A stretch of 64,000 bases of DNA from Maribacter sp. PR1 (GTDB lineage Bacteria > Bacteroidota > Bacteroidia > Flavobacteriales > Flavobacteriaceae): assembly GCF_028464145.1 (NCBI RefSeq), contig NZ_JAQPCG010000001.1, forward strand, positions 620,001 to 684,000, in the 5' to 3' direction. This document shows, piece after piece, positions 1-64,000 of the stretch (positions are counted from its first letter, which is position 1; the number at the start of each line of letters is the position of its first letter). Position numbers and translations under genes: made by a program. The notes beneath the pieces are model-generated. The model was not told the DNA's origin. It made no database searches and saw nothing but the letters and a program-made list of their open reading frames with translations.

Positions 1-105
1 CAATACTAGCCGGGACACCTTATTTTCCTGGGCAAGGGACAAGAGTTCCTTTTCGGAAAAAGTACCGAATCTAAGGCTATAATATGTATGACAGTTTAAG
101 TACAT
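1..105 (-). CDS. dnaE: DNA polymerase III subunit alpha, N-terminal fragment (cut by window edge)
   Basis: Only the first 35 codons lie in the window; the gene continues beyond position 1. The start ATG is the complement of 103-105. The reading begins MYLNCHTYYSLRFGTFS, the opening of the PHP domain of bacterial DnaE-type polymerases, in which the early His and the YSLR-GT stretch are typical of Bacteroidetes copies. It lies 19 bases downstream of dinB on the same strand, so the two are probably co-transcribed. A DnaE next to DinB is often the error-prone (DnaE2-like) copy rather than the replicative one, but 35 residues cannot decide this. Identity as DnaE rests on the N-terminal match only. 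Confidence 0.75.
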   Translation of the reverse strand, partial: MYLNCHTYYSLRFGTFSEKELLSLAQENKVSRLVL

Positions 106-124
106 TGGAGTGAAATCACAAATT

Positions 125-1342
125 TCATTGTTTCCGATGTGCCAGTACGATTGGTGGTCGGCCATCGAACGGATTATGCATACGCCCAATGGTATTCTTT
201 CCCATAGCAGAGGCGCGGACTACACTTTTATCGCCATAACGATTCCGAATATGGTCCATGGCATGGTAAAGATTCAATATCTCCTCGGTATCCTCGAATA
301 GATTGATTTGATAATTACCTGACACCAGATGACTGAACCGAATCCCTATCAACCTTACCAATAACCTTCTATTGTACAGTGCCTTGAACAGTTCCAAAAT
401 TTTGGGAATAAGGATATGATCGGCACTCGTATAGGGAATCCGTACTTGTTTGGAATAGGTGTTAAAATCGGAATAACGGAGTTTCACCGTAATGCAGGCC
501 GTTAATTTCTCTCCCCTGCGAAGTTGGTAGGCTAAGTTTTCGGTCATGGCGATAAGGATACCCTTTAACTTTACTACATCTATAGTGTCCCGATCAAACG
601 TACGCTCCGTTGAAATAGATTTGCGCTCGCAAAAAGGAACTACGGGGGAATGGTCTATGCCATTGGCCCTTTTCCAAATTACCCTTCCATTCTTCCCCAA
701 TACCCTTTGCATAACATCCATGGGCATTTCTTGTATGGTCCGTACTTTTCGTAGCCCCAGGTTACGCAATGTTTGATAGGTCTTATCCCCGACCATAGGA
801 ATTTTCTTTATGGAGAGTGGGGCCAAAAAAGGCTTTTCCAATCCATAATCTATCTTCAATTGGTTATTGGGCTTGGCTTCGTTGGTGGCTACTTTGGAAA
901 CTACTTTGTTTACCGAAAGACCAAATGAAATGGGCAGCCCAGTCTCCTTTATAATCCTATGCCGTAATTCGGAAGCATATTTATAGGCGCCAAAAAAACG
1001 GTCCATTCCCGTAAGATCTGCATAGAACTCATCGATACTGGATTTTTCAAAAAGAGGAACACTTTCCTTGACGATATCGGTCACCACATCCGAAAATTGG
1101 CTATAGGTCCCTGCATTCCCCTTGATCTGTATGGCTTCGGGACAAAGTTCCTTCGCCATTTTCATAGGCATCCCGGAATGCACCCCATATCCACGGGTCT
1201 CATAACTACACGCAGCTACTACCCCACGGTCACTAAGTCCACCCACAAGAATTGGTTTTTTTAGCAACTTACTGTCGAGCTTTCGCTCTACGGACACAAA
1301 AAAAGTATCGAGATCTAAATGTAAAATAGTTTTGTCCATCAT
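125..1342 (-). CDS. dinB: DNA polymerase IV (Y-family translesion polymerase)
   Basis: Y-family polymerase of 405 residues that copies across damaged bases. The catalytic acidic residues are present: HLDLDTFF near residues 8-15 (D10, D12) and SSIDEFY with D104/E105. The helix-hairpin-helix and little-finger parts follow, and QINLF at about 345-349 matches the beta-clamp binding consensus QxxLF. A leftmost TTG at 1345 is possible, but the tandem ATG codons at 1342 and 1339 are better starts. It precedes a dnaE gene by 19 bases, making a two-gene mutasome-like unit. The gene usually found with such pairs, a LexA-like S24 peptidase, is not adjacent. The region upstream carries an 11-bp inverted repeat that could be an operator. 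The enzyme looks intact. Confidence 0.93.
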   Translation of the reverse strand: MMDKTILHLDLDTFFVSVERKLDSKLLKKPILVGGLSDRGVVAACSYETRGYGVHSGMPMKMAKELCPEAIQIKGNAGTYSQFSDVVTDIVKESVPLFEKSSIDEFYADLTGMDRFFGAYKYASELRHRIIKETGLPISFGLSVNKVVSKVATNEAKPNNQLKIDYGLEKPFLAPLSIKKIPMVGDKTYQTLRNLGLRKVRTIQEMPMDVMQRVLGKNGRVIWKRANGIDHSPVVPFCERKSISTERTFDRDTIDVVKLKGILIAMTENLAYQLRRGEKLTACITVKLRYSDFNTYSKQVRIPYTSADHILIPKILELFKALYNRRLLVRLIGIRFSHLVSGNYQINLFEDTEEILNLYHAMDHIRNRYGDKSVVRASAMGKNTIGRMHNPFDGRPPIVLAHRKQ

Positions 1343-1363
1343 CAATCAAAAAAGGAAGACTAA

Positions 1364-1403
1364 ATTATGGAATAAATCCATATTATTGGAAATATTCCAT
1401 AAT
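1364..1403. promoter_or_regulatory. Candidate operator: 11-bp inverted repeat between dinB and the DUF1080 gene
   Basis: ATTATGGAATA (1364-1374) and TATTCCATAAT (1393-1403) are exact reverse complements separated by 18 bases. A further imperfect palindrome TGGAA-ATA-TTCCA lies at 1387-1399, and another half-site-like TTGGAATATT lies at about 1423-1432. The repeat starts 22 bases upstream of the dinB start codon in the divergent region, so it is placed to control dinB and possibly the DUF1080 gene. The binding protein is unknown; SOS-type control is an inference from the dinB-dnaE context. Confidence 0.5.
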
Positions 1404-1470
1404 ATATTTTAAAATATAGTATTTGGAATATTGCTACTTTTAAAATTCAATTCAATTTGAACATAAAACG

Positions 1471-2292
1471 ATGATAAAATCTATACCTAACCTTTTAAAA
1501 GTTTATTTGTTGATAGGATTTGTTTGCCTAGTGAGCTGCAAAGAAAAAAAGGAGGATGAAGATAAAACCACCAAAGAGTCCGCTAAAGAAGAATGGGTCT
1601 CCATTTTCAACGGTAAGGACCTCAACGGATGGACCATGAAAATCAACGGATATCCCTTAGACGAAAACTTTGGCAATACTTTTAGAGTAGAAGACAGCAT
1701 TCTGAAAATACGGTATGATGCCTACGGACCTGAATTTGGCGAGCGCTTTGGTGCGCTTTTCTATGATAAGGAATTGTCCGATTACCGATTAAAAGTAGAA
1801 TATCGATTTGTGGGCGAAACCGCTGCCGGTGCTCCCGAATGGGGCTATAGGGACAGCGGGGTACAGATACATACCCAACCCCCCAATACCGTTCAACTGA
1901 ACCAAGGCTTCCCCATTTGTCTGGAATACAACTTACACGGCGGTAATGGAACCGAGGATCGACCACTAGGTGCTATTTGCGGTATTGGAATGAAAGTAGA
2001 AATAGACGGAAAGCGAAGTGACCTGTTCTGTAATCCTGCAAAAGTGGCCAAAACCTTCCATGGAGATCAATGGGTAACCATTGAAATTGATGTACAAGAC
2101 GGAAAAGTGAAGCATTTTGTAAACGGCGAGGAAATCATGAGCTACGCCAACCCCGTGTACGATCCAGAAAATGAATTTGCAAGGGCTTTTATCAAAGAAG
2201 GTGATTCCACGGTAAACAGCGGATATATTTCCCTACAATCCAATAGCCACCCTATCGATTTTAGAAAAATAGAATTATTACCCTATAACTAG
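1471..2292 (+). CDS. Secreted lipoprotein with DUF1080 (3-keto-disaccharide hydrolase) domain
   Basis: 273 residues. The N-terminus is a lipoprotein signal with lipobox ending VSC at about residue 23, followed by a Lys/Glu/Asp-rich linker typical of exported Bacteroidetes lipoproteins. The rest is one DUF1080 domain, a concanavalin-like fold with the family opening WVSIFNGKDLNGW at about 42-54 and a GYISLQSN-type closing strand near the C-terminus. Family members cleave 3-keto-glycosides or bind carbohydrate. It lies 16 bases upstream of a 2-hydroxyacid dehydrogenase, and a Gfo/Idh/MocA oxidoreductase is encoded convergently just beyond, a grouping that suggests sugar-derivative catabolism. 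The actual substrate cannot be told from the sequence. Confidence 0.85.
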   Translation: MIKSIPNLLKVYLLIGFVCLVSCKEKKEDEDKTTKESAKEEWVSIFNGKDLNGWTMKINGYPLDENFGNTFRVEDSILKIRYDAYGPEFGERFGALFYDKELSDYRLKVEYRFVGETAAGAPEWGYRDSGVQIHTQPPNTVQLNQGFPICLEYNLHGGNGTEDRPLGAICGIGMKVEIDGKRSDLFCNPAKVAKTFHGDQWVTIEIDVQDGKVKHFVNGEEIMSYANPVYDPENEFARAFIKEGDSTVNSGYISLQSNSHPIDFRKIELLPYN

Positions 2293-2308
2293 CCCAAAAA
2301 CTAAAACC

Positions 2309-3277
2309 ATGAACGTATTGGTTTCCTTAAACTTTCCTTCCTTGGGGATAGAAATGTTAAAAAAAGAAGGGTTTGAGGTCACCGTGTGGACCCAAGACCT
2401 CCCCATGACCAGGGAACAACTACTCCAGACCACCCAAGAGCACGATGTGCTGTTATCATCAAGTATTTATACATTGGATGCCGATTTTCTGGAACAGAAC
2501 AAACATTTAAAGTTGATTTCACAGTTCGCTGTAGGATACAATAATATCGACTTAAAAAAGGCAGCAGAACTGGGAATACCCGTTACCAATACACCAAACG
2601 CCATGACCGATGCTACCGCCGATATCGCTTTTGGGCTTTTGTTGGCCGTCTCCAGGAAAATGTTCTACATGCATAAAAAAATCATATCCGGGGATTGGGG
2701 ACATTTTAGGCCAAAGGCCAATTTAGGCATGGAACTAAAGGGAAAAACAGTAGGGATATTCGGGATGGGACGAATTGGAAGTGCGTTCGCCAAGCGTTGT
2801 CACGGGGCCTATGACATGAAAGTCATCTACCATAACAGAACACCAAACCCCTCAGTTGAAAAAGAGCTAAATGCCAACTACGTATCCTTTAATGAATTAT
2901 TGGAGCAAAGCGATGTCCTATCTATACACGCAAACCTTTCAGAAGAAACAAAAGGATTATTTAATGCCGCCGCCTTTTCCAAAATGAAACCTTCTGCCAT
3001 TTTTATAAATACCGCCAGAGGAGGGCTTCATGATGAAGAAAATCTAATTAAAGCATTGCAAAACAAAACCATTTGGGGTGCGGGTCTGGATGTTACCAAT
3101 CCCGAGCCAATGAAAAAGGACAACCCCTTGCTAACTATGGAAAATGTTGCTGTGACCCCCCACATAGGTTCTGCGACCATAGAGGCCCGCAACGAAATGT
3201 CACGATTGGCGGCTTTAAACATCATTCAATTTTCAAGGGGGGAGCCATTAACCAACTTGGTTAGCCCGGAAATATAA
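2309..3277 (+). CDS. D-isomer-specific 2-hydroxyacid dehydrogenase (glyoxylate/hydroxypyruvate reductase type)
   Basis: 322 residues, normal for the family, which interconverts 2-keto acids and D-2-hydroxy acids with NAD(P)H. The Rossmann motif GMGRIG is at about 152-157. The segment after the second strand reads YHNR rather than having the acidic residue typical of NAD users, which favours NADP(H). The catalytic Arg (NTARGG, R237), Glu (E266) and His (PHIGSAT, H285) are all visible. It starts 16 bases after the DUF1080 gene and probably shares its transcript. A second, distinct paralogue lies at 33616-34557. The exact substrate is unassigned; glyoxylate/hydroxypyruvate is the best guess from motif style. 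Confidence 0.88.
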   Translation: MNVLVSLNFPSLGIEMLKKEGFEVTVWTQDLPMTREQLLQTTQEHDVLLSSSIYTLDADFLEQNKHLKLISQFAVGYNNIDLKKAAELGIPVTNTPNAMTDATADIAFGLLLAVSRKMFYMHKKIISGDWGHFRPKANLGMELKGKTVGIFGMGRIGSAFAKRCHGAYDMKVIYHNRTPNPSVEKELNANYVSFNELLEQSDVLSIHANLSEETKGLFNAAAFSKMKPSAIFINTARGGLHDEENLIKALQNKTIWGAGLDVTNPEPMKKDNPLLTMENVAVTPHIGSATIEARNEMSRLAALNIIQFSRGEPLTNLVSPEI

Positions 3278-3320
3278 AATCTGCTCTGCCCCAATATTTT
3301 CTAGGGCCGGAAAATACGTT

Positions 3321-4433
3321 TTAAACTTCAATCTCAACCTTATCCCCTGTTTTCGCCGCCTTAAAAATCGCATCAATGATTTTCATATCCTTCACCCCTT
3401 CTTCTCCATCAACGGGTACAATAGGTTGTTTATCATTGAATATTAATTCGGACATACCATCCATTTGCAGGGTTTGATGCGTTACATGGGGCTGATCAAG
3501 CTCTCCCTTATGTGTACGCCCTTCTATTGGGCCGTACCCTGTGGAGGGTTTCATCTCCATCCAACCTTTGGAACCCGTCATGAAAAAACGATCCAAATTA
3601 TTCATATTATAGGTAGATAGGCAATTGGCAACAGCGCCACTAGGAAAACCCATTTGAAACTGTATGGTCTCATCCACTCCTTCCTTAAATTTAACCGGGT
3701 CGGTTTTTGTTTCCTGGGCGGTCACCCAAATAGGGTCTTCACCCAAAACATATCTAGCACCATTAATGGAATAAATTCCTATATCCATCATGGCACCACC
3801 ACCAGCAAGTTCCTTGTTTAATCGCCATTGTGTAGGGTCACCGATGACAAAACCTGATTGCCCCTGAAAAAACTTTGGCTGACCGAATTCCCCGTCCTTG
3901 CGCATTTGGATGACATGAACCGTTTTAGGTTCAAAATGCATCCTGTAACCTATTAGTAATTTTACATTTGCAGCTTTACAGGCATCCACCATTTTCTGGC
4001 CTTCCTCGGCATTCACCCCCATAGGCTTTTCGCAGATTACATGTTTACCTGCCTTCGCCACTCGAATAGTCTGTTCGCAATGAAGTCCATTTGGCGTAAT
4101 TACATATACTGCATCTATATCACTATTATCCTTTATGGCATCAAAATTTTCATAATTGTAACAATTCTTTTCCGGGATATTATACTTACGTTGCCAATTT
4201 TTAATTTTTGAGGGAGTGCCGCTTATTACGCCCACCAATTTGGCTTTTTTGCAATCCAACATAGCTTCCGCGACCCTAGTTCCATAGCTGCCCAACCCCA
4301 TAATAGCGACTCTTAAAATGGGACCCTCATAATAATCATCAGGTGAGGCGAATAGTTTTGTAGGGTTACTCAATAACGAAACCCCAATCGATGAAACTGC
4401 AATATTTTCTATAAATTTTCTTCTTGAACTCAT
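3321..4433 (-). CDS. Gfo/Idh/MocA-family oxidoreductase, exported
   Basis: 370 residues. The N-terminus begins SSRRKFIENIAVSS, a twin-arginine-type export signal, then a cleavable hydrophobic stretch. The Rossmann core follows with GLGSYGTRVAEAM at about 46-58 and the family motif CEKPMG in the middle of the N-terminal half, whose Lys is the usual catalytic/structural residue. The C-terminal half is the GFO/IDH alpha/beta domain. Similar proteins act in the periplasm on sugars or 3-keto sugars with tightly bound NADP. It converges with the 2-hydroxyacid dehydrogenase, with 43 bases between stop codons, so the two units are linked only by position. Substrate is not determinable. Confidence 0.88.
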   Translation of the reverse strand: MSSRRKFIENIAVSSIGVSLLSNPTKLFASPDDYYEGPILRVAIMGLGSYGTRVAEAMLDCKKAKLVGVISGTPSKIKNWQRKYNIPEKNCYNYENFDAIKDNSDIDAVYVITPNGLHCEQTIRVAKAGKHVICEKPMGVNAEEGQKMVDACKAANVKLLIGYRMHFEPKTVHVIQMRKDGEFGQPKFFQGQSGFVIGDPTQWRLNKELAGGGAMMDIGIYSINGARYVLGEDPIWVTAQETKTDPVKFKEGVDETIQFQMGFPSGAVANCLSTYNMNNLDRFFMTGSKGWMEMKPSTGYGPIEGRTHKGELDQPHVTHQTLQMDGMSELIFNDKQPIVPVDGEEGVKDMKIIDAIFKAAKTGDKVEIEV

Positions 4434-4661
4434 TGTTAAATAGATTTTATATGCTTCCTATAAAAATAGTGTTTTCAACACACAATTGGGTAGTATACCT
4501 TAATCATTCAATTTTTAGACATAGAAAAATATCAGTTTTCATCATACCCACGGCTATAAACCCAACATTTTAATGTAAATAGCGTTATAATTGTAATCCC
4601 ATGCTTTATTGGCTTTATTAAAATGAAAAGAAATTCATTTATTTTGCATTTTAACCCTCCT

Positions 4662-5543
4662 ATGAAATCCCCCGTAATACCTATTATTCTTTGTTTGATG
4701 CTCAAACTTGGTTTTTCGCAAGAAAAATCAAACATTCAGATTACAGACCCGGCTCAGGGTACCATTTGGAACATTCCACAAAAGGTTACTTTGGAGTGGA
4801 ATACCAAAAATATTGACACAGAAAAATCGATCCGTTTTTTCCTGGTAAGAAATGAAATGGTAGTACAGGAGCTAGGATCCTTTAAGAATTCGGGTACAGC
4901 GAATGGAATTGAACTAGCCAAGAACATTGGTTCTGGAGACCAATATCAAGTAGTGGGTATAGAGTTATTTCCTGATGATAAATTCAATATTGCAAAATTC
5001 GTTACACCCTTCTTTTCCATTACCAACAAGGCATCCGATGAACGGAAAAAAAAGCATCAGATGGCAGAAAAAGCTAAAAGAGGCCTTACAAAAAAAGAAA
5101 AGAAAAGAAATAGGAAAGCAAAGAAGGAACCGGTTCAGGCTCTAAGCACTGGACCCACCAAGGAAAGCCTCAAGCCCGAACCTTCCATAAGGGAACAGTT
5201 CGATGGTCGAAAAATTTCCTATACCGAAGAACTATCGTTCAGCAATGAAAACATAACAATTAAAATTTGGGACCACGGAAGACAGGATGGGGACATTGTA
5301 TCCATATACCTAAACGGTTCCCCGGTAGTCTCCAAACACTATCTGACCTATTACAAGCGCGAATTTAAGGTGAAGCTGAATCCGAATAAATCCAATGATT
5401 TGTTCCTCTATGCGCACAACTTGGGCGATGCCCCTCCAAACACGGTTTCCGTGGAAATTTCGGATGGATCAAAATCCGAAAACTTAATTTTGAACTCGGA
5501 CCTTCAGAGTTGTGAAGCCGTTATGATCAGTGTAAACAAGTAA
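4662..5543 (+). CDS. Secreted protein with a KNH-like Ser/Thr-rich (Kre9-type) N-terminal domain
   Basis: I start the gene at the ATG at 4662, because it gives a standard signal peptide of about 20 residues ending GFSQ. An upstream ATG at 4623 would add 13 residues ahead of it. After the signal comes a domain of about 95 residues (ITDPAQGTIW ... PFFSITN) resembling the Kre9/KNH-type extracellular beta domain. A highly basic linker rich in Lys/Arg/Glu (about residues 130-165) follows, then a C-terminal beta domain of about 100 residues starting near ITIKIWDHGRQDGD. No enzyme motif is visible. No specific function is known to me. It is a single-gene unit followed by a weak hairpin. Confidence 0.7.
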   Translation: MKSPVIPIILCLMLKLGFSQEKSNIQITDPAQGTIWNIPQKVTLEWNTKNIDTEKSIRFFLVRNEMVVQELGSFKNSGTANGIELAKNIGSGDQYQVVGIELFPDDKFNIAKFVTPFFSITNKASDERKKKHQMAEKAKRGLTKKEKKRNRKAKKEPVQALSTGPTKESLKPEPSIREQFDGRKISYTEELSFSNENITIKIWDHGRQDGDIVSIYLNGSPVVSKHYLTYYKREFKVKLNPNKSNDLFLYAHNLGDAPPNTVSVEISDGSKSENLILNSDLQSCEAVMISVNK

Positions 5544-5544
5544 C

Positions 5545-5566
5545 TACCTTGATAGAAGGTATACTT
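5545..5566 (+). terminator. Weak candidate terminator hairpin
   Basis: TACCTT (5545-5550) pairs with AAGGTA (5556-5561) around a 5-base loop, directly after the stop codon of the preceding gene, then an AT-rich stretch. The stem is only six pairs, so this is a low-confidence call. Confidence 0.3.
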
Positions 5567-5741
5567 TATTAAATCTATATTACGTTAGGCATTCTAATTT
5601 AGGTTCCTGCAAACTTTTTCTCCTTCCGTTCCAAAACAGCAAGTTCAATAATTTCAGACTATCCCATTTACAAATAGTTGTATGCAATTTTGGGAATCAA
5701 AAAATGTATATTTAAGGCATATTCTTTCTAAAAAAGCAATC

Positions 5742-7097
5742 ATGAAGCACACTATTTGTCGTGAGAAGTATTTCACTGAAATTAAAGGAACACTGAGGTT
5801 TCTAATTTTACTGTTCGGAGCATTGACAACTACTGCGATGTATTCACAACAAAACAAGGACTCACTTGATATCATTGAACTTCTTGAAAAAGAGGGACTC
5901 ACGTGGCGTTTAGGTGACAAGGAAAGACATTCCGAATGTTGGAAAGCTACCCCAAATGGTATCATGGTCATGTCCACAGCGGATGGCAATGTAATAAACA
6001 TCCCCGTTGAGATGGTAATAGACCCTTCTCCCAATATGATCGGGAATGGTGGATTCGCATTTCACTTCAACCATAAAATGAATATAGGAGAAAATAAGGC
6101 GTGGGTAGGTCATGATGAAGTTTCCGTTGATACCTTGGGAAAGGAAACACTTTCTTATGAAGTGCGGTTCTTGAATAAATCAAATGATCGATGGAAGCTT
6201 GTTGGCCAATCCATGCATTTTTATAAGCATCCACCCGAAAACAAAATAGACACCACCAGTTACATACAAACGGTGGACATAGAAACCGGACGAATAGAAA
6301 CCGTGTTACGTATTAACGAACATTTTGAGGCACCCAACTGGCATCCGGACGGTTATTTAATCGTAAACAGTAAGGGCAAACTATACACCTTAGATCTTAA
6401 AACAAAAAAATTAAACTTACTTGATACCGGTTTTGCAAACCAGTGCAACAATGATCATGGTATTTCGCCAGATAACAAGTGGTTGGCCATAAGCCACAAT
6501 GATAAAGACAATCCTTCCTCCAAATCTTATAAATCGGCCATCTTCATCATGCCGATAAATGGCGGGGAACCAAAGCGTATAACGGCTAACGTACCCTCAT
6601 ATTGGCATGGTTGGTCCCCTAACGGGAAAACTTTGGCTTATTGTGCTGAACGTAACGGTAATTATGATGTATATACCATTGGGATCAATGGCGGAAAGGA
6701 AAAAAGACTCACCACTGCGGAGGGGTTGGACGACGGTCCTGAATATTCCCCGGATGGAAAATATATCTACTTTAATTCCTACAGATCGGGACACATGCAA
6801 ATTTGGAGGATGACGGCAAATGGAAAAAAACCTGAACAGCTAACTTTTGACGAGAATTCCAATTGGTTCCCGCACCCTTCCCCGGATGGTAAATGGATTG
6901 CCTACATAGCCTATACCTCCGACCAAAAACAAAGTCACCTCTTCGGAAAACAGGTCAAAATCAGACTTATGGACGTGGAAACCAAGGTGATTCGTGATAT
7001 CACTCCCGTTTTCTTTGGGGGCCAAGGAACCATCAACGTACCCTCTTGGAGTCCGGATAGTAAAAAGTTGGCTTTTGTGAGCTATTCCGTGAATTAA
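5742..7097 (+). CDS. Secreted TolB-like beta-propeller (WD40-like PD40 repeat) protein
   Basis: About 451 residues from the ATG at 5742, chosen because the upstream in-frame ATG at 5682 would put 20 extra residues before the signal peptide (hydrophobic core [11 protein letters not shown], ending YSQQ). The N-terminal 150 residues are a separate domain with no obvious family. The second half holds several PD40 repeats recognised by [33 protein letters not shown] and [11 protein letters not shown], the strand-turn pattern of TolB-type propellers. Such proteins usually bind other proteins or glycans in the periplasm or on the surface. A hairpin with flanking A and T tracts follows the stop codon. 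Function is unassigned. Confidence 0.78.
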
Positions 7098-7115
7098 TGG
7101 CATTACTTTAAATTA

Positions 7116-7141
7116 AAAAACCTCAACATGTTGTGGTTTTT
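7116..7141. terminator. Hairpin terminator, bidirectional; related to the tRNA-Leu terminator
   Basis: AAAAACC-T-CAAC-AT-GTTG-T-GGTTTTT forms a stem interrupted by a T-T mismatch, with A and T tracts on either side, so it can act in both directions. It shares CCTCAACAT with the perfect hairpin at 16342-16369, which follows the tRNA-Leu gene. Its spacing to the adjacent tRNA fragment is also alike (5 versus 3 bases). This suggests that it is the original terminator of the tRNA locus. Confidence 0.65.
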
Positions 7142-7146
7142 AGATA

Positions 7147-7165
7147 TACTCGAGGTGGGAATCGA
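7147..7165 (-). repeat. Left direct repeat: 19-bp copy of the tRNA-Leu 3' end (candidate att site)
   Basis: TACTCGAGGTGGGAATCGA is identical to 16373-16391, which is the discriminator base, acceptor 3' strand, T-stem 3' strand and part of the T-loop of tRNA-Leu(CAA). No other part of a tRNA is present here. A partial tRNA 3' end in the same orientation as the intact tRNA is the classic signature left by tyrosine-recombinase integration at a tRNA gene. The pair bounds the 9.2-kb signalling block. Confidence 0.7.
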
Positions 7166-7302
7166 TTTGGTATTCTATTAACGAAGTTTCCCAATTAATT
7201 ATGCATTAGGACGATGTTTTTAAAATAGAGTTTTAAACTTTTAACGCGGACATCGATAAAAAATTCACCATGAAGGAAGCGCAACAGATTTAATAAACCC
7301 TA

Positions 7303-7334
7303 TTTGAACCGGAGATACACAGATAGTAACTTTG
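7303..7334 (+). promoter_or_regulatory. Orphan Bacteroidetes-type promoter reading into the antisense of a response regulator gene
   Basis: TTTG (7303-7306), a 20-base spacer and TAACTTTG (7327-7334) match the Bacteroidetes consensus TTTG-N17-23-TAnnTTTG. No rightward gene starts within 600 bases; the next annotated one is the large kinase at 7987, and the leftward response regulator at 7406-7834 lies between. It may drive an antisense or small RNA, or be a relic of a lost gene. Confidence 0.4.
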
Positions 7335-7405
7335 CAGCATCAAATCGCTTAATAATAAGTAATATAAATTGTTAAAACTTAAGTAGGAAAGTATTCACCT
7401 TTGGT

Positions 7406-7834
7406 TTAAACATTTTTCCTTTTGGATACTATTCGGAGTTTTTCCCAGTAGAGCAACATGTTCTTTATATATTCGGAAAAGTTCTCAATATCGTAGGGCT
7501 TGGTAACAAACGCATTAGCGTGATTTTGATACGCATAGTTGATATCCTTCAAATCACTGGATGTTGTTAAAATTACAACAGGTACATCAGCGTAGCTTGA
7601 ATCAGCCTTTAAAAATTTCAATATCTGTCTACCATCAGGGCTCGGTATATTAAGGTCCAACAAAATTAGGTCGAATAAACCAATACTATCCCTTTGCGAA
7701 ATATCCTTAATCTTTTTAAGGGCCATTTCACCATTGGTTGCCGTTTCTAAATGATACGCAAGATCTAATTCGTCGATAGCTTCCTGTATAATAAAGAGAT
7801 CAGCTAGATTGTCCTCTACCAAAAGTATATTCAT
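7406..7834 (-). CDS. Single-domain response regulator (Rcp1-like receiver)
   Basis: 142 residues, all of it one CheY-like receiver with no output domain. The acidic pair is in LVEDN (residues 5-9), the phospho-acceptor is D60 in LILLDLNIP, the switch Thr is in ILTTSS, and the conserved Lys is in FVTKPYD. The sequence style (VEDNLADLFIIQEA, TTSSDLKDI) is that of receivers paired with phytochrome-like or multi-PAS kinases. It is divergent from the giant kinase at 7987, so the two probably form a signalling pair. Between the two starts is a near-perfect palindrome (7840-7854) that may control both. It sits at the left end of the tRNA-flanked block. Confidence 0.93.
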   Translation of the reverse strand: MNILLVEDNLADLFIIQEAIDELDLAYHLETATNGEMALKKIKDISQRDSIGLFDLILLDLNIPSPDGRQILKFLKADSSYADVPVVILTTSSDLKDINYAYQNHANAFVTKPYDIENFSEYIKNMLLYWEKLRIVSKRKNV

Positions 7835-7839
7835 AGTTT

Positions 7840-7854
7840 ATTACATAATGTAAT
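7840..7854. promoter_or_regulatory. Candidate operator palindrome between the divergent receiver and kinase genes
   Basis: ATTACAT-A-ATGTAAT is a 15-bp palindrome around one central base, starting 6 bases upstream of the start codon of the leftward receiver gene. No regulator is known. The region is very AT-rich, so a chance palindrome is possible. Confidence 0.35.
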
Positions 7855-7986
7855 AAAAATACTACAAAATAATCGAAGTCAGTAATCTAAATCTGTCAGT
7901 TTATTGAGTTTTTCTTTGTTAAAAATAGAACATTCCTTACCTTCTATTTGAGTATACGGTATTTCCCAAAATATTTAATCCAAATT

Positions 7987-10900
7987 ATGGAACAATTACA
8001 GTTGACCAATATCTTTCTAGAACAAAGTAAAGTTCCATTTTGGATTATTGACCTTGAGTTTCAATTGCTTTATTCCAATAAAGCATACCAAGGCCTCACG
8101 AAAGTAGTGCCTGGGTTGACAAATAAACTGAACGAGTCGATATTTATCGAAGACGTTGGCAAAGAAGATGTTGAGAAGTGGGCAGCCTATTATAAAAGGG
8201 CTTTTAAAGGAGCATCTTTTGAAGCAGAAAATCACTATTATAATTCTGAGTTAAAAGAAACACAATATGGCCAAACAACTTTTGAACCTTTAAAAAACGA
8301 AGAGAACAAGATTTATGCGGTTGCTTGTCAATGGAAAAATGTATCGCACATTGTAAACCATAAAAGTGAAGCCAAACAATTAATGGATTCTTCTTTGGAT
8401 GTATTCTGCACTTTTAATGAGCAGGGTGAGTTTCTTTATGTCAGTGAAGCAGCAAAAGAGCACTGGGGCTATTCCCCTGCGGAATTACTGGGTACACCTT
8501 ACAGGTCGTTGGTAATTGAGGAGGATTTATCCGCTACAGATTCAATAGATACGACTATAAGGAACGGACAAGAAATTAAATCATTCTCAAATAGGTATCG
8601 AAAAAAAGATGGTGGAATTGCTTATAATATCTGGTCATCCAAATGGGACGAGCGTACAAAACGCTTTTACTCCGTGGCAAGGGACGGCAAAGAAAAACTT
8701 GAACAAGAAGAAAAGTTACTCAAAAGTGAAAAACGTTTTAAAGCGCTAGTTACAGGGGCATTCGACTTGGTGGCAGTGATAGATATTAAAGGACATTATT
8801 TGTACATGAGCCCTTCAATAACTGCCATTGCCGGCATTCCTCCTGAAGTATTTATTGGTAAAAATGCATTTGACTTTGTTCACCCAGATGATAAAAAACA
8901 GACAGCAGCCGAACTGGAAAAATCAATAAAAGAGGATAGGGTAATAATGAAACCCTATCGTGCTAAAAACCATAAAAATGAATGGAGATGGGTTGAATCT
9001 ATACTAACAAATATGTTAGACAACTCAGCGATTAATGGCATTGTTATTAATTCAAGGGATATCACAGAAAAAATTGAACAAGAAGAGAAATTACTTCAAA
9101 GTGAAAGACGTTTTAAAGCACTAATTCAGGAGGGTTCCGATTTAATTGGAATTCTGGATACAGATGGCACCTATAGCTATGTGAGTCCAACAAGTAACGC
9201 TGTTCTTGGAATATCACCTGAAGAATTTATCGGCAGAAATGCCTTTGAATTTATTCATCCTAATGATGAGCCGAGAGTCTTAGCTGGTCTCCAAAAAGTA
9301 CCTACAGAAAACAAAGTCACGCTGAAACCTTATCGTTTTTTAAACCACAAAAAAGAATGGCGTTGGGTAGAAACCGTGCTGACGAATATGTTAGACAACC
9401 CATCTGTGAAGGGTATCGTTGCAAATTCGAGGGATGTTACAGATAGAATTGAGCAAGAAGAACGAATTGTTCAAACTGAGAAAAGATTCGAGACACTGAT
9501 TCAAAATAGTATGGACTGTATTGTTATTCTTTCACCAGAGGGTGAAACTAACTTTGTATCTGAGGCTATTAAAAATATTCTAGGTTACACCCCATCTGAA
9601 ATAATGAAAATGGATATCTGGGAGTTGATTCATCCCGAAGATATTAAAGGCTCCCAGGCCGCATTGGCAAAATCCTTTAAGCAACCAGGAGTTTCTATAG
9701 AGGGTTTTACAGCAAGATTAAAGCACAAAGATGGTTCCTGGAGGTGGGTTGAACCTGTTGTGACTAATTTGGTTCATGATCCTTCGATAAGAGGCATTGT
9801 AGATGTTTTTAGAGACGTAACAAAGCGAAAAACAGAAGAACTTGAAAAAGACCTCATCAACCGAATTAGCGATATTTTCAACCAAAACACCCACAATGAG
9901 TTAACCACATGCCTATCATCTGTTTGCGAACAAGTAGTTCATTTTGATAATTTTAGTTTTGCTGAAATATGGTTGCCAACTTTTGACAGTAAAAAGCTTA
10001 ACCGCGCAGCAAGTTACACCGGTAGTAAGGCAGGCAAGCAGTTTTTTAAGGAATCCAAAAAATTAAACGCTGTAGGCATAAAAGAAGGCTTGTCAGATCA
10101 AGTTTTGAAAAATAGAGAAACAGTTATTTGGGAATCCGTTGATGAAGAATGGCATTTATTCAAGAGAAAAGCTGCAGCAGAAAAGGCAGGGATTAAATCG
10201 CTTATTGCTATACCATTAATGCACAATGACAATCTATTAGGTGGCCTTTTGATAGGGACAGAAAAAGCCAAATCTGCCCTTTCTATGAATTTAGATTTGT
10301 TTCTAAAATTAGAGTCAACCATTGGGTCTGAGCTAAGCAGAAAGAAAACAGAAGTTGAGCTATCTCAAATTTTCAATTTCACACCTGATATGATTTGTGT
10401 GGCAGGTTTTGATGGTTATATTAAGCAAATCAATCCGGCGGGGTTAGCGTTATTGGGGTATTCATTGGAGGAGATCCGCTCTCGTCCAATAAAGTCATTT
10501 GTACATGAGGAAGATAAATCGCTCACAGAAGAAAATCAAAACAAACTATACAATGGCAAAGACCTAGACAGTTTTGAAAATCGATATATTACCAAAGCGG
10601 GCAAAGTCATTTGGTTGAGCTGGACTGCAACTTCTTTACCAGAGCAAGGTATTATTTATGCGGTTGCCAAAGACATCACTGAAGAAAAAAACCTTAGAGA
10701 ATTGAACCGGCATGTTGGGCTGCTGGCCAAAATTGGAAGCTGGGAGGTAGATCTGGTTAAACAAACTGTATTTTGGTCAGATGAGGTCCATAAAATTTAC
10801 GAAACAGACCCAAATTCATTCGTTCCCACTGTGGACAATGCAATTGATTTTTACAGAGAAGATTTTCGCCAATTTGCGCTGTCAAGTTTTGAAAAATGCA

Positions 10901-13900
10901 TAGAAACTGGAGAGTCCTATGAAATTGAAGCGGTTATTGTCACTTGTAGTAATAAGGAGCGATGGGTGCGCACTACAGCAAAAGCCGAATTTATTGATGG
11001 TGCGTGTGTAAGAGTCTATGGTAGTTTTCAAGATATAAACGAGCGCAAGCAAGCAGAAAATAGGCTACAATCTCTGGCTGACAATATACCTGGAATAATT
11101 TACAATTATGCTATTTATCCAGATGGAACAGATGCATTATTGCATGTATCTGGAGATGTTGAAAAAATTTGGGGTTTTACGGCTGATCAAGTTATAGAAA
11201 ACTCAAAACTAATATGGGACCAAATCAAATTGGGAGGCGATTTTGAAGAAGTTCAAGCAAGTGTTCAAAAGTCTATCCAAACAAAATCAAAGTGGATAAG
11301 TCGTTCAAAATATGTATCTCCAACAGGTGAAGTTCGTAACCTTTTAGGTTTTGGCAGTCCTAGTTTTTTAGCAGATGGCACCATTCTATTTAACTCTATT
11401 ATTCTTGACAATACGCAACAGGCTAAAAACGAAGAGTTATTAACATCAACAGGAAAACTAGCCAAAATTGGAGGTTGGGAGGTTGATCTTATTAATAATT
11501 CTGTATACTGGACAAAAGAGACCCACTTAATTCATAAGACAGACCCTAACTTTTTTATACCAACCTTTGAGGGCGCAATTAACTTTTATAGAGAAGACTT
11601 TCATGATCTGGTAAGGTCTAATGTTGAAGAATGTATAAGAACTGGAGATCCCTATAAAATAGAAGCTGTTTTAATTACTGCAAATAAAAAGGAATTGTGG
11701 GTTAGAAGTAATGCTAGTGCAGAATTCATTAACGGTGTATGTACGCGTATTTATGGTAGTATTCAAGATATTCATGAGCAAAAGACTGCAGCTCTAGAAT
11801 TAGAAAGAAGTATAAAAGCTTTGGGAGATTATAAATATTCACTGGACCAATCTGCCATTATCGCTTTCACAGACCAGAAAGGGGTGATAACTTCTGTCAA
11901 CGATAATTTTTGTGAAATATCGGGCTACAGCAAAAAAGAGCTTCTTGGAAAAACTCATCGTATTATTAACGCTAGCTACCATCCTGCAAGCTTTTTTAAA
12001 GAGTTATGGAAAACAATAGCCTCAGGAAAAGTATGGCGTGGAGAAGTTAAAAATAAAGCAAAGAATGGCTCCTATTACTGGGTGGATACGACCATAACAC
12101 CTTTTTTAAATGATAAAAACAAACCCGTACAATATTTGGCCATTCGTTTTGATATCACAGAACGAAAAAAAGCAGAAGATGAAAAAGCTAGATTTCAAGA
12201 AACGCTAGAAAACAGCTTGAACGAAATTTACATGTTCGACTCCAAAACCTTTAAATTCGGTTATGTCAACAAAGGAGCGATGCTCAACCTTGGTTATACA
12301 AAGCAAGAATTACATGATCTAACTCCATTAGATATAAAACCTGAGTACACAGAAGAGTCCTTTAACCAATTAGTTTCTCCTTTATTAAGTCATGAAAAAG
12401 AGAAGGTAATATTTTTTACCGAACATAAGCGTAAAGATGGTAGCCTTTATCCTGTAGAGGTCCACTTGAAATTAGTTGAGGAAGCCGACTATAGTAACTT
12501 CATTGCTATAATTTTAGATATTACCGAAAGAAAAAAAGCCGAAGAAGATTTAATTGCTTCCTCAGAAAGATTACGTCTTGCAACCAAAACTGGAAATATT
12601 GGCATATGGGATTGGGATGTGGTAAATGACCACCTTATTTGGGACGATACCATGTACGATATTTTTGATGTTGAAGAAAACGAATTTCAAGGTGCATTTG
12701 AAGCTTGGGAAGCCAAAATTCATCCTGATGATGTTGATGAAGCTAATGAGGAATTACAAAATGCATTAAAAGGCCTTTCCAAATTTAACGCAGAATTTCG
12801 AGTGGTTAGGCATGATAAGTCAATTAGATATGTTGCAGGAGAAGCTATCGTAATAAGAGATGAGGTTTCAGGAAACCCTATTAGAATGATAGGTACTAAC
12901 ATAGATATTACCGAAAGAAAAAAAGCTGAAAAAGAAAATAGGTTCAAAGCTAATTTATTAAGCATGGTTAGGCAGGGGGCAATAGCAACCAACCTAGAGG
13001 GGGAAGTTAACTACTGGAACAAAGGCGCCGAGATTATGTATGGTTGGAAAGCTGAAGAAGCTTTGGGGAAGAATATCATGCAACTTACCACTCTGGAAAA
13101 TAATGAAGAAGAGGCCCGGAAAATAATGGAAATGCTGAAGAAGGGGGAGTCCTGGTCGGGCAATTTTGAAGTACAGAAAAAGGATGGCACAAATTTTACA
13201 GTCAAGATTACCAATTCTCCAATCTATGATGGGAAGAAAAATTTGAGGGGTATTATTGGTATTTCAACAGACATTACACAAGAAATTAAAAACAGGGAGT
13301 TACTAAAGCAGTATACTAAAGAACTTGAGCGCTCTAATGAAGAGTTGGAACAATTTGCATTTGTCACCTCCCACGATTTACAGGAACCATTGCGAATGAT
13401 TTCTGGCTTTATGGATCAATTAAAAAGAAAGTACGAAGACCAACTGGACGATAAAGCGCTTCAATATATTTACTTCGCCACCGATGGTGCTAAACGCATG
13501 AAAAACATCATTTTAGATTTACTTGACTATTCTAGGGCCAGTAAACCCTCTGATGATCTTGAAGAAGTAAACTTAAATGAAGTCATAACCAGCTACGAAC
13601 AATTAAGAAGAAAAGTTATAGCAGAAAGTTCAACGATCATAAAATCGGAAGAATTACCATCTATAGTAACGTACAATGCCGTAGTGACTCAAATCTTTCA
13701 TGGATTGCTGGATAATTCCATTAAATATGCCAGAGAAGGAATTGCACCTGTTATAGAAATTAAATCTCAGGAAAAGGAAAATGAATGGAAGTTTTCAGTA
13801 ACCGATAATGGAATAGGGATAGATGCTCAATTTTATGATAAAATCTTTGTTATTTTCCAAAGATTACATAATCGAGAAAGTTATGCCGGAACAGGAATTG

Positions 13901-14040
13901 GTCTTGCTATCGTTAAAAGGTGTGTTGAATTTTTAGATGGAAAAATATGGCTGACATCAACAGTTGGTGAGGGCACAACGTTTTTCTTTACCATAGCAAA
14001 AAATAGAAAACATAAAATACAGAAAAATGAAATTAGCTAA
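7987..14040 (+). CDS. Giant soluble multi-PAS/GAF sensor histidine kinase
   Basis: About 2,017 residues from the ATG at 7987; a TTG at 7948 would add 13. No membrane segment is evident, so it is probably cytoplasmic. The order is PAS1 (about 1-120), PAS2 (130-235), PAS3 (246), PAS4 (371), PAS5 (497), GAF (622-790), PAS6 (791), PAS7 (908), PAS8 (1025), PAS9 (1152), PAS10 (1281), PAS11 (1402), PAS12 (1525), PAS13 (1652), then HisKA and HATPase. The H-box SHDLQEPL carries H1796. The N-box is LLDNS (about 1907), the G1 box DNGIGID (1940) and the G2 box GTGIGLA (1968). Many PAS units end in DITERKKAE-type linkers. PAS3/PAS4 and PAS7/PAS9 are close internal copies. It overlaps the next receiver gene by 14 bases, indicating co-translation. 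Ligands are unknown. Confidence 0.93.
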   Translation: MEQLQLTNIFLEQSKVPFWIIDLEFQLLYSNKAYQGLTKVVPGLTNKLNESIFIEDVGKEDVEKWAAYYKRAFKGASFEAENHYYNSELKETQYGQTTFEPLKNEENKIYAVACQWKNVSHIVNHKSEAKQLMDSSLDVFCTFNEQGEFLYVSEAAKEHWGYSPAELLGTPYRSLVIEEDLSATDSIDTTIRNGQEIKSFSNRYRKKDGGIAYNIWSSKWDERTKRFYSVARDGKEKLEQEEKLLKSEKRFKALVTGAFDLVAVIDIKGHYLYMSPSITAIAGIPPEVFIGKNAFDFVHPDDKKQTAAELEKSIKEDRVIMKPYRAKNHKNEWRWVESILTNMLDNSAINGIVINSRDITEKIEQEEKLLQSERRFKALIQEGSDLIGILDTDGTYSYVSPTSNAVLGISPEEFIGRNAFEFIHPNDEPRVLAGLQKVPTENKVTLKPYRFLNHKKEWRWVETVLTNMLDNPSVKGIVANSRDVTDRIEQEERIVQTEKRFETLIQNSMDCIVILSPEGETNFVSEAIKNILGYTPSEIMKMDIWELIHPEDIKGSQAALAKSFKQPGVSIEGFTARLKHKDGSWRWVEPVVTNLVHDPSIRGIVDVFRDVTKRKTEELEKDLINRISDIFNQNTHNELTTCLSSVCEQVVHFDNFSFAEIWLPTFDSKKLNRAASYTGSKAGKQFFKESKKLNAVGIKEGLSDQVLKNRETVIWESVDEEWHLFKRKAAAEKAGIKSLIAIPLMHNDNLLGGLLIGTEKAKSALSMNLDLFLKLESTIGSELSRKKTEVELSQIFNFTPDMICVAGFDGYIKQINPAGLALLGYSLEEIRSRPIKSFVHEEDKSLTEENQNKLYNGKDLDSFENRYITKAGKVIWLSWTATSLPEQGIIYAVAKDITEEKNLRELNRHVGLLAKIGSWEVDLVKQTVFWSDEVHKIYETDPNSFVPTVDNAIDFYREDFRQFALSSFEKCIETGESYEIEAVIVTCSNKERWVRTTAKAEFIDGACVRVYGSFQDINERKQAENRLQSLADNIPGIIYNYAIYPDGTDALLHVSGDVEKIWGFTADQVIENSKLIWDQIKLGGDFEEVQASVQKSIQTKSKWISRSKYVSPTGEVRNLLGFGSPSFLADGTILFNSIILDNTQQAKNEELLTSTGKLAKIGGWEVDLINNSVYWTKETHLIHKTDPNFFIPTFEGAINFYREDFHDLVRSNVEECIRTGDPYKIEAVLITANKKELWVRSNASAEFINGVCTRIYGSIQDIHEQKTAALELERSIKALGDYKYSLDQSAIIAFTDQKGVITSVNDNFCEISGYSKKELLGKTHRIINASYHPASFFKELWKTIASGKVWRGEVKNKAKNGSYYWVDTTITPFLNDKNKPVQYLAIRFDITERKKAEDEKARFQETLENSLNEIYMFDSKTFKFGYVNKGAMLNLGYTKQELHDLTPLDIKPEYTEESFNQLVSPLLSHEKEKVIFFTEHKRKDGSLYPVEVHLKLVEEADYSNFIAIILDITERKKAEEDLIASSERLRLATKTGNIGIWDWDVVNDHLIWDDTMYDIFDVEENEFQGAFEAWEAKIHPDDVDEANEELQNALKGLSKFNAEFRVVRHDKSIRYVAGEAIVIRDEVSGNPIRMIGTNIDITERKKAEKENRFKANLLSMVRQGAIATNLEGEVNYWNKGAEIMYGWKAEEALGKNIMQLTTLENNEEEARKIMEMLKKGESWSGNFEVQKKDGTNFTVKITNSPIYDGKKNLRGIIGISTDITQEIKNRELLKQYTKELERSNEELEQFAFVTSHDLQEPLRMISGFMDQLKRKYEDQLDDKALQYIYFATDGAKRMKNIILDLLDYSRASKPSDDLEEVNLNEVITSYEQLRRKVIAESSTIIKSEELPSIVTYNAVVTQIFHGLLDNSIKYAREGIAPVIEIKSQEKENEWKFSVTDNGIGIDAQFYDKIFVIFQRLHNRESYAGTGIGLAIVKRCVEFLDGKIWLTSTVGEGTTFFFTIAKNRKHKIQKNEIS

Positions 14041-14452
14041 TATTCTTTTGGTGGAGGATAATGAAGGAGATATTCTCCTTACCCTGGAAGCTTTTGAAGA
14101 AAGCCAAGTAAAAACAGAAATCAATGTTGCAAGAAATGGACAAGAAGCTCTTGATTATCTATACAAAAAAGGGGATTACACAGAAGTAAAAAAACCTGAT
14201 TTGATTCTATTGGATATAAACATCCCAGTATTTAATGGGCATGAAGTATTAAAAAAAATAAAAGGCGACCCAATACTCAAAAAAATTCCCGTAATAATGT
14301 TGACCACCTCCTCAAATGAAAAGGATATTGAAAAAGCTTATGAAAACCACACCAACAGTTATGTAAGAAAGCCACTTAATATGGAGGATTTTTTAAAGGC
14401 AATTCTAAAAATTGAAGAATTTTGGTTGCAGATAACTACCCTAACCAAATAG
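14027..14452 (+). CDS. Single-domain response regulator (Rcp1-like receiver), kinase partner
   Basis: 141 residues, one receiver domain. The acidic cluster is in LVEDNEGD, the phospho-acceptor is D63 in LILLDINIP, the switch Thr is in MLTTSS, and the Lys is in VRKPLN. Its start lies inside the last codons of the giant kinase (14-base overlap), a strong sign that the kinase is its phosphodonor. It is of the same subfamily as the receiver at 7406-7834. With no output domain, it must act through protein interaction or as a step in a phosphorelay to the receiver-PAS-DHp protein 4 bases downstream. Confidence 0.94.
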   Translation: MKLANILLVEDNEGDILLTLEAFEESQVKTEINVARNGQEALDYLYKKGDYTEVKKPDLILLDINIPVFNGHEVLKKIKGDPILKKIPVIMLTTSSNEKDIEKAYENHTNSYVRKPLNMEDFLKAILKIEEFWLQITTLTK

Positions 14453-14456
14453 GAAA

Positions 14457-15476
14457 ATGCATAACGTTTTTAAACACAATGAACCAATCACCGTGTTAGT
14501 GGTTGAAGATAATGATGGTGACTTTATACTTGTTGAAGATTATTTGCATGAAAAATTCAAGAATATAGCGCTTAAACGCAGCAAGGATTTTAAGGAAACA
14601 GTTTTAGCTATTAAACAAAATAAATCAACCCTTTCTGCTATTCTTTTAGATACACATTTACATGATGGGAACGGTCTAGATCTTATAAAAAAAGTTCTTG
14701 ACGCTGCAAACGATATTCCCATACTAATCTTAACAGGTTATTCAGATGTGTCTATTGCTCAATTAAGCCTTCAATTGGGTGTGTATGATTTTTTGGTGAA
14801 AGATGAGTTAAATCCAAATTTGCTACATAAAAGCATAGATTTTGCGATAAACAGGAGACAATTCATTTCGCAAATTGAAAGTGAACGTTCAAACTTTGAA
14901 AATCTTTTCAATTTCAGTCCCCAACCTATGTGGCTTTTAAATGCAGATGATTATACAATTTTAAACGCAAATTTATCGGCAATTGAAAAGTATGGATATA
15001 CTTTAAAGGAGTATAAGAAAAAGTCCTATTTCGAATTACATCCAAAAGAGGAGTCCGAAAACATATCGAAACGCCTCTCAAATCATCATTTAGAAGTAGT
15101 AAACAATAATTTTACCCATTGTTTAAAGAGTGGTGAACAAATAAAAGTTGATTTTTATTGCAAAAAAGTTAAAGGAGAAACAGACGGTATGGAGAGAATC
15201 ATCGTTCAATCCAATGATGTAACTGAAAAATTGAATCATATAAAGACCATAGAAATCCAAAATGAAAAACTAATGAATATAGCTTGGACACAATCTCATG
15301 AAGTACGGGCACCACTAGCAAGAATTTTAGGTATTATCGAGGTGATTGAGAATATAGATTTAGAAATGGAAGAATTACCATTTTGGCTGAAAAAACTAAA
15401 AATATCTTCAAAAGAATTGGATGAAATAATACATACCATTGTAGAGCAAACCCAAACATTAAATTTTAAGGATTAA
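14457..15476 (+). CDS. Receiver-PAS-DHp protein lacking a kinase catalytic domain
   Basis: 339 residues. The receiver (about 10-130) has D65 in AILLDTHLHDG and a Lys in FLVKDE. A PAS domain occupies about 143-262, ending in DVTEK. A dimerisation/phosphoacceptor segment with an H-box follows (WTQSHEVRAPLARILG, H281). The protein ends about 58 residues later without N, G1 or G2 boxes, so it has no ATPase. The 125 bases that follow show no remnant of one. It may be a histidine phosphotransfer or scaffold element fed by the upstream kinase and receiver, or a kinase that lost its ATPase. It is third in the kinase operon (4-base gap). Confidence 0.85.
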   Translation: MHNVFKHNEPITVLVVEDNDGDFILVEDYLHEKFKNIALKRSKDFKETVLAIKQNKSTLSAILLDTHLHDGNGLDLIKKVLDAANDIPILILTGYSDVSIAQLSLQLGVYDFLVKDELNPNLLHKSIDFAINRRQFISQIESERSNFENLFNFSPQPMWLLNADDYTILNANLSAIEKYGYTLKEYKKKSYFELHPKEESENISKRLSNHHLEVVNNNFTHCLKSGEQIKVDFYCKKVKGETDGMERIIVQSNDVTEKLNHIKTIEIQNEKLMNIAWTQSHEVRAPLARILGIIEVIENIDLEMEELPFWLKKLKISSKELDEIIHTIVEQTQTLNFKD

Positions 15477-15601
15477 AAGTACCGCTTACATATCTTTTAA
15501 AGATTAGGTATGATTGCCATGGAAATATTTGGTAGAATTATTATTTTTCTATTTTAGATTTGGGTAAACTCATCTTGTTTCTTCTTAAATGGAATAAACG
15601 T

Positions 15602-16000
15602 TCAAAGAGCTCTTTTAATAGGGTTTTGCAGCAGTTCCTCTATTTTTTCTATTTTTAATGGTTTAGTTACAAAATCCATAATATATTGTGGAAAGGTTTT
15701 GGCTATTGCCTTATCCTTTTTGTTTATAGAAGAAGTTACAATAACAACATCTATATTGGTGGTAAATTTTTCCAAAACCATACATTCTAGGAACTGGAAA
15801 CCATTAATTTCTGGCATATTAATGTCCAAAAGAACTAGAATTGGGTTCTCACCTTTTTCATGTATTCGTAAATGATTCAAAGCTTTTACTGGATTAGTAA
15901 ATGAGACGACCATATCCTCCAATCCCAACTTTTTAAGCATCATAAGATGCATTAGATTTACCAATTCCACGTCATCAATCAAGTAGATTTTAGAATACAT
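15602..16000 (-). CDS. Single-domain response regulator
   Basis: 132 residues, one receiver. The acidic pair is in LIDDVE, the phospho-acceptor is D59 in LVLLDINMPEING, the switch position is in VTSS, and the Lys is in FVTKPLK. It differs in style from the two Rcp1-like receivers nearby and is closer to receivers found beside Bacteroidetes hybrid kinases. It is encoded convergently to the kinase operon, with 125 bases between stops, at the right end of the tRNA-flanked block. There is no output domain. Partner unknown; the neighbouring kinase or the DHp-only protein are the obvious candidates. Confidence 0.92.
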   Translation of the reverse strand: MYSKIYLIDDVELVNLMHLMMLKKLGLEDMVVSFTNPVKALNHLRIHEKGENPILVLLDINMPEINGFQFLECMVLEKFTTNIDVVIVTSSINKKDKAIAKTFPQYIMDFVTKPLKIEKIEELLQNPIKRAL

Positions 16001-16341
16001 AATTCCTATCTTTAACTTCCCTTTTATTTAAAGTTAATACTATTGAATTGCATTGCCAGTTTTTGTTGTGAATCTTTCATTTAAGTATATGAAATGCCTA
16101 GAATCCGATGTCATAATTTAATCATAGCCATGTTCTAAATATTGATGCTGCCCTTACTCAATCATGAAAGTGTTTAGCGGAATTCTTTCCAATTAAGTTT
16201 GTCAAAAAAATTGAAAAGCTTAAATTTCTTTTCTACGTAATGAAGGGTTTTATGTGCCAAAAGCCTCCAAATTATGAATATTAATGAGCGTGATCTACGA
16301 ACAAAAGTTAAATGTGCACATGTTGTACCTGAGCAACAAAA
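16001..16341. other. Intergenic region, no gene seen
   Basis: About 340 AT-rich bases between the leftward receiver and the tRNA-Leu terminator. I find no convincing open frame, no integrase fragment and no repeat on either strand. Its left part presumably holds the promoter of the receiver gene. Confidence 0.6.
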
Positions 16342-16369
16342 AAGGCCTCAACATTTCTGTTGAGGCCTT
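16342..16369 (-). terminator. Terminator of tRNA-Leu
   Basis: AAGGCCTCAAC (16342-16352) and GTTGAGGCCTT (16359-16369) form a perfect 11-bp stem with a 6-base loop. On the minus strand it follows the tRNA 3' end by 3 bases and is itself followed by a run of T. A diverged copy of this arrangement is at 7116-7165. Confidence 0.85.
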
Positions 16370-16372
16370 AAG

Positions 16373-16391
16373 TACTCGAGGTGGGAATCGA
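16373..16391 (-). repeat. Right direct repeat within the tRNA-Leu 3' end (candidate att site)
   Basis: Identical over 19 bases to 7147-7165. Here it is part of the intact tRNA, as expected for an element that inserted in the 3' end and restored the gene. Confidence 0.7.
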
Positions 16392-16453
16392 ACCCACACT
16401 CCAAAGGAACTGGATTTTGAATCCAGCGCGTCTACCAGTTCCGCCACTCGAGC
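16373..16453 (-). tRNA. tRNA-Leu (anticodon CAA)
   Basis: Read on the minus strand, it has acceptor GCTCGAG pairing with CTCGAGT plus discriminator A. The D-arm contains AACTGGTAGA, and the anticodon stem CTGGA/TCCAG holds the loop TTCAAAA, giving anticodon CAA. The variable arm is short (TTCC-TTT-GGA), and the T-arm is GTGGG-TTCGATT-CCCAC. The 3' CCA is not encoded. A G-U pair closes the acceptor. The last 19 bases are duplicated at 7147-7165. Confidence 0.96.
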
Positions 16454-16520
16454 TTATAAAATAGGACTGCAAAACTAAAAAATATTTTCTTTACCACATC
16501 AAAAATTTAAACAATAATAC

Positions 16521-16550
16521 TTTAGCAAGACAAATTAATTTCTAAATTTG
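16521..16550 (+). promoter_or_regulatory. Promoter of prs
   Basis: The -7 element TAAATTTG lies at 16543-16550, with a near-consensus -33 element TTTA at 16521-16524 and an 18-base spacer. This fits the Bacteroidetes primary sigma pattern, about 70 bases before the prs start codon. Confidence 0.55.
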
Positions 16551-16617
16551 CACCTCCTTAGAAAACAGGGACTTCCAAGTTTTTCTTTTCGGGGATAATG
16601 ATACAACAAGACAAGTC

Positions 16618-17559
16618 ATGCCATATAGAGTTCCAGAACCTAAATTTTTTGCCTGTACCCAAAGTACGATTTTAGGTAAGAAAATTGCAAAAGCATACGG
16701 TGTGGATTTGGGCAATGTCATATTTTCCCGTTACAGTGATGGGGAATTTCAACCTTCTTTTGAAGAGTCTATAAGAGGTGCAAGAATATTTATTATTGGT
16801 TCTACGCACCCCGGTCCGGAAAACCTGATGGAAATGTTGTTGATGATTGATGGTGCCAAAAGAGCCTCTGCCCGTCATATTACTGCGGTTATGCCTTATT
16901 TTGGTTGGGCAAGACAAGACAGAAAAGACAAACCTAGGGTTCCCATTGCCGCCAAATTGGTTGCTAAAATGTTGGAAACCGCAGGTGCAACGAGAATCAT
17001 CACCATGGATTTACATGCGGACCAGATTCAAGGCTTTTTTGAAAAACCTGTCGACCACTTGTTTGCCTCAACCCTGTTTCTTCCCTATTTAAGAAATCTT
17101 GGATTGGACAATTTAACCATTGCCTCACCGGATATGGGAGGGTCAAAACGAGCATATGCCTATTCGAAAGCACTGGATAGTGATGTGGTAGTCTGCTATA
17201 AACAGCGAGCTAAAGCCAATATTATTTCCCACATGGAGCTCATTGGTGATGTTCAAGGAAAAAATGTAGTGTTGGTAGATGATATGGTAGATACCGCCGG
17301 TACCTTGACAAAGGCTGCGGACCTAATGATGGAAAGAGGGGCAATCAGTGTAAGGGCCATAGCGACCCATGGATTGTTATCGGGGGATGCTTATGAAAAA
17401 ATAGAAGATTCTCAATTAACGGAATTAATCATTACAGATTCCATTCCTATAGAGATAAAAAGCGATAAAGTACGAGTACTTAGCTGTGCAGATCTGTTTG
17501 CGGATGTAATGCATAAAGTACACAATAACAACTCCATATCCTCCAAATTTTTAATGTAG
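16618..17559 (+). CDS. prs: Ribose-phosphate pyrophosphokinase (PRPP synthetase)
   Basis: 313 residues, the normal class I length. It makes PRPP from ribose 5-phosphate and ATP for nucleotide, His and Trp synthesis in the cytoplasm. Visible signatures are the flexible-loop region YFGWARQDRKDKPRVPI, the metal-binding DLHADQIQGFF and the PRPP-binding VVLVDDMVDTAGT. The N-terminal part FSRYSDGEF also fits. It is followed 60 bases later by rplY and then pth, a known Flavobacteria gene order. The start is the ATG at 16618, about 70 bases after a good promoter. Confidence 0.97.
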   Translation: MPYRVPEPKFFACTQSTILGKKIAKAYGVDLGNVIFSRYSDGEFQPSFEESIRGARIFIIGSTHPGPENLMEMLLMIDGAKRASARHITAVMPYFGWARQDRKDKPRVPIAAKLVAKMLETAGATRIITMDLHADQIQGFFEKPVDHLFASTLFLPYLRNLGLDNLTIASPDMGGSKRAYAYSKALDSDVVVCYKQRAKANIISHMELIGDVQGKNVVLVDDMVDTAGTLTKAADLMMERGAISVRAIATHGLLSGDAYEKIEDSQLTELIITDSIPIEIKSDKVRVLSCADLFADVMHKVHNNNSISSKFLM

Positions 17560-17619
17560 GTAAAGCATTGACACAAAGGAGAAATGGCAATTTTGAATTA
17601 TTAATTTTTAATATATACA

Positions 17620-18273
17620 ATGAAGTCAATTACAATTAAAGGATCAGAAAGAGAAAGCGTGGGCAAAAAGTCAACAAAGGCCCTACGTAATGCTGGAAAG
17701 GTACCTTGCGTAGTATACGGAGGGGATAAGCCATTGCACTTTTCAGCAGATGAACTAGCGTTCAGAGACTTGGTTTACACTCCAAATGCACATACAGTTG
17801 CAATTGAATTGGACAATGGAACTAAGGTAAGAGCCGTTATGCAGGATATTCAGTTTCACCCTGTAACGGATAACATTTTGCACATCGATTTCTATCAATT
17901 ATTTGAGGACAAACCGGTAACCATGAACATTCCTGTTCGGTTGCAAGGGAACTCTCCCGGAGTTAGAAACGGTGGACGTCTATTGTTCAGAAAAAGAAAA
18001 TTGGCTATCAAAGCATTACCGGATAAATTACCGGATTTCTTTGACGTGGATATTTCTAAACTTAAAATTGGACAGAATATCGCAGTTGAAAGTTTATTGA
18101 ATGATGATTTTACTATTTTGCATCCCGACTCTACAGCAGTAGTACAAGTTAAAACAGCTCGTGCCGCAATTGTTACGGATGAGGAAGATGAAGAAGGTCT
18201 GGAAGGAGAAGAAGGGGCAGAAGCTAGTTCAGAAGGAGCGGAGGCACCGGCTGAAGAAGCGGCTCAAGAATAG
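17620..18273 (+). CDS. rplY: 50S ribosomal protein L25, long (Ctc) form
   Basis: 217 residues, the long form with an N-terminal L25 5S-rRNA-binding domain ([20 protein letters not shown] at the start, then VVYGG) and a C-terminal TL5/Ctc beta domain. The tail is a very acidic Glu/Ala-rich stretch of about 35 residues ([12 protein letters not shown] and onward), common in Bacteroidetes copies. The protein binds 5S rRNA in the large subunit. It sits between prs and pth; the prs-rplY-pth order suggests a shared transcript. A good terminator hairpin follows at 18292-18325, before pth. Confidence 0.96.
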
Positions 18274-18291
18274 TTCTGGGAAATTAAAGGA

Positions 18292-18326
18292 AAAAGCACT
18301 CCGGTTTAATTATCGGGGTGCTTTTG
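18292..18326 (+). terminator. Terminator after rplY
   Basis: AAAAGCACTCCG (18292-18303) pairs with CGGGGTGCTTTT (18314-18325), 12 pairs including one G-U, around a 10-base loop with flanking T residues. It lies between rplY and pth. Confidence 0.7.
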
Positions 18327-18356
18327 TATTTTTAAGGAATCGTTGCTGTTTGTAGT

Positions 18357-18986
18357 ATGTTTAAATTTCTGAAAAATTTACTGGGTTTTGAAGAACCCAT
18401 TTTAGAAGAGGTTGACCCTATGAAGAAATATTTAATAGTCGGTTTGGGTAATATCGGAGATGAATATGCCGAGACGCGACACAATATCGGTTTTAAAATT
18501 CTGGATGCCTTAGCAGATCAAAGAGCACTGGATTTTAAAACCCAAAAACTGGGCGAGGTAGCAATCCACAAACTAAAAGGACGCAGTATTGTCTGCCTTA
18601 AACCATCAACCTATATGAATTTGAGCGGAAAGGCTGTTCGCTATTGGCTGGAAAAAGAAAAAATCCCTGTTCAAAATCTACTAGTTATTACCGATGATAT
18701 TAATCTTCCTTATGGAACTTTAAGGGTAAAGACCAAAGGAAGCCATGGAGGCCACAATGGGCTAAAGGACATCCAACACGTATTGCAAACTACCCAATAT
18801 AACAGGTTCAGGTTTGGTGTTGGTGCTGATTTTGGTAAGGGAAGACAAGTAGAATATGTATTGGGAACGTGGAATGAGGAGGAAAATTCCAAATTAAAGG
18901 GGCGCCTTGAAAAATCTGTTGAAATTATAGAATCATTTGTACTATCTGGAGTGGCCCGTACCATGAACCAATTTAATGGTACTTAA
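18357..18986 (+). CDS. pth: Peptidyl-tRNA hydrolase
   Basis: 209 residues. The enzyme recycles peptidyl-tRNA released from stalled ribosomes. Signatures are KYLIVGLGNIGDEYAETRHNIGF, with the catalytic His in RHNIG, then KPSTYMNLSG, DDINLPYG and GGHNGLKDI. The core starts at MKKYLIVGLGN (ATG at 18420), but the frame is open to an ATG at 18357. The extra 21 residues (MFKFLKNLLGFEEP) resemble N-terminal extensions I recall in other Flavobacteria copies, so I keep the long form; the start is uncertain. It converges with the lipoprotein gene at 18992, with 5 bases between stops. Confidence 0.95.
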   Translation: MFKFLKNLLGFEEPILEEVDPMKKYLIVGLGNIGDEYAETRHNIGFKILDALADQRALDFKTQKLGEVAIHKLKGRSIVCLKPSTYMNLSGKAVRYWLEKEKIPVQNLLVITDDINLPYGTLRVKTKGSHGGHNGLKDIQHVLQTTQYNRFRFGVGADFGKGRQVEYVLGTWNEEENSKLKGRLEKSVEIIESFVLSGVARTMNQFNGT

Positions 18987-18991
18987 ACAAA

Positions 18992-19675
18992 TTATAGCAC
19001 ACTAAAGGTATAAACGCCGGAATTTGTTGCATTACCTTCTGCATCCTTGGTAATTACGTTCCAGTAATACGTTGTACCGGATACGACCGAAACTTTTAAG
19101 GAGGAAGAACTATTGGATAGGGTAGCCTCCAAATCCGTGGGTGGATTTTGTTCCGAAAAATAGACTTCGATACTTTCAATATCATTATCCAAATCCGAAG
19201 CAGACCAAGATAAGGTAACCTCGTTATTGATGTCCTTAAAGACTTTTTCGGACATATTCGGAGTAAGGATTTCAGCTGGAAATGGGGCAAAAGTCGTTCT
19301 TGATCCAGAATTATAAAAACTCCATGTTTCACTTGAAATAGTATTGTCTACCTGATTGTTTCTAGATCGGACCAACCAAGAATAGGGCTGGCCTTTTAAT
19401 AGTGGTAAACTAGAGGTCGTATTTGGCGTTGAAATGGTCTGTACGGTATTCGTATTTATATTGGTAACCCTTAATTCATAACTATCCGTATTATCGGACC
19501 TCTGCCATCTAAAGGTTACTCTACTGGTAGTGGCATCTTGATCCACACCCGTTGTACATTCAGAATTCTTATCCGGAAACAACAATTGTGCTTGTTCGGG
19601 AGGTTTTGGGTCGTCCTTTTTTTTACAACCAAATACTGCAAAAAAGCAAATAAAAAGTACTACGGTGCGCATCAT
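18992..19675 (-). CDS. Fibronectin type III-like lipoprotein
   Basis: 227 residues. It has a short signal peptide with lipobox FGC at residue 17, then KKKDDPKPPEQ. Two beta-sandwich repeats follow (about 30-125 and 130-227), each with the pattern SWLVRSRNN / TYYWNVITKDAEGN that is typical of FnIII modules. No catalytic motif is seen. It overlaps the end of the upstream metallopeptidase gene by 4 bases (ATGA), so it is translationally coupled to it. It may help anchor or present the secreted peptidase, but that is inference from the coupling only. Confidence 0.75.
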   Translation of the reverse strand: MMRTVVLFICFFAVFGCKKKDDPKPPEQAQLLFPDKNSECTTGVDQDATTSRVTFRWQRSDNTDSYELRVTNINTNTVQTISTPNTTSSLPLLKGQPYSWLVRSRNNQVDNTISSETWSFYNSGSRTTFAPFPAEILTPNMSEKVFKDINNEVTLSWSASDLDNDIESIEVYFSEQNPPTDLEATLSNSSSSLKVSVVSGTTYYWNVITKDAEGNATNSGVYTFSVL

Positions 19676-22600
19676 CTTTTTATAATCTTAGTTGTTTTCC
19701 TTACTCCTTTGTTAGTAAACTGAAGATAATACATTCCAGTTGACAACATACTTAAATTATATTCCTTGGAAATTAAATCATCTTCTATTTTATCTGTTTT
19801 AAGTAATCTACCATCGGAACTAAATAGACTAACGGATGCCTTTTGTGTTGGAGTATCAAAATAAAGTTGTATGATATCCACAAAGGGGTTTGGAAAGACT
19901 ACCGGACCGTTTGAAAGGATAATTTCCTCTTCATAAATTCCTTGACAGGGAATATCTGTATACACTTTTAAGAAGTTAATACCCGAAGATAAATCCAATA
20001 TTATTTTATGATCTCCCGTGTAAATGGTATTACCATTGAGTTCCACATAATATCCTTTGGCGCCTTCCATGTCAACTTGAACCTGGGAGGACTGCAAAGA
20101 GACCTTTGAAGTTACATTAAGGGGCTCAGGCTCCGATATAACCACCTCCAAACAAAAGGGTTCGTAGGTGATAGTCCCGTCTGTTCCATTAATACAAATA
20201 GAATATATACCCGCGCTTAAACCCGTTAAATTGAAACTATTTGTGAAATTGTCAGTAACATTTGTGCCATTTCCATTTACGGTAATCTCATAATCCAAGA
20301 ATACTTTTGGCACAATTCTAATGGAACCATCGTCCTTGTCCCTACAGGTTTCACTCTCTAGACTTACATTGAAATTCTCCTGTGAAAATCTATAAATGGC
20401 ACAACCAAATTCATCAACTTCCTGTCCCAAAGGCGTATTAAGGCATAAATCCTCCCCATCATCAAAAACACCGTCCTGATCATCATCCGGCCTAAAATCG
20501 CCCTCTACACAAACTTCTAAAGAAAAATTATTTAACCTTCCACCATCAGAGGCGGCATTATCCTGTATTTCCAAAGTCCACTCCCCTAAAATTGACTCCC
20601 CATAAAATGAACTTAAAGTCCCTATAGGTCTTACCGTGCCGGTAATTGCCGGTGTTCCTGAACATGTAAACGTTTCGGCCGCTTCATCATCGAATATTGC
20701 ATTAATATCGGAGTTATCCCCACAGGCGCTTGAAACCAGCACCACCGTTGTTCCGGCTGGCGATGTTAGGCTGATAACTAAATCCGACAAGTAGGTATGT
20801 TCAACATCTAAATTCACATTAATATCCGCCAAGTTCAAATCCTGATAAAAGAAAATCTTCGAAGTGATGGTGGGTGTACCCACAGGTGAAATTGAAACGG
20901 GCAGGTTGCTACTTGCCTTGTTGGTACAATTAAACTGGATTGTTGTAAAACTAAAAGGTACCCCAAATGTGCCCTCTCCACAACTATTTAAGGGTTTTAC
21001 TCTCCAAAAATATTGTGTCTCATTCGATAAGTTGGCCGGTGAATACGAATTGCTGTCTACAGTATTGGACTCAACGATATCCATGAAATTGGTATCAGTG
21101 GCAATTTCAACGTCATATGAGGTACTTACCAAATCGCCCTCCCATTCCAATAGGACATCCTTGGACACATCCAAACTTCCATCCGTAGGGTTTGTAAGAA
21201 CAACTTCAGAAAAATTGGTATCAAAGACGTTGAGCTGTAAAGTAACACTCTTAGTTGAGGATATCGAAGTAGCAACCACATCTATAGAATAGCTGCCAAT
21301 AGCTAAATTTTCCGTACCTGAAAAAGTAATAGCTATAGGTGTGTTGGAAACGGAAACCGTATCCTGCGAAAAAACAGCCGTTAAGCCTAATGGAAGCCCA
21401 GCAGCGCTAAGTGTACTCTGTTCCGTAAAATCCAAATACGTCTCATAGTTGAAGTTAACAACCAGATCGTTCGGTTTACATATCTCATAGTTTAAATCGT
21501 CAAAATTCAACACCACTTCTGATTCCTCAATGGAAAAATCCGTAGTATTTACAGCAAAGAAAACATTATCCGATGCCTTTATCATGAATCTTCCAGAATC
21601 CGTACTAAATCCCCCTGGGATAACAACGGCATGACTTCCATCATTAACAACATTTTGGGCAATCAAATTAGGGAAAGTTATTCCACCATCAACAGAAAGA
21701 AAAATATCCACCGTTTCGGATGCTATGGGAAGCAAGTTGGTGTTTGCTACATCCCAAGTAATAGTCTCCGCTTCACCTGCAGTAAAAGTAGCCTCAGTAT
21801 CTTGAGAGGTTACCGCAAAAGGTCCAGCCTCATTTGTAACCGTTACCGTGACCTCATCCGAAGCTGATTGCCCACCATTTAAAACGTTATCACGTACCGT
21901 TAACGAAAAATTTAAATCTCGTTGTACATTGGAAACCGTTTCCCATACGCCACCTTCAACAGGTGTGGATTGTGTGAGATTCCCAGAAATGACTCGACTT
22001 AACCTTGGAAAATAACGTTCAGGTGAAATGGAAGGCGGTAACGAACGGAACATAGCTCCAGTAGGGTTATTTGGGCCAAAAGTCGCCTGTGTCACAATTC
22101 CATTGTCTATCTGTTCCCAATCGTAAGTCAACACATCTGTAGTATCCGGATCGGTTGCATCCCCTTGTAGAACAAAAGCCGTTCCCACAGGTATGGTATA
22201 GTTATTAACCGGGTTTAATATTGGAGCATTATTGGTTAAAACTATAGTTTCGCCACAACTTATCGTCTGCAAATAGTCACGAATTTGCACAATACTCACG
22301 TAATGAAAATAATCATCGGAATTAGGGGCAACATCATTAGCCCCAGTAATTCCTGCGTATCCCATTATCGTAGTTCCACTTCCTGGTTCTACTTGGACCA
22401 AGGTGCCTTCCGATAAATGAGAGAAAGTATGGTTAGCACCAAATTGATGTCCCATTTCATGAGCTACTAGGTCAATATCGAATTGATCTCCTTGAGGAGA
22501 TGATAAAGTTGTGTAAGCACTTCCCTTTTTATTATCCTGACAAACAGAACCAATAAAACCAGAGTTCCCATCCAAAGTATTATCTTCTTGATTAAACAAG

Positions 22601-23457
22601 TGACCGATATCATAATTCTCTTCTCCTATAACATTGGTCAATGTGTTTTGAGTTTGTGAACTCAGCCCCCCGGAGAATGGATCTGTATCCGGAGAAGTGT
22701 AAATAACTTGATCTGTGGTCGCAATTAACTCCAAGGTTACCCCGAGGTCCCTTTCAAAAACACCGTTTACCCTGGTTAGCGTGGCATTTATTGCAGCAAG
22801 TGCATCAGCGATGGTTCCCCCATGAAATAGAGTGTATTCTCCAGAAGCAGCAATAGCTACTCTAAATTTTCTTAGGCTTTGGTCGTCCACTAATTTTGCA
22901 GTTGAAGGGATAGTTTGTGGTGCTGAGGCCTGTGGATTGGTTTTACAAATGAAATCTAATTTTTTAGTATTATGATCCTTACCATTATATACCAAATAAT
23001 CTCCGCTCACTCCTTTTTCCATAAAAACCGTGCCTTGCTTGGTAGGGTCCAGCACCATCGTCTGTACACCTTTGGGTGAAACACTAAAAAATATTGTTTT
23101 CTGATGTGGACCTAAACTTCTACCTCGATACGATTTTATATTCGGATATTTTTTTGAAAGCTCTGGCGCAAATAATTTGGACTCCTCAACACGGTATGCA
23201 ATCTGAGCACCATCCTCATCCGGAAAATAGACAATTTTCGAAGTCTTGTTACTAATGGAAACCCGTGAAAGGGCTGCTTTTAAAGCATTTTCGTCTAAGC
23301 TAAAGGCCCGGGCATCTTGCAAATCCAATTGTCTTAAGGTGGTTTGGCGATCCAGGGTACTAAGCCCAACACTTTGCCAGTATTTGGTCTGCGCAAACCC
23401 ATAAAAGGAAAGAAATGCTATGGTAATTGAAAAAACAAGACGTAATTTAGCAATCAT
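19672..23457 (-). CDS. Secreted reprolysin-like zinc metallopeptidase with P-domain and type IX secretion signal
   Basis: 1,261 residues. A signal peptide ends near YGFAQ. A propeptide-like region runs to about 195. The metzincin peptidase domain carries HEMGHQFGANH (about residue 330), the HExxHxxGxxH zinc motif. Then come beta-sandwich modules, an FnIII-like module (about 755-850), a proprotein convertase P-domain-like unit (about 855-990), and a short Asp-rich calcium-type repeat (DDDQDGVFDDGEDLC). A C-terminal type A sorting domain begins at VFPNPFVD and ends with a basic KTTKIIKR, which sends the protein through the T9SS. It is likely an extracellular protease. It is translated leftwards, divergent from ribF, and coupled to the downstream lipoprotein gene. 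Confidence 0.92.
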   Translation of the reverse strand: MIAKLRLVFSITIAFLSFYGFAQTKYWQSVGLSTLDRQTTLRQLDLQDARAFSLDENALKAALSRVSISNKTSKIVYFPDEDGAQIAYRVEESKLFAPELSKKYPNIKSYRGRSLGPHQKTIFFSVSPKGVQTMVLDPTKQGTVFMEKGVSGDYLVYNGKDHNTKKLDFICKTNPQASAPQTIPSTAKLVDDQSLRKFRVAIAASGEYTLFHGGTIADALAAINATLTRVNGVFERDLGVTLELIATTDQVIYTSPDTDPFSGGLSSQTQNTLTNVIGEENYDIGHLFNQEDNTLDGNSGFIGSVCQDNKKGSAYTTLSSPQGDQFDIDLVAHEMGHQFGANHTFSHLSEGTLVQVEPGSGTTIMGYAGITGANDVAPNSDDYFHYVSIVQIRDYLQTISCGETIVLTNNAPILNPVNNYTIPVGTAFVLQGDATDPDTTDVLTYDWEQIDNGIVTQATFGPNNPTGAMFRSLPPSISPERYFPRLSRVISGNLTQSTPVEGGVWETVSNVQRDLNFSLTVRDNVLNGGQSASDEVTVTVTNEAGPFAVTSQDTEATFTAGEAETITWDVANTNLLPIASETVDIFLSVDGGITFPNLIAQNVVNDGSHAVVIPGGFSTDSGRFMIKASDNVFFAVNTTDFSIEESEVVLNFDDLNYEICKPNDLVVNFNYETYLDFTEQSTLSAAGLPLGLTAVFSQDTVSVSNTPIAITFSGTENLAIGSYSIDVVATSISSTKSVTLQLNVFDTNFSEVVLTNPTDGSLDVSKDVLLEWEGDLVSTSYDVEIATDTNFMDIVESNTVDSNSYSPANLSNETQYFWRVKPLNSCGEGTFGVPFSFTTIQFNCTNKASSNLPVSISPVGTPTITSKIFFYQDLNLADINVNLDVEHTYLSDLVISLTSPAGTTVVLVSSACGDNSDINAIFDDEAAETFTCSGTPAITGTVRPIGTLSSFYGESILGEWTLEIQDNAASDGGRLNNFSLEVCVEGDFRPDDDQDGVFDDGEDLCLNTPLGQEVDEFGCAIYRFSQENFNVSLESETCRDKDDGSIRIVPKVFLDYEITVNGNGTNVTDNFTNSFNLTGLSAGIYSICINGTDGTITYEPFCLEVVISEPEPLNVTSKVSLQSSQVQVDMEGAKGYYVELNGNTIYTGDHKIILDLSSGINFLKVYTDIPCQGIYEEEIILSNGPVVFPNPFVDIIQLYFDTPTQKASVSLFSSDGRLLKTDKIEDDLISKEYNLSMLSTGMYYLQFTNKGVRKTTKIIKR

Positions 23458-23510
23458 TGAGAGGCTTTTATCTCCAAATCAAATATAGTTCTTTTTATTT
23501 TCTAGCACAG

Positions 23511-24440
23511 TTGATTACAGTCCAAAGCATTTCCAAATACGACGAACAACATCCCGTTGCCATTACCATTGGTACCTTTGATGGAGTGCATATTGGACAC
23601 CGGAAAATATTGGAAAAAGTCATAAATCACGCCAAGAATTCAAATCTCAAATCCGCTGTCCTTACTTTTTTTCCTCATCCACGTATGGTACTCCAAAAGG
23701 ATACCGACATAAAACTCCTTAACACCATAGAGGAAAAGAAAGCCATATTGGAGCAAATGGGTTTAGATTTATTGGTTGTACATCCATTTACCAAGGAATT
23801 CTCCAGACTTTCTGCAACCGAGTTTGTTCGGGACCTTTTGGTCAATACATTAAAATCAAAGAAAATTATCATAGGATACGACCACAGATTTGGTAGAAAC
23901 AGAAACGCAAACATTTCTGACTTAATTGCCTTTGGAAATACCTTGGATTTTTCAGTTGAAGAAATTCCAGCACAGGAAATCGACGATGTTTCCGTAAGTT
24001 CTACTAAAATCAGAAAAGCCCTGGAAGAAGGGGATGTTGAAACTGCCAATTCCTATCTGGGATACAATTATATGTTAACCGGGACCATAAAAAAAGGTAA
24101 AGGATTGGGTAGGCAGATACAGTTTCCTACAGCGAACATCGCCATTGAAGAGTCCTATAAGCTCATTCCAAAAAATGGATCTTATATTGTAAGTAGTATT
24201 ATTAATGAAAATGTAGTTTATGGTATGATGAATATAGGCTACAACCCCACTGTAGATGGAACGAAAAAAACTATAGAGGTTCATTTCTTTGATTTTGATG
24301 AAAATCTTTATGGGAAAAAGCTTCAAATTGATCTATTGTCAAGGCTTAGGGACGAGCAGAAATTCGAATCGTTGGAAGACTTAAAAAATCAATTGGCAAT
24401 GGACAGAGAAAAATCCCTTAATTTCATATCAAAAATGTAA
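23511..24440 (+). CDS. ribF: Bifunctional riboflavin kinase / FAD synthetase
   Basis: Makes FMN from riboflavin and then FAD. The N-terminal nucleotidyltransferase domain has ITIGTFDGVHIGHRKI, then TFFPHPR, IIGYDHRFGRNR and SSTKIRKAL. The C-terminal kinase domain has GRQIQFPTANI and the YNPTVDGTKKTIEVHFFDF stretch. There is no ATG upstream of the core. The frame is open from a TTG at 23457, but family members start about 15-20 residues before the core, so the TTG at 23511 (giving about 309 residues) is my choice. It is divergent from the metallopeptidase. It shares one base with the next gene's start (TAATG), suggesting coupling. Confidence 0.93.
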   Translation: MITVQSISKYDEQHPVAITIGTFDGVHIGHRKILEKVINHAKNSNLKSAVLTFFPHPRMVLQKDTDIKLLNTIEEKKAILEQMGLDLLVVHPFTKEFSRLSATEFVRDLLVNTLKSKKIIIGYDHRFGRNRNANISDLIAFGNTLDFSVEEIPAQEIDDVSVSSTKIRKALEEGDVETANSYLGYNYMLTGTIKKGKGLGRQIQFPTANIAIEESYKLIPKNGSYIVSSIINENVVYGMMNIGYNPTVDGTKKTIEVHFFDFDENLYGKKLQIDLLSRLRDEQKFESLEDLKNQLAMDREKSLNFISKM

Positions 24441-25759
24441 TGGTCAACACGTTGTTATTTCGGAGAATTGACAACAGCCCGCTCATCATTTTTCGTATTT
24501 TCTTCGGGATACTTGTTGCTTTGGAATGTTTTGGAGCCATTGCCACAGGGTGGTTAAAAAGAAACCTTATAGAACCCACCTATACATTCCCATTTATTGA
24601 CTTTGCTTGGTTAGAATCCCTTACAGGGCCTGGAATGTATGTTTATTTTTCAATTATGGGTCTTTTGGGCATCACTATTGCCCTGGGCTATAAATATCGA
24701 TTTTCGATTATAACCTTTACATTGCTTTGGACAGGAAGTTATTTAATGCAAAAGACAGCATACAATAATCACTATTACCTACTCATCCTTATTTCCTTTT
24801 TTATGTGCTTTTTTCCGGCAAATACCGCCTATGCTTTGGATAATCGCTTGGGGAAAACGCAAAAGGCAAATTTTATGTATAGCTATATTAAGTGGGTGAT
24901 TGTACTCCAATTGCTTATTGTGTATACGTATGCTTCTATAGCAAAACTATACGGCGATTGGTTGGATTTTGGTATGATCAAGTTGTTAATGCAACCCAAA
25001 TCCGATTATTTTCTGGTGGGGGAGCTATTACAACAACCATGGGTCCATAAAATAATTGGATCGGCTGGGATTATTTTCGATTTGCTCATTGTGCCGGCCT
25101 TACTCTGGAAACCGACTAGAAAATTTGCTTTTGTCGCTTCCATTTTTTTTCACCTCTTCAATTCATTTATATTTCAAATAGGAATTTTTCCGTATCTCTC
25201 TCTTGCATTCAGTGTTTTCTTTTTTGAGCCAGAAACAATTCGAAAACTATTCTTTAAGAAAAAAACACCCTATCAAATACTCAAAATAGCGATTCCAAAA
25301 TATAAAACTGCGTTTCTTATCGGGTTTGGAATATTTTTCCTGATTCAACTTATACTCCCGGTAAGACATCACTTTTTGAAGGATGATGTACTTTGGACAG
25401 AAGAAGGTCATAGAATGAGCTGGCGCATGATGCTTAGGTCGAGAAGTGGTTCAGGTCAATTTAAAGTAGTGCGGGAGAATGGCAAAGAACTATATATCGA
25501 TATAGAAAAATACCTAAATAAGGGACAACAAAGAAAAGTACTCTCCTATCCTGATTTTGCCTGGCAGTTTGCACAATACCTTAAACGTGATTTATCTCAG
25601 GAGAGCAAAAGCCTTTCCGTCTATCTTATTAATTCCAAAGTACGTATTAATGGACACCCCCCGGCTCCGTTTATTGACCCAAAGGTAGATTTAGCCAATA
25701 TTCCTTGGAAACCTTTTAAACATAGCGCTTGGATTTTTCACTCGAGACTAGAAGATTAA
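24440..25759 (+). CDS. HTTM-domain membrane protein (vitamin K-dependent gamma-carboxylase-like)
   Basis: 439 residues. Several hydrophobic segments lie in the first 330 residues (for example IFRIFFGILVALECFGAI, FLLIQLILPV-type helices), matching the horizontally transferred transmembrane (HTTM) family. A soluble C-terminal domain of about 110 residues starts around HHFLKDDVLWTEEGHRMSWRMM, a stretch conserved in VKGC-like proteins. The bacterial function is not known. Its start overlaps the ribF stop by one base, so expression is probably linked to ribF. The 3' end overlaps the convergent VOC gene by 4 bases. Confidence 0.82.
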   Translation: MVNTLLFRRIDNSPLIIFRIFFGILVALECFGAIATGWLKRNLIEPTYTFPFIDFAWLESLTGPGMYVYFSIMGLLGITIALGYKYRFSIITFTLLWTGSYLMQKTAYNNHYYLLILISFFMCFFPANTAYALDNRLGKTQKANFMYSYIKWVIVLQLLIVYTYASIAKLYGDWLDFGMIKLLMQPKSDYFLVGELLQQPWVHKIIGSAGIIFDLLIVPALLWKPTRKFAFVASIFFHLFNSFIFQIGIFPYLSLAFSVFFFEPETIRKLFFKKKTPYQILKIAIPKYKTAFLIGFGIFFLIQLILPVRHHFLKDDVLWTEEGHRMSWRMMLRSRSGSGQFKVVRENGKELYIDIEKYLNKGQQRKVLSYPDFAWQFAQYLKRDLSQESKSLSVYLINSKVRINGHPPAPFIDPKVDLANIPWKPFKHSAWIFHSRLED

Positions 25760-26136
25760 AACTTTGTAGTCCTTTGACACAATTGCAATGGCATACCCCA
25801 TGGGTCTCTTAACATTACTAAATGACTACCGTCGTCTTTGTAAATTTCTTCAACAAAAGTAGCGTCATTGGCAACCAATCTAATTTTGTCCTTTTCGGCA
25901 TCACCAGATTCAAAAGCAAGGTGAAAAGTCAATGGATGTTCATCCCTAAAATCCTTGCTTTTGGCATCCTCCCTACTATATAGTTCCAAAAACACCCTTC
26001 CTTTACTATCGGCTAAAAAGGTCATAAACGGCGCTTCCTTTTGCTTACTTACCACCTTCAAGTTTAAATGCTTACAATACCAATGAACCACCTTATCAAT
26101 TTCCTTAACGTTCAACGCAAAATGTTCAAAAACCAT
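25756..26136 (-). CDS. VOC-superfamily (glyoxalase/bleomycin-resistance fold) protein
   Basis: 126 residues with the VOC pattern: FEHFALNVKEIDKVVHWYCKH at the start (first metal-ligand His in EHFAL), then ELYSRE, FHLAFES, and the C-terminal YKDDGSHLVMLRDPWGMPLQLC with the typical DPWG turn. The family covers glyoxalases, dioxygenases and drug-binding proteins, and the substrate cannot be predicted. It is a single-gene unit, convergent with and overlapping the HTTM gene by 4 bases and divergent from serS. Confidence 0.85.
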   Translation of the reverse strand: MVFEHFALNVKEIDKVVHWYCKHLNLKVVSKQKEAPFMTFLADSKGRVFLELYSREDAKSKDFRDEHPLTFHLAFESGDAEKDKIRLVANDATFVEEIYKDDGSHLVMLRDPWGMPLQLCQRTTKF

Positions 26137-26189
26137 AGGCCTTTATATTTTGGGGTTAAAAATATGCCTTTTAAGTGATAAGTTTAGCT

Positions 26190-26197
26190 TAAATTTG
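26190..26197 (+). promoter_or_regulatory. -7 promoter element of serS
   Basis: TAAATTTG matches the Bacteroidetes -7 consensus TAnnTTTG and lies 20 bases before the serS ATG. A clear -33 element is not seen at the usual distance. Confidence 0.5.
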
Positions 26198-26217
26198 CAG
26201 CCAAATTATATGGATTA

Positions 26218-27489
26218 ATGCTACAATTACAGGTAATTAGAGAAGAGAAAGCGAAGGTTATTGACGCACTAAAAAAGCGTAATATTGATGCTGAATCCAT
26301 GTTGAACGGTGTACTTCTTTTAGATGAAAAAAGAAGAGCTGTACAAACTCGATTGGATAATGTATTGGCAGAGTCCAACAAACTTTCCAAGGAAATAGGT
26401 ATGCTTTACAAGTCAGGTAAAGCACAGGAGGCGAACGCCCTAAAGGAAAAAACAGCTACTCTTAAGGACGAATCCAAGCAATTAGGAGACGATCTAACCA
26501 ATACCGCAGAAGAACTACAATCCCTTTTATATCAAATACCCAATATCCCTAATAATTTGGTTCCGGCAGGTAGTTCCGAAGAGGACAATGAAGAGGTTTT
26601 TAAGGAAGGGGATATTCCTGAATTGGTGGAGAATGCACTTCCTCATTGGGAACTTGCCAAGAAATATGATATTATCGATTTTGAGCTTGGAGTTAAAATT
26701 GCGGGTGCCGGGTTTCCCGTTTACAAGGGAAAGGGAGCTCGTTTGCAGCGAGCTTTAATTTCCTATTTTTTGGATAAAAACACGGCTGCCGGTTACACCG
26801 AAATGCAAGTACCCCATTTGGTCAATGAGGCATCTGGCTTTGGAACGGGACAATTACCGGATAAAGAAGGTCAAATGTACCACGTCACCGCTGATGATCT
26901 TTATTTAATTCCTACGGCGGAAGTTCCTGTAACCAATATTCTAAGGGACACCATACTGCAGGAAAGTGATTTCCCAGTTAAATATACGGGGTACACTCCA
27001 TGTTTTAGAAGGGAAGCTGGTAGTTATGGCGCACATGTACGTGGGCTTAACCGACTTCACCAATTTGATAAGGTCGAAATTGTACGTGTTGAACATCCTT
27101 CTAAATCCTATGAGGCACTAGATGGTATGGTAGAACATGTAAAAAATATTCTACGAGAGCTAGAATTGCCCTACCGCATCTTACGGTTATGTGGGGGTGA
27201 TTTAGGTTTTACGGCTGCACTTACCTATGATTTTGAAGTGTTCTCTACCGCACAGGACCGATGGTTGGAAATAAGCTCCGTTTCCAATTTTGAAACCTAC
27301 CAAGCCAATCGGTTAAAACTTAGGTACAAGGACGAAAACGGAAAAAGTCAGTTGGCACATACACTGAACGGTAGTTCATTGGCCTTACCGCGAGTATTGG
27401 CAGGAATTCTGGAGAATAATCAAACCAACAACGGAATCAAAATCCCAAAAGTTCTTATACCTTATTGCGGATTTGATACTATCGATTAA
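26218..27489 (+). CDS. serS: Serine--tRNA ligase
   Basis: 423 residues, normal length; it charges tRNA-Ser with serine. An N-terminal tRNA-binding coiled coil (about 1-110, rich in Lys/Glu/Leu heptads) precedes the class II catalytic core. Motif 2 is FRREAGSYGAHVRGLNRLHQFDKVE and motif 3 ends with LEISSVSNFETYQANRLKLRY. NGSSLALPRVLAGILEN is at the C-terminus. The gene begins the Flavobacteria-typical series serS, TPR protein, DUF4286, rsmA, mgtE. It has its own promoter element. Confidence 0.98.
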   Translation: MLQLQVIREEKAKVIDALKKRNIDAESMLNGVLLLDEKRRAVQTRLDNVLAESNKLSKEIGMLYKSGKAQEANALKEKTATLKDESKQLGDDLTNTAEELQSLLYQIPNIPNNLVPAGSSEEDNEEVFKEGDIPELVENALPHWELAKKYDIIDFELGVKIAGAGFPVYKGKGARLQRALISYFLDKNTAAGYTEMQVPHLVNEASGFGTGQLPDKEGQMYHVTADDLYLIPTAEVPVTNILRDTILQESDFPVKYTGYTPCFRREAGSYGAHVRGLNRLHQFDKVEIVRVEHPSKSYEALDGMVEHVKNILRELELPYRILRLCGGDLGFTAALTYDFEVFSTAQDRWLEISSVSNFETYQANRLKLRYKDENGKSQLAHTLNGSSLALPRVLAGILENNQTNNGIKIPKVLIPYCGFDTID

Positions 27490-27765
27490 TAGTTACAGGT
27501 TGTTATTTTTCATTGTATAGGATTCCCATTGATATCCCATTTGGACCCTGCGTAAAGCACATATGAATTCACCATCTGTGCTAACCTTTATAATCTCAGG
27601 AAGTACTTTTTTAAAGCGCTGACGTGCCTAAGCATTGGCCAGTGGGTTTGAATAACTGTGTGTTTTGCTGCACAATTGTCAAATACAATTTAGACCATTG
27701 ACCTAATTATGCTTCACTTAACAGATTCTTTTAGTCAGCTTCCGTAAATTTGATAAATTTCAATT
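27490..27765. other. Intergenic region, possibly with a decayed frame on the minus strand
   Basis: 276 bases with no intact gene. On the minus strand a frame from about 27665 to 27490 reads through with one stop and looks peptide-like (for example ARQRFKKVLPEII then VSTDGEFICALRR), but I recognise no family and chance is a fair explanation. Confidence 0.3.
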
Positions 27766-29550
27766 ATGAAGTTTCTTGGACTTTTTACATTTCTACTATT
27801 CTCATTAACAATAAGTGCCCAAGAAGATTTTTTGGCCAAACAGTATTTTGCCGATGGCGATTTTGAAAAAGCAGTGGTTTTTTACGAAAAACTAGCAAAA
27901 AAAAGTCCAAGAAGGACAGATTTTCTACAGGGATTAATCGCCTGCTATCAACAATTAGAACGTTACGAGGATGCAGAAAATTATTTAAGGAATCAGCTAA
28001 ATCAACGTAACCCGCATCCAACCTTGTTGATTGAAATGGGCTATAACTATTCATTACAAGATTTACCGGAAAAAGCCAGTGAATATTATGACGAAGCTTT
28101 GGAGTATATAGCGCAGAACCCTAATTATGGATATGCGTTAGGCTATCAATTTCAAAAATATAGTCTGTTGGATAGAGCAATATTGGCGTATCAAAAATCA
28201 ATGGAGCTCAATCCTGCTTTGGATTATAATTACCAACTGGCAAGAATCTATGGCGAACAAGGGGATATTGAACGTATGTACAATGCTTACTTGGAACTTT
28301 TGGCAAATAACAAAACATCAAAATCCAATATTTTAAGAAGTATTGATGACTTCGTTACTAACGACCCGGAAGATGTAAATAATCAAACGCTTAGAATGAC
28401 CCTACTCCAAAGGGCACAAAAAAATCCGGATATTCTTTGGAACGAATTATTGAGCTGGCTGTTCGTTAAGCAAAAGCAATTTAGCAGTGCTTTAAGGCAA
28501 GAAAAGGCCATTTACAAACGTATGGAAGGAAGTACAACCGGAAGATTGGAAAATCTCGGTGCCATGGCCCTCGAGGAAAATGAAAATTCGATTGCCAAAG
28601 ATATCTTTGAATATATAAAAAAGGAATCCAGTGACCCAATAACCCAGTTGAACGCCGAACTTCATCTAATCGATATAGCTTTGGAGGAGACCGGCAAAAA
28701 TCAATTGGATAACATACAAAAACAGTATGAAGGACTAATTGACAAGTATGGTTATCAATCCCAGACCCTTCAACTACAGGTTGCCTATGCCAATTTTCTC
28801 ACGTTTAAGAGAAATGACCCTAGTCCTGCTATAGACATCTTGAAAAACAGTCTGGAACTTCCTTTGAACGAAAGAAGTAAAGCTTACATAAAGTTGGCGC
28901 TCGGCGATATTTTGGTCTATGACAAACGCTTCAATGAAGCCCTTATTTATTTTTCACAGGTACAGGATAAATTAAAAAACGATGTTATGGGTCAAAATGC
29001 CCGTTACAAAGTAGCGGAAACCAGTTTTTACAAAGGTGATTTTGACTGGGCGCTAACCCAGCTTAAAGTGCTTAGGGGATCAACATCTCAATTAATTGCC
29101 AACGATGCTATGCAGTTAAGTCTTTTAATATCGGATAATTCATTGGAAGACTCCACTCAAACGGCTTTAAAGAAGTATGCACGGGCAGACTTTTTGGCTT
29201 ATCAGAACAAAACGGATGAGGCCATTGAAGGTTTGAACGATATCCTAGAAAACCATAAAGGCGAAAAAATTGAGGATGAGGCGTTACTAAAACAAGCGCA
29301 GTTATTAGAATCTCAAAAAAAATACGAAGCCGCGGAACTTAACTATCAAAAGATTATAGAATTCTATGGTAATGGCATATTGGCCGATGATGCTTACTTT
29401 GCTCTTGGAGAATTATATAGGAATATTTTAGACCAACCCGAAAAAGCGAAGGCCCATTATGAACGTATTATCTACGATTATCAGGACAGCTACTATTTTC
29501 CGCAGGCCAGAAAGAATTTTAGAATATTAAGAGGAGACGCAATCAATTAA
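27766..29550 (+). CDS. Secreted tetratricopeptide-repeat protein
   Basis: 594 residues. It has a signal peptide with hydrophobic core LFTFLLFSLTI ending SAQED. Most of the chain is TPR-like helical repeats, easily seen at residues 20-170 (KQYFADGDFEKAVVFYEKLAKKSPRR and following units) and again in the last 150 residues (EEALLKQAQLLESQKKYEAAELNY). TPR arrays are protein-interaction scaffolds, here in the periplasm or on the outer membrane. It is conserved next to serS and rsmA in Flavobacteria. The binding partner and role are unknown. Confidence 0.88.
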   Translation: MKFLGLFTFLLFSLTISAQEDFLAKQYFADGDFEKAVVFYEKLAKKSPRRTDFLQGLIACYQQLERYEDAENYLRNQLNQRNPHPTLLIEMGYNYSLQDLPEKASEYYDEALEYIAQNPNYGYALGYQFQKYSLLDRAILAYQKSMELNPALDYNYQLARIYGEQGDIERMYNAYLELLANNKTSKSNILRSIDDFVTNDPEDVNNQTLRMTLLQRAQKNPDILWNELLSWLFVKQKQFSSALRQEKAIYKRMEGSTTGRLENLGAMALEENENSIAKDIFEYIKKESSDPITQLNAELHLIDIALEETGKNQLDNIQKQYEGLIDKYGYQSQTLQLQVAYANFLTFKRNDPSPAIDILKNSLELPLNERSKAYIKLALGDILVYDKRFNEALIYFSQVQDKLKNDVMGQNARYKVAETSFYKGDFDWALTQLKVLRGSTSQLIANDAMQLSLLISDNSLEDSTQTALKKYARADFLAYQNKTDEAIEGLNDILENHKGEKIEDEALLKQAQLLESQKKYEAAELNYQKIIEFYGNGILADDAYFALGELYRNILDQPEKAKAHYERIIYDYQDSYYFPQARKNFRILRGDAIN

Positions 29551-29610
29551 TGCTTCTTGATCAAATTAAAAATTAAACTTCCATAAAGATTTTTAGGACT
29601 TCAATTTATC

Positions 29611-30240
29611 ATGTACATATATAACGTAACCAGCAATATAGAGGATAAGGCACATACTAAATGGGTATACTGGATGAAAACCGTTCATATCCCACAAGTA
29701 CTAGCTACGGGCAAATTTTTAGGTGCAAAGATGACCAAAGTAGTTTCAGAAGAAGGTACCGGGCAAACCTATTCCGTGCAGTACACGGTAGCAAATAAAA
29801 AAATACTTGAAAGGTATTATAAAGAGGACGCACCGCAACTAAGGAAGGAAGGATTACGACTGTTCGCTGATCAATTAATTTCTTTTAGGACAGAGTTGGA
29901 AGTAATCGATGAATTTTATGTACATCAAAATTCTGCGACCCATCATTTGTTTACCTATGGTACGCTTCAAGAAAAAGAGATACAATTAGGTGTTTTTTCA
30001 AGATTACTGGGAGGCTTTGATGATACTTTGCATGGTCATAGAATTTCTGACCATAAAGTAGCGGGGCGCTACCCCACTTTGGAACTTACGGAAAACACAC
30101 AAGATCAAATTTCCGGAAAAGTATATATTCTTACAGACGAAGAGCTGAAAAAGGCAGATTTTTATGAAGGTGAAGCTTATAATAGAATAGAGGTCATTTT
30201 AAGTTCTGGCAGAAAGGCATGGACATATCTGGCAAAGTAA
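29611..30240 (+). CDS. DUF4286 - gamma-glutamylcyclotransferase-like fusion protein
   Basis: 209 residues. The first about 100 (MYIYNVTSNIEDKAHTKWVYWM ... LISFRTELEVIDEFY) are a complete DUF4286 domain, which in many Flavobacteria is a stand-alone protein at this same place before rsmA. The last about 95 form a GGCT/AIG2-type domain with YGTLQEKE, the GRYPTLEL stretch and the acidic catalytic-type FYEGEAYNR. The GGCT fold handles gamma-glutamyl or similar amides. The fusion joins two small domains without frameshift and with a short linker (VHQNSATHH). It is 17 bases before rsmA, so probably co-transcribed. Role unknown. Confidence 0.82.
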   Translation: MYIYNVTSNIEDKAHTKWVYWMKTVHIPQVLATGKFLGAKMTKVVSEEGTGQTYSVQYTVANKKILERYYKEDAPQLRKEGLRLFADQLISFRTELEVIDEFYVHQNSATHHLFTYGTLQEKEIQLGVFSRLLGGFDDTLHGHRISDHKVAGRYPTLELTENTQDQISGKVYILTDEELKKADFYEGEAYNRIEVILSSGRKAWTYLAK

Positions 30241-30257
30241 TCGCTTAAAATGGTGAT

Positions 30258-31058
30258 ATGGGAAGAAAGAGAAAAAAGAAAAAAACTGAGCGTTATGGGA
30301 ACGGATACGAATCCAAGGGAAACAGTCCTGTAAAAGCGAAAAAATACCTTGGGCAACACTTTCTTAAGGACGAAGAAATAGCAAAAAAAATAGCGGGGAC
30401 ACTTTCCCTTAAAGGCTACAGGAATGTTATAGAAATAGGTCCCGGTACCGGGGTACTCACTAAATATCTATTAAAGGAGGGTATCGATTTGGTTGCAATG
30501 GATTTGGATGCCGATTCCATTATCTATTTAAACCATAGTTTTGCCCTAGAGCACCCAAAGGTATTACAAGGAAAAGGTTCCTTTAAAGTGATAGAGGCAG
30601 ATTTTCTCAATTACGACCTCCATACGCTTTTCGGAGATGATCAATTTGCGATTACAGGTAACTTTCCATATAATATTTCAACACAGATTGTTTTCAAAAT
30701 GTTGGAAATGCGAAATCAGGTGCCCGAGTTTTCAGGAATGTTCCAAAAAGAAGTGGCACAGCGGATTTGTGCAAAAGAAGGCAACAAGACCTATGGAATT
30801 TTATCTGTTCTGACCCAAGCTTTCTACGAAGCGGAATATCTTTTTACCGTACACCCACAGGTGTTTGACCCACCTCCAAAAGTGCAATCCGGAGTACTGA
30901 ATCTTACTAGAAAAAATGACTACCACTTGGACTGCAACGAAAAATTATTGTTCACTGTGGTAAAAACAGCTTTCAATCAACGTAGAAAAACGATTCGTAA
31001 CAGTTTAAAAACACTGGGACTTTCCGATAATCTTAAAGAAGATGCTATATTTGACTAG
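30258..31058 (+). CDS. rsmA: 16S rRNA (A1518/A1519) dimethyltransferase, truncated by an in-frame TAG
   Basis: Dimethylates two adenines at the 3' end of 16S rRNA. It has the SAM-binding [14 protein letters not shown], the catalytic-loop [14 protein letters not shown], and [16 protein letters not shown]. The frame stops at TAG (31056-31058) after DAIFD. The same frame then continues without a break for 22 codons, reading RPEQLSVSEFIALTKKIADD, to TAA at 31125-31127. That is the normal C-terminal end of the family, where a Lys or Leu codon stands in place of TAG. So this is a single-base nonsense change (or a read error) removing the last 23 residues. The catalytic domain is complete, so activity may survive. 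The full-length end would overlap mgtE by 14 bases. Confidence 0.9.
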
Positions 31059-31127
31059 CGTCCGGAACAGCTTTCCGTTTCCGAGTTCATTGCGTTGACG
31101 AAGAAGATAGCAGATGACACCGTTTAA
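31059..31127 (+). pseudogene. rsmA: Cut-off C-terminal codons of rsmA beyond the amber stop
   Basis: 22 sense codons in the rsmA frame plus TAA. They encode the conserved tail RPEQLSVSEFIALTK. There is no start codon or other reason for this stretch to be open, so it is the severed end of rsmA rather than a gene. Confidence 0.8.
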
Positions 31128-32466
31128 ATTAACAGAAGAACTTATAGCTCAGATAGAAGAGCTTATCGAAAACCAAAGGGATACCAATCTAAAAACCCTT
31201 TTGGACGATGTTCACTATGCCGATGTCGCGGAAATAATAAATGAGCTTAACGAAGAGGAAGCCACCTACCTAATTAAGCTACTGGATAGCAAGAAAACAT
31301 CCGATGTCCTAACTGAATTGGATGAAAATGTCAGGGAGTCCATTCTGGGTAATCTATCGTCAAAAGAGATTGCGGGAGAGCTTGGTGAATTGGATACGGA
31401 TGATGCTGCGGATATTGTTGGCGAACTTCCTCAAGAAATCGTCCAAGAAGTAATTTCTGAGATTGAAGATCGGGAGCACGCCAAAGACATTGTAGACCTG
31501 TTACGCTACGATGAAAACTCTGCAGGTGGATTAATGGCCAAAGAATTGGTCAAGGTAAGGGAGAACTGGAACGTGTTAACTTGCGTTAAGGAAATGCGGG
31601 CCCAGGCTGAAAATGTAACCCGCGTGCATTCCATTTATGTCGTAGATGAAGAGGATAAACTTATTGGTAGATTATCCCTGAAGGATTTATTGACCACCTC
31701 CACAAAAACTCATATAAAGGACGTTTTCATTGCCAAGGTCGATTCCGTAAACGTCAATGAAAAACCGGAGGAAGTCGCTAAAATTATGTCCAAATATGAT
31801 TTGGAGGCTATTCCTGTTGTGGATGAAATTGGCAGATTGGTAGGACGTATTACAATTGACGATATTGTAGACGTAATACGAGAGGAAGCGGACAAAGATT
31901 ACCAAATGGCGGCTGGTATATCGCAGGATGTTGAAGCGGATGATGGTGTATGGGAGTTAACCAGGGCGCGTTTACCCTGGTTGATACTTGGTCTTTTTGG
32001 AGGATTGGGCGCTGCAGCCATTATGGGTGGGTTCGAAGAAATGATTGCCAAACACGCAGTGCTTTTCTTTTTTACACCTTTGATTGCGGCCATGGCCGGT
32101 AATGTTGGAGTACAATCCAGCGCTATTATTGTTCAGGGTTTGGCCAATGACGATTTAAAGGGAAGCATTGGCAATAGACTTGTTAAAGAAATGCTTTTGG
32201 CCCTGCTCAATGGCGTAATTTTAGCAACCATCTTATTATTATTCACTTGGGTATGGCAAGGAGCCTTCCTTTCTTCACTTGCTATTTCCATATCCTTGAT
32301 TGCAGTTATTGTAGTCGCCGGTTTTATCGGTACGTTTATTCCGTTGTTCCTGCACAAAAGAGGTATAGACCCTGCAATTGCCACGGGCCCGTTTATAACC
32401 ACAAGTAATGATATTTTTGGAATATTGATTTACTTTATGATTGCCAGAGTGGTTCTTGGGATTTAA
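31114..32466 (+). CDS. mgtE: Magnesium transporter MgtE
   Basis: 450 residues. The cytoplasmic N-domain (about 1-130) has the repeated helical units ELDTDDAADIVGELP. Two CBS domains follow (about 130-255; SIYVVDEEDKLIGRLSLKDLL and AIPVVDEIGRLVGRITIDDIVDVI). Then there are five membrane helices starting near LPWLILGLFGGLGAAAIM, with the pore-type segments GNVGVQSSAIIVQG and TSNDIFGILIYF. It is a Mg2+ channel of the inner membrane, gated by Mg2+ bound to the N and CBS domains. Its start lies inside the full-length rsmA end. Confidence 0.96.
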   Translation: MTPFKLTEELIAQIEELIENQRDTNLKTLLDDVHYADVAEIINELNEEEATYLIKLLDSKKTSDVLTELDENVRESILGNLSSKEIAGELGELDTDDAADIVGELPQEIVQEVISEIEDREHAKDIVDLLRYDENSAGGLMAKELVKVRENWNVLTCVKEMRAQAENVTRVHSIYVVDEEDKLIGRLSLKDLLTTSTKTHIKDVFIAKVDSVNVNEKPEEVAKIMSKYDLEAIPVVDEIGRLVGRITIDDIVDVIREEADKDYQMAAGISQDVEADDGVWELTRARLPWLILGLFGGLGAAAIMGGFEEMIAKHAVLFFFTPLIAAMAGNVGVQSSAIIVQGLANDDLKGSIGNRLVKEMLLALLNGVILATILLLFTWVWQGAFLSSLAISISLIAVIVVAGFIGTFIPLFLHKRGIDPAIATGPFITTSNDIFGILIYFMIARVVLGI

Positions 32467-32519
32467 TTCTTTGTTAATGTCACTCCATTTTTCACTTGGA
32501 AAACCAATAAAAACACCCT

Positions 32520-32885
32520 ATGAAAGCTATCAACCTAAAGGAAAAGCATTCCCTCTTTGATAAAAATTGGCATCCCCACCAAATTGCCGTTGTAGATGAC
32601 ATGCAAGTACTCTTGGCAAAAATAAAGGATGAGTTTGTATGGCATGCCCATGAAAATGAAGATGAGCTTTTCCAAGTGCTCAAAGGGACCCTCTATATGA
32701 AATTTAGAGATAGGACAGAAGTTGTAAAAGAAGGTGAAATTATAGTTGTACCGAAAGGGGTAGAACATTGTCCGTCGACCAAAAATGGTGAGGAAGTTCA
32801 TGTATTACTTTTTGAAAAGCTTAGTACGGCACATACAGGGGCCGTACAACACGAACTCACACAAACGGAATATCCTAAGATATGA
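32520..32885 (+). CDS. Cupin-domain protein
   Basis: 121 residues, one cupin barrel. The two metal-binding motifs are visible: the first as WHAHENEDELFQVLKGTLYM (two His and a Glu) and the second in VPKGVEHCPSTKNGEEVHVLLF. Small cupins of this kind are often annotated as mannose-6-phosphate isomerase-like, but no activity can be inferred. It opens a packed run of small genes and overlaps the next (esterase) by 4 bases. Confidence 0.85.
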   Translation: MKAINLKEKHSLFDKNWHPHQIAVVDDMQVLLAKIKDEFVWHAHENEDELFQVLKGTLYMKFRDRTEVVKEGEIIVVPKGVEHCPSTKNGEEVHVLLFEKLSTAHTGAVQHELTQTEYPKI

Positions 32886-33619
32886 GTCGGTCAGCCCTAA
32901 TATTCATAGTTATTTTTTGCCTTCTGTTTCAAGTAAGCATTGCTCAAAAACTAAGTCCGTCTGAAAAATCATTTATAAAAATAAAGCAAAAGCCGGGTAT
33001 CCAAAGTACAACACTGTCGAACGATTTTAAAAATAAATATCCGGTAATGATAAGTTTTCCGAATGTTTCCAATAAAAAATACCGATTGATTATTGCCCTT
33101 CATTGGGCCGGTGGAGGCGACACCTATAAAACATTTTTTGAATGTCTTGCCTTACCCGGGTTGGATGATGAGGAAACCATAATTGTTTCACCTGAAGGAC
33201 AAAATCAACTTTGGAATACGGGGAATAATATAAATAAAGTTAAGAATTTGGTCGGTAATGCCATTAAATACTGGAACGTTGACGCAAACAAAATCGCGGT
33301 AACGGGTTATAGTAATGGCGGTAATGGCAGTTGGTATTTTGCCGAACATTATCCCGAACTTTTTTCAGCCGCGATTCCTATGGCAAGTTCATATCCGATC
33401 AACAAAAAATTGAACACGCCACTTTATGTCATACATGGGGGTAAAGATGAGCTTTTTAGCGTTACAAAAACATCGGAATGGGTGGAAAAAACTAAGGAAG
33501 CGGGGAGTAATATTAGGTATATTATCATTGAAGAACGCTCCCACTTTCAAGGTTGTTCCTATGTGCCGGAACTAAAAAAAGCACAAAAATGGTTACAAAA
33601 TTTATGGAAAGAAGAATGA
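32882..33619 (+). CDS. Secreted alpha/beta-hydrolase (esterase/phospholipase-like)
   Basis: 245 residues. An N-terminal hydrophobic signal (LIFIVIFCLLFQVSIAQK) precedes the hydrolase fold. The nucleophile elbow reads GYSNGGNG, the acid is probably in HGGKDELFSV, and the catalytic His in EERSHFQGC. The oxyanion region LHWAGGGD near residue 75 fits esterase/poly-ester-depolymerase-like lipases. It overlaps both neighbours by 4 bases (cupin before, hydroxyacid dehydrogenase after), so these three are translationally coupled. Substrate unknown. Confidence 0.82.
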   Translation: MSRSALIFIVIFCLLFQVSIAQKLSPSEKSFIKIKQKPGIQSTTLSNDFKNKYPVMISFPNVSNKKYRLIIALHWAGGGDTYKTFFECLALPGLDDEETIIVSPEGQNQLWNTGNNINKVKNLVGNAIKYWNVDANKIAVTGYSNGGNGSWYFAEHYPELFSAAIPMASSYPINKKLNTPLYVIHGGKDELFSVTKTSEWVEKTKEAGSNIRYIIIEERSHFQGCSYVPELKKAQKWLQNLWKEE

Positions 33620-34557
33620 AAGTTTTACACGTAGACACCAATCACCCACTAATTATAGAACAGTTTAACGAGCTGGGTTTTCAAAATGATGAAGACTATA
33701 ACTCGTCTAAAGAAGCAATAGAGGAAAAAATTGAAGAATATGACGGACTTATTATACGAAGTAGGTTTTCCATAGATGCCTCTTTTTTGGACAAAGCCAA
33801 AAACTTAAAATTTATAGGACGTTTAGGGGCAGGGCTTGAAAATATTGACACCAAATATGCCAAATCGCTGGGTATTTTTCTCGCTGCAGCTCCCGAAGGC
33901 AACAGAAATGCCGTGGGGGAACACGCCATGGGAATGTTATTATCTCTTTTCAATAAACTCAACAAAGCCCATGGCGAAGTAAAAAATGGTACATGGGACA
34001 GAGAAGGAAACAGGGGTATTGAACTTGAAGGTAAAGTTGTGGGTATCATTGGATATGGGAACATGGGTAAAGCATTTGCAAAAAAATTGAAAGGCTTTGA
34101 TGTCGATGAAGTCATCTGCTATGATATTGAAGGCGGCGTTGAAGATGAAAATGCTAGGCAGGTGGGTATTATGGAGTTGCATCAAAAAACGGATGTTTTA
34201 AGTTTACATGTACCACAAACCGAATCTACAATAGGTATGATCGATTCGGAATTTCTAAACAAGTTTCACAAGAATATCTGGATCATAAATACGGCCCGTG
34301 GAAAATGTATAAAAACAGAAGACTTAGTATCCGCTCTAAAAACCAATAAAGTGCTCGGAGCAGGCTTGGATGTGTTGGAGTATGAAAAGTCGTCCTTTGA
34401 AAATATGTTTACAGGGAACGGACTTCCCGAAGCCTTTGAATATTTGACTCGGTCCGATAATGTGTTGCTTACGCCACATGTTGCAGGATGGACCGTTGAA
34501 AGCAAAATCAAATTGGCACAAACAATAGTGGATAAGATAAAATCCAAATTTTGCTAA
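33616..34557 (+). CDS. D-2-hydroxyacid dehydrogenase (phosphoglycerate dehydrogenase-like)
   Basis: 313 residues from the ATG at 33616, which overlaps the esterase stop by 4 bases; a longer frame from 33553 lies inside the esterase and is unlikely. The Rossmann motif is VGIIGYGNMGKAF, and the acidic residue after the next strand (CYDIE) favours NAD. The catalytic residues are in NTARGKCI (Arg), EYEK (Glu) and TPHVAGW (His). No ACT or other regulatory domain is present. Family members act on 3-phosphoglycerate or related D-2-hydroxyacids. It is distinct from the copy at 2309-3277. Function beyond the family is not assignable. Confidence 0.88.
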   Translation: MKVLHVDTNHPLIIEQFNELGFQNDEDYNSSKEAIEEKIEEYDGLIIRSRFSIDASFLDKAKNLKFIGRLGAGLENIDTKYAKSLGIFLAAAPEGNRNAVGEHAMGMLLSLFNKLNKAHGEVKNGTWDREGNRGIELEGKVVGIIGYGNMGKAFAKKLKGFDVDEVICYDIEGGVEDENARQVGIMELHQKTDVLSLHVPQTESTIGMIDSEFLNKFHKNIWIINTARGKCIKTEDLVSALKTNKVLGAGLDVLEYEKSSFENMFTGNGLPEAFEYLTRSDNVLLTPHVAGWTVESKIKLAQTIVDKIKSKFC

Positions 34558-34566
34558 CTTTATGAC

Positions 34567-34977
34567 ATGCGGAAGACGGTAATACTATTTGGCACTTTGG
34601 GCTTGGCCTTAGTGTTATTTTTTAAAATAAGCACCTACATTTTAATACAAGGAAACACGAACATTGAATTAATTTTGGTTCTTGTAGCTCTTATTTTCTT
34701 TTTTACTGGAATCTACCTCAATAAAAAAAGTCTACAAAAAAAAGACGATGCCACTTCCAATGTTGATTTAAATAAAGTCCAAAAATTAGAAATTAGCGAA
34801 AGGGAGTACCAAGTATTGAAAGAGGTTGCCTTGGGCCTATCCAATAAGGAAATAGCGGACAAACTTTACTTAACGGAAAGTACTATAAAAACACATGTCT
34901 CCAATTTGCTCTTTAAGTTAAATGCCAAAAGGAGAACTCAAGCTGTACAAATTGCCAAAGAACTTCAAATTCTTTGA
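34567..34977 (+). CDS. Membrane-anchored LuxR-type DNA-binding protein
   Basis: 136 residues. Two membrane helices come first (VILFGTLGLALVLFFKIS and LILVLVALIFFFTGIYL), then a short linker and a LuxR/GerE helix-turn-helix at about 75-130 (LSNKEIADKLYLTESTIKTHVSNLL). There is no receiver or sensor domain, so the DNA-binding head faces the cytoplasm tethered to the membrane. Similar small proteins occur in Flavobacteria, often beside DUF4199 or small membrane proteins. It may regulate the neighbouring packed gene set, but no target site is evident. Confidence 0.85.
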   Translation: MRKTVILFGTLGLALVLFFKISTYILIQGNTNIELILVLVALIFFFTGIYLNKKSLQKKDDATSNVDLNKVQKLEISEREYQVLKEVALGLSNKEIADKLYLTESTIKTHVSNLLFKLNAKRRTQAVQIAKELQIL

Positions 34978-35005
34978 ATATGGCTTTTTTAGCCCAAAAA
35001 ATTAA

Positions 35006-35035
35006 TTTGGTACTTTAGTATGAATACTTAATTTG
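35006..35035 (+). promoter_or_regulatory. Candidate promoter of the DUF4199 gene
   Basis: TTTG (35006-35009), 18 bases, then TTAATTTG (35028-35035), one base off TAnnTTTG, about 45 bases before the ATG at 35081. Confidence 0.4.
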
Positions 35036-35080
35036 TAGGTAGTTATAGATTTATTTTTAGAATCTTAATCTATAAATAAT

Positions 35081-35551
35081 ATGAAAAACACCGTATTAAA
35101 ATTTGGCCTTTATGGATTTCTTTTAGGACTTGGCCTTTTTCTATTGGGCCTGGTCATTTTGGAAGATTCAGATTTGTCCATTGCCGAAATTTTCGGATAT
35201 GCTACCATGATTGCTTCTCTTTCGGTTGTCTTTTTTGGAATTAAACACTATAGAGATAATGTAAATAATGGTACCATTTCGGTAGGGAAGGCTTTGGGCG
35301 TCGGTATCTTGATTTCCGGTTTCCCAGCCTTGGGAGTTTCAATTGCGGACTATATCTATACTGCATTTATTAATCCCAACTTTTATAAGGAATATGTTGA
35401 AACGATGAAGGCCCAAGGCCATATGGAGCCCATACCCGAATGGAGCAGTAGCACAATGGCTCTCCTTATGTTCATAACAGTGGTTTTATTAGGTTTTATA
35501 ATTTCATTGATATCCGCTTTTATCCTGCAAAAACAAAAACTAAAAATATGA
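35081..35551 (+). CDS. DUF4199-family membrane protein
   Basis: 156 residues with four predicted membrane helices ([54 protein letters not shown], and [20 protein letters not shown]). The segment between helices 3 and 4 is the DUF4199 pattern [17 protein letters not shown]. Function unknown. It is 103 bases after the LuxR-type gene and overlaps the next VOC gene by 4 bases. Confidence 0.8.
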
Positions 35552-35916
35552 AACTAGGTACTTTTTCCATCAGCCTAAGTGTCAAGGACATTAAGGCCTC
35601 CAAGGAATTTTATGAAGCCTTGGGCTTTTCAGTTTTCCATGGTGCTATTGAACAAAATTGGCTGATTCTTAAAAACGAAACTTCTACCATAGGGCTATTT
35701 CAAGGAATGTTCGAGAAAAACATTCTTACCTATAACCCGGGATGGGATTCGAACGCGAATACGTTAGAGGATTTTACGGACGTTAGGGAGATTCAAAAAG
35801 AATTGAAGGCTAAGGGATTAAATCTCGTCCGTGAGGTTGAGCAAGGTGCCGGCCCTGGCAGTATTACCTTGCTCGACCCGGATGGAAATCCAATTTTAAT
35901 AGACCAACATATCTAA
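35548..35916 (+). CDS. VOC-superfamily protein
   Basis: 122 residues: [23 protein letters not shown] at the start, then LFQGMFEKN and a C-terminal [20 protein letters not shown]. The final DPDGN turn and paired beta-alpha-beta-beta-beta units are diagnostic of the VOC fold. Substrate unknown. It overlaps the DUF4199 gene by 4 bases and is 1 base from the DUF1801 gene, so it is part of one transcript. Confidence 0.88.
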
Positions 35917-35917
35917 A

Positions 35918-36376
35918 ATGCAATACAAGGCCGACACACCCGAAGATTATATTTCACAATTACCTGCCGAAAGAAAAGAGGTAATTTCAAAAATTAGGGA
36001 ACGTATCCTAAAAAATCTTCCCGAGGGTTTTGAGGAACAGATCAGCTATGGGATGCTCGGCTATGTTGTTCCACATAATTTATACCCAGATGGTTACCAT
36101 GTTAAACCGGAACTTCCATTACCGTTTGTTAATCTTGCCTCCCAAAAGAACTACATAGCGCTATATCATTCCGGGATTTATGCCGATAAAAATATTTTGG
36201 ATTGGTTCATTAAGGAATTTCCAAAGCACTGCAAGCGAAAATTGGATATGGGTAAAAGCTGCATTCGTTTCAAAAGCATGGATGACATCCCTTATGATTT
36301 AATTGGTGAATTATGTAGTAAAATAACAGTGCAGGACTGGATCAATCTTTACGAGAAAAAAACTAAAAAACGATGA
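35918..36376 (+). CDS. DUF1801-domain protein
   Basis: 152 residues. The DUF1801 pattern is visible: TPEDYISQLPAERKEVISKIRERI at the start, then ISYGMLGYVVP, NYIALYHSGIY and GKSCIRFKSMDDIP. The fold is YdhG-like and small-molecule or protein binding is suspected; no enzymatic residues are known to me. It overlaps the following VOC gene by 4 bases, so the two are coupled. Confidence 0.85.
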   Translation: MQYKADTPEDYISQLPAERKEVISKIRERILKNLPEGFEEQISYGMLGYVVPHNLYPDGYHVKPELPLPFVNLASQKNYIALYHSGIYADKNILDWFIKEFPKHCKRKLDMGKSCIRFKSMDDIPYDLIGELCSKITVQDWINLYEKKTKKR

Positions 36377-36759
36377 AAAATAGAGTTACAGGATTGGGCG
36401 GAATCTTTTTTAAGACAGCTGACCCCGATAAAACTAAGACATGGTACAAGAACCATTTAGGACTAAATACAGACCAATATGGCTGTACATTCTGGTGGAA
36501 AGATAAGGAAGGGAACGATTGCTCGACCCAATGGAGCCCAATGAATGAGGACACCAAATATTTTGAACCTAGTAAATCACCATTTATGATGAATTTTAGG
36601 GTGGAAAATTTGGTCGGACTTTTAAAAGCACTAAAAGAGGAAGGAGTAACGGTTGTAGGAGAAATTGAGGAATATTCCTATGGTAAATTCGGATGGATTT
36701 TAGATCCTGACGGAAATAAGTTAGAACTTTGGGAACCCATTGATAAAGTATTTTTGTGA
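36373..36759 (+). CDS. VOC-superfamily protein
   Basis: 128 residues: GIFFKTADPDKTKTWYKNHLGL, FWWKDKEGN, FMMNFRVENL and KFGWILDPDGNKLELWEP. The closing DPDGNKLELW is the strong VOC signature and often carries the metal-ligand Glu. It differs clearly from the VOC protein two genes upstream, so this is not a recent duplication. Substrate unknown. It ends the coupled run. Confidence 0.9.
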   Translation: MKNRVTGLGGIFFKTADPDKTKTWYKNHLGLNTDQYGCTFWWKDKEGNDCSTQWSPMNEDTKYFEPSKSPFMMNFRVENLVGLLKALKEEGVTVVGEIEEYSYGKFGWILDPDGNKLELWEPIDKVFL

Positions 36760-36816
36760 TTTACTTTTATTCTTTACATTTAAAGAACAGTTAACCACCA
36801 AAAAAAAAACAATACC

Positions 36817-37203
36817 ATGTCAGAAGAAAACAAAGATTTCGGAGATAAGGCAGAGGATGCTGCCAAGGACTTCAAAGAAGACGTAAAAAAAACATTTGAC
36901 CCCCAAAATCCGGACAATGGCAAAACAGTTGCCATCATTGCACACATTACCGTCATAGGATGGATAGTTGCCTTAATAATGAATAGTCAGAATAAGTCTG
37001 AGTTTGGTAGTTATTATATCAGGCAAACCTTAGGGATTTGGATTTTAGGGTTTATTCTAGGTATAATACCAGTGGTTGGATGTTTTGCTTTTATTATTTG
37101 TGTAGTTCTTATTATAATTAGTCTGGTAAATGCCGCTAATGATAAAATGGTGCCGATTGTTGGACTTGGCGAATACTTCCAAGATTGGTTCAAAAGCCTT
37201 TAA
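36817..37203 (+). CDS. DUF4870 / Tic20-like small membrane protein
   Basis: 128 residues. A charged, soluble N-terminal part (about 1-40, rich in Asp, Glu and Lys) precedes three hydrophobic segments (IAHITVIGWIVALIM, TLGIWILGFILGIIPVV, FAFIICVVLIIISLV). The pattern GSYYIRQTLGIWI matches DUF4870-like proteins. It lies 57 bases after the last VOC gene and is followed by a strong terminator, which closes the transcription unit before the arsR cassette. Function unknown. Confidence 0.75.
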   Translation: MSEENKDFGDKAEDAAKDFKEDVKKTFDPQNPDNGKTVAIIAHITVIGWIVALIMNSQNKSEFGSYYIRQTLGIWILGFILGIIPVVGCFAFIICVVLIIISLVNAANDKMVPIVGLGEYFQDWFKSL

Positions 37204-37212
37204 GTCATGTTT

Positions 37213-37243
37213 AAAGACTGAATTTATTCTTCAGTCTTTTTTA
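37213..37243 (+). terminator. Terminator before the arsR cassette
   Basis: AAAGACTGAA (37213-37222) and TTCAGTCTTT (37230-37239) form a perfect 10-bp stem with a 7-base loop, followed by a T run. Confidence 0.85.
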
Positions 37244-37255
37244 TTTAAATTTATT

Positions 37256-37271
37256 ATCGTAATATTGCGAT
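37256..37271. promoter_or_regulatory. Candidate ArsR operator
   Basis: ATCGTAATATTGCGAT is a 16-bp inverted repeat with one mismatched pair, 15 bases upstream of the arsR start. Position and form fit an ArsR-family binding site overlapping the promoter. Confidence 0.6.
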
Positions 37272-37286
37272 ATATAAATATAAGAG

Positions 37287-37610
37287 ATGGGAATTACTAA
37301 AACACAGATATTCAACAAAAAGCAAAATGATTTGGCCGTTGTTTTTAAAGTATTGGCCAATCCTGCACGGATTGCCATACTAGAATATATTAGCAAACAA
37401 GAAGCCTGTATCTGTAATGATATTGTGGATGAAATTGGACTGGCACAACCGACCATATCACAACACTTGAAAGAGTTAAAGAGTATCGATTTAATTTCTG
37501 GCGAGATAGCCGGAAAAAAGGTATGCTATTGTATCAATCTTAAAAAATGGTCTGCGATTCAAGAAACCCTAAACTCATTTTTTAATACGACCAAAACAAA
37601 TTGCTGTTAA
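37287..37610 (+). CDS. ArsR-family metalloid-responsive repressor
   Basis: 107 residues. The winged helix has IAILEYISKQEACICNDIVDEIGLAQPTISQHLKELKSIDLI. The CIC pair at the start of the recognition module is the As(III)-sensing position of ArsR, and a further CC ends the protein. It likely represses its own cassette until arsenite or a related metalloid binds. A 16-bp palindrome precedes the gene. Downstream are a DUF6428 gene and a GNAT gene. It could instead sense another thiophilic metal; the Cys arrangement favours arsenic. Confidence 0.88.
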   Translation: MGITKTQIFNKKQNDLAVVFKVLANPARIAILEYISKQEACICNDIVDEIGLAQPTISQHLKELKSIDLISGEIAGKKVCYCINLKKWSAIQETLNSFFNTTKTNCC

Positions 37611-37626
37611 CTAAATTTTTTCTGAC

Positions 37627-38112
37627 ATGAAGACTAAAGAACTTTTAAACATCCTAAATGAGAACCCAAATAAAAATTTACTTTTTGAATATACCCCAGG
37701 TTCCTTTGTGGGTGCAAATTATCACATTACCGAAGTAAAAAATATAACTATCGATTCTATTGACTGTGGCGCACGACCAGACTATTGGAAGGAAACCATT
37801 ATTCAACTATGGGAAAGTCCAAAAGAGAAAGATAAAAGGGACTACATGTCCGCATACAAGGCGCTATCCATTTTAAATAAAGTGGATAAAGTCAAACCTA
37901 TGGAAAGAGAAGTTGAAGTAAAATTTGAATATAGCAACCCCAACTTTCACACGGCACAGTTGTACGTAAACGCCCATCAAGTAAATGGTGACAATCTTAT
38001 TTTTCATCTAGGCGTGGAACAAACGGATTGTAAGGCTAAGGAAACCTGTGGGGTACCCGAAACGATAGAAGAGTCGGTCTCTGAATGTGCTCCTGGTAGC
38101 GGTTGCTGTTAA
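37627..38112 (+). CDS. DUF6428-family protein of the ars cassette
   Basis: 161 residues, no signal peptide. The body resembles DUF6428 proteins, which in Bacteroidetes sit right after arsR. The C-terminus is Cys-rich (EQTDCKAKETCG, then ECAPGSGCC at the end), which may bind thiophilic metal. I know of no proven function. It is 16 bases downstream of arsR and 11 bases before the GNAT gene. Confidence 0.75.
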   Translation: MKTKELLNILNENPNKNLLFEYTPGSFVGANYHITEVKNITIDSIDCGARPDYWKETIIQLWESPKEKDKRDYMSAYKALSILNKVDKVKPMEREVEVKFEYSNPNFHTAQLYVNAHQVNGDNLIFHLGVEQTDCKAKETCGVPETIEESVSECAPGSGCC

Positions 38113-38123
38113 CATTAGTTTCC

Positions 38124-38618
38124 GTGAATTTAATTAGAACTATGCTTGCCTCCGACTGGGGGCAAGTATCCAAAATCTATAAAGAGGGCATAGATACGGG
38201 TTTTGCAACCTTTGAAACCAAAATCCCTACTTATGATAATTGGGATAAGGTCCATTTAAAAAATTGTCGCTTTGTAGGTATCCAAAAAGACCAAATTACT
38301 GGATGGGCTGCCTTGTCTCCGGTTTCCAGCCGTAATGTTTATAGGGGCGTGGCCGAAGTAAGTGTGTATATAGCAAAAGATTTCAGGGGGCTAGGTATTG
38401 GAAAAGCACTTATGAAACACCTTATTTTAGAGAGTGAAAAGGAGGGTATTTGGACGCTACAATCTGGAATTTTTCCTTCCAACTCAAAAAGTATTAAACT
38501 TCATGAATCCCTGGGGTTTAGACATATTGGAAAAAGGGAACGCGTGGGTAAGCTACATGGGGTTTGGATAGATAACGTTTTGTATGAAAGAAGAAGCAAG
38601 GTCGTAGGACTGGACTAG
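38124..38618 (+). CDS. GNAT acetyltransferase, ArsN/phosphinothricin-type
   Basis: About 164 residues from a GTG at 38124; the frame is open further upstream from a TTG at 38103 inside the preceding gene. The GNAT core has VSVYIAKDFRGLGIGKALM, with the acetyl-CoA loop RGLGIG. GIFPSNSKSIKLHESLGFRHIGKRERVG matches the subfamily acting on phosphinothricin/arsinothricin-like amino acids (ArsN1). In this cassette it may detoxify an arsenic-containing amino acid, but that is an inference from context and motif. It converges with and overlaps the acyltransferase gene by 4 bases. Confidence 0.78.
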   Translation: MNLIRTMLASDWGQVSKIYKEGIDTGFATFETKIPTYDNWDKVHLKNCRFVGIQKDQITGWAALSPVSSRNVYRGVAEVSVYIAKDFRGLGIGKALMKHLILESEKEGIWTLQSGIFPSNSKSIKLHESLGFRHIGKRERVGKLHGVWIDNVLYERRSKVVGLD

Positions 38619-40432
38619 CTATCCGCATTTTGTTGTGCTTCGGCCATTTTACGCTCCAATTCGGCCTGAAACTCCTCCATTACTGGCTTTACCGTACTTT
38701 CTGGCAGATCGGCAATTTTAATGTACATTAATCCATCCACCGAATTGTTGAACAACGGATCCACATTAAAAGCGACGACTTTCGCGTTTTGTTTGATGTA
38801 CTTTTTTATGAGTACCGGCAATCGCAAGCTACCCGGTTCCACCTCATCGATCATCCTATCGAACTTATTTAAATCGGCTTGGGTTTCATCAAAAACGAAT
38901 TCCTTGTCCGCGTCCTTTAACTTTACCTTGAATTCCTTTTTTGGTCGGATATACTGTGCAACGTATGGGTCCCAATAATTAGATTTCATAAACTCGATCA
39001 TCAAGGACTTGGAAAAATTAGAGAATTGATTACTTATACTCACGCCGCCTATTAGATATTTATGTTCTGGATGTCTTAAGGTAGTATGGACTATACCTTT
39101 CCAAAGTAAAAATAATGGCATAGGCTTTTGTTGATACTCCTTGGTGATGTAGGCCCGGCCCATTTCAATGGAATTCTTCATCATCCCATATAATTCCGGT
39201 TCAACACGAAACAAGTCTTGTAGATAGAATCCATCTATACCGTACTCCGGGAAAATTTCAGACCCCATACCCATCCTATAAGCTCCTACAATGCACTGCT
39301 CAGCGTCGTCCCAAAGGAAAAGATGGTAGTAATAGGTATCAAATTTATCTAAATCAATGGAATTATTGGTTCCCTCGCCTATAGCTCTAAAGGTAACTTC
39401 TCGTTGCCTGCCAATTTCCTTTAGAATAAAAGGCATGTCTTTTTCCTTTGCTAAAAAGACCTCATAATTTTTGCTTTGTAGCAGACGACAATCCTTTTCC
39501 CGTAATTTTTCAATTTCGCCCTGCATCACTTCTTTGCGAATAGCTGAAGCAATTTTTTTAGGAGGCTTTGGTAGCTTAAGAGAAGCCGGCAACTGATCAA
39601 TCAATCGTTCTTTTTCATAAGCGTTGGAAAGGATATAGGTTTTTCTTCGTAATAAATCTGAAAACTCCTCCAGACTTGCATGTTCCTTCTGTGTCTGTAC
39701 CGAAATAGGTTGTCCTATCCTTATTTTAATGGGTCGGCTATGTTGTGTGAACACTTGTGATGGAATCATGGCCGTCCTAAAAATATCCCTGAACTTGGAA
39801 AGTCTATAAAAAAGTTTGCTATTTCTTGCATGAAAGTAAATCGGAACAACGGGGACCTCTGCCTTTCTGATTAGTTTTAAGGCAGCAACTTCCCAAGGTT
39901 TATCAACTATAAGCTTACCATCCCTGTAAGTCGATACTTCTCCTGCGGGAAATATTCCCAAGGAATTACCGTCCCTTAAATGTTGTAAGGTTTTTTTAAA
40001 GCCACTTACACTACTAATAACACCTTTATGTCCTTCAAACGGATTTACAGGAAGTATATAGGGCTCCAAGGGTACCATGCGTTGTAAGAGAAAGTTGGCC
40101 ATTATTTTATAATCAGCCCTTCTTGGTATTAAAAGGTGCATTAACAAAACCCCATCGATTGCCCCCAAAGGATGGTTACTTACCGTTATAAAAGGACCCT
40201 CTTTGGGTAGTCTTTTAAACTCTTCTTCCGGAATTTGAAAATCAATTTCAAAATGATCTAAGATAGCTTGGGTAAACTCGGTTCCTTCTAAATGGGAAAT
40301 ACTGTCGTAGAACGTATTGATACCGGAAATACGGGTTACCTTCATCAATATCCATCCCATAAAGGTTCCTAAAAAGCCGTACTTGGATAAGTTAATAGCT
40401 TTGGCTACTTCCTTTGCGGTTACTAAACCCAT
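38615..40432 (-). CDS. olsF: Bifunctional ornithine-lipid-type acyltransferase (PlsC-like plus OlsB-like domains)
   Basis: 605 residues. The N-terminal half is a lysophospholipid acyltransferase domain with VSNHPLGAIDG (H87, D93; an HX5D form) and FPAGEVS. The C-terminal half (about 320-560) resembles the OlsB/hemolysin-type N-acyltransferase: AYRMGMGSEIFPEYGIDGFYLQDLF and the EMGRAYITKEYQQK stretch. This domain order is that of OlsF, which makes ornithine lipids (phosphate-free membrane lipids) by N- and then O-acylation. The amino acid could instead be glycine or another. It reads leftwards into the convergent ars cassette. Confidence 0.8.
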   Translation of the reverse strand: MGLVTAKEVAKAINLSKYGFLGTFMGWILMKVTRISGINTFYDSISHLEGTEFTQAILDHFEIDFQIPEEEFKRLPKEGPFITVSNHPLGAIDGVLLMHLLIPRRADYKIMANFLLQRMVPLEPYILPVNPFEGHKGVISSVSGFKKTLQHLRDGNSLGIFPAGEVSTYRDGKLIVDKPWEVAALKLIRKAEVPVVPIYFHARNSKLFYRLSKFRDIFRTAMIPSQVFTQHSRPIKIRIGQPISVQTQKEHASLEEFSDLLRRKTYILSNAYEKERLIDQLPASLKLPKPPKKIASAIRKEVMQGEIEKLREKDCRLLQSKNYEVFLAKEKDMPFILKEIGRQREVTFRAIGEGTNNSIDLDKFDTYYYHLFLWDDAEQCIVGAYRMGMGSEIFPEYGIDGFYLQDLFRVEPELYGMMKNSIEMGRAYITKEYQQKPMPLFLLWKGIVHTTLRHPEHKYLIGGVSISNQFSNFSKSLMIEFMKSNYWDPYVAQYIRPKKEFKVKLKDADKEFVFDETQADLNKFDRMIDEVEPGSLRLPVLIKKYIKQNAKVVAFNVDPLFNNSVDGLMYIKIADLPESTVKPVMEEFQAELERKMAEAQQNADS

Positions 40433-40515
40433 ATTCCTCTCCTGTTCTAAAGCATAAATATAGGAAAATAGAATCTGGAGGTCACTATTTTAGTGAAATG
40501 AAAGAAGTATTCTAG

Positions 40516-41763
40516 CTATTTGACTACCAATTGAACAGTCTCCTTGCCTCGTTGTTCCAACATAATTTCATGTCCATTCTGTAAGGATTCAAGAGCTTGA
40601 GCGTTAAAATGTCGTATGGTATACAAAGATACGTCCTCATGATGTACCACCTTGAACTTACTCTTCAATTGCTGCAACAGATCTTCCAAACCACCGAACT
40701 TATTATCCACACAAACGGAAAAACTAATGGCCGAGTTTTGAATAAGATCTACTTTCATTTTATAATCATGGAAAAGTTTGAAAATCTCACTGATGTTGTT
40801 CTCTACCATAAATGAAAAATCCAAAGAAGAAAGTTTCATCAAAACCTGATTTTTCTTTACGATAAAACAGGGAACCCTTGGTTCAATACCCATGCCCTTT
40901 CCTACCGTAGTTCCAGGGTCTTTTGGGTTTAAAAAAGATTTGACGTGTAATGGTATTTCTTTACGCTGAAGTGGTTGCAGTGTTTTGGGATGGATAACGG
41001 AGGCTCCATAAAAGGCTAATTCTATCGCTTCGCGATAAGAAATAGTGTTCAACAACTGTGTTTCCTTAAAATACCTAGGGTCTGCATTCAAAACACCCGG
41101 TACATCTTTCCAAATAGTAACTGAATCGGCATTTAAACAATAGGCAAATATAGCGGCCGTATAATCGGACCCTTCCCTCCCCAAGGTGGTGGTAAAGTTA
41201 TTATCATCGCTTCCCAAAAATCCCTGAGTAATATTCAAGACCTTCTTATCTATATTCGCAACATTGTTTTGGGTCCTTTCCCAATTAACGGTAGTATCCC
41301 TATAAATGCTGTCTGTTTTAATGAAGTTTCGAACATCCAACCAATTGTTGGAAATACCTACTTCTTGAAGATATGCACTAATAATCACACTAGAAATCAA
41401 CTCACCATAACCCACGATTTGGTCATACACAAAGTTATAATTCGGAGACTTGTTCCAAATTAAAAAACCGTTGATTTCATCAATTAAAACCTTAAAATCC
41501 TTATATATTTTGTGCTGCTTATTTTCAAAAAGGTTCGAAAGAATTTTGTTATGATAATCAACGATATCCGCTATTTTTGAAGGTATTTCTTTTTTATCCT
41601 TAAAATAGGCGTTAACTATTTCTTCCATCGCATTGGTCGTTTTACCCATGGCAGAAACTACCAAAAGGGTATTTTCATAGCCAACTTGCTGCAAAACATT
41701 CACGACATTTCTAACCGCATCGGCATCTTTTACGGATGCACCTCCAAACTTAAATACTCTCAT
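40516..41763 (-). CDS. lysC: Aspartate kinase
   Basis: 415 residues, monofunctional. It phosphorylates aspartate for Lys, Met, Thr and diaminopimelate synthesis. It has FKFGGASVKD at the start, LLVVSAMGKTTNAM, TLGREGSDYTAAIFAY and WKDVPGVLNADPR, then ACT-type regulatory domains at about 300-415. No homoserine dehydrogenase is fused. A GNAT gene precedes it by 24 bases on the same strand. Effectors cannot be predicted. Confidence 0.95.
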   Translation of the reverse strand: MRVFKFGGASVKDADAVRNVVNVLQQVGYENTLLVVSAMGKTTNAMEEIVNAYFKDKKEIPSKIADIVDYHNKILSNLFENKQHKIYKDFKVLIDEINGFLIWNKSPNYNFVYDQIVGYGELISSVIISAYLQEVGISNNWLDVRNFIKTDSIYRDTTVNWERTQNNVANIDKKVLNITQGFLGSDDNNFTTTLGREGSDYTAAIFAYCLNADSVTIWKDVPGVLNADPRYFKETQLLNTISYREAIELAFYGASVIHPKTLQPLQRKEIPLHVKSFLNPKDPGTTVGKGMGIEPRVPCFIVKKNQVLMKLSSLDFSFMVENNISEIFKLFHDYKMKVDLIQNSAISFSVCVDNKFGGLEDLLQQLKSKFKVVHHEDVSLYTIRHFNAQALESLQNGHEIMLEQRGKETVQLVVK

Positions 41764-41787
41764 AAATTTAATATTCTTCTACTATTT

Positions 41788-42267
41788 TTAAATATTGGCC
41801 AAATAATTGGCTATACCCTCTTCATCTAAATGTACCACGTCCCAATCCCTTTTCACATCGGCGCCTTTGCTTTCATAAAAGTTAATCGCAGGTTCATTCC
41901 AATCCAAAACTTCCCAGCTAATCCTCTTTACGCCCTGCTCATTACCGTACTTTACGACTTCATTCAATAAAGCAGTACCTAAACCGCTTCCTCTCATCTC
42001 CTCGGTTACTATTAAATCCTCTAAATGAATTATTGGCCCCTTCCATGTCGAATACCTTGGATATACTAAAGCCATACCCACAATGGCATTCCCTTTTTCG
42101 GCAACAAAACATTGGAAGCGTTTTTCTTCCCCGAAACCACTTTTCTCCAAATCGGCTACAGAAACCTCTACGGCGTTGCTTTCTTTTTCGAATACTGCGA
42201 GCTCATTGATCAATTGTAAAATAGAAGCCATGTCCTCTTTGCGTGAGGGTCTAATTGAAAAATCCAT
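41788..42267 (-). CDS. GNAT acetyltransferase
   Basis: 159 residues: FSIRPSRKEDMASILQLINEL at the start, GMALVYPRYSTWKGPIIHLEDLIV, EEMRGSGLGTALLNEVV (acetyl-CoA loop RGSGLG) and NEPAINFYESKGA. The pattern resembles diamine N-acetyltransferase-like proteins of unknown substrate. It lies 24 bases upstream of lysC on the minus strand and probably shares its transcript. Confidence 0.88.
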   Translation of the reverse strand: MDFSIRPSRKEDMASILQLINELAVFEKESNAVEVSVADLEKSGFGEEKRFQCFVAEKGNAIVGMALVYPRYSTWKGPIIHLEDLIVTEEMRGSGLGTALLNEVVKYGNEQGVKRISWEVLDWNEPAINFYESKGADVKRDWDVVHLDEEGIANYLANI

Positions 42268-42376
42268 AGTTGTTACAAATAAAACACAAAGTTATATATT
42301 TAAATAAAGATTATAAAACTAAAAAACCGAGTTTCACAAAATAGGCGATATTTGTAAAGACAACAACCTATTTGAT

Positions 42377-43387
42377 ATGACGACCAACAGAAAACAGACC
42401 TTAGGGGAGTTCATAATAGAAAACCAGAATTCATTCCAATATTCATCGGGAGAGCTTTCTAAGTTAATAAACGCCATTCGACTGGCGGCCAAAGTGGTCA
42501 ACCACGAGGTAAACAAAGCAGGGCTTGTAGATATTATTGGATCTGTTGGAGATACCAATATCCAAGGGGAGAATCAGCAAAAATTGGATGTTTTTGCCAA
42601 CGAAAAATTTATTCAAACCCTTACAAATAGGGAAATTGTTTGTGGTATAGCCTCTGAAGAAGAGGACAGCTTTATTTCCATAAATAGCAGTGATGAAAAT
42701 CATCAAAACAAATATGTGGTCTTGATAGATCCGCTAGATGGATCCTCTAATATAGACGTCAACGTATCCGTAGGAACAATTTTTTCGATTTATAGAAGAG
42801 TCACCCCAGTAGGCACACCAGTGACCATTAAGGATTTTTTACAGCCAGGAAATCAACAGGTTGCTGCGGGATATGTTGTTTATGGCACCTCTACCATGAT
42901 AGTTTATACGACAGGGGATGGTGTCAATGGATTTACCTTAAATCCTGCCTTGGGGACATTTTACCTTTCTCACCCAAAAATGAAGTTTCCAGAAACCGGA
43001 AAGATTTATTCGGTTAACGAAGGTAATTACATCCACTTCCACCAAGGTGTAAAAGACTATATAAAATATTGTCAAATGGAGGAAGGGGACAGACCATACA
43101 CTTCCAGATACATAGGATCTTTAGTTTCCGATTTTCATAGAAATATGATTAAAGGTGGTATTTACATGTATCCTAAAAGTAGTGTTACGGGAAGTGGAAA
43201 ATTAAGGTTGCTCTATGAGTGTAACCCAATGGCGTTTATTGCTGAACAGGCCAATGGTATTGCTTTTGGGGGGAAGACAAGAATCATGGATATACAACCT
43301 ACCGAATTGCACCAAAGAGTACCCTTTTTCTGTGGAAGCAAAAAGATGGTAGAAAAGCTTCAGGAGTTTTTGGAACGGTACCAATAG
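42377..43387 (+). CDS. fbp: Class 1 fructose-1,6-bisphosphatase
   Basis: 336 residues. It hydrolyses fructose 1,6-bisphosphate in gluconeogenesis. Metal-site motifs are GIASEEED and [23 protein letters not shown]. The substrate region [24 protein letters not shown] and the late [14 protein letters not shown] also match class 1. It is alone in its unit and ends with a strong hairpin; the next gene is convergent. Confidence 0.97.
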
Positions 43388-43391
43388 AAAA

Positions 43392-43420
43392 GGGAGCATA
43401 ATTGCTCCCCCCCCTTTTTT
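43392..43420 (+). terminator. Terminator of fbp
   Basis: GGGAGCA (43392-43398), TAAT loop and TGCTCCC (43403-43409), followed by C and T runs. A 7-bp GC-rich stem directly after the stop codon. Confidence 0.8.
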
Positions 43421-43435
43421 ATTTCAATCTAGTTT

Positions 43436-43858
43436 CTACTTCTTTACCAAATAAAGATAATCCTCGAAATCAAGTTTGCCTCCAAATATCTCAACGGATC
43501 GCTCTATGACAGCGTCCGCCTTATCGCCACTAAAACCAAGTCCGATTGCGTACTTCTTAACCAATAATTTTTCCTCATGGTCCATTTTATGGTCCGAATA
43601 AACAATACGGAATAGGTCATATAAACGCTCCAGCCTTTGTTCGGAACTGTTGGTTGCTTGTATAGGATAAACATTCTCCTTTTTAAGTACCTCATCATAT
43701 TCTGCCTGGGTAATATCTAATTTCGTGGCAAAACGATCCAACAATTTTTTTTCTTCTGTACTTACTTCTCCATCAACCGAGGCAAGTGTTGCCAAGGCAG
43801 CAAAATGAGCTAGATTTCTTCTATGCTCTCCACTGGTATATAAATCTGCAATAGACAT
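43436..43858 (-). CDS. TerB-like (tellurite-resistance/DjlA-fold) protein
   Basis: 140 residues, all alpha-helical. The TerB pattern is ALATLASVDGEVSTEEKKLLDRFATKL and later MDHEEKLLVKKYAIGLGF. TerB domains are thought to be metal-binding scaffolds in stress and membrane-linked processes, but role and partner are unknown here. No other ter genes are adjacent. A second, shorter TerB-like gene is at 55703-56065. Confidence 0.75.
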   Translation of the reverse strand: MSIADLYTSGEHRRNLAHFAALATLASVDGEVSTEEKKLLDRFATKLDITQAEYDEVLKKENVYPIQATNSSEQRLERLYDLFRIVYSDHKMDHEEKLLVKKYAIGLGFSGDKADAVIERSVEIFGGKLDFEDYLYLVKK

Positions 43859-43880
43859 AGTTGTATTTTAAATTATTGAG

Positions 43881-43888
43881 CAAATATA
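43881..43888 (-). promoter_or_regulatory. -7 promoter element of the TerB-like gene
   Basis: CAAATATA on the plus strand reads TATATTTG on the minus strand, the Bacteroidetes -7 consensus, 22 bases upstream of the start codon. No good -33 element was found. Confidence 0.4.
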
Positions 43889-43959
43889 ATTTTTTTAGAG
43901 GTCATAGTTTATATCACGTGCAACTTTGTTTCATTGCAAATTTGTAACTTCACATAGCT

Positions 43960-44982
43960 ATGAAAACACCTCTCCTGCAATTTACGGATAAAGGAATCTA
44001 TTGTGAAAAAGCAGGTGTTTATCTAGACCCATGGAAACCCGTGGAAAAGGCTATTATTACACATGGTCATGCGGACCATAGCCGATGGGGACACAAGCAA
44101 TATATTACCCATCATAGAAATATACCCATCATTTCCCACAGACTTGGGGATATCCACTCGACCGGAGTAGCATGGGGAGAAAGTTTTACTGTAAACAATG
44201 TAAAATTTAGCTTGCATCCTGCAGGACATATTATTGGATCTTCACAGGTAAGAGTGGAACATAAAGGTGAAGTATGGATCTTTACAGGAGACTATAAAAC
44301 TGAGGACGATGGTATTTCCACTCCTTACGAGTCAATAAAGTGCGATACATTCATAACCGAATGTACCTTTGGACTACCCGCTTTTAAATGGATTCCTCAA
44401 AATGAGGTATTACGGGATATTAACGCATGGTGGAAAGAAAACCAAAATGAAGGAAAAACTTCCATACTTTTTGGGTACAGCCTAGGTAAAGCACAGCGAT
44501 TACTGAAATATTTGGATACTGACATCGGTACCATTTATACCCATGGGGCCATAGAAAACATGACAGAGGTGCTAAGACCCTTAGTATCATTTCCAAAAAC
44601 AACATTGATTACCAAAGAAACCTCCAAAAAAGAATTGTTGGGCAATATTGTCTTGGCACCGCCCAGCGCCCATGGAAGCACTTGGATACGGAAAATGGTT
44701 CCCTATGTAACCGCTTCCGCGAGTGGTTGGATGACCTTTAGGGGGGCACGTAGAAGAAGAGCTATTGATAAGGGGTTTGTACTGAGTGACCATTGCGACT
44801 GGCAAGGTTTGTTATCCAGTATTGAGGCGACTGGAGCGGAAAAGATCATTTGCACACATGGATATAGCGATATATTTTCAAAATATCTACGGGAACTAGG
44901 ATATGATGCCAGAACAGAGGCAACTCAATATGAAGGGGAACAGGGCGAGATGGAGTCGTCAAAATCCAATACAGACTCATGA
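43960..44982 (+). CDS. Ligase-associated DNA exonuclease (metallo-beta-lactamase/beta-CASP type)
   Basis: 340 residues. Metal-ligand His residues are in ITHGHADHSRWGH, HPAGHIIGSSQV and IFTGDYK, with DHCDWQGLLSSIE and CTHGYSDIFSKYLRE at the C-terminus. This is the archaeal CPSF/Ysh1-like nuclease family that accompanies the ATP-dependent ligase and Lhr-type helicase. It probably trims DNA ends before ligation. It overlaps the ligase start by 4 bases, so it is translationally coupled. It is the first gene of the four-gene repair operon. Confidence 0.92.
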   Translation: MKTPLLQFTDKGIYCEKAGVYLDPWKPVEKAIITHGHADHSRWGHKQYITHHRNIPIISHRLGDIHSTGVAWGESFTVNNVKFSLHPAGHIIGSSQVRVEHKGEVWIFTGDYKTEDDGISTPYESIKCDTFITECTFGLPAFKWIPQNEVLRDINAWWKENQNEGKTSILFGYSLGKAQRLLKYLDTDIGTIYTHGAIENMTEVLRPLVSFPKTTLITKETSKKELLGNIVLAPPSAHGSTWIRKMVPYVTASASGWMTFRGARRRRAIDKGFVLSDHCDWQGLLSSIEATGAEKIICTHGYSDIFSKYLRELGYDARTEATQYEGEQGEMESSKSNTDS

Positions 44983-46625
44983 GAAAATTTGCCCAACTTA
45001 TCAAGGCCTTGGACAGTACCAATAAGACCAAGGTAAAGGTTAATGCGCTTGCCGCGTATTTTCAACAGGCCGATGATAAGGACAAGGTTTGGACCATTGC
45101 AATACTTTCACATAGGAGACCTCCAAGACCGGTTAACACGACCTTGCTGCGGGAATGGGCCTCAGAACTGGCTAATATTCCACTTTGGCTATTCGAAGAA
45201 AGTTACCACATCGTAGGCGACTTGGCCGAAACTATCGCCTTGGTAGTCCCAAATTCGAACAAAACATCTTCTAAAAGCCTTACGTCATTTTTAAAGGAGA
45301 TAAAATCTTTAAAATCCAAACCTGAGGATTTTAAGAAAGCCTATTTACACCAAAATTGGAAATCGCTCAACTATTATGAACGCTTTGTGTTCACTAAATT
45401 GATTACAGGTGGATTTAGGATTGGGGTTAGTCAAAAATTGATGACTCGAGCGCTTTCTAAAGCTACGGACATTGATGAAGACATTCTGGCCTATAAGTTG
45501 ATGGGGAATTGGGACCCAGATAAAATTTCATTCCAGCAACTAGTTTTGGAAAAGAACGAGAGTGACTATTTATCAAAACCTTACCCATTTTATTTGGCTT
45601 ATGCCCTTGAAGGTGAAGTGGAGGAATTGGGCGATGTATCGCAATGGTACTCAGAGCATAAATGGGACGGTATACGGTCCCAAGTTATCTTAAGAAATGA
45701 CGAAATCTTTGTTTGGAGCCGGGGTGAGGAACTGGTTACGGACAAGTATCCGGAATTTGAACAATTTATCGGCGTTATTCCCAATGGAACGGTCATCGAT
45801 GGTGAAATCCTACCCTATCCTAAAGGACAAATAGGCACCTTCAACGACCTTCAAAAAAGAATAGGCAGAAAGACCATTACCAAAAATTTGCTAACTAAAT
45901 TCCCTGTAATCTTAAAAGCATATGACCTTTTGGAATGGAGAGGAGCGGATATAAGAAATAAAGCTTTTAAGGAACGTATGCAGTTATTGGAAGACTTGTT
46001 TGATCAAGTGACTTCGGTTCAGCTCAGCCATCAGAATTCCAAGGTCACTGAGCGGAGCCGAAGTGACCTGCCCCTTCAACTCTCAGGGACCCTAAGCTTT
46101 GGTTCTTGGAAGGAGGTCGCCAAGGAAAGAGACTTATCCCGAGAAAAACACAGTGAAGGACTGATGCTTAAAAGAAAGGATTCTCCTTATCTCGTAGGAC
46201 GAAAAAAGGGGGATTGGTGGAAATGGAAAGTGGACCCGTTGACCATAGATGCCGTTCTAACCTATGCCATGCGAGGTCATGGAAGAAGAAGTAACCTATT
46301 TACGGACTACACCTTCGCGCTTTGGAACGAGAACGAGGAAGGAGAAAGGGAATTGGTCACTTTTGCAAAAGCGTATTCCGGATTGACGGATGCCGAATTC
46401 AGAAAATTGGATGCTTGGATAAAGATAAATACTTTAGAGCGGTTTGGACCTGTACGTAGCGTAACCCCTCATCATGTTTTTGAAATCGCTTTTGAAGGGA
46501 TTGCACTTTCCAAAAAGCATAAGAGTGGAGTGGCTACTCGCTTCCCCCGTATGTTACGATGGAGGCAGGATAAAAATATTCATGAAGCGAATTCACTGAA
46601 CGACCTTAAAGAAATGATTCCATAG
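44979..46625 (+). CDS. ATP-dependent DNA ligase carrying an in-frame palindromic-repeat insertion
   Basis: 548 residues. An N-terminal helical domain precedes the adenylation domain, with the nucleotidyl-lysine in EHKWDGIR (K228), then VIDGEIL and SEGLMLKRKDSPY, and a C-terminal OB domain. It seals nicks using ATP. At about residues 344-364 a segment reading VTERSRSDLPLQ is encoded by an imperfect palindrome (46008-46068) that looks like a dispersed repeat inserted in frame in a surface loop. The catalytic motifs are undamaged. It overlaps the exonuclease gene by 4 bases and is 1 base from the helicase gene, so it is one operon. Confidence 0.93.
   Translation: MRKFAQLIKALDSTNKTKVKVNALAAYFQQADDKDKVWTIAILSHRRPPRPVNTTLLREWASELANIPLWLFEESYHIVGDLAETIALVVPNSNKTSSKSLTSFLKEIKSLKSKPEDFKKAYLHQNWKSLNYYERFVFTKLITGGFRIGVSQKLMTRALSKATDIDEDILAYKLMGNWDPDKISFQQLVLEKNESDYLSKPYPFYLAYALEGEVEELGDVSQWYSEHKWDGIRSQVILRNDEIFVWSRGEELVTDKYPEFEQFIGVIPNGTVIDGEILPYPKGQIGTFNDLQKRIGRKTITKNLLTKFPVILKAYDLLEWRGADIRNKAFKERMQLLEDLFDQVTSVQLSHQNSKVTERSRSDLPLQLSGTLSFGSWKEVAKERDLSREKHSEGLMLKRKDSPYLVGRKKGDWWKWKVDPLTIDAVLTYAMRGHGRRSNLFTDYTFALWNENEEGERELVTFAKAYSGLTDAEFRKLDAWIKINTLERFGPVRSVTPHHVFEIAFEGIALSKKHKSGVATRFPRMLRWRQDKNIHEANSLNDLKEMIP
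46008..46068. repeat. Palindromic REP-like element inside the ligase gene
   Basis: The left arm GTGACTTCGGTTCAGCTCAG (about 46008-46027) is an imperfect reverse complement of the right arm (46043-46068). The right arm is itself bounded by GGTCACT (46043-46049) and AGTGACC (46062-46068). Elements reading CACTGAGCGGAGxCGAAGTG are, to my recollection, dispersed in many Bacteroidetes genomes. No second copy is seen in this window. Confidence 0.6.
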
Positions 46626-46626
46626 A

Positions 46627-49095
46627 ATGAATCGGGAAGAGCTTTTTATGATTGCCAAAAACTGGTTCCAACAGCAAGATTGGAAACCCTTTCCTTTTCA
46701 AAAAGAGACTTGGAAAGCCTTTCTGCAAGGAAAGCACGGACTGCTAAATGCCCCTACCGGAAGTGGGAAAACCTATGCTCTGTGGTTTCCTATTGTCCTC
46801 AATTATATCAAACAAAATCCCGATTATAAGAACAAGCATAAAAAAGGATTAAAAGCGGTTTGGATTACGCCCTTACGAGCCCTATCTCAAGAAATAAGAC
46901 AATCTGCAGAGCGGGTTGTAACCGATTTGGGGACTCAGATGACCGTAGGTATTCGTTCTGGAGATACCTCGACGAAAGCACGTGCACAACAAAAAAAACA
47001 GATGCCCGATTTGTTGATTACGACCCCCGAAAGTCTTCAACTACTATTAGCCTCCAAAGGATATGATAAAATATTCAAGGACTGCACCTCCATAGTTGTG
47101 GATGAATGGCACGAAATCTTAGGTACTAAACGGGGCGTTCAGATGGAACTTGCGCTCTCTAGACTCAAAACCGTTTCAAAACATTTACGTATTTGGGGAA
47201 TTTCAGCCACTATAGGAAACATGGAGCAAGCACGGGAAGTCCTCTTAGGCCCCCAATCCAAAGCCTTGGAAAATTCAGTGATGATAAAGGCCAACATCAA
47301 CAAAAAAATTACGGTTAAAAGTATCATTCCAAAGAAAATGGAAACCTTTCCTTGGAGGGGGCATTTGGGGCTTCATTTATTGGAATATGTTATTCCGATT
47401 ATCAATAAAAGTAAAACCACCTTGCTATTCACCAATACTAGAAGTCAGTGCGAAATATGGTTTCAGAAAATACTGGAAAAGCATCCCGAGTTTGCCGGTG
47501 AAATCGCCATACACCATGGGAGCATCAATAAAGAAACAAGGGTTTGGGTGGAAAATGCTATTAGAAACGAAACCCTAAAGGCCGTGGTATGTACTTCCAG
47601 TCTGGATTTGGGTGTTGATTTTGCTCCTGTAGAGACCGTGGTACAGATTGGCGGCCCAAAGGGAGTTGCCCGATTTTTACAGCGAGCGGGAAGAAGTGGC
47701 CACCGACCGGGGAAAGAAAGTGTTATTTATTTCCTTCCTACACATGCCATTGAACTTATTGAAGCGTCGGCACTTCAAAAAGCGGTGAAACAAAATACTG
47801 TGGAAGACCGTATTCCATACCTTAACAGCTATGATGTTTTGCTCCAATACTTGACCACATTGGCCATTTCAGATGGGTTTTATCCTAATGAAATCTTTAG
47901 GGAAGTAGCGGATACTTTTTGCTATCAGGCACTCAGTGAAGAAAACTGGCAATGGCTATTGAATTTTTTGGTCATGGGTAGCCAAAGTCTGCAATCCTAT
48001 GATGAATACAAAAAAGTTGAGGTGGAGGAGGATGGAAAATTCAAGGTGAACAATCGAGGTGTGGCCATGCGTCACCGATTTCAAATCGGGACCATTGTGG
48101 GGGATGTGAACCTCACTGTAAAATATCAAAAAGGCGGGTATATCGGTACTATAGAAGAATACTTTGTCTCAAAACTCAATAAGGGCGATGTATTTACTTT
48201 TGCCGGCAGAAACCTGGAGTTTATTAGAATTAAGGATATGCAGGTCCATGTACGTAATTCCAAGAAGAAAACCAGTAAAGTTTCCAGTTGGATGGGTAGT
48301 CGCCTCACCCTATCCGCACAGATGTCCGAGCTTTTACGAAAGGAATTATATAGTTCTGACGAGGCCATAGAAAAACAATCCATTGAAATACAATCCTTGG
48401 CTCACATTTTTGAAAGACAAAGACGGGAAAGTATCGTACCCCAACCCTCGGAATTTCTAATTGAAACCTTCAAAAGTCGCGATGGCTATCATGCCGTTTT
48501 TTATCCGTTTGAAGGAAGGTTTGTTCACGAGGCAATGGGTAGTCTATTGGGATATCGCATCAGTCTCCTCTCCCCTATTACATTTTCACTCGCATTCAAT
48601 GACTATGGCTTTGAACTTCTGTCCGATAAACCCATAGACATGCAACAGGTATTGGACAACGATCTTTTTACTACCGATTACTTGTTGGATGACCTACAAA
48701 AAAGTCTCAATGCTACTGAAATGGCTCGAAGAAAGTTTAGGGACATTGCTATTATCAGCGGTATGGTATTTACGGGGTATCCGAATAAGGGAATAAAAAT
48801 GAAGCACCTACAAAGCAATTCCCAGTTATTATTCGAAGTGTTTCGAGATTACGAGCCGAACAATCTACTCTTTCAACAGGCATTTACGGAAACCTTTGAG
48901 CACCAGCTAGAGGAAGGACGATTACGACTTTCATTGGAACGTATCGCCACACAGAACATCATGTGGAAACAATGCGAAAAGGCCACTCCCTTTGCTTTTC
49001 CTTTAATTACAGACCGTTTGAGCCGGGAAAAATTATCCAGTGAAAAATTGGAGGACAGAATTAAACGTATGGCAGCCATTTTGATGAAGAAATAG
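46627..49095 (+). CDS. Ligase-associated DEXH-box helicase (Lhr-like)
   Basis: 822 residues. Motif I is NAPTGSGKTYALWFP and motif II IVVDEWHE. Motif III-like GISATIGNMEQ follows, then motif VI LQRAGRSGHRPG, in the Lhr order (superfamily 2). The C-terminal half (about 450-822) is the winged-helix and Lhr core typical of the ligase-associated form. It likely moves along 3'-5' DNA and opens ends for the nuclease and ligase. It begins 1 base after the ligase stop and is followed by the PdeM phosphoesterase 28 bases later. Full length and intact. Confidence 0.93.
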   Translation: MNREELFMIAKNWFQQQDWKPFPFQKETWKAFLQGKHGLLNAPTGSGKTYALWFPIVLNYIKQNPDYKNKHKKGLKAVWITPLRALSQEIRQSAERVVTDLGTQMTVGIRSGDTSTKARAQQKKQMPDLLITTPESLQLLLASKGYDKIFKDCTSIVVDEWHEILGTKRGVQMELALSRLKTVSKHLRIWGISATIGNMEQAREVLLGPQSKALENSVMIKANINKKITVKSIIPKKMETFPWRGHLGLHLLEYVIPIINKSKTTLLFTNTRSQCEIWFQKILEKHPEFAGEIAIHHGSINKETRVWVENAIRNETLKAVVCTSSLDLGVDFAPVETVVQIGGPKGVARFLQRAGRSGHRPGKESVIYFLPTHAIELIEASALQKAVKQNTVEDRIPYLNSYDVLLQYLTTLAISDGFYPNEIFREVADTFCYQALSEENWQWLLNFLVMGSQSLQSYDEYKKVEVEEDGKFKVNNRGVAMRHRFQIGTIVGDVNLTVKYQKGGYIGTIEEYFVSKLNKGDVFTFAGRNLEFIRIKDMQVHVRNSKKKTSKVSSWMGSRLTLSAQMSELLRKELYSSDEAIEKQSIEIQSLAHIFERQRRESIVPQPSEFLIETFKSRDGYHAVFYPFEGRFVHEAMGSLLGYRISLLSPITFSLAFNDYGFELLSDKPIDMQQVLDNDLFTTDYLLDDLQKSLNATEMARRKFRDIAIISGMVFTGYPNKGIKMKHLQSNSQLLFEVFRDYEPNNLLFQQAFTETFEHQLEEGRLRLSLERIATQNIMWKQCEKATPFAFPLITDRLSREKLSSEKLEDRIKRMAAILMKK

Positions 49096-49123
49096 GTAAT
49101 TTTACCTCATGATGCATGGTATT

Positions 49124-49780
49124 ATGATTCGTGACAACTCTTTCCAAATGCACTATTCCGGTGCCCTTTTCTGGAAGGAAAAATCGATTTTGCTCATTAG
49201 TGATGTCCATTTGGGAAAGGTTTCCCATTTTAGAAAATTTGGTGCAGCGGTACCCCAACAAGCGATACAAAAAAATTTTACGGCCATGGATGAGGCTTTG
49301 GAAACCTATCTTCCCAAAACCGTCATCTTTTTGGGCGACCTCTTCCATTCGCACCTCAACAATGAGTGGAAACTGTTCGAAGCTTGGGTAACATCAAAAA
49401 CAATGGATTTTATTTTGGTTTCGGGGAATCACGATATTATATCCCCCTTAAAATACGAGGCTTTAAAAATTCAGATTCTTTCGGAGTTACTATTAGATGG
49501 TTTTTTACTCACACATCATCTGGAGGAACGGGAAGGTGCATTCAACTTTGCAGGACATATTCATCCTGCAATCCGATTAAACGGACTGGGAAGACAATCG
49601 GTTCGTCTGCCCTGTTTTTATAAGACCAACAACCAAATGATTTTACCCGCTTTTGGGGAGTTTACGGGATCTTATACCATGGAGCCCTGTGAAGATTGTG
49701 AGGTTTTCGCCCTATTGGGTGATGCCGTATTACCCGTTCCCATTAAGGAAGTGAAGAAAAAAAGGAAATATCGGAAATAG
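49124..49780 (+). CDS. pdeM: Ligase-associated metallophosphoesterase (PdeM type)
   Basis: About 218 residues from the ATG at 49124, giving MIRDNSFQMHYSGALFWKEK; ATGs at 49109 and 49112 are also possible. Calcineurin-like motifs are ISDVHLGKVSHF, GDLFHSH, SGNHD and AGHIHPAIRL. This small phosphoesterase is encoded with the exonuclease-ligase-helicase set in many bacteria and is proposed to act in DNA repair. It is the last gene of the operon. A Cys pair (CEDCEV) near the C-terminus is notable but unexplained. Confidence 0.9.
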   Translation: MIRDNSFQMHYSGALFWKEKSILLISDVHLGKVSHFRKFGAAVPQQAIQKNFTAMDEALETYLPKTVIFLGDLFHSHLNNEWKLFEAWVTSKTMDFILVSGNHDIISPLKYEALKIQILSELLLDGFLLTHHLEEREGAFNFAGHIHPAIRLNGLGRQSVRLPCFYKTNNQMILPAFGEFTGSYTMEPCEDCEVFALLGDAVLPVPIKEVKKKRKYRK

Positions 49781-49836
49781 CTCTTTTCTTCTTGTTTTAA
49801 ACTAATGAATATCCCTGGATACATGTACTTTTGACT

Positions 49837-50640
49837 ATGACAAAAAAAGGATTTTCCCTTCTTAACCTAATATCTGTAATTGGGGTTATTGCAGTAAACT
49901 ATAGTGCCCAAATCTTTTCATTCAATAACACGACTATTGGGGAAGTAAGCCAGCGATATGACAATCTCTTTACACCGGCCAGTTACGCCTTCGCTATTTG
50001 GGGCCTTATTTTTTTAGGGTTATTGGCATTTTCAATTTTTCAAGTAAGAAGGGCCTTTTATTCCGATAAGGAAAGTCCGTTCATAGAACAAACTGGATTT
50101 TGGTTTGCCTTGGCCAACATTTTAAATGGTTGTTGGGTATTTGCCTTTTTGTACGACTCTGTTGGGTTTTCCGTATTGATAATGTTCGGAATCCTACTCT
50201 CGCTAATCAAAGTCATCTTGAATACCAACATGGAACGATGGGATGCCCCTATTGCAACCATTGCTTTTATATGGTGGCCAATTTGTCTTTATAGTGGTTG
50301 GATTACGGTGGCCACAGTAGCCAACGTATCCGCCTATTTGAGTAAAGTAAATTGGGAAGGTGGTCCATTTTCAGAAATTACCTGGACATTGATAATGATA
50401 GCAATAGCCGTTTTAATCAATCTTCTAATGATTTGGAAGCGTAATATGAGAGAGTTCAGTGCAGTGGGTATTTGGGCTTTGGTGGCTATTTTTGTTAGAC
50501 ATCAAGATACATATTCGACCATTGCCTATACTGCGATGGCAGGTGCACTAATTCTTACCATTGTTTCTATGATTCATGGGTATAAGAATAGACATACTAA
50601 TCCGGTCTATAAACTAAAACAACGTCTTCAAAAAACTTAA
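49837..50640 (+). CDS. TspO/MBR-like tryptophan-rich membrane protein
   Basis: About 267 residues from the ATG at 49837; a TTG at 49831 is less likely. There are seven or so hydrophobic segments, including LLNLISVIGVIAVNYSAQIF, ASYAFAIWGLIFLGLLAFSIF and ATIAFIWWPICLYSGWIT. The FTPASYAFAIWGLI stretch is the hallmark of bacterial tryptophan-rich sensory (TspO-like) proteins. The protein is longer than classical TspO. Ligand and role are unknown (porphyrin or pigment binding is known in the family). It converges with the flavin reductase gene, with 1 base between the two stop codons. Confidence 0.72.
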   Translation: MTKKGFSLLNLISVIGVIAVNYSAQIFSFNNTTIGEVSQRYDNLFTPASYAFAIWGLIFLGLLAFSIFQVRRAFYSDKESPFIEQTGFWFALANILNGCWVFAFLYDSVGFSVLIMFGILLSLIKVILNTNMERWDAPIATIAFIWWPICLYSGWITVATVANVSAYLSKVNWEGGPFSEITWTLIMIAIAVLINLLMIWKRNMREFSAVGIWALVAIFVRHQDTYSTIAYTAMAGALILTIVSMIHGYKNRHTNPVYKLKQRLQKT

Positions 50641-50641
50641 C

Positions 50642-51991
50642 TTAAACCATACTCTTTATATCGTTTGCCCAGGATGGGTAGGTAAATATGGTACTTTGTA
50701 AATTGTCCCCGGTCATTTTTTGATTAATTGCCATCGTGAAAATATTTATGGTTTCACCGGCTTTGGGCCCTAAAAGATGGGCTCCAACGAGTTCTCCGGT
50801 ACGTTCGTTCATGATAATTTTATAAGCATATAACGGTGCATTTATCCTTCTCGCATTAAACCAATTAGGGACTACCTTATAGTTGACAATTACATTCTTA
50901 TATCTACGCTTGGCCTCTTCTTCAGAATATCCAACAGATGCCAAATTGGGCAAGGTAAATACCACAGAAGGAATAATGGGGACGTCCAAGGACTTGGTGT
51001 TCCCGTTTAGTATGTTTTCCGATGCCACATAGCCCTGTCTTCCGGAAAGTGGTGTTAGTGGTAGATTCTTGTCGGATACATCCCCACAGGCATACACTCT
51101 GGAATTTGAAGTACTTTGAAGATAGGAATTGGTGGTAATTCCTTGTTCATCAAAAGCCACATTTCCCTTTTCCAAATATAAGTTGGACAAGGCCGGAACG
51201 CGGCCGGTAGTATTGAAAACTAATTTTGTCTTAATCGATTTTTTGGAATTCTTCACTTCATAGGTAAGTTTATATTTTTTTGATTTTTTCTTAAGCGAGG
51301 TAGGTTTAGCGTTAAAAATAAATCGAATGCCCAATTTTTCGGAATAGTCTTTCAGTTCTTTGGTCAAATCTTTATCGAAGGGGTGTAAAATTGAATCTCC
51401 TCTATCCAGAACAACAACCTTGGAACCAGCCCTTGCAGCCATGTGTGCAAATTCCATCCCCACATATCCGGCACCGAGAAATGTAATGTGTTTAGGCAAT
51501 TTTTTCAGCGTTAAAAAATCATCACTTACTTGCAAATATCCATTCCCATTGAAGGATAGTTTTCTTGGTTCATGACCTGTGGCAATGATTATGGTTTTAG
51601 CCGTGACCCTTTTTTTTCCAACGGATAGTGTTTTCTCGTCAATGAATTTTGGGGACTGATGAAATAGGGTTATTCCCAAATCACTGAGCATTTTCTCTGT
51701 ATTTTCGGGAACGGGCTCCGTAAACTCGGTTTTAAATTTTTGTAGTTTCTTCCAATTTATGGTTAACGGCTTTACAATTCCTTTCTTCTTGAGATTGTTT
51801 GCCTGTTCAACAGCTTCGGTTGCTCCCAATAGCACTTTTTTTGGATCGCAACCTCGATTGGCGCAAGTACCCCCAAACGCTCTTTTTTCCGCAATTGCCA
51901 CTTTTTTTCCCGCCTCCGCACAAGCTTTGGCGACCGTCTGCCCCGCAATTCCACTTCCAATGACAAATACATCAAACTTTTTTGAGTCCAT
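50642..51991 (-). CDS. FAD/NAD(P)-dependent disulfide oxidoreductase (glutathione/mercuric reductase-like)
   Basis: 449 residues. It has the FAD motif VIGSGIAGQTVAKACAEAG and the redox-active Cys pair in GTCANRGCDPKK. The NAD(P) motif is FLGAGYVGMEFAHMAARAG, followed by YACGDVSDKNLPLTPL and a dimerisation domain. The C-terminus ends TYPSWANDIKSMV and lacks the HPT-type His pair expected for glutathione reductase, so the electron acceptor may differ. No mercury or thioredoxin genes are next to it. Substrate is unassigned beyond the family. Confidence 0.87.
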   Translation of the reverse strand: MDSKKFDVFVIGSGIAGQTVAKACAEAGKKVAIAEKRAFGGTCANRGCDPKKVLLGATEAVEQANNLKKKGIVKPLTINWKKLQKFKTEFTEPVPENTEKMLSDLGITLFHQSPKFIDEKTLSVGKKRVTAKTIIIATGHEPRKLSFNGNGYLQVSDDFLTLKKLPKHITFLGAGYVGMEFAHMAARAGSKVVVLDRGDSILHPFDKDLTKELKDYSEKLGIRFIFNAKPTSLKKKSKKYKLTYEVKNSKKSIKTKLVFNTTGRVPALSNLYLEKGNVAFDEQGITTNSYLQSTSNSRVYACGDVSDKNLPLTPLSGRQGYVASENILNGNTKSLDVPIIPSVVFTLPNLASVGYSEEEAKRRYKNVIVNYKVVPNWFNARRINAPLYAYKIIMNERTGELVGAHLLGPKAGETINIFTMAINQKMTGDNLQSTIFTYPSWANDIKSMV

Positions 51992-52162
51992 TTAAATACA
52001 TTTTAAAAACACCGTCTCCTTATATAATTACCGAACAAATGCTCAGGAATAATTCAACAATAGGGTGTTCGGCTTTTAAGCTTTTACAATTTCCGATTTT
52101 TTTGAGGCACTAACTGACCCATATTCGATAAAAATGAATGGTATCCATTGCCTGTGTATCCT

Positions 52163-52170
52163 TATATTTG
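52163..52170 (+). promoter_or_regulatory. -7 promoter-like element upstream of mfd
   Basis: TATATTTG matches TAnnTTTG and lies downstream of the first in-frame ATG (52138). This implies that transcription starts after that ATG and that translation starts at a TTG at 52183 or 52186. No good -33 element is at the right distance. Confidence 0.35.
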
Positions 52171-52182
52171 CAAAAATTTTTT

Positions 52183-55100
52183 TTGTTGAAGGCATCCCAA
52201 ATCCAACAAGTTTTTGGACAGTCTCCCCAACTAGGGAAACTGCAGGATACTATTTCCCAATTTCAAAATTCAGATAATAAAGACACTTCTAAAATTGGCC
52301 TAAAAGGATTAACGGGTTCCTCCCTCTCTTTTGTGCTTTCCGAGATTTACGGAAAACAGGAACGTCCTTTTTTGGTGATATTGAACGATAAGGAGGAAGC
52401 TGCGTATTTTCTAAACGATCTAGAACGAATCATTGGTGAAGACCATGTTCTTTTCTATCCGGGTAGCTATAGACGACCCTATCAAATCGAAGAGACGGAC
52501 AATGCCAACGTGCTGCTACGTGCGGAAGTGCTAAACCGAATCAATTCCAGAAAAAAACCGGCACTAATAGTTAGCTATCCCGATGCGCTTTTCGAAAAAG
52601 TTCTGACAAGAAAGGAACTGGACAAAAACACCTTGAAAATGAAACTGGGAGATACCCTTTCCCTTGATTTTTTAAATGAGGTCCTGTTCGAATATAAATT
52701 CAAGAGAGTGGATTTTGTTACCGAGCCAGGGGAATTTTCGGTACGTGGCGGTATCGTAGATGTGTATTCCTTTTCGAACGATGAACCCTACCGAGTGGAG
52801 TTTTTTGGAGACGAAATTGATAGTATCAGAACCTTCGATGTAGAAACCCAACTTTCTAACGATAAGGTAAAAAGCATTTCCATTGTACCCAATATGGCCA
52901 ACAAGTTCCTTGTAGAACAGCGCCAAAGTTTCCTGACCTATGTTGCCTCCGATACATTGGTATATACCAAGAATACCGACTTGCTTTTAGGCAGACTGGA
53001 TGACTTTTTCGAAAAGGCTAATGAAGCTTTTTCAAAACTGTCCGAAGATATAAAACATGCCAGCCCAGAGGAGCTGTTTATGAGCGGAGGTGCATTTAAG
53101 GAGCATCTGCAAAATTTCACTGTATTGTCCGGGGACATTTCAAAAGACGACCAAAACGTATTTGAATTCAACACAAAACCACAGCCTTCATTCAACAAGA
53201 AGTTCGACCTACTTATCGATAACCTCAATAGTTACAGGGAGAAAGGATATACGAATTATATTCTTTGTGCGAGCGAACAACAGTCTAAACGATTTCAGGA
53301 CATATTTGAAGAGGTAAACGAAAAAGTCCATTACCAGACCATTGTCTTTCCCTTGTACCAAGGTTTTGTGGATGATGACCTTAAACTAGTCTGCTATACC
53401 GACCATCAGATTTTTGAACGTTATCATAAATTTCAAATAAAAAATGGCTACTCCAAGAAACAGTCCATCACCTTAAAGGAACTCAACAAACTGGAAATTG
53501 AGGATTATGTGACCCACATAGATCATGGAATCGGGAAATTTGGGGGACTCCAAAAAATTGAGGTGGAGGGCAAAAAACAGGAGGCCATTAAACTAATGTA
53601 TGGTGAGCGCGATATTCTTTACGTGAGCATTCATTCGCTCCACAAAATATCCAAATTTAACGGGAAAGATGGTGCCGTTCCCAAAATCTATAAACTAGGT
53701 TCGGGCGCCTGGAAAAAAATTAAGGATAAGACCAAAAATAGGGTCAAGAAAATTGCCTTTGACCTAATCAAGGTATACGCCAAACGAAGACTTGAAAAAG
53801 GATTCCAATATGCGCCGGACAGTTATCTACAAAATGAGTTGGAAGCCTCCTTTATCTACGAGGATACTCCTGACCAAAGTAGTTCTACTGAAGATGTAAA
53901 AAAAGACATGGAAAGTGAACGCCCCATGGACCGACTTATCTGTGGAGATGTTGGTTTTGGCAAAACGGAAGTTGCCATAAGAGCGGCTTTTAAGGCCGTG
54001 GACAATGGGAAACAAGTAGCTGTTTTGGTACCTACTACCATTCTTGCTTTTCAACATCACCGCACCTTTACCGAAAGATTAAAGGAAATGCCCGTTACCG
54101 TAGATTATCTAAACCGTTTTAGGACTGCCAAGGAAAAAAGGGAAACCCTGGAGAATTTGGGCAATGGTAAAGTGGATATTATCATTGGCACCCATCAACT
54201 TGTAAATAAAAATGTAAGGTTTAAAGACCTAGGATTGCTTATTGTAGATGAGGAGCAAAAATTTGGAGTTTCTGTAAAGGATAAACTCAAATCCATTAAG
54301 GAAAATGTTGATGTACTCACCTTGACCGCAACCCCAATTCCACGAACCCTACAATTTAGTTTAATGGCAGCCAGGGACCTTTCCGTTATCAATACCGCCC
54401 CCCCGAACAGATATCCCATAGAGAGTCAGGTGATCAGATTCAACGAGGACACCATAAGAGATGCCGTGAGTTATGAAATTGAGCGGGGGGGACAGATTTT
54501 CTTCATCCATAACAGAATAGAAAATATCAAGGAGGTTGCCGGCATGATTCAGCGGTTGGTTCCCGATGCCAAAGTAGGCATTGGTCACGGCCAAATGGAC
54601 GGTAAAAAACTGGAAACTTTAATGTTAGGTTTTATGAATGGTGAGTTCGATGTGTTGGTGTCCACCACCATCGTTGAAAGTGGTTTGGATGTAACCAATG
54701 CCAACACCATTTTCATTAACAATGCGAATAACTTTGGTTTAAGTGACCTTCATCAAATGAGAGGTCGTGTAGGGCGCGGTAACAAAAAGGCTTTCTGTTA
54801 TTTTATCACTCCACCCTATGAGGTAATGACTACGGATGCCAGAAAGCGTATTGAGGCCTTGGAACAATTTACGGAGCTCGGCAGCGGGTTCAATATTGCC
54901 ATGAAGGATTTGGAAATACGAGGTGCGGGAGATTTATTGGGCGGTGAACAAAGTGGGTTTATCAACGATATAGGTTTTGAAACCTATCAAAAAATATTGG
55001 CTGAGGCCATTGAGGAACTTAAGGAAAATGAATTTAAGGAACTCTATGATGAGGTAGAAGGGCCACACGAAAAAATTTATGTAAAGGAAACGCAAATCGA

Positions 55101-55581
55101 TTCCGATTTTGAACTGATGTTCCCGGATGATTACATCAACAATATCACGGAACGTTTAACACTTTATACCAACCTGAATAAAATAGAAGACGAAGAAGGG
55201 CTGCAAAATTTTGATAAACAACTTATCGACAGGTTCGGGGAATTACCTTCCCAAGCCGAGGATCTATTGAATTCTGTACGTATCAAGTGGATAGCCAACG
55301 GTATAGGGTTGGAGAAAATTGTCATGAAACAAGGAAAGATGATCGGTTATTTTATCAGTGACCAGCAATCGGATTTTTATCAAACCAAGAATTTTACCAA
55401 GGTATTGCAATATGTTCAGGCACATCATCAAAAATGTAAAATCAAGGAGAAAAAGACCCGAAATGGATTACGCTTGCTACTCACTTTTGACAATATTACG
55501 AGTGTTGACCAAGCTTTACAAGCGCTGCTTCCTTTTAAAGGCAACAAACCAAGTGAGAATGCAACGCAACTTCAGCAGTAA
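52183..55581 (+). CDS. mfd: Transcription-repair coupling factor
   Basis: About 1,132 residues from the TTG at 52183 (an ATG at 52138 would add 15 and would lie upstream of a promoter-like element). Domains in order: a UvrB-like N-terminal part, the RNA-polymerase-interaction domain starting near THIDHGIGKFGG, a RecG-like translocase with Walker A GDVGFGKTEVA, the box LIVDEEQKFG, TATPIPRTLQ, and RGRVGRG, then the C-terminal TRCF domain. It pushes stalled RNA polymerase off lesions and recruits UvrA. Alone in its unit; the upstream flavin reductase gene is divergent. Confidence 0.97.
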   Translation: MLKASQIQQVFGQSPQLGKLQDTISQFQNSDNKDTSKIGLKGLTGSSLSFVLSEIYGKQERPFLVILNDKEEAAYFLNDLERIIGEDHVLFYPGSYRRPYQIEETDNANVLLRAEVLNRINSRKKPALIVSYPDALFEKVLTRKELDKNTLKMKLGDTLSLDFLNEVLFEYKFKRVDFVTEPGEFSVRGGIVDVYSFSNDEPYRVEFFGDEIDSIRTFDVETQLSNDKVKSISIVPNMANKFLVEQRQSFLTYVASDTLVYTKNTDLLLGRLDDFFEKANEAFSKLSEDIKHASPEELFMSGGAFKEHLQNFTVLSGDISKDDQNVFEFNTKPQPSFNKKFDLLIDNLNSYREKGYTNYILCASEQQSKRFQDIFEEVNEKVHYQTIVFPLYQGFVDDDLKLVCYTDHQIFERYHKFQIKNGYSKKQSITLKELNKLEIEDYVTHIDHGIGKFGGLQKIEVEGKKQEAIKLMYGERDILYVSIHSLHKISKFNGKDGAVPKIYKLGSGAWKKIKDKTKNRVKKIAFDLIKVYAKRRLEKGFQYAPDSYLQNELEASFIYEDTPDQSSSTEDVKKDMESERPMDRLICGDVGFGKTEVAIRAAFKAVDNGKQVAVLVPTTILAFQHHRTFTERLKEMPVTVDYLNRFRTAKEKRETLENLGNGKVDIIIGTHQLVNKNVRFKDLGLLIVDEEQKFGVSVKDKLKSIKENVDVLTLTATPIPRTLQFSLMAARDLSVINTAPPNRYPIESQVIRFNEDTIRDAVSYEIERGGQIFFIHNRIENIKEVAGMIQRLVPDAKVGIGHGQMDGKKLETLMLGFMNGEFDVLVSTTIVESGLDVTNANTIFINNANNFGLSDLHQMRGRVGRGNKKAFCYFITPPYEVMTTDARKRIEALEQFTELGSGFNIAMKDLEIRGAGDLLGGEQSGFINDIGFETYQKILAEAIEELKENEFKELYDEVEGPHEKIYVKETQIDSDFELMFPDDYINNITERLTLYTNLNKIEDEEGLQNFDKQLIDRFGELPSQAEDLLNSVRIKWIANGIGLEKIVMKQGKMIGYFISDQQSDFYQTKNFTKVLQYVQAHHQKCKIKEKKTRNGLRLLLTFDNITSVDQALQALLPFKGNKPSENATQLQQ

Positions 55582-55702
55582 AATGAATTTAGTCTAATAA
55601 TTGTTACTTTCATCAGATTAAAGGAAGTTTGACCCAACAATTGAAATATCTTAGCAAATCCCCCTGAAAAACCAAAAAAATAGCCATTAGAAACTTTTTA
55701 GA

Positions 55703-56065
55703 ATGAAATTTGAAATATCGGAAAAACTGGCCATCGTAAGGGTTATCGATTCATTGATCTATGCCGATGGTATTGTCCATGAGGGGGAAATCAACGCGTT
55801 TTCAAAACTGATGGAACTGTTAGATTTTGATGCCAATTTTTTAATTCAGGCCAGGAACTTGGACACCGTACAAAGCATGGCAATCGTTAAAAACTTTTCC
55901 TCTAAGAAAAAAGGCCTTCTTGAAAATCTTATGGACGAAGTTGCCAAAGCCGATGGCTTTGTACATCAAAAGGAGATTGAAATGATGGAAAACGTGTTAT
56001 CGGTCATTAGACTTGATTCAAAATCAAGTAAAATCAAGAATACCTATACAAATATATTACCTTAA
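55703..56065 (+). CDS. Small TerB-like protein
   Basis: 120 residues, helical. The repeated TerB-type pattern is visible twice: VIDSLIYADGIVHEGEINAFSKLMELL and later MDEVAKADGFVHQKEIEMMENVLSVI, each with the Asp-Gly turn. It is unlike the longer TerB-like protein at 43436 in sequence detail. Function unknown. It is 121 bases after mfd and 42 bases before the permease. Confidence 0.65.
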   Translation: MKFEISEKLAIVRVIDSLIYADGIVHEGEINAFSKLMELLDFDANFLIQARNLDTVQSMAIVKNFSSKKKGLLENLMDEVAKADGFVHQKEIEMMENVLSVIRLDSKSSKIKNTYTNILP

Positions 56066-56107
56066 CTTGTAGCTCATTTTATTCGGTCAACAAATCCATA
56101 TTAGGGG

Positions 56108-57388
56108 ATGAGTGATAAAATAGGACTTAAAGAAGCTATGTCGATTGGTATCGGCGGAATGGTCGGTGGTGGCATTTTTGCCGTTCTTGGACTTGCCGTT
56201 TCCTTAGCAAAAGGTGGAACACCTATAGCCTTTCTCATTGCCGGAAGTCTAGCACTGTTAACTTCGTACAGTTATACCAAATTATCCTTGGTCTATCCGG
56301 ATAGAGGGGGCACGGTAAAATTCATTAATCAAGGATTAGGGAAAAATATTTTCAGCGGAGGTCTAAACAATCTTCTTTGGATAAGTTACATTATCATGTT
56401 GGGCCTATATGCCTCGGCATTTGGCTCCTATGCCCCGAATCTTTTTTCCTTAACGGAGGACACCAATCTGGACACCCATATTTATTCCAGCGCCATTGTA
56501 ATTCTGGCAACGGCCATCAACTACTACAGCATTAAAGTGGTTAGCAAAATAGAATCATATGCGGTCATTATAAAGCTGATAATTCTCATTGGTTTTATCG
56601 GGGTGGGTATTTATGGATTAATCGGTAACCCTAATTTAGATCAGTTGAACTTGAAAAGTTGGGAAGGACCTATAAACCTATTAACAGGGGGAATGGTCAT
56701 TTTTGTAGCCTATGAAGGGTTTGAGTTGATCGCCAATTCCGCTTCGGACATCATTGAACCCAAAAAAAATATTCCTCGGGCCTACTACTGGTCGGTCCTT
56801 TTTGTAATACTACTTTATATCATTATTGCAGGAGTTACCATTGGATCCTTACCTTTTAAGGAAATTACAAGAGCGGAAGATTATGTATTGGCAGAAGCAG
56901 CAAGACCAACATTAGGGCAAATCGGTTTTACGATTATGACCATTGCCGCATTGATTTCAACATTTTCCGCTATTAATGCATCACTTTATGGAGGAAGCAG
57001 GGTTAGCTATGAAATTGCAGAAGATGATGAACTTCCACACGAACTTACCAGTCAATTTTGGAATCAACCCATAGGTTTAATTATCACGGCCGTTTTAACG
57101 CTGATTTTGGTAAACAGCCTTGAATTAGAGAGTATTTCCACTTCTGGCAGCGTTGGTTTTCTATTGATATTTTCCGTGGTAAATTATAGTGCCTATAGAC
57201 TATCATCAAATATAAAAGCCAATAAATTGATTACCCTTTCAGGGTTTACCCTCTGCTTAATTGCTACCATAGTCCTAATCATCCAACAATATTCAGACAA
57301 TAGACTTGGGGTAATCGTTTCAATTTCAATTATCTTTAGCTGTTTCCTTATGGAATTCATTTACAAAAAATATAAAAAACAATCATGA
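56108..57388 (+). CDS. APC-superfamily amino-acid permease
   Basis: 426 residues with about 12 membrane helices. The start reads IGLKEAMSIGIGGMVGGGIFAVLG, the APC consensus region I. GGMVIFVAYEGFELIANSASDIIEPKKNIPRAYYWS is the signature around helix 6. It is an inner-membrane transporter for amino acids or related amines; the substrate is not predictable. It overlaps the serine hydrolase gene by 4 bases, so the transporter and the exported hydrolase are coupled. Confidence 0.9.
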   Translation: MSDKIGLKEAMSIGIGGMVGGGIFAVLGLAVSLAKGGTPIAFLIAGSLALLTSYSYTKLSLVYPDRGGTVKFINQGLGKNIFSGGLNNLLWISYIIMLGLYASAFGSYAPNLFSLTEDTNLDTHIYSSAIVILATAINYYSIKVVSKIESYAVIIKLIILIGFIGVGIYGLIGNPNLDQLNLKSWEGPINLLTGGMVIFVAYEGFELIANSASDIIEPKKNIPRAYYWSVLFVILLYIIIAGVTIGSLPFKEITRAEDYVLAEAARPTLGQIGFTIMTIAALISTFSAINASLYGGSRVSYEIAEDDELPHELTSQFWNQPIGLIITAVLTLILVNSLELESISTSGSVGFLLIFSVVNYSAYRLSSNIKANKLITLSGFTLCLIATIVLIIQQYSDNRLGVIVSISIIFSCFLMEFIYKKYKKQS

Positions 57389-58692
57389 AGACTTCTACTA
57401 GTTGGCTCCTGAAAGATTCGTTTTTAGTCGTAAGCCTGGCATTTTTAATATTCGTATCCTGCAAAACGGAAAAGAAAAATGAAGATAACAGTACCGCTAA
57501 AATTTCGGTGGTTACCGAATCCACAAAAAAAAGAATCGATTCCACCCTACAGGCATTTGTAATTTCTGGCAACATTGCCGGTGTTTCGGCCCTAATTTAC
57601 GAACAAGGCCAAGAAGTATATTTTAACGCTTTTGGGTACGCGGATAAAGAGGCTCAAGAGCACATGGACAGAAATACGATTGTTCAAATTTATTCCATGA
57701 CCAAACCTATTACGGGAACCGCGCTCATGACCCTTTATGAAGAAGGAAAATTTGAGTTGGACGACCCTATTACGAAATATGCTACTGAATATTCCAATAT
57801 GGAAGTTTATACCGGAGTCGATGAAAATGGAAATGTTGTCACCGAACCCTTGGACAGACCTGTGACCATTAGGGATGTCACTAGACACACGGCAGGGTTT
57901 CCAAACAGACCGAACATTCCAGGGCTTAGTGAACTATTAGCCGATGCCGATGCCATGAACCGGGAGAACACCTTGACCCAAATGGCCGAAAAAATGGGTG
58001 GCGTACCCTTATGGTTTCAGCCAGGTACCCAATGGGAATATGGTCCAAGTGTAGATGTACAAGCCTTGTTGGTAGAAAGGATTTCCGGTGTGCCCTATGG
58101 AGAATATGTCCGCAATCATGTTTTAGATCCCTTGGAAATGACTAAGACCCGTTACTATATTCCCGAAGAAGACCGAGAGGATTTTGCAAGGCTTTATATT
58201 AGAACGGGCGAAGGCGAACTTGTAAAGGACTCCGTAACGTACAGCAATTACACGGAACATTGGCCACTAACCAGAGGAGGGTCTGGGTTAACCTCTACTC
58301 TGGACGATTATATGAAGTTTGCCCAAATGCTTGTGCACGATGGAAGCCTGGATTCAGTAGAAATTTTAAAACCAGAAACGGTTAAACTGATGGCAACCAA
58401 CCAATTGGCCGATAGTATAACCGAAAGGTCCTGGTTACCTTCAAAAGGTCAAGTAGGATTTGGAATAGATTTTGCCGTACGTGTAGCTCCGCCTGCAAAC
58501 GCAGAAGAAAACCATGGTGTAGTTGGTGAATTTTATTGGGATGGAGCAGCCAGCACACTCTTTTGGGTGGACCCTGTGAATAAATTGACCGCCGTAATGT
58601 TCGTTCAATTATTTCCATATGATCAAATAGGATTACATAAAAAATTTAGGGATGCCGTTTATGGCCCTTACAAAGGTGAAAATGCCAAATAA
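57385..58692 (+). CDS. Secreted serine hydrolase, beta-lactamase (class C) family lipoprotein
   Basis: 435 residues. It has a lipoprotein signal with VSC at about residue 26. The catalytic tetrad SMTK (S104, K107) is followed by YGPSVDV as the Tyr motif and TRGGSGLTST as the third motif. Such proteins are often esterases, peptidases or D-aminopeptidase-like enzymes rather than true beta-lactamases. Its 4-base overlap with the APC permease suggests that it may release an amino acid that the permease imports. That link is inference. Confidence 0.88.
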   Translation: MKTSTSWLLKDSFLVVSLAFLIFVSCKTEKKNEDNSTAKISVVTESTKKRIDSTLQAFVISGNIAGVSALIYEQGQEVYFNAFGYADKEAQEHMDRNTIVQIYSMTKPITGTALMTLYEEGKFELDDPITKYATEYSNMEVYTGVDENGNVVTEPLDRPVTIRDVTRHTAGFPNRPNIPGLSELLADADAMNRENTLTQMAEKMGGVPLWFQPGTQWEYGPSVDVQALLVERISGVPYGEYVRNHVLDPLEMTKTRYYIPEEDREDFARLYIRTGEGELVKDSVTYSNYTEHWPLTRGGSGLTSTLDDYMKFAQMLVHDGSLDSVEILKPETVKLMATNQLADSITERSWLPSKGQVGFGIDFAVRVAPPANAEENHGVVGEFYWDGAASTLFWVDPVNKLTAVMFVQLFPYDQIGLHKKFRDAVYGPYKGENAK

Positions 58693-58707
58693 CGATTAAA
58701 ATACATT

Positions 58708-60030
58708 ATGAAATTATTTCAGATTATCATTGCATTATTGTTTACAGTTGGAGTACAATCCCAGCATACAGTCTCCGGTAATTTCTCCCCGGCCAGCTCT
58801 TTTAGATATCTAATGGTATACCAACTAGAACCAAATGGCATGCAATATGTTACGGACACTGGCATAAAGGATGGGCAATTTGCGTTTACCCTGCCAAACT
58901 CTGTTTCTCCTGGAATATATAGGCTGGTTTACGGTGTACCTCAAGATGATTATTTTATAGATCTTATCTACAATTGCGAGGAGGATATTGTATTTAATTT
59001 TGATTTGGAATCCGGTATCAAAATAGTTAGCTCCGAAGAAAACAGTCTTTACCACAATTATTTTTCGGATATCGATCAAGCCAAGAATAAACTGATGGAT
59101 TTCTATAGTAACAATAGGTCCAATGAAAATGAATATATGAATTTGGTCGGTAATTTGGAGCGGGTCCAAGAGCATTACGAATCAAAATCCAAAGAAACTA
59201 TATCCAATACATTTGTTGAAGCGAACCAATATTATTTACCTAAGAAATATATAGCGCTTAATGAGTATCTGGTAAAAAAGAAAAGCCACTATTTTGACCA
59301 TATAGACTTTAAAAATACTACCCTACAAGCCTCCGAATTCTTTGCGGACAAGATATTGAATTACATGTTCTGGGCAATTCCCCCTGGAACAACCGAAAGA
59401 AAGGACCTCGTGAACGAAATCAAGAAAAACATCGATTTTCTTTATACAAAGTTGGATGTGGTACCGAAAGCACTGCAGGTAAACCTGTGGAATAAGGCTT
59501 GGCAAAAGGCAAATGAAAGTAAGGTATATGAAGTATCTGACTACATTTTTGACTCCTATCTGAAAAAACTTGCCATAGATACCGGTAATGAAAATCTAAT
59601 TACCAATCTTGAAACCCAAACGAGACTTCGTATTGGTGCCGTTTCACCAGAAATAACATGGAAAGAGAACGGAGAGGAAAAATCATTATCACATTTGACC
59701 GGTGCCTCAAAGTATCTCCTTATTTTTTGGAGCAGTACCTGTTCCCATTGTTTAAATGAATTACCCATTCTGTATGAAGAACTAAAAAACATTAAAGATG
59801 TAGAAGTACTTGCCGTGGGCTTAGAGGACAATAAAAAAATCTGGGAAAGCACTATTCCAAAGTTAGCTGATTTTCATCATGCCCTTGCCCTAGGAAAATG
59901 GGATAGCCCATATGTAAAGACTTTTGCCATTCAGCAGACTCCAACCTATTTTATAATGGATAAGAACAAACGCTTCCTGGATAGACCTGAGGACGTTAAT
60001 GCAGTTATTAAATCCTTAAAGAGTGATTAG
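58708..60030 (+). CDS. Secreted thioredoxin-like protein (TlpA/DUF4369-type)
   Basis: 440 residues. A signal peptide (IIIALLFTVGVQSQ) is followed by a DUF4369-like beta domain (about 20-120). A long helical middle is next (about 130-310), then a thioredoxin-like domain starting near WSSTCSHCLNELPIL, whose CSHC is the CxxC redox pair, with cis-Pro in QTPTYF. It is likely periplasmic and involved in thiol-disulfide exchange. It is 15 bases after the serine hydrolase gene and may be co-transcribed. The partner is unknown. Confidence 0.85.
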   Translation: MKLFQIIIALLFTVGVQSQHTVSGNFSPASSFRYLMVYQLEPNGMQYVTDTGIKDGQFAFTLPNSVSPGIYRLVYGVPQDDYFIDLIYNCEEDIVFNFDLESGIKIVSSEENSLYHNYFSDIDQAKNKLMDFYSNNRSNENEYMNLVGNLERVQEHYESKSKETISNTFVEANQYYLPKKYIALNEYLVKKKSHYFDHIDFKNTTLQASEFFADKILNYMFWAIPPGTTERKDLVNEIKKNIDFLYTKLDVVPKALQVNLWNKAWQKANESKVYEVSDYIFDSYLKKLAIDTGNENLITNLETQTRLRIGAVSPEITWKENGEEKSLSHLTGASKYLLIFWSSTCSHCLNELPILYEELKNIKDVEVLAVGLEDNKKIWESTIPKLADFHHALALGKWDSPYVKTFAIQQTPTYFIMDKNKRFLDRPEDVNAVIKSLKSD

Positions 60031-60031
60031 G

Positions 60032-60691
60032 TTAAAGTGTTTTTAAGTCCTTGATGGTTTTAAAAGCAATATCTACCTGTTCGTCATTTACGAGTATGGT
60101 AAATTCATTCGTAGTAGAAATCACTTCGTAAAGAACAATTCCCTCCCAAGCCAATCGTTGAAAAATAAAGTAATAAATCCCTGGAACGGAAACATTTTCC
60201 GCTGGTAGTTTTACTGTAATGGATGAAAGGTTTTCTGCTTTCTGGGTACACTTTTCGTCCTTAAACAATTTTTGGACCGTAGCATCCATAACGTTGCTGA
60301 TAACAATATTTATTTCATTTACCCCTCTACTGGAGGTATAGAACACATCCTGATTATCATTGATTTCCTCCAATAACTTGGCTTGATGTACAAGAATTTT
60401 ATCGGATGCGAGAAAAGTATAATCCGTTAAAGAAGAACGGACGGTAATTTCTCCTATATTTTTCAAGACCTTCAAAATCTTATGTGTGGCCCTGAATTCA
60501 AGATCATCGGACAATCTTTTGAGTGCCATTACAATAGCACCATTTCTAATATCCTTCCCGAGTTCAGATTCTATCTCAGGTTTTACAATTCTGGAAAGTG
60601 AGGTAAGGTTGATGATTCCTTGTGCCAAAGCGCTTTGTAAAAAAGGCTTCTTTTTAATGTAATGTTCTACTACGGATGATATGGTTTTCAT
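60032..60691 (-). CDS. ACT-domain protein resembling the regulatory part of aspartate kinase
   Basis: 219 residues. The N-terminal about 70 residues are helical with conserved SSVVEHYIKKKPFLQSALAQGIINLTSLSRIV. Two ACT-like units follow, ending LVNDEQVDIAFKTIKDLK. There is no kinase domain. It is often annotated as aspartate kinase in Flavobacteria. It may be a small-molecule sensor; ligand unknown. It has a perfect promoter (60711-60742) and converges with the thioredoxin-like gene, with 1 base between stops. Confidence 0.8.
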   Translation of the reverse strand: MKTISSVVEHYIKKKPFLQSALAQGIINLTSLSRIVKPEIESELGKDIRNGAIVMALKRLSDDLEFRATHKILKVLKNIGEITVRSSLTDYTFLASDKILVHQAKLLEEINDNQDVFYTSSRGVNEINIVISNVMDATVQKLFKDEKCTQKAENLSSITVKLPAENVSVPGIYYFIFQRLAWEGIVLYEVISTTNEFTILVNDEQVDIAFKTIKDLKTL

Positions 60692-60710
60692 AAATCTTGA
60701 TTGATTTACG

Positions 60711-60742
60711 CAAATATAACAACTTGTTATAAATAAAACAAA
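60711..60742 (-). promoter_or_regulatory. Promoter of the ACT-domain gene
   Basis: On the minus strand: TTTG (complement of 60739-60742), 20-base spacer, TATATTTG (complement of 60711-60718). This is an exact match to the Bacteroidetes promoter pattern, 19 bases before the start codon. Confidence 0.65.
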
Positions 60743-60780
60743 ATGTTTTTAAATATTATCCCATAAAATTAATAGGATAC

Positions 60781-61140
60781 TTAAAAATGATAGAAGGCCG
60801 ATTCCAAATGCTCCACCTCCAAAGTCCCTTTTTGTTTTAAAATAGTAATGATATCAAATCGGATTTCAACATCGAGATCTTGTGAGGTAACATAATGATC
60901 AGCGGCCATGACCAAAAGTTTAATTTTCTTGGGAGTAACCGTTTCTGCTATGTTTTCCAAGAATTTAGAACTTCTGGATCGCACCTCCACGATGGCCAAA
61001 ATACCATTCTTTTGGGCTATAATATCTACCTCGGCTTTAAGGTATCTGTAGTTTTGATAACAGATATTATAGCCCTTTTCTATAAGATAATTTTTGGCTA
61101 TCCGCTCACCTTCCTTACCAAATTCATTATGCTTTCCCAT
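60781..61140 (-). CDS. yraN: YraN-family (UPF0102) nuclease-fold protein
   Basis: 119 residues. The restriction-endonuclease-like core is seen in NEFGKEGERIAKNYLIEKGY, AEVDIIAQKNGILAIVEVRSR (the D-ExK-type site, D and E in VDII and VEVRSR) and IRFDIITI. The family is thought to act on DNA or recombination intermediates; exact role unknown. A promoter and coding sequence separate it from the ACT gene, and both read leftwards. Confidence 0.9.
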   Translation of the reverse strand: MGKHNEFGKEGERIAKNYLIEKGYNICYQNYRYLKAEVDIIAQKNGILAIVEVRSRSSKFLENIAETVTPKKIKLLVMAADHYVTSQDLDVEIRFDIITILKQKGTLEVEHLESAFYHF

Positions 61141-61329
61141 AATATTCTTTAAATGAGTGTATTTCGTCGAAAAAATACGGTTTTTGACGTTTTTAAAAAT
61201 TGAACACCCTAATTTCGGCTGTCGGTCAACGAAAATATACAGGTAAATATACTATCTAATATTTCGTTTCGTTAAATAGAAGCCCCAACTCTATAGAACG
61301 TAACTTTTTATAACGCCCTTTTTAAGACT

Positions 61330-62823
61330 ATGGAATATTTCATTAATTGTAATACTTCTACTCTTGCGCCTCATAATGTTCCATTAGACCAGCTTAGAGC
61401 TTCGCATTTGTATAGAAGATTAGGATTTAGTGCATCCGTTGACACCATTAATCAGGCAGTTGGTCAGAATGCAGGTACACTTGTGGATTCTTTGGTAGAC
61501 CAAGCAATCAACATGCCTCCATTAGCAGCTCCCACTTGGGCAGACTGGACCAATGCCAACTACCCGGAAGACGACGATGCCAGAAGACAAGTACGCAACC
61601 AACAACAATCAGAGTTCCGGTTAGATTATGCCAATGGCATGCTCAACAATAACCTCAGAGATCGGTTAAGCTTCTTTTGGAGCAACCACTTTGTTACGGA
61701 ACTGGATGTTTATGACTGTAACTCTTTCTTGTATTACTATATTAATTGTCTACAACGAAACGCCATTGGTAATTTTAGGGATTTTACCAGCGAAATTGGT
61801 TTAACCAGCGCAATGCTTTACTATTTGGATGGTGTTTTCAATAATGGTAACAATCCAAATGAAAATTACGCTAGAGAGCTTTATGAGCTTTTTACGCTCG
61901 GTGAAGGAAATGGTTATACGGAAGAGGATGTAATTGAAACCGCACGAGCGCTCACAGGGTATGTGGAACGTGGCGAAGTGGGTTGTACGCAAGTAACGTT
62001 TAGGGCAGACCGGCATGATGCCGGAACGAAAACCATTTTTGGTCAAACCGGAAATTGGGGTTATGATGATGTCATTACCATTTTGTTCCAACAGCGACCC
62101 AATGAAATCGCAGAATTTATCTGTAGGAAATTATATGAGTTTTTCGTTCATCCAGACTCTAGGGACGAAGCCAACAATGCGCAGGTAATTATAGACGGCA
62201 TGGCGGCTACTTTTTTAGCCAATGACTTTGAAATAGCCCCTGTTTTAAGGCAATTGTTCAAGAGTCAACACTTTTTTGACGACGAAGCCATTGGTGTCAT
62301 CATTAAAAGCCCCATAGACTTTTATTTCAACACATTAAAGGAAACCAGCTTTGCCTACACGGATACTACCGTTAGCGAAATGCTAAACTATAGTAGACTG
62401 TTGAGCCAAGAATTGTTTGATCCTGTTGACGTTGCCGGTTGGCAAAGGGATAGATCCTGGATCAATACGAACTTCATTATTGGTCGATGGTTAACTATTG
62501 AAAGCATGTTGGAAGCATTTTATCAGGCAGACGATGAACAGTTCAGGTCCTTGGGATTGTCTATATCGGGAAATACCGGATTAACCAGTAACAATCCTGA
62601 TGAAGTTTCTAGACTAATTATTGATTTTATCCTACCCAAAGGTCTTCTGAACGATGGGGAATATCAAAAAGCCTACGATATCTTTAGAAGTGATGTCGAG
62701 GATGTATATTACGAAGGAGGAAATCAAGTATCATGGACCTTGGCCACATGGCCAGCGGCTCCCTTCCAAGTCTATCTATTACTTCAATATTTGGCGAGAC
62801 AACCTGAATTTCAACTAAAATAA
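61330..62823 (+). CDS. DUF1800-family protein
   Basis: 497 residues. Its pattern is LRASHLYRRLGFSASVDTINQ at the start, FFWSNHFVTE, NYARELYELFTLGEGNGYTEEDV (a strong DUF1800 motif) and DVAGWQRDRSWINTNFIIGRW. No signal peptide is obvious at this start. In many Bacteroidetes and Planctomycetes the gene sits directly before a DUF1501 gene, as here (11-base gap). Function unknown; the pair is presumed to act together, perhaps in the cell envelope. Confidence 0.9.
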   Translation: MEYFINCNTSTLAPHNVPLDQLRASHLYRRLGFSASVDTINQAVGQNAGTLVDSLVDQAINMPPLAAPTWADWTNANYPEDDDARRQVRNQQQSEFRLDYANGMLNNNLRDRLSFFWSNHFVTELDVYDCNSFLYYYINCLQRNAIGNFRDFTSEIGLTSAMLYYLDGVFNNGNNPNENYARELYELFTLGEGNGYTEEDVIETARALTGYVERGEVGCTQVTFRADRHDAGTKTIFGQTGNWGYDDVITILFQQRPNEIAEFICRKLYEFFVHPDSRDEANNAQVIIDGMAATFLANDFEIAPVLRQLFKSQHFFDDEAIGVIIKSPIDFYFNTLKETSFAYTDTTVSEMLNYSRLLSQELFDPVDVAGWQRDRSWINTNFIIGRWLTIESMLEAFYQADDEQFRSLGLSISGNTGLTSNNPDEVSRLIIDFILPKGLLNDGEYQKAYDIFRSDVEDVYYEGGNQVSWTLATWPAAPFQVYLLLQYLARQPEFQLK

Positions 62824-62834
62824 CACCTACGACT

Positions 62835-64000
62835 ATGTGCGATATAAACCACAATTCTCCTCATAAAGGCCTACAACACGATGGCCATGATCAAGAACAT
62901 CAGATCTGGAGCCGACGTTCCTTTTTGCAAGCATTAGGAATCGCCGGTTCCGGTTCCATGATGCTAGGCGCCAATATGCTTACGGCTTCAGGGCCATCCC
63001 CGTTATCTGCAGGTATTGCAGCAGCCGAAACCGATAATATTCTAATATTGATACGCTTATCCGGAGGCAACGATGGATTAAGTACCGTCATCCCTATAGA
63101 GCAATACGATAGTTATGCCAATGCACGTCCCAATATTTACATTCCGGAAAGTAAAGTATTAAAACTTACGGATGAATTTGGAGTTCCTTCCTATATGAGT
63201 GCCTTAGAACCCATGTGGGGCGAAGGCCAATTCAAGGCTGTCCACGGGGTTGGTTATGAAGGTCAGAGTCTATCTCATTTTACTGGGTCCGACATTTTTG
63301 CGAATACCGATTTGGCTACCACCGGATTTAGCGGTCTAAATACAGGTTGGATGGGTAGACATTTTGAAAACATTTATCCAGATTACCTAGTAAATCCACC
63401 AGCAGCCCCTGCGGCCATACAAATTGGACAATTTGGTAGTTTGGTGTTTCAGGGCGAGGAAACCAATTATGCATTTGTCACCTCAAACATCAATCAATTG
63501 GAAGAGATTGCAGAATCCGGAGTTGTATACGGTTTGGACGATTCTCTTTTTAATGATTGTATGTATGGCGACCAATTGAAATTCTTGAGAGGAGTTGCCA
63601 ATACCACCTACGAATACTCTGGTTTAATCCATGAAGCTTACGAACGCGGTGATGCACTGGGATGTGGTGTAGAGTATCAAGATAACGGCTTTGCAAGACA
63701 ATTATCAGTTATTTCCAAATTGATTAAAGGGAACTTAGGAACCAAGGTATATATGATATCCATGGGTGGTTTTGACACGCATGGCAACCAACCTTTGGCC
63801 CATGAAAGATTAATGTCCAATCTTTCCATAGCTATCAACAGTTTTTATGAAGATTTAGCCTGTACAGAACAGGACAATAAGGTTCTAAGTATGACTTTTT
63901 CCGAGTTCGGCAGAAGAATCTTTGAAAACGGTTCTAATGGTACTGATCATGGCAAGGCCGCTCCTACCCTATTTTTTGGTTCTGGCTTAAATGGCAGTGC
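62835..64000 (+). CDS. DUF1501-family exported protein (cut by the window end)
   Basis: Open from the ATG at 62835 to the window end, 388 codons. After about 28 hydrophilic residues comes a twin-arginine-type signal (SRRSFLQALGIAGSG). Family motifs are LIRLSGGNDGLSTVIP, VHGVGYEGQSLSHF, MGGFDTHGNQ, TFSEFGRR and GTDHGKAAP, characteristic of DUF1501 (alkaline-phosphatase-like fold). It is co-transcribed with the DUF1800 gene 11 bases before. The C-terminus lies outside the window. Function unknown. Confidence 0.92.
   Translation, partial: MCDINHNSPHKGLQHDGHDQEHQIWSRRSFLQALGIAGSGSMMLGANMLTASGPSPLSAGIAAAETDNILILIRLSGGNDGLSTVIPIEQYDSYANARPNIYIPESKVLKLTDEFGVPSYMSALEPMWGEGQFKAVHGVGYEGQSLSHFTGSDIFANTDLATTGFSGLNTGWMGRHFENIYPDYLVNPPAAPAAIQIGQFGSLVFQGEETNYAFVTSNINQLEEIAESGVVYGLDDSLFNDCMYGDQLKFLRGVANTTYEYSGLIHEAYERGDALGCGVEYQDNGFARQLSVISKLIKGNLGTKVYMISMGGFDTHGNQPLAHERLMSNLSIAINSFYEDLACTEQDNKVLSMTFSEFGRRIFENGSNGTDHGKAAPTLFFGSGLNGS

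Follow-up and report, generated by a model that had tools for sequence, protein, structure and literature searches.

The signalling block beside tRNA-Leu(CAA) in Maribacter sp. PR1 is probably a tRNA island, inserted by a tyrosine integrase, that later lost its integrase end and whose cargo was acquired horizontally. The window analysed here is the whole stretch of 64,000 nucleotides in which the block lies. Large sensory kinases are usually regarded as slowly expanding native families; here, such a kinase and its relay set behave like the cargo of an island.

The block is bounded by a 19-bp exact direct repeat (TACTCGAGGTGGGAATCGA), the right copy of which is the 3' end of tRNA-Leu(CAA) (Table 1). 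The repeat, already described in the initial annotation, is exact and occurs in two copies genome-wide (assembly 4.73 Mb, 23 contigs); the possibility raised there that the 19-mer is found at many other places is not borne out, as no further exact copy exists in the genome. With up to three mismatches allowed, the whole window holds no additional copy, 0.01 being expected by chance. A tRNA island is recognized by a regenerated tRNA and a displaced 3' fragment in direct orientation, and both are found in the window. The signalling cluster almost fills the repeat-bounded interval, with 240 bp to spare on its left side and 371 bp on its right. The tRNA-Leu(CAA) gene adjoins prs in 33 of the 34 relatives' prs loci fetched, the remaining locus being cut short. 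As a separate observation, the tRNA-Leu of the window is the version found in G021 and G033, and a prs-rplY tree groups the genome with a clade of different tRNAs.

Table 1. Features of the block and its flanks (positions within the window).
Feature	Position	Strand	Basis or remarks
PD40 beta-propeller gene, left flank	5682..7097	+	Pfam; in relatives with an empty site, terminator and tRNA-Leu come directly after it
Weak hairpin, by position the original tRNA-Leu terminator, now displaced	7116..7141	-	Place matches the PD40-tRNA terminator of empty sites
Displaced 19-bp fragment of tRNA 3' end, distal attachment-site remnant	7147..7165	+	Exact match; arrangement repeated in 10 other genomes
Single-domain response regulator, 142 aa	7406..7834	-	Response_reg 9e-18; 83% orthologue in G007
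Histidine kinase, 2030 aa: about nine PAS, GAF, HisKA, HATPase	7948..14040	+	Pfam
Single-domain response regulator, 141 aa	14027..14452	+	Response_reg 9e-21; G007 93%, G191 89%
REC-PAS-DHp protein, 339 aa	14457..15476	+	Pfam REC, PAS; HisKA below cut-off
Single-domain response regulator, 132 aa	15602..16000	-	Response_reg 3e-13
Degenerate direct-repeat motif, 61 bp from core	16312..16329	+	4/18 mismatches to TTGTACCTATGTTGTACC
Strong terminator just inside island, 12 pairs	16342..16369	-	
tRNA-Leu(CAA), integration target	16372..16453	-	ARAGORN, Rfam tRNA model
Right copy of 19-bp repeat, 3' end of tRNA-Leu(CAA)	16373-16391	+	
prs (ribose-phosphate pyrophosphokinase), right anchor of site	16618..17559	+	

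Sites without the block are found in relatives. In G013 and in one contig of G023, the PD40 gene, a terminator and tRNA-Leu(CAA) follow one another without the block, and in G018 orf4623 lies 41 bp from tRNA-Leu, which is also an empty site. The assemblies of G013 and G023 are incomplete (81 and 82%, with contamination of 5 and 4%, respectively), and G023 has prs in two places, one of them with a large insert. The check proposed initially, namely whether the tRNA stands next to the left flank where the block is missing, thus gave a positive answer in G013 and the G023 contig, and the empty sites back the view that the left copy marks the original downstream flank of the tRNA. A native block beside a left 19-mer that is a chance match or a duplication remnant of the tRNA is highly improbable: short pieces of tRNA can be found close to tRNA genes, as near tRNA-Arg in G191, but only 0.01 chance matches are expected, and this explanation is contradicted by the empty sites as well as by the foreign composition and the patchy distribution of the block (see below).

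The tRNA-Leu(CAA) site is an integration hotspot which has been reused repeatedly in sister species. Across the 27 genomes measured, our own included, it holds between 41 bp and 108 kb, and displaced tRNA-Leu fragments amount to at least 12 copies in 11 genomes (window included), this count being a lower bound because the sites of G002, G003, G006, G009, G017, G023, and G034 are partly read and the loci of G010, G025, and G028 stop at, just past or before the tRNA, and that of G029 soon after it; G022 and G027 have no usable prs locus. One TACTCGAGG match, on the L114 minus strand, was regarded as chance and is not among the displaced copies. Two displaced copies are present in G019, which correspond to tandem insertions at the hotspot.

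The block is compositionally foreign. Its lower G+C, first noticed on single lines of sequence, is real: 34.8% in the block, compared with at least 37.4% in each of the 9.2-kb segments sampled to the right (mean 39.1%) and 40.8% in the left flank. Codon usage is also deviant: none of 500 gene runs drawn from elsewhere in the window departs as far, although the draws come from 49 ORFs and therefore represent far fewer than 500 distinct runs. The silent sites of the kinase gene are similar to those of another genus (G191), with an excess of 0.34 over chance, while the two core genes used as cross-genus controls give 0.06 and 0.01 (saturated); the excess of the REC-PAS-DHp gene is smaller (0.14). 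Between the window and G007, the cluster genes reach 0.17-0.50 and some core genes come close, up to 0.42. The cargo was acquired horizontally.

With respect to the cargo itself, the initial claim that only two-component genes lie between the repeats holds for all five ORFs of the block run against Pfam, among which integration, transfer, and phage genes are absent. The kinase orthologues of G007 and G191 align piecewise, with an identity that is uneven between pieces. The REC-PAS-DHp protein comprises a receiver, a PAS domain, and a helical hairpin that bears an H-box histidine (H281, invariant in seven sequences), with no ATPase domain; its AlphaFold model has a mean pLDDT of 80 and a pTM of 0.45, and no relatives of the protein were found in viral contigs. 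In 7 of 10 other loci, the REC-PAS-DHp gene is followed by a homologue of the 132-aa regulator, and an orthologue of this regulator is absent from the 20 kb around the G007 cluster copy. Since no DNA-binding or enzymatic output domain was recognised among the cargo proteins, the signal would have to reach host proteins via protein contact or phosphotransfer. A role in anti-phage defence was considered and rejected, PADLOC giving weak matches to candidate models only (≤24 bits) for the five genes.

The cluster is also found elsewhere. A close orthologue of the marker gene of the block is present in one of 35 congeners (G007), at a different place, so that the opposite case contemplated in the initial annotation, in which all close relatives share the block and its flanks, was not seen. 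Cluster orthologues lie beside tRNA-Lys in G007 and beside tRNA-Arg in G191, which belongs to another genus; no two of the three genomes thus have the cluster at the same tRNA (Leu, Lys, Arg). A single-protein scan of genome contigs gave no named relatives, and a search of them with a three-sequence alignment gave 63 loci, the best three being 48-52% identical; no tRNAs were detected at the six of these 63 loci that were scanned. The 20-kb locus of G007 contains no tRNA-Lys end copy on the far side of the cluster, and the DNA past the cluster has no match in the tRNA-Lys regions of nine relatives. The cluster could be a travelling output-less multi-PAS kinase module, one that moves from genus to genus and has settled repeatedly at tRNAs by means of the integrases of its hosts' other elements, with none of its own, although we consider this unlikely. 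Rather improbable, too, is that an older island marked the tRNA-Leu site and that the signalling genes were swapped in later by homologous or illegitimate recombination, in which case the repeat would say nothing of when the cargo arrived: the tandem insertions of G019 (two displaced copies) and the G007 cluster beside tRNA-Lys, with no far-side tRNA-end copy in the stretch read, are compatible with such a swap, whereas in the window the cluster nearly fills the interval. Both the hotspot nature of the site and the presence of the cargo beside other tRNAs were beyond what the initial annotation could see.

Integrases occur among the neighbouring elements. For 8 of the 12 displaced copies, an integrase frame (broken into pieces in G002) starts at a distance of 83-218 bp from the beginning of the copy, and 5 of 36 genomes have members of a single integrase family (67-99% identity to the G019 query), always beside a displaced copy of this tRNA-Leu end. 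In the block, none was detected, as had been stated from the start: there is no integrase gene according to Pfam and tblastn, the latter, run with five integrases, giving nothing better than E 0.018. The block therefore does not qualify as an autonomous Islander-type island. The integrase profile was made from ten integrases found at these sites, and other recombinase types would thus escape it. The genome contains no relative of the G019-type family at E 1e-20, and a distant integrase, about 30% identical to that of G035, is located 31 kb away; no integrase relatives were found in viral contigs. The left inner end of the block has short matches only in the 35 congeners, the best one outside the window being 30 bp (E 3e-4, one genome). 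At the same site, G007 carries an islet of 9.6 kb that encodes a SprB-repeat protein and PorP/SprF, with 10-bp repeats on either side, in which no integrase was found. This second integrase-free islet of like size, together with the integrases associated with tRNA-Leu in sister species, would fit a block that never had an integrase, i.e., an islet consisting of cargo and two attachment sites, which integrases supplied in trans by other elements inserted and could move. Nonetheless, such an origin is doubtful, given that the genome lacks the searched integrase family at that threshold and has the distant one 31 kb off, that the left end in G007 resembles, by eye, that of a G019 element with its integrase at the other end, which argues for loss, and that the G002 integrase is visibly decaying. 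Among the three routes offered initially (decay, mobilisation in trans, and recombination between tRNA copies), decay fits best; the last of the three is unlikely, given that the genome yielded no third copy of the 19-mer.

The similarity proposed between the two hairpin terminators stood only in part: their shared position is supported by the relatives, but the left hairpin is weak (-5.7 kcal/mol, z -1.4, with 23 of 200 shuffles equally good), and the close sequence likeness is unsupported. The sequence of this left terminator is not recognisably that of the terminators of empty sites. The right one folds with -20.4 kcal/mol (z -6.0) and has a near-identical counterpart in G003 (50 bp at 94%); presumably derived from the island, it would now serve tRNA-Leu. 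In G002, G003, G006, G023, and G034, the TTGTACCTATGTTGTACC motif is found at 59-83 bp from the end of the tRNA. G006 and G034 have it also 155 bp inward from the displaced copy, and in these two genomes it marks both ends of integrase-bearing elements. The motif search gave 18 matches, of which 8 were used; the other 10 have 2-4 mismatches, and eight of these were treated as background. The two others, in G017 and G019, lie on the outer side of displaced copies at 60-62 bp and may be the ends of neighbouring elements. The attachment remnants of the window consist of the core on both sides and, on the tRNA side only, a degenerate arm-like motif, a possible integrase arm site.

According to the decayed-island reading that we favour, a tyrosine integrase would have placed the island at the tRNA-Leu(CAA) gene, within its 3' end; the comparison with empty sites shows the insertion, and the type of enzyme is deduced from the neighbours at the same site. 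The island would have supplied its own tRNA end copy and its own terminator, so that tRNA-Leu stayed whole, and the old tRNA end and old terminator would have been displaced by 9.2 kb. The tRNA version shared with G021 and G033 might mean, although this is suggestive only, that most of the tRNA was replaced by the island, the 19-bp copy being a truncated scar. The integrase end, beside the displaced fragment, would have been deleted after insertion, a loss that we infer rather than see, since no integrase remnant was found. What remained would be the phosphorelay cargo between attachment remnants: the multi-PAS kinase, three single-domain receivers, and the REC-PAS-DHp relay protein.

The tRNA-island type is already known; what is notable is the tRNA association of this cargo, along with how varied the elements at a single tRNA are. 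The hotspot offers a natural series in one genus, comprising an empty site, several integrase-bearing types, a decaying integrase, and integrase-free islets, so that the order of decay and a possible mobilisation in trans can be tested at one locus. Among known systems, the islands of Dehalococcoides at ssrA, as described in PMC3146451, also use one RNA gene as a hotspot; 16 of 31 carry the integration module, and direct repeats mark tandem islands within 100 kb. They differ in that serine recombinases act at a tmRNA, while here tyrosine integrases are found at tRNA-Leu and the cargo of the window is sensory (PMC3146451). The tDNA islands of Islander likewise have a regenerated tRNA and a displaced fragment at their ends, and the integrase gene that this method requires would lead it to discard the island of the window (PMC4383910). 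In Riemerella anatipestifer, which PMC9745183 assigns to the Flavobacteriaceae, the family also given for Maribacter sp. PR1, the reported 10K and 50K islands lie downstream of a tRNA, with direct repeats of 53 and 19 bp and an integrase beside the tRNA (PMC6764341, PMC9745183). The tRNA-adjacent position and the direct repeats are shared with the block, whereas the integrase is present there, the tRNA is another one (Arg for 10K), the cargo is different, and excision has been shown for 10K (PMC6764341, PMC9745183). Finally, cis-mobilizable elements (CIMEs) are defined as having lost the integration and transfer genes and kept attL and attR (PMC5704250). No ICE or IME parent was identified for the block, in which it differs from them; it is nonetheless best read as functionally like a CIME, since it lies between attachment remnants at the 3' end of a tRNA, holds cargo only, with no integrase, and occupies a site that is also used by integrase-bearing and tandem elements.

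Both copies of the 19-bp direct repeat that bounds the 9.2-kb signalling block are exact, as the initial annotation had stated, where 0.01 matches would be expected by chance with up to three mismatches allowed, and the organism's own assembly (4.73 Mb, 23 contigs) holds two exact copies in all. The right copy is indeed the 3' end of tRNA-Leu(CAA), and all five genes between the copies are two-component genes, as had been claimed. The lower G+C proposed for the block is also borne out, with 34.8% against at least 37.4% in every 9.2-kb stretch sampled to its right. The codon use of the block differs by 0.033, the largest value among 500 draws of other gene runs in the window being 0.0204 (these draws were taken from 49 ORFs and hence overlap one another). 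In four of the five genes GC3 is 0.26-0.31, compared with 0.381 (sd 0.035) elsewhere; the left receiver gene, at 0.378, is the sole exception.

Coordinates of the block and of related features (L, fetched loci of relatives, with prs on the plus strand for the split-tRNA elements; positions lacking a prefix belong to the window)
Genome	Feature	Position	Strand
Own	receiver	7406-7834	minus
Own	2030-aa kinase: PAS repeats, GAF, HisKA, HATPase	7948-14040	plus
Own	receiver	14027-14452	
Own	REC-PAS-HisKA-like protein (REC-PAS-DHp)	14457-15476	plus
Own	receiver	15602-16000	minus
Own	tRNA-Leu(CAA)	16372-16453	minus
Own	tyrosine integrase, 426 aa	G000:C1:594726-595907	
G002	integrase gene with several stops	L116:8959-9864	
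G007	integrase-free islet, 9.6 kb	L035:5140-14733	
G007	four block genes	L078:7638-15314	
G034	split-tRNA element	L061:14780-15194 and L122:13078	
G006	split-tRNA element	L044:14740-15144 and L124:3905	
G191	tRNA-Arg fragments and interrupted ORF	L165:3600-4100	
G191	stop codon in kinase frame	L165:10219	

The right anchor of the site, prs, is present in 35 of the 36 genomes searched in this genus (the own one counted), with a strong match in 34, and tRNA-Leu(CAA) lies beside it in 33 of the 34 prs loci fetched from relatives, two of which come from G023; the remaining locus is cut short. The block-free arrangement predicted by the initial annotation, with the tRNA next to a terminator, is found in G013 and on the second prs contig of G023 (assemblies 81-82% complete, contamination 4-5%), both coming straight after the left-flanking PD40 gene, and in G018 (99% complete) only 41 bp separate orf4623, the next gene outward, from the tRNA. 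The block was therefore inserted within the lineage of the window, and the left 19-mer and hairpin occupy the former position of the tRNA end.

The same tRNA is a hotspot of integration. Across 27 genomes, own included, the tRNA and the orf4623 homologue are between 41 and 108,217 bp apart, and the tRNA end recurs in 12 displaced copies spread over 11 genomes, that of the window among them. The shared length is 19 bp in the window, 10 in G007, 13 in G035, 18 in G002, 17 in G031 and G017, 17 and 16 in the two copies of G019, 25 in G011 and 79 in G016, while in G034 and G006 the fragment extends through the anticodon stem. An integrase frame starts 83-218 bp from the start of eight of the 12 copies (G035, G031, G034, G006, G011, G017, one copy of G019 and, in pieces, G002); for the second G019 copy the integrase lies at the tRNA end instead. 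Three hotspot integrases searched against Pfam all have phage-integrase and SAM-like domains, and two of them the arm-binding domain. The family with 67-99% identity to the G019 query occurs in five of 36 genomes, always adjoining a displaced copy; five more genomes have only 28-33% matches, located elsewhere, and the own genome has no member at E 1e-20. No integrase was found in three bounded elements, those of the window, G007 and G016 (the latter two by a profile from this analysis).

Several further observations concern the elements at this tRNA. In G002 several stops break up the integrase gene adjoining the displaced fragment, a case of decay in mid-course. The own genome encodes a tyrosine integrase about 31 kb to the left of the block, with about 30% identity to that of G035, and the 14-kb surroundings that were read contain no tRNA. 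The G007 islet encodes PorP/SprF and a SprB-repeat protein of 2506 aa that bears a type IX secretion signal, and the left end of the islet looks by eye like that of an element in G019. The 14.5-kb insert of G035 (L059) comprises an integrase, an HTH protein, DUF3987, a D12 methylase and an AAA protein with a PADLOC match to restriction enzymes. The integrase-bearing elements of G034 and G006 split the prs-side tRNA-Leu(CAA), with the crossover in its anticodon stem-loop, and about 15-27 bases further in they bring a complete tRNA-Leu(CAA) whose sequence differs; no such elements are described among the best-ranked literature matches, by title and abstract beginning.

With regard to the ends, G002 (one mismatch), G003, G006, G023 and G034 have the direct-repeat pair TTGTACC TATG TTGTACC at 59-83 bp from the end of the tRNA, and in G006 and G034 it recurs 155 bp inward from where the displaced fragment starts, at the onset of the integrase frame; this placement matches what would be expected of integrase arm sites. 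A degenerate copy of the pair (4/18 mismatches) lies in the window at 16312, separated from the core by 61 bp, and a 50-bp stretch adjoining the window's tRNA end is 94% identical to its G003 counterpart. The terminator there is strong and the displaced one weak, the contrast to be expected if a tRNA still depends on the former alone. No counterpart to these features was found at the left end, which suggests that a deletion took away the integrase end of the island. The D-loop and variable arm of the window's tRNA-Leu(CAA) are those of G021/G033, while prs-rplY groups the own genome with six species sharing another version.

Close relatives of the cargo are rare. Among 35 congeners only G007 has a close REC-PAS-DHp orthologue (80%), within a set of four of the five block genes starting 374 bp past the 3' end of tRNA-Lys(TTT). 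At E 1e-40, 15 of 397 family genomes (own in both counts) have matches, the best other being G191, from another genus (69%). There, the kinase ORF starts 838 bp past the 3' end of tRNA-Arg(TCT), and between them lies a 19-bp repeat containing the last 12 bases of that tRNA. Thus, all three copies of at least 69% adjoin a tRNA, each a different one, a pattern noted post hoc. The nine other loci fetched (35-45%) are not at a tRNA, two having a tRNA-Ser at a distance of nearly 5 kb from the closest gene of the cluster, and a scan of six named loci gave no tRNA (0/6). The intact tRNA flanks the cluster on its 15602 side in the window and on its kinase side in G007 and G191. The G191 kinase frame is stopped before the ATPase region, those of the window and G007 being uninterrupted; elsewhere in that locus, tRNA-Arg fragments flank a short interrupted ORF, which we take to resemble a GIY-YIG nuclease.

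At fourfold-degenerate sites, the kinases of the window and G191 agree at 54%, the chance level being 30% (excess 0.34, n=449), and the excess is 0.32 (n=41) for the gene at 14027 and 0.14 (n=71) for that at 14457, whereas two core genes compared between these genomes are saturated (orf125, 0.06, n=115; a presumed gyrase-A-like gene, 0.01, n=156). Comparison of the own genome with G007 gives excesses of 0.45, 0.48, 0.50 and 0.17 for four cluster genes, the range for six core genes being 0.10-0.42; for the kinase, comparison of G007 with G191 gives 0.22. The silent sites, with two core genes as controls, favour transfer across genera.

As for function, HisKA and ATPase domains are present in the kinase. 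The REC-PAS-DHp protein combines a receiver and a PAS domain with a helical hairpin that bears the invariant histidine H281, no ATPase domain being found in it. Its predicted model (mean pLDDT 80, pTM 0.45) leaves the domain arrangement uncertain, and the PDB matches listed come mainly from receivers, PAS domains and sensor kinases. A DNA-binding or enzymatic output domain was recognised in none of the five proteins; NCBIfam hits to enzymes, cyclases among them, lie over PAS regions and stay below the cut-offs. A relay may run from kinase to receiver, to the DHp histidine and to another receiver, with output through contact with host proteins. Kinase orthologues align piecewise with uneven identity, in a way that suggests swapping of PAS modules.

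In the best-ranked open-licence PMC literature (titles and abstract beginnings), neither this locus nor, for these bacteria, any tRNA island with a sensory kinase cluster as its cargo is reported. The finding is real, and the block is a tRNA island minus its integrase, mostly ordinary in kind; its interest lies in the cargo, the cross-genus history and the series of stages that the hotspot offers. Islander requires an integrase by filter (PMC4383910), and the block would escape it. CIMEs (cis-mobilizable elements) are described as having lost integration and transfer genes while retaining attL and attR (PMC5704250); the block is CIME-like in its working and is not classed as a CIME because the likeness does not cover descent from an ICE or IME. 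Finally, among islands at a common RNA gene, 16 of 31 had an integration module in one study (PMC3146451), so that islands lacking the module at one RNA gene are already known, and the block is likewise without it.
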